This document shows positions 1-64,000 of a stretch of 64,000 bases of DNA, one piece after another (position 1 is the stretch's first letter; the number at the start of each line of letters is the position of its first letter). The notes under the pieces are model-generated. The model was not told where the DNA came from and did no database searches. It saw nothing but the letters and a program-made list of their open reading frames with translations. Source of the DNA: Tubiluchus corallicola (Eukaryota > Priapulida > Priapulimorpha > Priapulimorphida > Tubiluchidae); assembly GCA_030141605.1 (NCBI GenBank), contig JAQGDQ010000019.1, positions 558,001 through 622,000 on the forward strand. Reading direction: 5' to 3'. The translations under genes were made by a program, and so were the position numbers.

Positions 1-1997
1 CTGCTTTATTGTGTATGTAAGCTTTGAATGTGCGCATAAATATTATTATAGATGCCCAAAACATTGTACCACATGTTAAAATCCAGATGAAGCCTAAGAC
101 GCGGCTCATAGATGTAAGTAATGAATTAGCTGAGTCAGTGTGGGGAAAACTTATTCACCAAAGTAAATTGCAATACGATTATACTCGCAGGAATGTGATT
201 ACTGTTGAAGTGCACCGGACCACTTAGGCTAAACAGTGATTAGATGGACTGGGTAAACAGTAGGCCTATAGGATAATGCACTAGTGTCTGCGTACTAGTT
301 ACTGGGGTAAAGCGAATTAAGCGATTATGCACGCTCGGTATTATTATCCCCATGTTCTAGTAGGAGTTGGGATTTCTCCCATTCTTATGCCACATTCACT
401 GCTGTAGTCCTTGAAAGAAAAAAGATATTTGAAAAATGAATTGGCGATGCACTAAATAGATGATATCTCTATTTTGATACATATACAAACAGTTTTCATT
501 CTTGAATTGAAAAAACTTAAAATGCAGCCAATTGCGCGCTAAGCTTAATTGTTATTTTGATAACGCTGAAGTGTTTTGCTTGTCCTATAATACGAGATTA
601 TAATGATTGCAGCTCTAACAACACCATGCAAGTATAGCGCGATTAGTACGTAGATCAGGGCAAGATTTACCGATCTAAACTTTGTGGGATAAAAAATCGT
701 TATTTCTTATTAGCTTTAATTATTGCTAATATTTAGCTACTTAACTGTAGTTAACTGCCACTTCTATGGTGTATTTTTTATAACAATATTTATTTCCTAA
801 AAGAAATACAAGCTTATCATTTGTACTTCATGCATATTTTTGTTTCTGAAAGTCTACGTGTACATCGGTAACTATACACATTAACCAAACATGTATCAAT
901 ATTTCACGTTGCTTATAAATAGAGTAATAATAAATTCAGCTACACAATTGTTAGTATAATATAGCAAAAGCATTTTGGTTTGTATATCGCCGGCATTGAG
1001 CTTGCTAACTTGTCACATTCTGCCTCTGCTGCCTGGCAACGGCGGGTGAAGCTGAAGCAAAGACGCGATGCTGTATGCGCTAATGGACCAGAATCTAATA
1101 GCAGTGTAGACCTGTAAAGTGGATAATTTAAAAATCTATGTTTTGAAATGAACTGTGAAGTAATAAACAACCTTGTCGCAACTGACGTGTTTTGACGAAA
1201 TTACTTTAGTGCGGACCTGCGTAAAATAACATTTGCATGAACATTATGCAAAAATTAATTAAATTAAATCTCGTCGCCTTTAAAATACTATAGATTTCAT
1301 TTTGCTTGTTCATTTTCCGCCGCATCGGCATATACCTCAGTTGTTCAGGGTGCTGACAGGCAGGCCTCTGCATTTAGTATAACTATCAACTGAAATTATC
1401 GGCAAAACCAATAATAAAAAATTTCTTTAGGACATAGTCCAGGAATGGCACCTTGAGTAACTGAATGCTTATTTCCAAGGTGGTTAAACACTTATTTCAA
1501 AGTGTTTTAGTTGATTGTGACATTTAATTAGAGTCTGATTTGCATGACCGTGCACTGACTTCGTTGTAGGCGGATATATGCACATCGCAAAGTGGCAAAG
1601 ATTTGCGGTTCAGTGACTGAGCTTATAGGATTGCCCCTGATAGTCATCTGTGTTCCGGTTCCGACGACTATTCAGCGATAATAGCAAGACTCTGTTGTTG
1701 TGAAAATTTGCAATATTTCTCGAGAAACCTCGAACGTAAAAAACGTTGTGCAATTAGCACCACGCTTGCATGACCTTGACACGCAAACGATTTTTGCTAT
1801 TTCAGCTGTAATTTTATCACCAGAATTGCTTCATACAATAAAATTCCGCATTTTTAAAGAAAACACGGCCAAACAGCACGAGTTATTATTTCATAAGAAG
1901 CGTTGCCAGCAGATGTACACACACATGTAAATATAAGTTTTTCGAATGCATTGTCATAATATAAAGAAAGTCGAACGTATGGGAACAATGAACAAGG

Positions 1998-2058
<61 letters not shown>

Positions 2059-4660
2059 AGAAGAGAGAATTTGAGATGTAGTGGACTTTAGTATGATGTG
2101 GGCACAGTGTAACCAACAATGGTAGGACAGTAGTTTCCTTACACACGTACATGTATCACAATAACAGTAAAATCCATCTAAAGTAAAACGGGATGGTTAC
2201 AAACTTATCCTAGAATTTAACACAGGACAATAAACGCAAGACTATTTTCCCATTTTTCCTGCACAAAAACGTAAAGTATTCGGCAGAATTAAACTCCCGC
2301 GAATCTCACGCCAGACTATAATTTTATAATGCTTGAAGTTATTGTCACTTAATTCTCGTAATCACTAAAATTCAGTATTTTAATTGGACGAGGCAATTTT
2401 CTTTGCATTATATTCAGAAACAAAACCACCATTTAAACCATTTCTCCACTGCATTTTCGAGATATCGCGTCCTTAATTCCAGGAAATGTCAATTTTCCAT
2501 CGAGACGTGGCGCGTATTTTATGGAAATGAGACATGCAAATTCATTTTTGTTATGAATATCTGTCTTGTTCAATTTGAGTGATAGCTAGATTCCATGTTA
2601 ATGCTAGAAAATTGCTGTTCTTACTTGCAAAACTTCTTTCACATCGATCGGTTTCTCCAATCCTTTGAAAGTGACTATGACGAGAAACGGAGACCTTAAA
2701 AACCTCTGTAAGAAACCTAAAAATCGTTTCTTTCTTTTGAAGCTGTTTAATTGTAATTTTGCCTAATCCGCCTATGTTATCCTTAACAGTTTTACTTGAA
2801 TGGTAGTCTGCAATTCAAGTAAGCTAAGGAACTCGAGTCAGAGCACAAAGAAAAAGAAAGGTCAGTTCATTCAGCAAAAGTGCTAATGTGTGTCGGGGAT
2901 GCAGCATCTTATCTTCCCTGAATGTTTCTTCGAAATGCTTTATCCTCGCTACAGTTGTAACAGACCAAACTATAACGAAGCCACCTGATCAAGGTCGTAA
3001 TTTCTCACAGATGACAGTCATGCAGAATATTTCATTGCTGTGAAAGTCGAAACCCATTCCTTCCTCAAAGATCGATTACCAGTAGGTTGCTCTGCCGTAA
3101 ACAGTTTGCAAGAAAAACCACAGGGAGCCAAGAACCTTATTGTAATCCGTGCTTGTAGCCATTGTAGCTTTACAGCTTATTTTACTTTATCAACTGCTAA
3201 CATATTATTTTCATTGCCAATATTTTGTGGCACTGTTGGTTTGATTGACTGGGTAATTTCAAGTAAATGAATGAGAATCCTCTTCTGCTGCATTGATTTG
3301 CAACACAATGGCTATGCGACTGATGGAAGGAGTGAGTGGGACTCAGTAGATAGTTTGAGTCGATCTATTATACTTTCTGCAAGCAGCTATTTGCTTTGAT
3401 ATGTTGTATTATCAAACGCATGTCATTGAAATTCCATGATTGTATCACTGCTCTGTGCTTTGTGCTGCAGCTCCATTATTATCTGCACTCAAATTGAATT
3501 GAAACTTGAATTCAAATACTAATATATTAGAAGCTTGTCCGTCTGACATGATATGTTTAGCCGTGATAGAAATTTGTGATACAAGCTTGTGATAAAAATT
3601 TGAATGACTCAAAGGATCAAACAATTTCAACAAATATTCACTAGCGTGCAAATTGATGTACAGAAATATTTTAAAATGTAACTGAGAACTTACAGACAGC
3701 TAAATACTAAGACAACATACTTCTAGCACTAGTTTGCATTTGGAATTAGCCAATTCCGTTTGACGCAGGTACATGTATTTTCATTCAAAGGCTTGCGATT
3801 TCTAGTTATTTGTTCCGCCTGTCAGTATTTAAACAACAGGTTAAGCCTAACGTTCTGAATCAAAACCAAAAAAAAACCAATGAAGGCAGTTTCACCTAAT
3901 TGCAGTCATCAAAATGGTTTTTCTTGATTTTTATGCACAATTTCCGCAAATTATCCCAATTATTGGGTAATGAGTTGGCAGTTATACATTTCTACTTACT
4001 AGCAAACGAAACGACCAATTAACCAGTAACGGTTTTCAAAAGAAATAATGCGGTACCCGTGTTTAGTAGTATCACACAGTAGAACAGGAAAAACTTTTAA
4101 GATGCCTTGAATGTTCTAATTTCACTATTAGAAATCTTGTGTAAAACTGCCTGTATAATTATGGTGTCAATGCTAAAACTATTGGAACAATTAGTATACT
4201 TTTGGCCTTTGCAGCATGCATCATCTCAGTATGTGTTTTCTGTGTGTTTTCGATAATAATTAAATTACATGAGTTTTGAAGATATTGACATTTTGACAAT
4301 AATACGTGCCACTGTCGAAAAAAACATCCTCCAAATTATTCCTATTTGATAGTGGCACCCAATGGTCGTCGAAACGAAAAATATGTCAAATAAGACATAG
4401 TTGTTAGAGTAGTTTTTGCGCGTTTTCTTTTTTTTTATTACTTTTTTACTTTTAGCTTATGGTCAAAGTCGAGGTGCGTTCAATATGAGATACTGTTTAT
4501 TTGTTTAATAAAACGTAGCTCAAAACATTCTGTTCGCTGTTTAACAGTTGCCGTGCTTTAAAAAAACAGTCACCTACAAGCTGTGATGATTAATGTAATG
4601 TATCTATATCTACATCTACATAACACTATATCTACAGCTAGGGATAGCTAATCAGCTACA
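1..4660. other. Upstream region without a recognised gene
   Basis: I see no convincing coding exon here. The region is AT-rich and contains a GA microsatellite (listed separately). A short open stretch at 24-227 carries an internal GATGTAAGT that could be a splice donor, so a 5' exon of the RGS gene is possible but unsupported. The N-terminal or 5'UTR exon expected before position 5034 is either hidden here or lies outside the window. Confidence 0.5.
2000..2054. repeat. (GA)n microsatellite
   Basis: A pure AG dinucleotide run of about 27 units. The minus-strand open frame through it (poly Leu-Ser) is an artefact of the repeat. Confidence 0.97.
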
Positions 4661-4668
4661 ACTAGAGA

Positions 4669-4977
4669 CTTGGTTCCCAAAGTCATGCGGTACTTTCTCC
4701 ATACTGCCTGATAAAAGAATTTTTGTGCTTTCTTTTTTACTCTTCTTTGTGAGTTATGTGAAGGCTCTGTCAAATGATATAAGAACAATTATTCCATTGA
4801 AAACTTCATTTTAATAAAATTTTCGTTCTCCATCCTTTATTTACTTGTAAAAATACTGTGAACGACATGTACACACATCTACCAAAAGCAAAATGTGGTC
4901 CATAGTCTATAGTGGGCTGCGACGTCTTCTTCCAAGGCCAAGTGAGCTGTGGGCCAGAAAAGGTTTGGAACCATCGA
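4669..4977. mobile_element. hAT (Charlie-like) non-autonomous remnant
   Basis: The left end contains TGGTTCCCAAAG. The right end, read on the minus strand, contains TGGTTCCAAACCTTTTCTGG followed by GCCCACAGCTCACTT. Inverted ends with the wording TGGTTCCCAAA plus a nearby GGCCCAC-type subterminal are typical of hAT/Charlie-class elements. There is no transposase ORF in the roughly 310 bp. A partial 8-bp flank match (CTACAACT against CTACAAAA) could be a decayed target duplication. The element ends about 55 bp before the first recognised RGS coding exon. Family assignment rests on the end motifs only. Confidence 0.5.
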
Positions 4978-5033
4978 CCTACAAAATTGTGTATTGCGAG
5001 TTAACGGTGTGTATATCAAACTTTGTTTTATAG

Positions 5034-48792
<43,759 letters not shown>

Positions 48793-49568
48793 TCACTAAA
48801 CTGGAATGCCATTTGACTGCTTTAGCAACCTCCACCTAGTGGTGCGACGACGACACAGCCTCATTCAGCAGGAGTATAGCTGTTTAGAATTCATTAGTGC
48901 CCCCTGTCCTTAAACTTTGAAAAGAGGGCCAGAGTTATGCTTGAACAGTAAATTATATTGTATACACAGACATTGTCTGTTTTATATTTCCTTATTATTG
49001 TGTGTTACGATGTTCTACAATCTACAGTGACGTGAACCTGCTGCTGCCACTTAGTGGATGATATTGAATGAAATTGTGGCTTTTCAGATTATGGAATGTT
49101 GGTGTCTTACAATTCGCGCGAGACTTCATTTATGTGATATCATTATGTAATTGTAACAGGAAAATGTCAAGGCCTTTGCTACTACATACAGAATGTGGCA
49201 TCTTTCGCTTTCTTACCATATCGTACTTTTCTGCTTTATAAACAATGCACAAATGTTTTGCTAAATATTTGAGCAATTGGATGTAGCAAACTTTTCGGTA
49301 GATTTGCTGAACTTGTTTGAACAATATGGCTTCCACCCACATATCAAGCTATACAAATATACAAACCTTTACTAATCAAGTCTGGACCAAGTGTGATGGC
49401 ATTAGTGCAAATTATGTAATAACGTTTTATTTACAAACAATAGTTAACTTGTTTTTCATATTTGCAGATCTGTTTTATTTTGCACTTAAGTAAAATCTAA
49501 CTGTGCAAGATAATTTTTTGTTGCTTTACGGGATATTCAATTTAGTTTTTTTTGATAGAGCACACTTT

Positions 49569-49690
49569 TGGGTTACTCGCTTATGGTAAAGCTTATAAAC
49601 GGATTCCACGACAACAATAAATGGCGTTTTAAACGATATATCCAGCTGGCCGTGCAGTTTGGGCAGAAAAAAATCAATAAGCGAGTAACT
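49569..49690. repeat. Short inverted repeat, GTTACTCGCTTAT arms
   Basis: GTTACTCGCTTAT at about 49571 faces ATAAGCGAGTAAC at about 49677, with roughly 95 bp between. It may be a tiny MITE; no target duplication was identified. Confidence 0.5.
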
Positions 49691-51478
49691 CAATGCGTTG
49701 TTTATTCATCAAACTGTATATCCAACTATGTATGTTGGAATTCATGGATATCCAACTTCCCACATTTAGAGATTTGCTGAAAAAGTGTATGAGGCGTGAA
49801 ATAAGCTATTCCAGGTAGCGGACAGTTACCTTATAAAGAATTTACCAACAGATTTTGAAATTTAAATCCAATTAACAATTTCGTTTAGTCTTTGGTAGGT
49901 ATCAATCGCCTGGTAAAAGAAGATATGATGAGTAATGATGAACGCCGCTGGCTATGGACAGCATTAAACGAAATATATGATATATGACAATTTTAACTAG
50001 GTAAACATGTCTAGTTTATATTATAGGTGAAGGTAAACATGTTCAGTGGCAAACTAGTTGTAGCCTGTGCGTTGTTTGTCAAAGTAATCATCTGCAGCAC
50101 TTTTTGTAAACCTCATAATAAAGTATTACACAGGGCAGGTTATTACAATGTAAAATACATTCTGTGTCACAGCTGTTTTGAAAATAGTTTTAATTTTGGT
50201 TTATTATTTGTATAATACTACTTCTATGAATCACGGTTCTTGGTCTTTAAACAACCTTGTCTTACCCATCTTCAACTTCTTGAGATTTTGTAATATTGGT
50301 TGTCTATGTGGTGTCTCACGAATCCTCACGTTAAAAAACGTGATTAGCTTTTTTGGTCACATTTGCTTAACTTTAGTGAAAATCGTTTTAGATCTGACAC
50401 CAGTGGAATCATGTAACACTGCTGTATATGCCGTGGTGAAGTTTGCAAACTGGATAATGGTGTACTGTTATAGAAATGTCTTCAAAATAAGTTTTATTCT
50501 GATATTTCTTCTCATGTTAATTAAAAAATAAAACAATTTGCATAATGTTGGTATTTTGTTCTTCATGTTTACACACATTTCATCTATAGCGTCCCTAGCA
50601 TACCGAGAACAATTAATAAATTCTTTCGTTGGCTGGCTGTATTTGTTTGCCGCCCCCCCCCGTACGGAAGCGTTTATTATAAACTGCCACTACACGCAGG
50701 GCCGACTATTCGTTGACAATTGTCAAATTTTTCAAAGAGCTTGCTGTATGTATACAGGTCCTTTCTTGACACTCTGAGTATTATTAGTGCATCACTCCTA
50801 TTTTGGGCATCGTTCTCACCTAGTTTTCCCCATGTCGGAAAACGCTTTCTGGTTCTTTTGATATGTCGACATTTTTATCGTTGTTTTTTATCTAAAGGTG
50901 TTTCTGATGTTTTAACATTAAGTATAAGCTGGAAGACTGTTAAAGCCAATTAATGCGAACACGTGAGAACTACATCTTGCTTTCCGTTGTAAAATAAAAC
51001 TAAGAACAAGAATTAAAACTCGGGATATAATTGTTGCTCTGTAGGAGTCGAAAATTGTAAGGACAATATTACAAATATTAGTAAAGACGTTACGTGACGG
51101 TTATTACACTCGCATTTTGATTGGTTGAGCTCTTGGTTCGGTCTAACAAAACCAGATCTGGCTTACAGTACTTCAGAATTGGGCAGTGGCTGGAAAGTGA
51201 TTAGGTTGTATGTTGGTACTCCTTTGCCTCTTCTTCTGAGCCTATGAGTTACAGCTCTGTGGCAAACTAGTAAGCTGCCACAGTTTTTTCTGCATGGTAA
51301 TTCTCTTGTTTGTGTTTCTCCTGATATCAATTTACATCATTTACATTATTACATGAATCCTGCCTTAATCTAGTATCGAACATAAAGTGTGGTGCAGGTG
51401 GTGTATGGATCTTGAGTGGCCGTGAGACACTGAACCGATGCGTAATTTTGAGTTTTGACCGTGGTGCCATTCGGTGGG

Positions 51479-52069
51479 TAAGGCTGGCAATACGACTTCC
51501 TACCTTTAAAAAATACGTACTTGCAAAGTTGAATCGTACCGTGCTAATACGATAAAATATCGTACCGCAAGTGCGCGCCAAATTCCGTACCAGTTCATGT
51601 AGGATCTACATATTAGTGACATAAAATTAATTATAAAAAACGGTAATTTTATCAATTCTTATTATAAATTTATGCATATATAAAAATAGAACTGCCGTTT
51701 GAGCTTCCATACTAGTTATTTTAGGTTACAATAGTTACACAATTATTACAAAGTTAAATGACAACTGGCCCTACTAAACAACATGCCGCTTTTGCACCCA
51801 AAACGAACCAATCTAGCCGTTTTGTTTGCGTGTAATCTGTGCTAACTAAGGGAGAACAATAAGTCCCCATCCTTGAGCAAAACATCTCATAAAGTAGAGC
51901 AGCTGACCACGGAAACGTTACAAGAAGCTGAGCAAAAATAGTACGGAAAAAGTTCGATAAAGATACGGGAAGAGTACGAAAAAAATACCGTAATTCCGAA
52001 CCGTACCGTACTTCTGAAAAAATACCGTACCGTAATTCCGTACTGTACTTTTCAGAATTACCAGCCTTG
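51479..52069. mobile_element. hAT-like TIR element without transposase
   Basis: The left end reads TAAGGCTGGCAATACG. The right end, reverse-complemented, reads CAAGGCTGGTAATTC. The CAAGGCTGG start is hAT-like. The inner sequence near both ends is rich in CCGTAC/GTACGG repeats. There is no intact ORF, and an 8-bp target duplication could not be confirmed. Confidence 0.5.
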
Positions 52070-52504
52070 CTGGTCGGTACGCTGACAGAGCAATACAATT
52101 CACGCGTATGTATGTATTCAAAACGGTTTAACGTGTAAATATAGGGATAACGAGGAGACAGCACTTAATTAACAATTACTGAGCACTTCAATTTTTGTAA
52201 AAAGAAGTTAACCGTATAATCCGCCTTATTTATGTAGGACAATTATCATGATAATGGCGCATTTAAGAAGCGATTTTCTGTATAAGACAAGTTACTGTCT
52301 CTAATGATGCTATTTAGAATGGTGAATTAATTCCTACGTAATTTATGCTGCAACTAAAAATTAGCTTTATTAATCAAAGCTTTCACAATTAAGAATTTTA
52401 AGATGGCATGATTATAAAAGCTTCGGTTCAAATCTTCTTGCAATAAAACTTCATCAGCAGTATTTTTTATGGTTATTAAAAGCGCTTGTATGATATGAAA
52501 TTAT

Positions 52505-52628
52505 TCATGCCACTAAAATTTGCCAGATTTCCACTTCGCCGTCAATTCGTATGTATCTCAGTTGGCACGGATGTTGGAAGCGATGAGCAAACGAAACAAA
52601 GTATCTGCCATTGACACCGACGTCGAAC
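52505..52628 (-). CDS. Galectin 1 (of pair) exon 5
   Basis: Enters in phase 2 (acceptor TACCAG|GTTCGACG). Encodes FDVGVNGRYFVSFAHRFQHP and then CQLRYIRIDGEVEIWQILVA, then TGA. It matches the end of a galectin fold (F.V.VNG..F..F.HR). It was found by requiring a phase-2 acceptor downstream of exon 4. Confidence 0.88.
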
Positions 52629-55600
52629 CTGGTAGCAAAAAAGAAGTACACTGTAAACAAAAACGCAACCGTTGCAATCTTCTTGCTCTCTTTTACAAAA
52701 TAGTGGGGATGTTGAAAATGATGAGATCAACGCTCGATCTAAATTATCATTAGTTAGAACTCTAGATCATAACCATTGTTTGGAAATGAGTCTCGATCTC
52801 GACTTCAGTTTCGATCTAAGGCCCATTTCACAGTGAGAACGCAAGGAAAATTGCGCAAGGAATTGCTGTCAGAAAATTTTCATAAAATTTCCGATTTTTC
52901 CTCGAAATCCCATACAGCAAGAAAGCTCAGTGCACAGTGAAACCCCGCCGTTTTTTCCACGCGTCCAGTTAGCTGCAGCAACTTTGCGGGTGTCAAGCAT
53001 AAGCTTTTTCTCGTCAACATGGACAACAAAGACGACGTCATGTTGTTAAAGAGTACTTATTATTATTACAATAGTATTAATTACCGTCGTTACTCGGTGC
53101 AATAAGTTAATGACACAAGACAGCACGGTGGTGGCGCTGCATCCTTGCATTTGAAAGACGGTCGTTGTTGCATTAATAAAATTGTCTGTCTTTGAAAAGA
53201 GAGATTAAATCTTAAAAGTTTTGTACTGAAATGTGTTAATTGTTGTTCGTTAAACAATAAAAAGTAATTGAGCAGTTAAATTTAATCTGAATTCCCTCAC
53301 AAAAATGGTGAACATGCATTATTTCTAAAAAGCTGCAATTTTCCTCGTGAGGCGGTCGCATAGCGAGGCGTCACTGAGAAGTGCGCCGTAGAAAATATTG
53401 TGTTCCATTTTCGTGAGGGATGCCGCATGAAATTTTTCCTGGAGGCATTTTGCTGCGCATCCTCACTGTGAAATGGGCCTAACAGTTACTTTGGATCTTA
53501 AGATGCGCACATACGACGTGCGAAGCATTATCTAGTTATTAATAAAATTATGTACTGACCTCTGTTTCTTGGTTAATTGTTTACTGTTTGAAAAAATAAT
53601 AATCCAATTTGAATAATTTGATAATAATCCAAAGAATGATGAGCGCAGCTTTTCTTATTGTATATTCTAGAACAAATGCAAACTCAGATTTACCCGCTAT
53701 TTGTTACTTTAATCTTTATCATGAAAAGTTGGCCCGGTTTGAAGGGGAAATAGGAAGCGCTCCTCTCCTCTGAGCCCCAATCAGCGCCTAATCTGGCATT
53801 CCTGACTACGATCTTCTCATCAAAGCGAGGGTTAAAGTGAAAGGCGATCGTGTTAGTTGGACTCTTGGGTCCTACTTGAATATTGATGAAAAATCTGTAA
53901 AATAAAAAAGTAAGAGTTCCACATCTCCAAATTATTAGCGAAACAACTTTGCGGGCACATTATCAATTCTTGTCAAGAAGTTTAGTCAAGAAACATCGTA
54001 CAGGAATTCGAATTAGCCAATTTCCCAATTTTTTTTTACAATTCACAATTATTAACTGCTAAAATAAACCGAAACCTTCAAATATCTGACTAAAATCGTA
54101 CACGTCTTAGACCGTCAATTGAATTCCCTGAAGATTTTTAAACCTTGCAGACCTCGTAGAATCCGTATATAGCTTTAGGCTGAAATTGTAATAATTGCCG
54201 CTGAAAGGTGAACAAATCTTCAACAGCGTTTAGGTTTGCATCTGTAGTTGAGAGGGACTCTAACCGCGAGATAAAAATTTTTCAATTTCCAATTTTTTAA
54301 TATTTGCTGGCTTGCAAGAACTTGTAAAACTGCCATTTAAATCGAAATGTTTGTGTACGCTGAGGTTGAGCCATTTGATAGACGGAGATTGCGTCGAAGA
54401 CAAAAAACAGAGTATTCTAATGCACCAATGTCCGGCGCACGCGCAGCAGTTAATAGAATATAATGCACACCACGCTATGCGCTACATTACTTTATGCTTG
54501 AAAAATCAGTAATCAACATGAGATTAGGAATCCATTCAATGCTGCAGTGCTAACGACATGCCAACAACTTGTTAGACTTTACCAGTCTAAAACAATACTC
54601 AAGCAACCGTACTACATAATAAAACATTACAAGTTTGCAGTATTAAAACACGCTCTGATGTAAGCCTAGTAAAAGGAATTATTAATGTATTTATTAGTGT
54701 CCGTATCCCATCCTGACGCAAAATCTAGTGGCACTGTCCTTTTTAGTGCAACACTGTGTGGTGGCGAATCAACTTGTGGTGCAACAGTCCACGTGTAGTG
54801 CAACACTATTGTGGAGGACTTTTACTGTAGTTACTGTAGTGTGTAATTCAAGTTTACTTTGACACGCAGCTTTTATACAAATCCAGTTGAGATTCGAAAA
54901 AAGGAATAGTGGTGCACCAGTACCCAGAGTTTATGTGAATTATGTGTAGAAAGACAACGACCTAAGAAATCAACATTATTTCATTTTGACTTTAGCGAAT
55001 AAAATTAACAAAAATTTAAAAATGCTCGTTGTCAAACGTATGTAAAGTCTCACCCATAACGGCCTGGGTTTTCAGATGGTCGTCCCAAGAAGTAAACTGC
55101 TTTTCCTGAGCAAAATCCATTTTGGGTTTGCGTTTCGAAGGGAAGGCCTGGCATCAATGCTGATTCTCTGACCTATAATTTATGTAAATATATTTTAATT
55201 GATAGTTTATGCATAGGCGATCAATATATCCAGCAAGGCAAAAACCAAGTTGTGTTGGCTATCGCTTATATGTGCATTCTCACAGGCATAGGATGCCTGC
55301 TTCTTTATTTGACGAAGAATATTTTGAAGCTATCCTTGGTTGTGACGGCTTCACATGTGTTCTACTGACTTAGTCTTGCAATAGCTGCGATATGTTAACT
55401 TCACACATTTTCGGAAACTATAGGGTCTTATAATCGGCGTACATTTTAATTAGCAATAATTACCATAATGTAGTAGAAAGAACTAAAAAGTGTTGGAAGA
55501 CTTGTGGAGGTGGGACCACTTTAAGAGATACAGGAAATTGGACTATGAAAAAATATGGAAAAAGACTAGTAGAGGTGAGGAACAGCATCCAAAGACGCGT

Positions 55601-57253
55601 GGAACTGTGTACGGAAAACAACCAAAGTCTAGTTTATAATTCAACACGCCCATCTTTCCTGCAATGGCGAACGTTTTGAAATACAGGCGTAACTTCACAG
55701 CTACGGTCGCTTTTATCGTTTTGGTATTTTTAGTTTGCAATCACCCGTTCATTTACTTTATGGCAATTTGTAATCTAATTGTCACTTGTATTTTTTGCGA
55801 CATAAAGTCAAAAAATCCAACGCGATCTTATTAATATACCTACCAGTACCAAACCGAATGTACTACAACAATTAAAACAGTGACCAACTCCAGCCAACTT
55901 AATTTAACCACTTCGAAAAACACACTACTCTGGCTGTAGTTGACGCTGGTCAAAAAGGGCTTGAGCATTTTTGAAACAGAACGTAAAATTGTTTAGTCAA
56001 CATATTCGTATGATTTCGCCAGGAAAACAATGAAATGACTCTTTTACAAGAAATGTTAGTTTTAGATGTAATTACATATACCTGCCAGTTGAGAAATTGC
56101 TCAAACACATTTCTAGGTATCGTATCTCCATCTTCTAGGGAATTATAGACAGTGGATGAAAACTCGGCATCATCGCTTTCTACGTGTTGATCAGATGGTA
56201 CCAAGTGAACAGCTGGATAAGATAATACAAAGAAGTGCGCTACAGGATGACAAACAACAGGAAAACTGGCAGAGCTGTTATTCGCGTAAAAAAGGGACGT
56301 ATACGTGCAATTTACGTGATACGAATAGCAGTTCATTTATTGAGTTAATCGCTTGCTAATTTATTCGATCTATAAATGGTTTGTTTCACCGTGATACTTT
56401 TCTCTTTCTCGTTGTTCAGTTTGTGTAATAAGATTTTATCAGTTTTTTAGTACTATGGCATCGTACAATTTTTTTTATAAAACAGACACATGGCAACGAA
56501 TAATAGTATTCTAAATGACATCCATGTAGTTGAGCAGAAAACTCAACAAGTTTTACGTTCCGGACTAGTTTTCTTTTCGTAAAGTGGGCCTATAAGTTGC
56601 AAGTGCGATTGTAAAGAATGAGCGGAATTTGTTAGGTATTTGATACTTTAAAGGGGGAGCGCGTTGACGGTCCAAGGTTCTTAAATTACCCTTTCTTTAA
56701 TAACCAAAGCCGAAAAAGCGTGAGTAAAATGAGAAGCATGTTTATAGGCAGAATACCGTACTTACATGTGTTTTAAATTGCCAAAAATTGCAATGTTTGC
56801 AAACACAAACAACATTAATAACAGTGCAACAAACAAACAATATTAATTAACGTGAGTATAAGCATTGATCAAAACTAATATATCAGTAAACCGTCTAACG
56901 TGGGTAATGCTCTGTGCTCTAAGACACAGTATCTACATATTACCAACGATTTAGTTTGGCAGAAGGCTTTTATAACATACGATATTCATAATATCTAAAA
57001 ATAAGTTAGGTACAAGTTTAAGATCACCCATGTCATGCAAGGTCAAATCTACCCATGAATGCGGCTTCAACGTGTTTAAAATCGCGACTGTTTTACACTT
57101 GCAACAGTTCGCGACAGCGAAAACTTAGCCGGTGAAAGAAACAAAAAATAGCTAGATTACATTTATAGAGAAATCTTTGCCATCAAACTTACCTGGTAAA
57201 GGCCATGCAATAACAGTCACTACAAGAAAGGAAAACACCACTAAAACATTCAT
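52505..57253 (-). CDS. Secreted-type galectin, first of tandem pair (5 exons)
   Basis: A beta-galactoside-binding lectin of 211 aa. Exons in transcript order: 57193-57253, 56082-56212, 55054-55172, 53694-53894, 52505-52628. They sum to 636 nt, in frame at every junction (phases 1, 0, 2, 2). Residues 1-16 form a signal peptide (MNVLVVFSFLVVTVIA, cleavage likely after VIA). Residues 17-64 are an acidic lead-in. The galectin domain spans about 70-211. Sugar-binding residues are all present: His123, Asn125, Arg127 (HFNPRF), Asn136, Trp143, Glu146, Arg148 (WGSEER). The final exon gives FDVGVNGRYFVSFAHRF and ends soon after strand F1, with no tail. Intron 4 carries a MITE. Classical galectins lack a signal peptide and leave the cell by a non-ER route, so this leader is notable. 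Family call is firm; secretion and ligand are inference. Confidence 0.9.
52629..53693 (-). other. Galectin 1 (of pair) intron 4
   Basis: 1065 bp, of which 661 bp is the MITE at 52820-53480. The rest is AT-rich. Confidence 0.85.
52820..53480. mobile_element. PIF/Harbinger-type MITE
   Basis: Terminal inverted repeats GGCCCATTTCACAGTGAG (left) and its complement at the right end are flanked by TAA on both sides (52817-52819 and 53481-53483). TIRs starting GGCC with a 3-bp TWA duplication point to the PIF/Harbinger group. The 661 bp hold no transposase. Subterminal AATTTTTCCT-like motifs recur in inverted orientation. Confidence 0.8.
53694..53894 (-). CDS. Galectin 1 (of pair) exon 4: sugar-binding core
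   Basis: 201 nt, from acceptor TTTTACAG to donor AGCGG|GTAAAT. Encodes FFINIQVGPKSPTNTIAFHF, then NPRFDEKIVVRNARLGADWG and SEER...FPFKPGQLFMIKI. It contains the full galectin signature. Confidence 0.94.
53895..55053 (-). other. Galectin 1 (of pair) intron 3
   Basis: About 1.16 kb, AT-rich. Around 54700-54850 there are weakly repeated TAGTGCAACACT-like phrases. No other gene was seen. Confidence 0.75.
55054..55172 (-). CDS. Galectin 1 (of pair) exon 3: CRD first strands
   Basis: Phase 0 in (AAATTATAG|GTCAGA), phase 2 out (ATGG|GTGAGA). Encodes ALMPGLPFETQTQNGF and then KAVYFLGRPSENPGRY. It aligns with exon 3 of the neighbour, including the shared NPG-x-YG end. Confidence 0.87.
55173..56081 (-). 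other. Galectin 1 (of pair) intron 2
   Basis: About 910 bp of AT-rich intron; nothing recognised. Confidence 0.8.
56082..56212 (-). CDS. Galectin 1 (of pair) exon 2: acidic lead-in
   Basis: Phase 1 in (TATCCAG|CTGTTC), phase 0 out (TGGCAG|GTATAT). Encodes VHLVPSDQHVESDDAEFSST then VYNSLEDGDTIPRNVFEQFL. It is rich in Asp/Glu, with no known domain. Chosen because phases match exon 2 of the paralogue. Confidence 0.78.
56213..57192 (-). other. Galectin 1 (of pair) intron 1
   Basis: About 980 bp, AT-rich; nothing recognised. Confidence 0.8.
57193..57253 (-). CDS. Galectin 1 (of pair) exon 1: signal peptide
   Basis: Encodes MNVLVVFSFLVVTVIAWPLP plus one base, then donor CCAG|GTAAGT. The long hydrophobic core with VIA before Trp is a typical signal peptide. 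Confidence 0.82.
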
Positions 57254-58679
57254 TTTCTCTTCGCGTTTTGTAAATGCGTTTTCTCTTAATAAGCGCCAAG
57301 ACGTGTGTTTACAATATTTGCAATATCGGGATGCCTTTAAACTTGCTGAATGCATATAATAAATTAATAAATTTTACCCTGGCCAACACCTGTTTTGGAT
57401 GTCTTCTTGCGTTACACGTCCCGGATACAGAGCTGTTACTTTATAGGCTGGGATGTTGTTGTTTTGTTTGTTTGGAAAGGTGTAGCACAAAAGTCGAGAA
57501 GACAAGGATGCAGTATGCTTGCTTTATCGAATTAATTTAGCGTCTTTAAAAGTACCAAGTACAACACTTGCAAAGTTCAAATAATGACATCTGTCATGAT
57601 CTGTGAATCGTTGTGCGTTTGGACTCTACAGTATATTCTAAGATGTCCATATAACATGCCCACCAAATAAATATCTACATGTTGTAAACAAAGGACTTGA
57701 CTAAGCAAAAGACACCAAAATGACACTTAGCCAATGCAAAACGCAGAGGTGATACTGAGAATTTATTGCCATTTGTTAAATGTACGGGAACGAATATTAT
57801 TATTTGGTCATATTTTAATACACATACGTGCTTTGCGTATAGCTGCTAGCGATTTCATGAATGTTTTTCTTTGGCTATAGAAAATACAAAATCGCCTGGA
57901 TAAATACCCAAACTTTGTCATAACTATAATGATATGTTGAAAAGCATACGTAATAGCCATACATCATCTATGCATAGAAACAAGGAGTTAAAAACGGAAA
58001 ATAGATGAACTAAGCAATTATATGACCACGATAAAACGGAAAACACGCGCATTAATACTGACAAAAACTAATTACGTAACTCTAATTATGCAAATCCTTA
58101 TTAATTTGCGTTTATTAGAACAGTTTTAAAATCAGATACTCGTTGGTGCACATTGATTCACACAAAAGTAACACACTTAACCAGTATTTATTCGAGTGCA
58201 GGTGTTTGCATTTTTAATCGGTATCAATAGCAGTATGAAATATTATTATAAGCTTATAGTCAGAATAGAGGGTGGCCGTTCACGTATTATACGCGATTGC
58301 ACTTGATTATATCTCTGAAACAAAATTTTATCAAATATATTTTAGGTTCTATAGATCGGTCACATAATATAAACTCCTTTTCAATGCACCATGAAATGAG
58401 TTTAATATTTATAACCAATTAGTACACTATGAATAGCTTTACATATTACATATTACTTGTTAACCGAATGAAACTATTCATAGCAAAAACTACAAAATCA
58501 ATGACTTGAACATTGAATTTCAGTGAGGTTAAGCAGCTACTAAAATTATTTCTTGCTTATGGAGTTCATTCTAGTGTATGAAGCCTAGCATATAGCCTGA
58601 GTAATCTCATGTAAAATGAATCCCATCAAAAATTTCTTTTGACGTTTGTTTTACATTTTAAATTTTGTGTTAAAGATGA
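57254..58679. other. Intergenic region between the two galectin genes
   Basis: About 1.4 kb between the start codon of one gene and the stop codon of the next, on the same strand. It must contain the promoter of the downstream gene and the 3'UTR of the upstream one. No core promoter motif or AATAAA could be assigned with confidence. Confidence 0.7.
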
Positions 58680-58872
58680 TCACTTGTCGCCTTTCCCTTC
58701 CGTTTTTTCTTCCACTCTTGTCTCGTCTTCCTCTCTACCTATAGGTGGACCATACTGAATGTATTTGTGAATGACCACATCGCCAGACATACGAATGACA
58801 AGGATGTCACATATGGGCGTGAACCGATACTGATAATCTATGAAGTGGTTTCCATCTATCGCGACAGAAAAC
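58680..58872 (-). CDS. Galectin 2 (of pair) exon 5 and charged tail
   Basis: Phase 2 in (GTTGCAG|GTTTTC). Encodes FSVAIDGNHFIDYQYRFTPI, then CDILVIRMSGDVVIHKYIQY and a Glu/Lys-rich tail ending EGKGDK, then TGA. Confidence 0.92.
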
Positions 58873-61800
58873 CTGCAACAGACGGAAATATACATAAGTT
58901 TTATAAGTTCATTAATAATTGTACAGTTGATATGTCTTGTAAAAAATATTAATATGTGTCGTATCGCACATGACGCAACCCATTATTAAGGGAAACATAA
59001 CTGGCAGCCTGATATCATCGATAATTTTTGTAGACATCGTAACCCAAACAGAATTACACAGGACTTGTCGAAAACAGTCTGGTACCAAACTAGTATTCAA
59101 ACGATCAAACACAGTGGCCACATTTGCTTTTTGATGGGAGATTACCTCACGTTAAAAGACACGATTTAAAAACACGATACCTCTAACAGGACAGATTTCA
59201 GACAGTCAAGAAATTTTTACCCATGTAAGTTGGTCCCTGTAAAGAATCAACAACTATCTGACTCACTGCAAAACAACGAAATAGTGATTCATTGCTTGCT
59301 GATTCATTTTCGGCTTTAAAGCGCTTTATACCTGTGGATCATTAAGGGGCTGTGCAAATAAGCCTTTTCAAGGTTAATAGGCTACCATACTTCTTCCTTA
59401 TCTCTGCAGATCTTTCCACGGTCTTACGTACTTGTCCTCAAGCATGTCAATTTCCAATACAAATTCCTGTCCCGGTTCGAATGGAAACCACATAGCCTGT
59501 CTCTCTTCAGGACCCCATTCTGGACCTAGACGTGAATTTCGCACTGTGATGCGCTCCTCGAATCGAGGATTAAAGTGAAATGCAATAGTGTTGTCAGGAG
59601 ACTTGTTGTCAACTTGAAAGTTAATGAAGAACCTGAAAGATTTATACTTGTAAATATATATTAGCACGTACATATTCACATACACTGTCGCGCACATGTA
59701 TGCACCATAATACACCTAAAACAGTCACATATATTACCAAATAAATAGCCTGCTGGAACGAGTGCGCAAGGCCACTTTGAGAGGTTAGAGAAAAACAAAA
59801 TTTGTTCTTTGATTTTGAGTATTATTATTTTTTCAAATAAAACATACCTCAGACAGTCCCGAGATGGATCATTTTGTTTGTTTACTTTATTTATTTATTT
59901 ATTTATTTTTAAAACCAAAGTCTTCGTGCGCTTATTTTAAAAAATCACTTGAGAACAGACTTTTGCAAAAAGCATTAATGAGCCACCTTTGTATTTTCCG
60001 TCACTTTTAATTATAATTTTAATGTAATGTCATTAAATGAGGTTAAGTAATGACAAATTCTAAAACTTGATGCATTGTTTAAATTTAGCAAGTTGGACTC
60101 TGCGTTTTTGCGTGTGGCGCGATGATATGCTTGTCTTTTATATGGTTTCAGAGGAGACTTCCCAACTTCTACACACAGAAATATAAAGAAGTGATTAGTA
60201 TGTCCTACTGGTCTGAAATTCGCTAAAATGTGACTTAGGTGCCTGCTCCAGCATGCAGGCTTTTCAATTATTACAGACAAAAATAACGAAGTTTTAAGAT
60301 ACATCATTTCAATACGATACCTAATAGATGGGATGTGAATTACAATGTATCTAGACACTTCTGCAGCGTGTCAAACCGCAAATGATTCAATTCCTGTACT
60401 TTTTTACTAATGTAGTTAGTGATTCTGTACTTCTGCATTTCTCCCTTATGTTCTTTCTGCTGTGCTTTAATATGTACTTGTATCCTTTTCAGTGTGATCA
60501 TTTTTATGCGTTAATAATATAAACTAAAAACGCCAAAAAAATTAGTGAAGTAGTTCCTTGTAATTTTTTTCTCTTTTTGTGCACCCGAAGAATTACAGTG
60601 CTAGTTCGAAACGTTGTATCGTTTCTCTTTTTCCTTGTTTTTAAATTGTGGGATTTTATATTCATTCCCACTGTTTATTCAGATAGAACTTAGAATGACT
60701 GTGTAATTATAATTTCAGCGTAATTTTCGCATTTTACATAATTATTATTATATACACTGTTTCAAATATTCGCTATACGTATACTCACATACAATTACAT
60801 ACTCATGGTGAGTAGATAGTGTGCATCAAAATTACTCCCTCTGCCTATTTGTGTTTAGTTGACCAAACAGTGTATGATCATATTGATCTTGTATGAATTT
60901 ATATGAGCTAAAAATCTTCAGAGACAGTGGTATACTAATAATAAATTTAAAAAATTATTAAAGCAAAGGTTATCCAGAAATATTAAATGCGATAAGCAAG
61001 GATGGTTCTGCGTAATATACTGATCATGAATGTGTTGGCCTAAAATTATTAATTGCGCAATTCGATTTAAAGTTATAGCAAAAATAGGTACCTACCCATA
61101 AAATCCTGGATTTTATGGGTATACTAATAATAAATTTAAAAAATTATTAAAGCAAAGGTTATCCAGAAATATTAAATGCGATAAGCAAGGATGGTTCTGC
61201 GTAATATACTGATCATGAATGTGTTGGCCTAAAATTATTAATTGCGCAATTCGATTTAAAGTTATAGCAAAAATAGGTACCTACCCATAAAATCCTGGAT
61301 TGTCGACCACTCTGCCTTCAAAGTAAAACGTCGTACCCTCCTTTCCGCCTCCATAAATTTCATGTTCATGAGGGAGATCTGGATTACTCAAAGGCGGAAT
61401 CGGGTACATAGGCCTCTGTAAATGCGTGCAAGTAAAGTCACAATGAATTTGTGTATAACAATGCTAATATTGTGTCATTTTGATTATTAAAATTTCGTTC
61501 TGTATGGGTAAACCTTATCCACAAATAACTGTTCCATAACCCCATACACGAAATCTTTAAAATAGTAAGCTGTGTAAAAATTTATAAACCACAAAAGCTT
61601 TCACTTTGCTTATACAAGTAAGCGCCTCATACTTACTACAGATTTCAACTTCTCATCGTAAACGTAAGCAACGACGTCTGCTAGATCATACGCCTCAGCT
61701 ATAAGAGATGAAATCGAAACTATAAATTATTTATATTGCAATTATGAAACCAATTTAAGTACTAATTGTAGTTAATAATTATTATTACTTCTAACTCAAT

Positions 61801-62871
61801 ACGCACGTTTTGCTTTATGGACTGCTTATTCATTTATTTTTGGAGTGCCATTTTACAAACAGTACAAGTGTTTACATGGTGTCACAAAGACTAATTATCG
61901 TCAATGATGAATTAAAGCTTGCTTCTAAAATACTTTCGAAACAAATAGCACATCCCAGAAAAGTAAGTCTATTATTCTTGCGAGCTTTCTTGATACCAAC
62001 GTTAAATTTATTCAGATTTAACTTGTAACATAATGAAGCGAACTAAAAATATAACTTTTAAAAATATTGGATGCTGTTTAATGTACGCGGGTTATAGCAT
62101 GGCTCAGTCAAAGCGTTTTCTCACAATAAGCTCCAAAATTAATCTTCAGAAATGTTTGCGTTTCATACAACTTATGATGCTCGTTTCCCTGTCTACAAAA
62201 TAGTGGACCCACAGAAACTAGTGCAGTTTTGAAAACACGCATAGTACCGGCACCTGCTCTACATGCATGCATAGTACGGGCACCAGCTCTACGAGCACGC
62301 AAAGTACGGGCACCAGCTCTACATGCATGCATAGTACGGGCACCAGCTCTACGAGCACGCAAAGTACGGGCACCAGCTCTACATGCACGCATAATACGGG
62401 CACCAGCTCTACGTGCACGCATAATACGGGCACCAGCTCTACGTGCACGCATAGTACGGATACCAGCTCTACCTGCACGCATAATAAGGGCACCAGCTCT
62501 ACGTGCACTAACGTTATGATACAATTAACAAAAAGTTACATTGGAACTCGCTGAAATTTTTTGATGCTTACATGTACATGTATTATCGAAATATTTTTGC
62601 AAATAAACTATTATAAGAATTCAGTGTGGTTATTTTACCTCTAATCAGACAAGGGTGGGCCAGGAACGTCTAAGACGCAATACGCGTGTAATAATTAGGA
62701 CTAATAACTAGACTAGCAATAGAAGAATATAACGCGTTATTTTTTCTTTATTTTTATTTGTGATAAACTAATGCAAAAATACTGATACTCACACTCTATC
62801 TCTTTTCTTGTTACTGGCTTAGCCGAAGTTAAAGCAATAGCAGCCAATACGACAACCCATTGAAGTTTCAT
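58680..62871 (-). CDS. Secreted-type galectin, second of tandem pair (5 exons)
   Basis: A beta-galactoside-binding lectin of 221 aa. Exons in transcript order: 62793-62871, 61637-61698, 61285-61415, 59432-59632, 58680-58872. They sum to 666 nt, in frame at every junction (phases 1, 0, 2, 2). Residues 1-17 form a signal peptide (MKLQWVVVLAAIALTSA, then KP). Residues 18-60 are a charged lead-in with a TRK site. The galectin domain spans about 70-200. Binding residues His110, Asn112, Arg114, Asn123, Trp130, Glu133 and Arg135 are all kept (HFNPRF, WGPEER). After the fold comes a charged tail (GREEDETRVEEKTEGKGDK) absent from the neighbour. Exon 4 leaves at AA|GTACGT, because the tempting GTAAGA 4 bp later breaks frame. 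A tandem duplication copies the exon 3 donor. Secretion and ligand are inference. Confidence 0.91.
58873..59431 (-). other. Galectin 2 (of pair) intron 4
   Basis: About 560 bp; nothing recognised. The equivalent intron of the paralogue holds a MITE, which is absent here. Confidence 0.85.
59432..59632 (-). CDS. Galectin 2 (of pair) exon 4: sugar-binding core
   Basis: 201 nt, the same length as the paralogue's exon 4. Encodes FFINFQVDNKSPDNTIAFHF, then NPRFEERITVRNSRLGPEWG and PEER...FPFEPGQEFVLEI. The acceptor is TCTTTCAG. Confidence 0.96.
60929..61112. repeat. 184-bp tandem duplication, copy in intron
   Basis: Near-identical to 61118-61301 at an offset of 189 bp. Its distal end copies the last bases of galectin exon 3 and its splice donor. 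Confidence 0.93.
61103..61127. repeat. Inverted repeat at the duplication junction
   Basis: CCCATAAAATCC and GGATTTTATGGG face each other with one base between them, exactly where the two copies meet (about 61096-61119). Confidence 0.85.
61118..61301. repeat. 184-bp tandem duplication, copy overlapping exon 3 donor
   Basis: The second copy. It includes the genuine 3' end of galectin exon 3 (61285-61301) and the GTAGGT donor. Confidence 0.93.
61285..61415 (-). CDS. Galectin 2 (of pair) exon 3: CRD first strands
   Basis: Phase 0 in (TTTACAG|AGGCCT), phase 2 out (TATGG|GTAGGT). Encodes RPMYPIPPLSNPDLPHEHEI, then GTTFYFEGRVVDNPGFY. Confidence 0.93.
61637..61698 (-). CDS. Galectin 2 (of pair) exon 2: lead-in
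   Basis: Phase 1 in (CTTATAG|CTGAGG), phase 0 out (TCTGTA|GTAAGT). Encodes EAYDLADVVAYVYDEKLKSV. No domain is known. Confidence 0.85.
61699..62792 (-). other. Galectin 2 (of pair) intron 1
   Basis: About 1.1 kb, including the 30-bp minisatellite at 62243-62512. The remainder is AT-rich. Confidence 0.85.
62243..62512. repeat. 30-bp minisatellite, about 9 copies
   Basis: The unit is of the form ACGGGCACCAGCTCTAC followed by a variable 13 bp (GAGCACGCAAAGT, ATGCATGCATAGT, GTGCACGCATAAT). Two unit variants alternate in the first half, suggesting an earlier 60-bp higher-order unit. The length is a multiple of three, so several frames on both strands stay open. These are repeat artefacts inside an intron. 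Confidence 0.95.
62793..62871 (-). CDS. Galectin 2 (of pair) exon 1: signal peptide
   Basis: Encodes MKLQWVVVLAAIALTSAKPV then TRKEIE plus one base. The donor is GAGT|GTGAGT. It has a clear n-, h- and c-region, with TSA before Lys-Pro. Confidence 0.87.
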
Positions 62872-63960
62872 ATTTTCATCCAAACAGTCACTTACAAATG
62901 GGCAAATACTTATTGCTATTGGTACAGTTAGGATCGTCAGAATATGCCGAGACCGAAATGGAACTCCTTCAAAAACTTTCTCTTATTTTATGAGTGATAC
63001 TTTGCTGATTAAAAACATAATTATCTAACACTGTCTTTAAACACCTGCTAGATTCACATGCCTCATATCATTTTTCATGTCGGACTATGTGAAAATAGGG
63101 GGTTGTTGGTTACTAAACATACAAGACATATCCTAAGTATGACATAAGAAGCTTGTACACTAATAATGTTTCGCGGCTGGTCTTGGCATAATCCCTCAAA
63201 TATGTAGTACAAACAACTGTGCAATTTTTGCAACCTGCTAAACACAAAACGTGTAGTTTTTACAAGATTAATTATCTCGAATGTGTAATTTACCAAATTC
63301 GTCATCTCAGATGCATAATTTCCAAAAATGTACATTCACTCTTCAATGCTATACTGTTGTGTTATGCTAATAACTGAAACCGCTAAAATGCGAGACTGTT
63401 AGGGGAATAACATAGATTCAAATTCTGTGGGCGTACGGCTGTATCTGAACTGTGGGAAACAACAAAGAAGAAATACAAAGCCCAGAAGATTACGGCTGCG
63501 TCACTATGCAATTCAAATGCAGACTACCTTACAAAGCTTCCGAATCAGTTATGTGGTTCTTTCACATTTGCTATCTTTGTTAATGCATGCATATTACATG
63601 CAAATATTGCCACGTGCCTCAAGCACAAAAAAACGTTCATTAAGTAATGAAGCGATACTGTGTATAAAACTAGCTGCCTAATAGTATAGCAGTTATTAAA
63701 AAGTTAAATCACAATAAATATAATTGTATAATTTCATATTTTAATAACATCTTCATTCATGATCGGTTATAACATTTTATAATGCACAAAAACACTGTAT
63801 TAAAGAAATTATAATCGCAATGCTACTTTTAAGTACAAAATGACATTCACACAGTCAGACAAACACACCTAATACTCTAACAACAAATCTTAACTTTTAG
63901 AATTCACCTTGTAACTGATATCAATTACACACACAGATAATTTAGAAATCTACTACAGTT
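62872..63960. other. Region upstream of galectin 2 (of pair)
   Basis: About 1.1 kb that should contain the promoter of the minus-strand galectin. I could not identify a TATA box or other element with confidence. A plus open frame at 63427-63681 has no recognised domain. Confidence 0.6.
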
Positions 63961-64000
63961 CTATACATCATAATCATCATCTTCAGTGACTGCTTGCTTT
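63961..64000 (-). CDS. Possible C-terminal fragment of another minus-strand gene
   Basis: The minus frame running off the window end reads KQAVTEDDDYDV and a TAG stop. The acidic ending and same-strand position next to the galectins suggest the tail of a further gene. Forty bases are too few to be sure. Confidence 0.2.
   Translation of the reverse strand, partial: KQAVTEDDDYDV

Follow-up and report, generated by a model that had tools for sequence, protein, structure and literature searches.

Galectins are the textbook example of export that does not use a signal peptide, and the locus described here raises the question of whether two of them, encoded by neighbouring genes that we call A and B, are routed through the ER. 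The genes lie head-to-tail on the minus strand of the window (the whole stretch of DNA that was analysed, 64,000 nucleotides), and the answer that we consider very probable is that both encode proto-type galectins with a cleavable signal peptide and a canonical pocket, secreted in soluble form via the ER, and that both are members of a leader-bearing clade.

Structure of the two genes

Each gene consists of five exons (Table 1), and the products, of 221 aa (A) and 211 aa (B), are 50% identical over 138 aligned amino acids. The original prediction was that a hydrophobic leader opens each gene, in frame with a complete galectin domain in which all binding residues are intact, and that one pattern of intron phases is common to both genes. 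The exon models bear this out: the leaders are confirmed by the reading of exon 1 and by signal-peptide scores, the frame by GT-AG splice sites in 8/8 introns, by matching phases and by matches to PF00337, and the phases are 1-0-2-2 in A and B alike. PF00337 matches A with 104.1 bits and B with 115.9 bits, the curated cut-off being 22.1, and the ligand residues H-N-R-V-N-W-E-R are complete, at 8/8, in each protein. With a single PF00337 stretch per protein A and B are not of the tandem-repeat type; with one CRD and a predicted signal peptide they fit the leader-bearing proto-type pattern, and by the predicted exon-1 leader both depart from the classical definition of galectins, which allows for no signal peptide. 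Their best solved relatives by sequence are the CRDs of human galectin-9 and galectin-8, which are not known to carry a leader and, unlike A and B, are tandem-repeat; the closest is galectin-9 (3wv6; E 1e-33 for A and 3.3e-35 for B). An alternative donor is possible for exon 2 of A and would drop one Val. Elsewhere in the window, a partial gene search brought out only a reverse-transcriptase-like protein and simple repeats.

Table 1. Exons of galectin genes A and B, in coordinates of the window
Gene	Exon	Position	Strand	Content	Intron phase
A	1	62793..62871	-	Leader MKLQWVVVLAAIALTSA, followed by KPVTRKEIE	Phase 1 donor
A	2	61637..61698	-	Linker EAYDLADVVAYVYDEKLKSV	1 to 0
A	3	61285..61415	-	Galectin CRD begins	0 to 2
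A	4	59432..59632	-	CRD core with HFNPR, VRN, WGPEER	2 to 2
A	5	58680..58872	-	CRD end and charged C-terminal tail GREEDETRVEEKTEGKGDK	
B	1	57193..57253	-	Leader MNVLVVFSFLVVTVIA, followed by WPLP	Phase 1 donor
B	2	56082..56212	-	Acidic linker	1 to 0
B	3	55054..55172	-	Galectin CRD begins	0 to 2
B	4	53694..53894	-	CRD core with HFNPR, VRN, WGSEER	2 to 2
B	5	52505..52628	-	CRD end and stop	

A family of related genes in the genome

A search of the 343.5 Mb animal assembly around the window turned up nine A-like loci beyond A and B. A let-7 match over its cut-off (62.5 against 53.5 bits) and a bantam match below its cut-off (55.9 against 61 bits, E 1.2e-8) suggest that the animal is a bilaterian and probably a protostome, let-7 and bantam being markers of these groups; a search for COX1 gave no match. 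In a 16-row tree the nine aligned family members group as a single clade (98/98), and they have in common a phase-2 intron before strand F4, and by these sequence comparisons A and B belong to a monophyletic, putatively leader-bearing galectin family in this genome. Three conventional CRDs from this genome carry a phase-0 intron instead, some two codons downstream of the family's phase-2 intron. Assignment of the CRD intron to the short S3-F3 type was dropped because exon 4 ends about two codons before the conventional phase-0 boundary. Over the last two exons, dN/dS between A and each of seven paralogs is 0.20-0.31, which marks A as constrained coding sequence.

The upstream exons can also be followed into the paralogs. 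Exon 2 of A is homologous to exon 2 in three of them (DPADVIVYDEKLESN), and exon 2 is kept upstream of exon 3 in C150b, C1927 and C1965a. At four loci (C150a, C150b, C1927 and C1731) exon 1 encodes a leader together with a cysteine-rich, PAN/apple-like domain. Over 22 aa C150a, C150b and C1927 have one and the same leader sequence, for which reason these three do not count as independent evidence, and it shows 55% identity to the leader of C1731; dN/dS for exon 1 is 0.48 between C150b and C1731 and 0.75 between C150b and C1927. For C150a, C150b and C1927 the donor of exon 1 was picked by comparison with C1731, and another phase-1 donor is possible in each. Exon 2 of C1731 was not found between its exons 1 and 3, and the exons recovered at C150a are limited to 1, 4 and 5, with a gap of 2,500 bases in the intervening stretch, so that at these two loci the link between leader and CRD is positional only. 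A leader exon was not found at C335, where the assembly has a gap, at C864, where exon 3 is frame-shifted, at C1965a, which lies at a contig edge, or in the 6.7 kb between C457 and the end of its contig.

Leader exons and alternative readings

Signal peptides were scored with a von Heijne matrix. The leader of A scores 9.69, with predicted cleavage after Ala17, and that of B 7.15, with predicted cleavage after Ala16; three known secreted proteins, used as positive controls, score 6.85 to 10.36, and the negative controls galectin-1, galectin-3 and GAPDH all fall below 0. As judged by their sequences, the leaders of A and B resemble genuine signal peptides. The hydrophobic N-terminus might instead stay uncleaved, as a signal anchor, and the product would then be a type II membrane lectin with its CRD outside. 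The in-frame ATG that B has 34 codons upstream, at 57355, lends itself to such a reading, since it would add 34 residues to the n-region and could create an anchor, as does the strong hydrophobic core of B (mean KD 3.04). We regard an anchor as quite improbable, given that the predicted sites, TSA/K in A and VIA/W in B (slash, point of cleavage), follow hydrophobic cores that are short and have small residues in positions -3 and -1, which favours cleavage, and that A has no further in-frame ATG between its exon-1 start and the upstream stop at 62985.

Hydrophobic pieces of open reading frame might also have been picked upstream of the two domains by chance, and at a loose threshold the real window does yield, on both strands, six leader-like phase-1 rows, two of them the galectin exons and the remaining four spread over three further places. 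Shuffled versions of the minus strand (n=20) gave on average 0.3 first exons of this kind per 64 kb, however, and the leaders of the paralogs are homologous and partly constrained. Scanning by a single procedure, up to 6 kb upstream and in all phases, found a leader-like phase-1 first exon at 6/8 family anchors (A, B, C150a, C150b, C1927 and C1731) and at 0/3 conventional galectins (C1525, C1243 and C1477d), these three having been scanned upstream only, with their own first exons not pinned down; at a stricter threshold there was one spare match across the 11 scans. Chance leaders, which we hold to be extremely unlikely, were rejected on the shuffles and on the upstream scan of the conventional galectins. 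The earlier claim of ER-routed galectins in this lineage is thus well supported by sequence, in that leader exons recur in the family and none was found at the three conventional galectins.

The upstream exons might still be minor, alternative or non-coding, A and B functioning as ordinary leaderless galectins from the Met of exon 3. Both genes do have a further Met where the CRD begins (residue 50 in A, residue 71 in B), and the Met-Tyr that A has there recurs in the five paralogs aligned over exon 3. It is nonetheless unlikely that translation begins there as a rule, because exons 1 and 2 are open and in phase, with coding content that is conserved across paralogs, because the internal Mets, which have no purine at -3, stand in a weaker context than the exon-1 ATGs, both with A at -3, and because no comparable exon turned up in the scan upstream of the genome's three conventional galectins.

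If A and B are secreted galectins with cleavable signal peptides, as we favour, the signal peptide at the N-terminus of each single-CRD protein would bring it into the ER co-translationally, and each would be released along the ordinary secretory route as a soluble extracellular lectin that retains the canonical beta-galactoside pocket. Cleavage, secretion and galactoside binding are what we infer from features legible in the DNA, namely the leaders, the in-frame splicing, a pocket with all its ligand residues, the common exon plan, the PAN/apple-like paralogs and the clade. Outside the cell, A and B would presumably bind glycans, in recognition or cross-linking; a use in mucus or immunity is a matter of speculation.

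Relation to leader-bearing galectins of other animals

The premise that classical galectins have no signal peptide holds as a rule, and it does not make A and B novel in principle, exceptions among sponges and nematodes having already been reported (PMC11433124, PMC10343441). Leader-bearing galectins are thus already known from both groups. A cleaved leader has been verified by Edman sequencing in sponge galectins, and leaders are cited for six galectins of C. elegans and eleven of Strongyloides ratti (PMC11433124). The nematode proteins are protostome galectins reported with leaders (PMC11433124), and A and B, probably of protostome origin themselves, resemble them in that description. The hRTL family of the sponge Chondrilla australiensis is described in PMC11433124 without an added domain, and hRTL-P1 and -P2 have canonical ligand residues (PMC13084444); the leader is Edman-proven there (PMC11433124) and predicted in A and B, and the genes of A and B are distinguished by five exons, including an extra linker exon. 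Three galectins of Amphimedon queenslandica, also a sponge, are reported with leaders and, like A and B, combine a single CRD with a predicted Sec/SPI signal peptide, from one-exon genes as compared with the five exons of A and B (PMC10343441). The same paper, of 2023, calls absence of a leader typical of deuterostome and bivalve galectins and has bilaterian galectins, if secreted, take an unconventional pathway (PMC10343441).

What is new here is the family, with its predicted leaders, a probable PAN-galectin architecture and degenerating pockets. A bilaterian genome would hold a whole galectin clade with predicted leaders beside galectins without a detectable leader. With the same fold on both routes, one animal would then allow a test of why galectins stay out of the ER, with definite expectations for cysteines, sequons and pocket residues.

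PAN-like exons and pocket loss in the paralogs

Five Cys follow the leader in exon 1 of the four intact PAN-like copies, and the two complete PAN-like paralog models have two or three sequons. The resemblance to PAN consists of a weak Pfam match in one of the three exon-1 proteins scanned, that of C1927 (PAN_4, E 0.019, 15.4 bits against a cut-off of 27; PAN_1, E 0.17); exon 1 of C150b matches CRF-BP_C only, and weakly (E 0.074), and exon 1 of C1731 has no match in Pfam or in PDB. A PAN-galectin architecture of the paralogs is probable. Within the window and 10 kb to each side of it, no match to a PAN-like exon was found near A or B. The disulphide and glycosylation consequences that had been anticipated from ER routing would be small for A (a single Cys, and NKSP as its one poor sequon) and B (two Cys and zero sequons), and are likelier in the PAN-like paralogs, with their cysteines and sequons.

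The ligand-residue alignment covers seven paralogs (C864 and C1965b were left out), all of which lack the charged tail GREEDETRVEEKTEGKGDK of A. Ligand residues are lost in six, which keep 2 to 7 of the 8 (6/8 in C150b, 3/8 in C1927 and 2/8 in C1731), and C457, in which three extra residues precede the Trp, keeps 8/8. The loss of pocket residues in the PAN-like paralogs suggests that galectins may have been recruited as secreted recognition proteins. By analogy, the PAN-like paralogs may work like GREP (VIgL) of Biomphalaria, plasma proteins in which another domain is joined to a galectin domain with a varying pocket (PMC5433772, PMC9334734). The partner in GREP consists of N-terminal IgSF domains (PMC5433772, PMC9334734), and no Ig family came up in Pfam scans of A, B and the first exons of three paralogs.

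One could go further and suppose that a galectin branch entered the secretory pathway once, that part of it was fused to a PAN/apple-like domain and its pocket exon diversified under positive selection, that the dispersed paralogs are now secreted recognition proteins no longer binding ordinary beta-galactosides, and that A and B are the members that kept the ancestral pocket. We consider this history possible and rather doubtful; if true, it would parallel the snail GREP proteins with another partner domain. Pooled over three paralog pairs, exon 4 has a pN/pS of 1.89 (one-sided Fisher p 0.029, uncorrected for the exons tried), which is suggestive only of positive selection on this exon; the pair C150a/C150b runs in the opposite direction (pN 0.071, pS 0.092), and exons 4 and 5 combined give p 0.14. 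The corresponding pN/pS values are 1.34 for exon 3 (p 0.32, two pairs) and 0.74 for exon 5 (p 0.80). C150b and C1965a are 96% alike in the 5' flank, as opposed to 75% in intron 3 and 80% in intron 4, a difference which indicates that parts of these genes differ in history.

The galectin pair

Re-reading of exons, splice sites and phases found both gene models of the original prediction, the five-exon galectin genes A and B, to be correct to the single base. All eight introns of the two genes are GT-AG, with phases 1-0-2-2 in each, and the genes lie head to tail, the stop of A about 1.4 kb from where B starts. A single match to PF00337 was obtained per product (A 104.1 bits, B 115.9 bits, Pfam cut-off 22.1), and galectin-9 is the best solved relative of both; B's further match, to a family of viral polymerases (E 0.15), is regarded as chance. 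The products are 50% identical across the carbohydrate-recognition domain (CRD, 138 aa), and each retains all eight ligand residues, H-N-R-V-N-W-E-R, a list also present in an excerpt of PMC5297725. In gene A, a tandem duplication repeats the 3' end of exon 3 together with the donor; it is either of very recent date, a polymorphism or an artefact of assembly, and exon 3 read beyond the first donor meets TAG immediately. A minisatellite within intron 1 of gene A gives rise to long open frames by chance.

On a von Heijne matrix, the leaders scored 9.69 (A, predicted cleavage after Ala17) and 7.15 (B, after Ala16), as compared to 9.99, 6.85 and 10.36 for the N-termini of the secreted proteins albumin, insulin and lysozyme and -1.72, -0.41 and -6.22 for galectin-1, galectin-3 and GAPDH. 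Shuffled minus strands (n=20) yielded 0.3 leader-like phase-1 first exons per 64 kb; at this loose threshold the real window gave three rows per strand, of which two are the galectin exons and the remaining four come from three places elsewhere. The exon-1 ATGs of A and B have A at -3; no purine occupies this position at the internal methionines that head the CRDs, residue 50 in A and 71 in B. Gene A has no second in-frame ATG upstream as far as a stop at 62985; gene B has a further one at 57355. A and B are real and coding, and most likely secreted, and the predicted leader-bearing pair stands.

Most likely the leader would take A and B into the ER and then be removed, and the proteins would fold as single CRDs, leave as soluble secreted lectins and bind beta-galactosides extracellularly, perhaps in a recognition or cross-linking role. 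A has only Cys179 and one sequon (NKSP), and B has Cys85, Cys192 and no sequon. The disulphide and glycosylation consequences proposed earlier thus carry little weight for this pair, with one or two cysteines and one or no sequon, but may weigh more in paralogs with a cysteine-rich, PAN-like exon 1.

Leader-bearing galectins are a known but rare kind, and the pair alone is less new than was first thought. According to excerpts of the papers cited, Amphimedon has three galectins with signal peptides, and deuterostome and bivalve galectins typically have none (PMC10343441); sponge hRTLs have a 23-aa leader whose cleavage was shown by Edman, and leaders are cited for galectins of C. elegans (six) and S. 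ratti (eleven) (PMC11433124). Such leaders are termed uncommon (PMC13084444), and are lacking in galectins of rotifers (PMC8878817, where lophotrochozoan galectins are generally tandem-repeat) and of 12 fig wasps (PMC8702095), and in CvGal1 (PMC7053492).

A family of paralogs with predicted leaders

Given the rest of the genome, the finding is larger than the original prediction supposed. The window spans 558001-622000 on contig C1477; the assembly, of 343.5 Mb and 2344 contigs, holds at least 17 PF00337 exon matches on at least 10 contigs and at least 31 matches to protein A. A-like loci (named by contig) read from the DNA are C150a, C150b, C1731, C1927, C1965a, C335, C457 and C864, to which are added C864n, an A-like first and second exon, and C1965b, known from position alone. 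Complete five-exon models with the phases of A and B were obtained for two, C150b (273 aa) and C1927 (269 aa). C864, with exon 3 divided between two frames, and C864n, with a frame shift within exon 1, look like decaying copies.

A scan of as much as 6 kb of upstream sequence in each of the three phases, run identically for family members and conventional galectins, located a phase-1 leader-like exon at six of eight family anchors (A, B, C150a, C150b, C1731 and C1927, the last with one spare match), and none at C335 (2,500 N in the scanned stretch) or C864. Three leaders are identical, so the independent cases number at most four. The same scan gave none of three for the conventional galectins C1525, C1243 and C1477d, for which an absent leader means an absent scan match. 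A separate leader scan found none in the 834 bases between C1965a and the end of its contig, or in 6,726 bases at C457.

Exon 1 is long in C150a, C150b and C1927 (leader MDWSKFQSSIFLIVLYPWLSLA in all three) and in C1731 (leader MAWSRFDSRFLLTVGCVWLSLA), and after the leader come some 80 residues that include a C-x3-C-x5-C-x13-C core. C1927 matched PAN_4 at E 0.019 and PAN_1 at E 0.17, in each case under the curated cut-off, the other two of three long exons scanned against Pfam matched neither, and a PDB search with C1731 exon 1 gave no match; we therefore call the domain PAN/apple-like, not PAN. No such domain was found near A or B. Exon 2 of C150b and C1927, DPADVIVYDEKLESN, and its slightly changed form in C1965a correspond to the second exon of A, DLADVVAYVYDEKLKSV, in position, phase and content. 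A search for exon 2 of C1731 did not find it, and a gap separates exon 1 from exon 4 in C150a, so that the tie of leader to CRD is positional only in these two. No fusion of galectin, PAN/apple domain and signal peptide appeared among the matches listed from titles and abstract openings of the open-licence literature; GREP of snail plasma, as excerpted from PMC5433772, has IgSF domains linked to a galectin domain whose pocket residues vary.

Ancestry and divergence

A 16-row tree places nine aligned family members on one side of a branch (support 98/98) and, tentatively, B outside the other eight (88/96). The family has its CRD intron before strand F4 in phase 2, whereas the corresponding intron of three conventional CRDs from this genome (C1243, first of C1525, first of C1477d) is in phase 0 and about two codons later; C1525's second CRD apparently differs again. 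The leader exon, the linker exon and the intron position therefore travel together, and most likely had a joint single origin that predates the divergence of A, B and the PAN-like members.

Between A and each of seven paralogs, dN/dS over the last two exons is 0.20-0.31; silent sites are saturated between A and B. Close pairs give 1.08 (C150a/b), 1.29 (C1927/C1965a) and 1.85 (C1731/C335). For exon 4, the pocket exon, pooled pN/pS is 1.89 (p 0.029 without correction; the ratio exceeds 1 in two of the three pairs and falls under it in C150a/b). The values are 1.34 in exon 3 (p 0.32) and 0.74 in exon 5 (p 0.80), with p 0.14 for exons 4 and 5 combined. Ligand residues retained, of eight, number 8 in C457, 7 in C150a, 6 in C150b, 4 in C1965a, 3 in C1927 and C335, and 2 in C1731. 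Positive selection and relaxed constraint are equally good readings of this divergence.

Repeats and other features

Coordinates of features, in the window unless a contig or an L-numbered stretch around a galectin locus (local numbering) is named
Feature	Position	Strand	Remark
Gene A exons	62871-62793, 61698-61637, 61415-61285, 59632-59432, 58872-58680	minus	product 221 aa
Gene B exons	57253-57193, 56212-56082, 55172-55054, 53894-53694, 52628-52505	minus	product 211 aa
189-bp tandem duplication	60929-61301		two copies, exact (100%)
30-bp minisatellite	62236-62508		9.1 copies
Retrotransposon reverse-transcriptase-like protein	35109-37721	plus	by eye; two adjoining open stretches in one frame, stop between
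Pentanucleotide repeat array	13835-14349		long; TCTCA/CCTGT type
Candidate end of another coding exon	63961-63999	minus	by eye; KQAVTEDDDYDV stop; at minus-strand start of window
C1965a repeat arrays	L034 5334-5442, 6193-6447, 7221-8161		three arrays: 20.4 + 5.5 + 2.3 copies
C1927 repeat array	L032 1283-2620		28.9 copies
C1731 repeat array	L036 6444-7212		16.4 copies, reaching contig end
C335 repeat array	L037 4386-5619		26.4 copies
Conventional galectin, L021/L022	C1477:798-802 kb		apparently two CRDs; about 180 kb from A and B
Conventional galectin, L019/L020	C1525:312-324 kb		apparently two CRDs

(CA)n and (GA)n tracts occur at other places in the window. In four paralogs (C1965a, C1927, C1731 and C335) the last galectin exon coincides with, or is followed by, a tandem repeat of 46-47 bp, the unit being a coding-sequence end, IHxYIQYGPPV plus stop, with the stop within a donor-like GTAAGAG. 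Copies of the unit are also present after C150a and C864, and gene A has a single one, without a stop of that kind.
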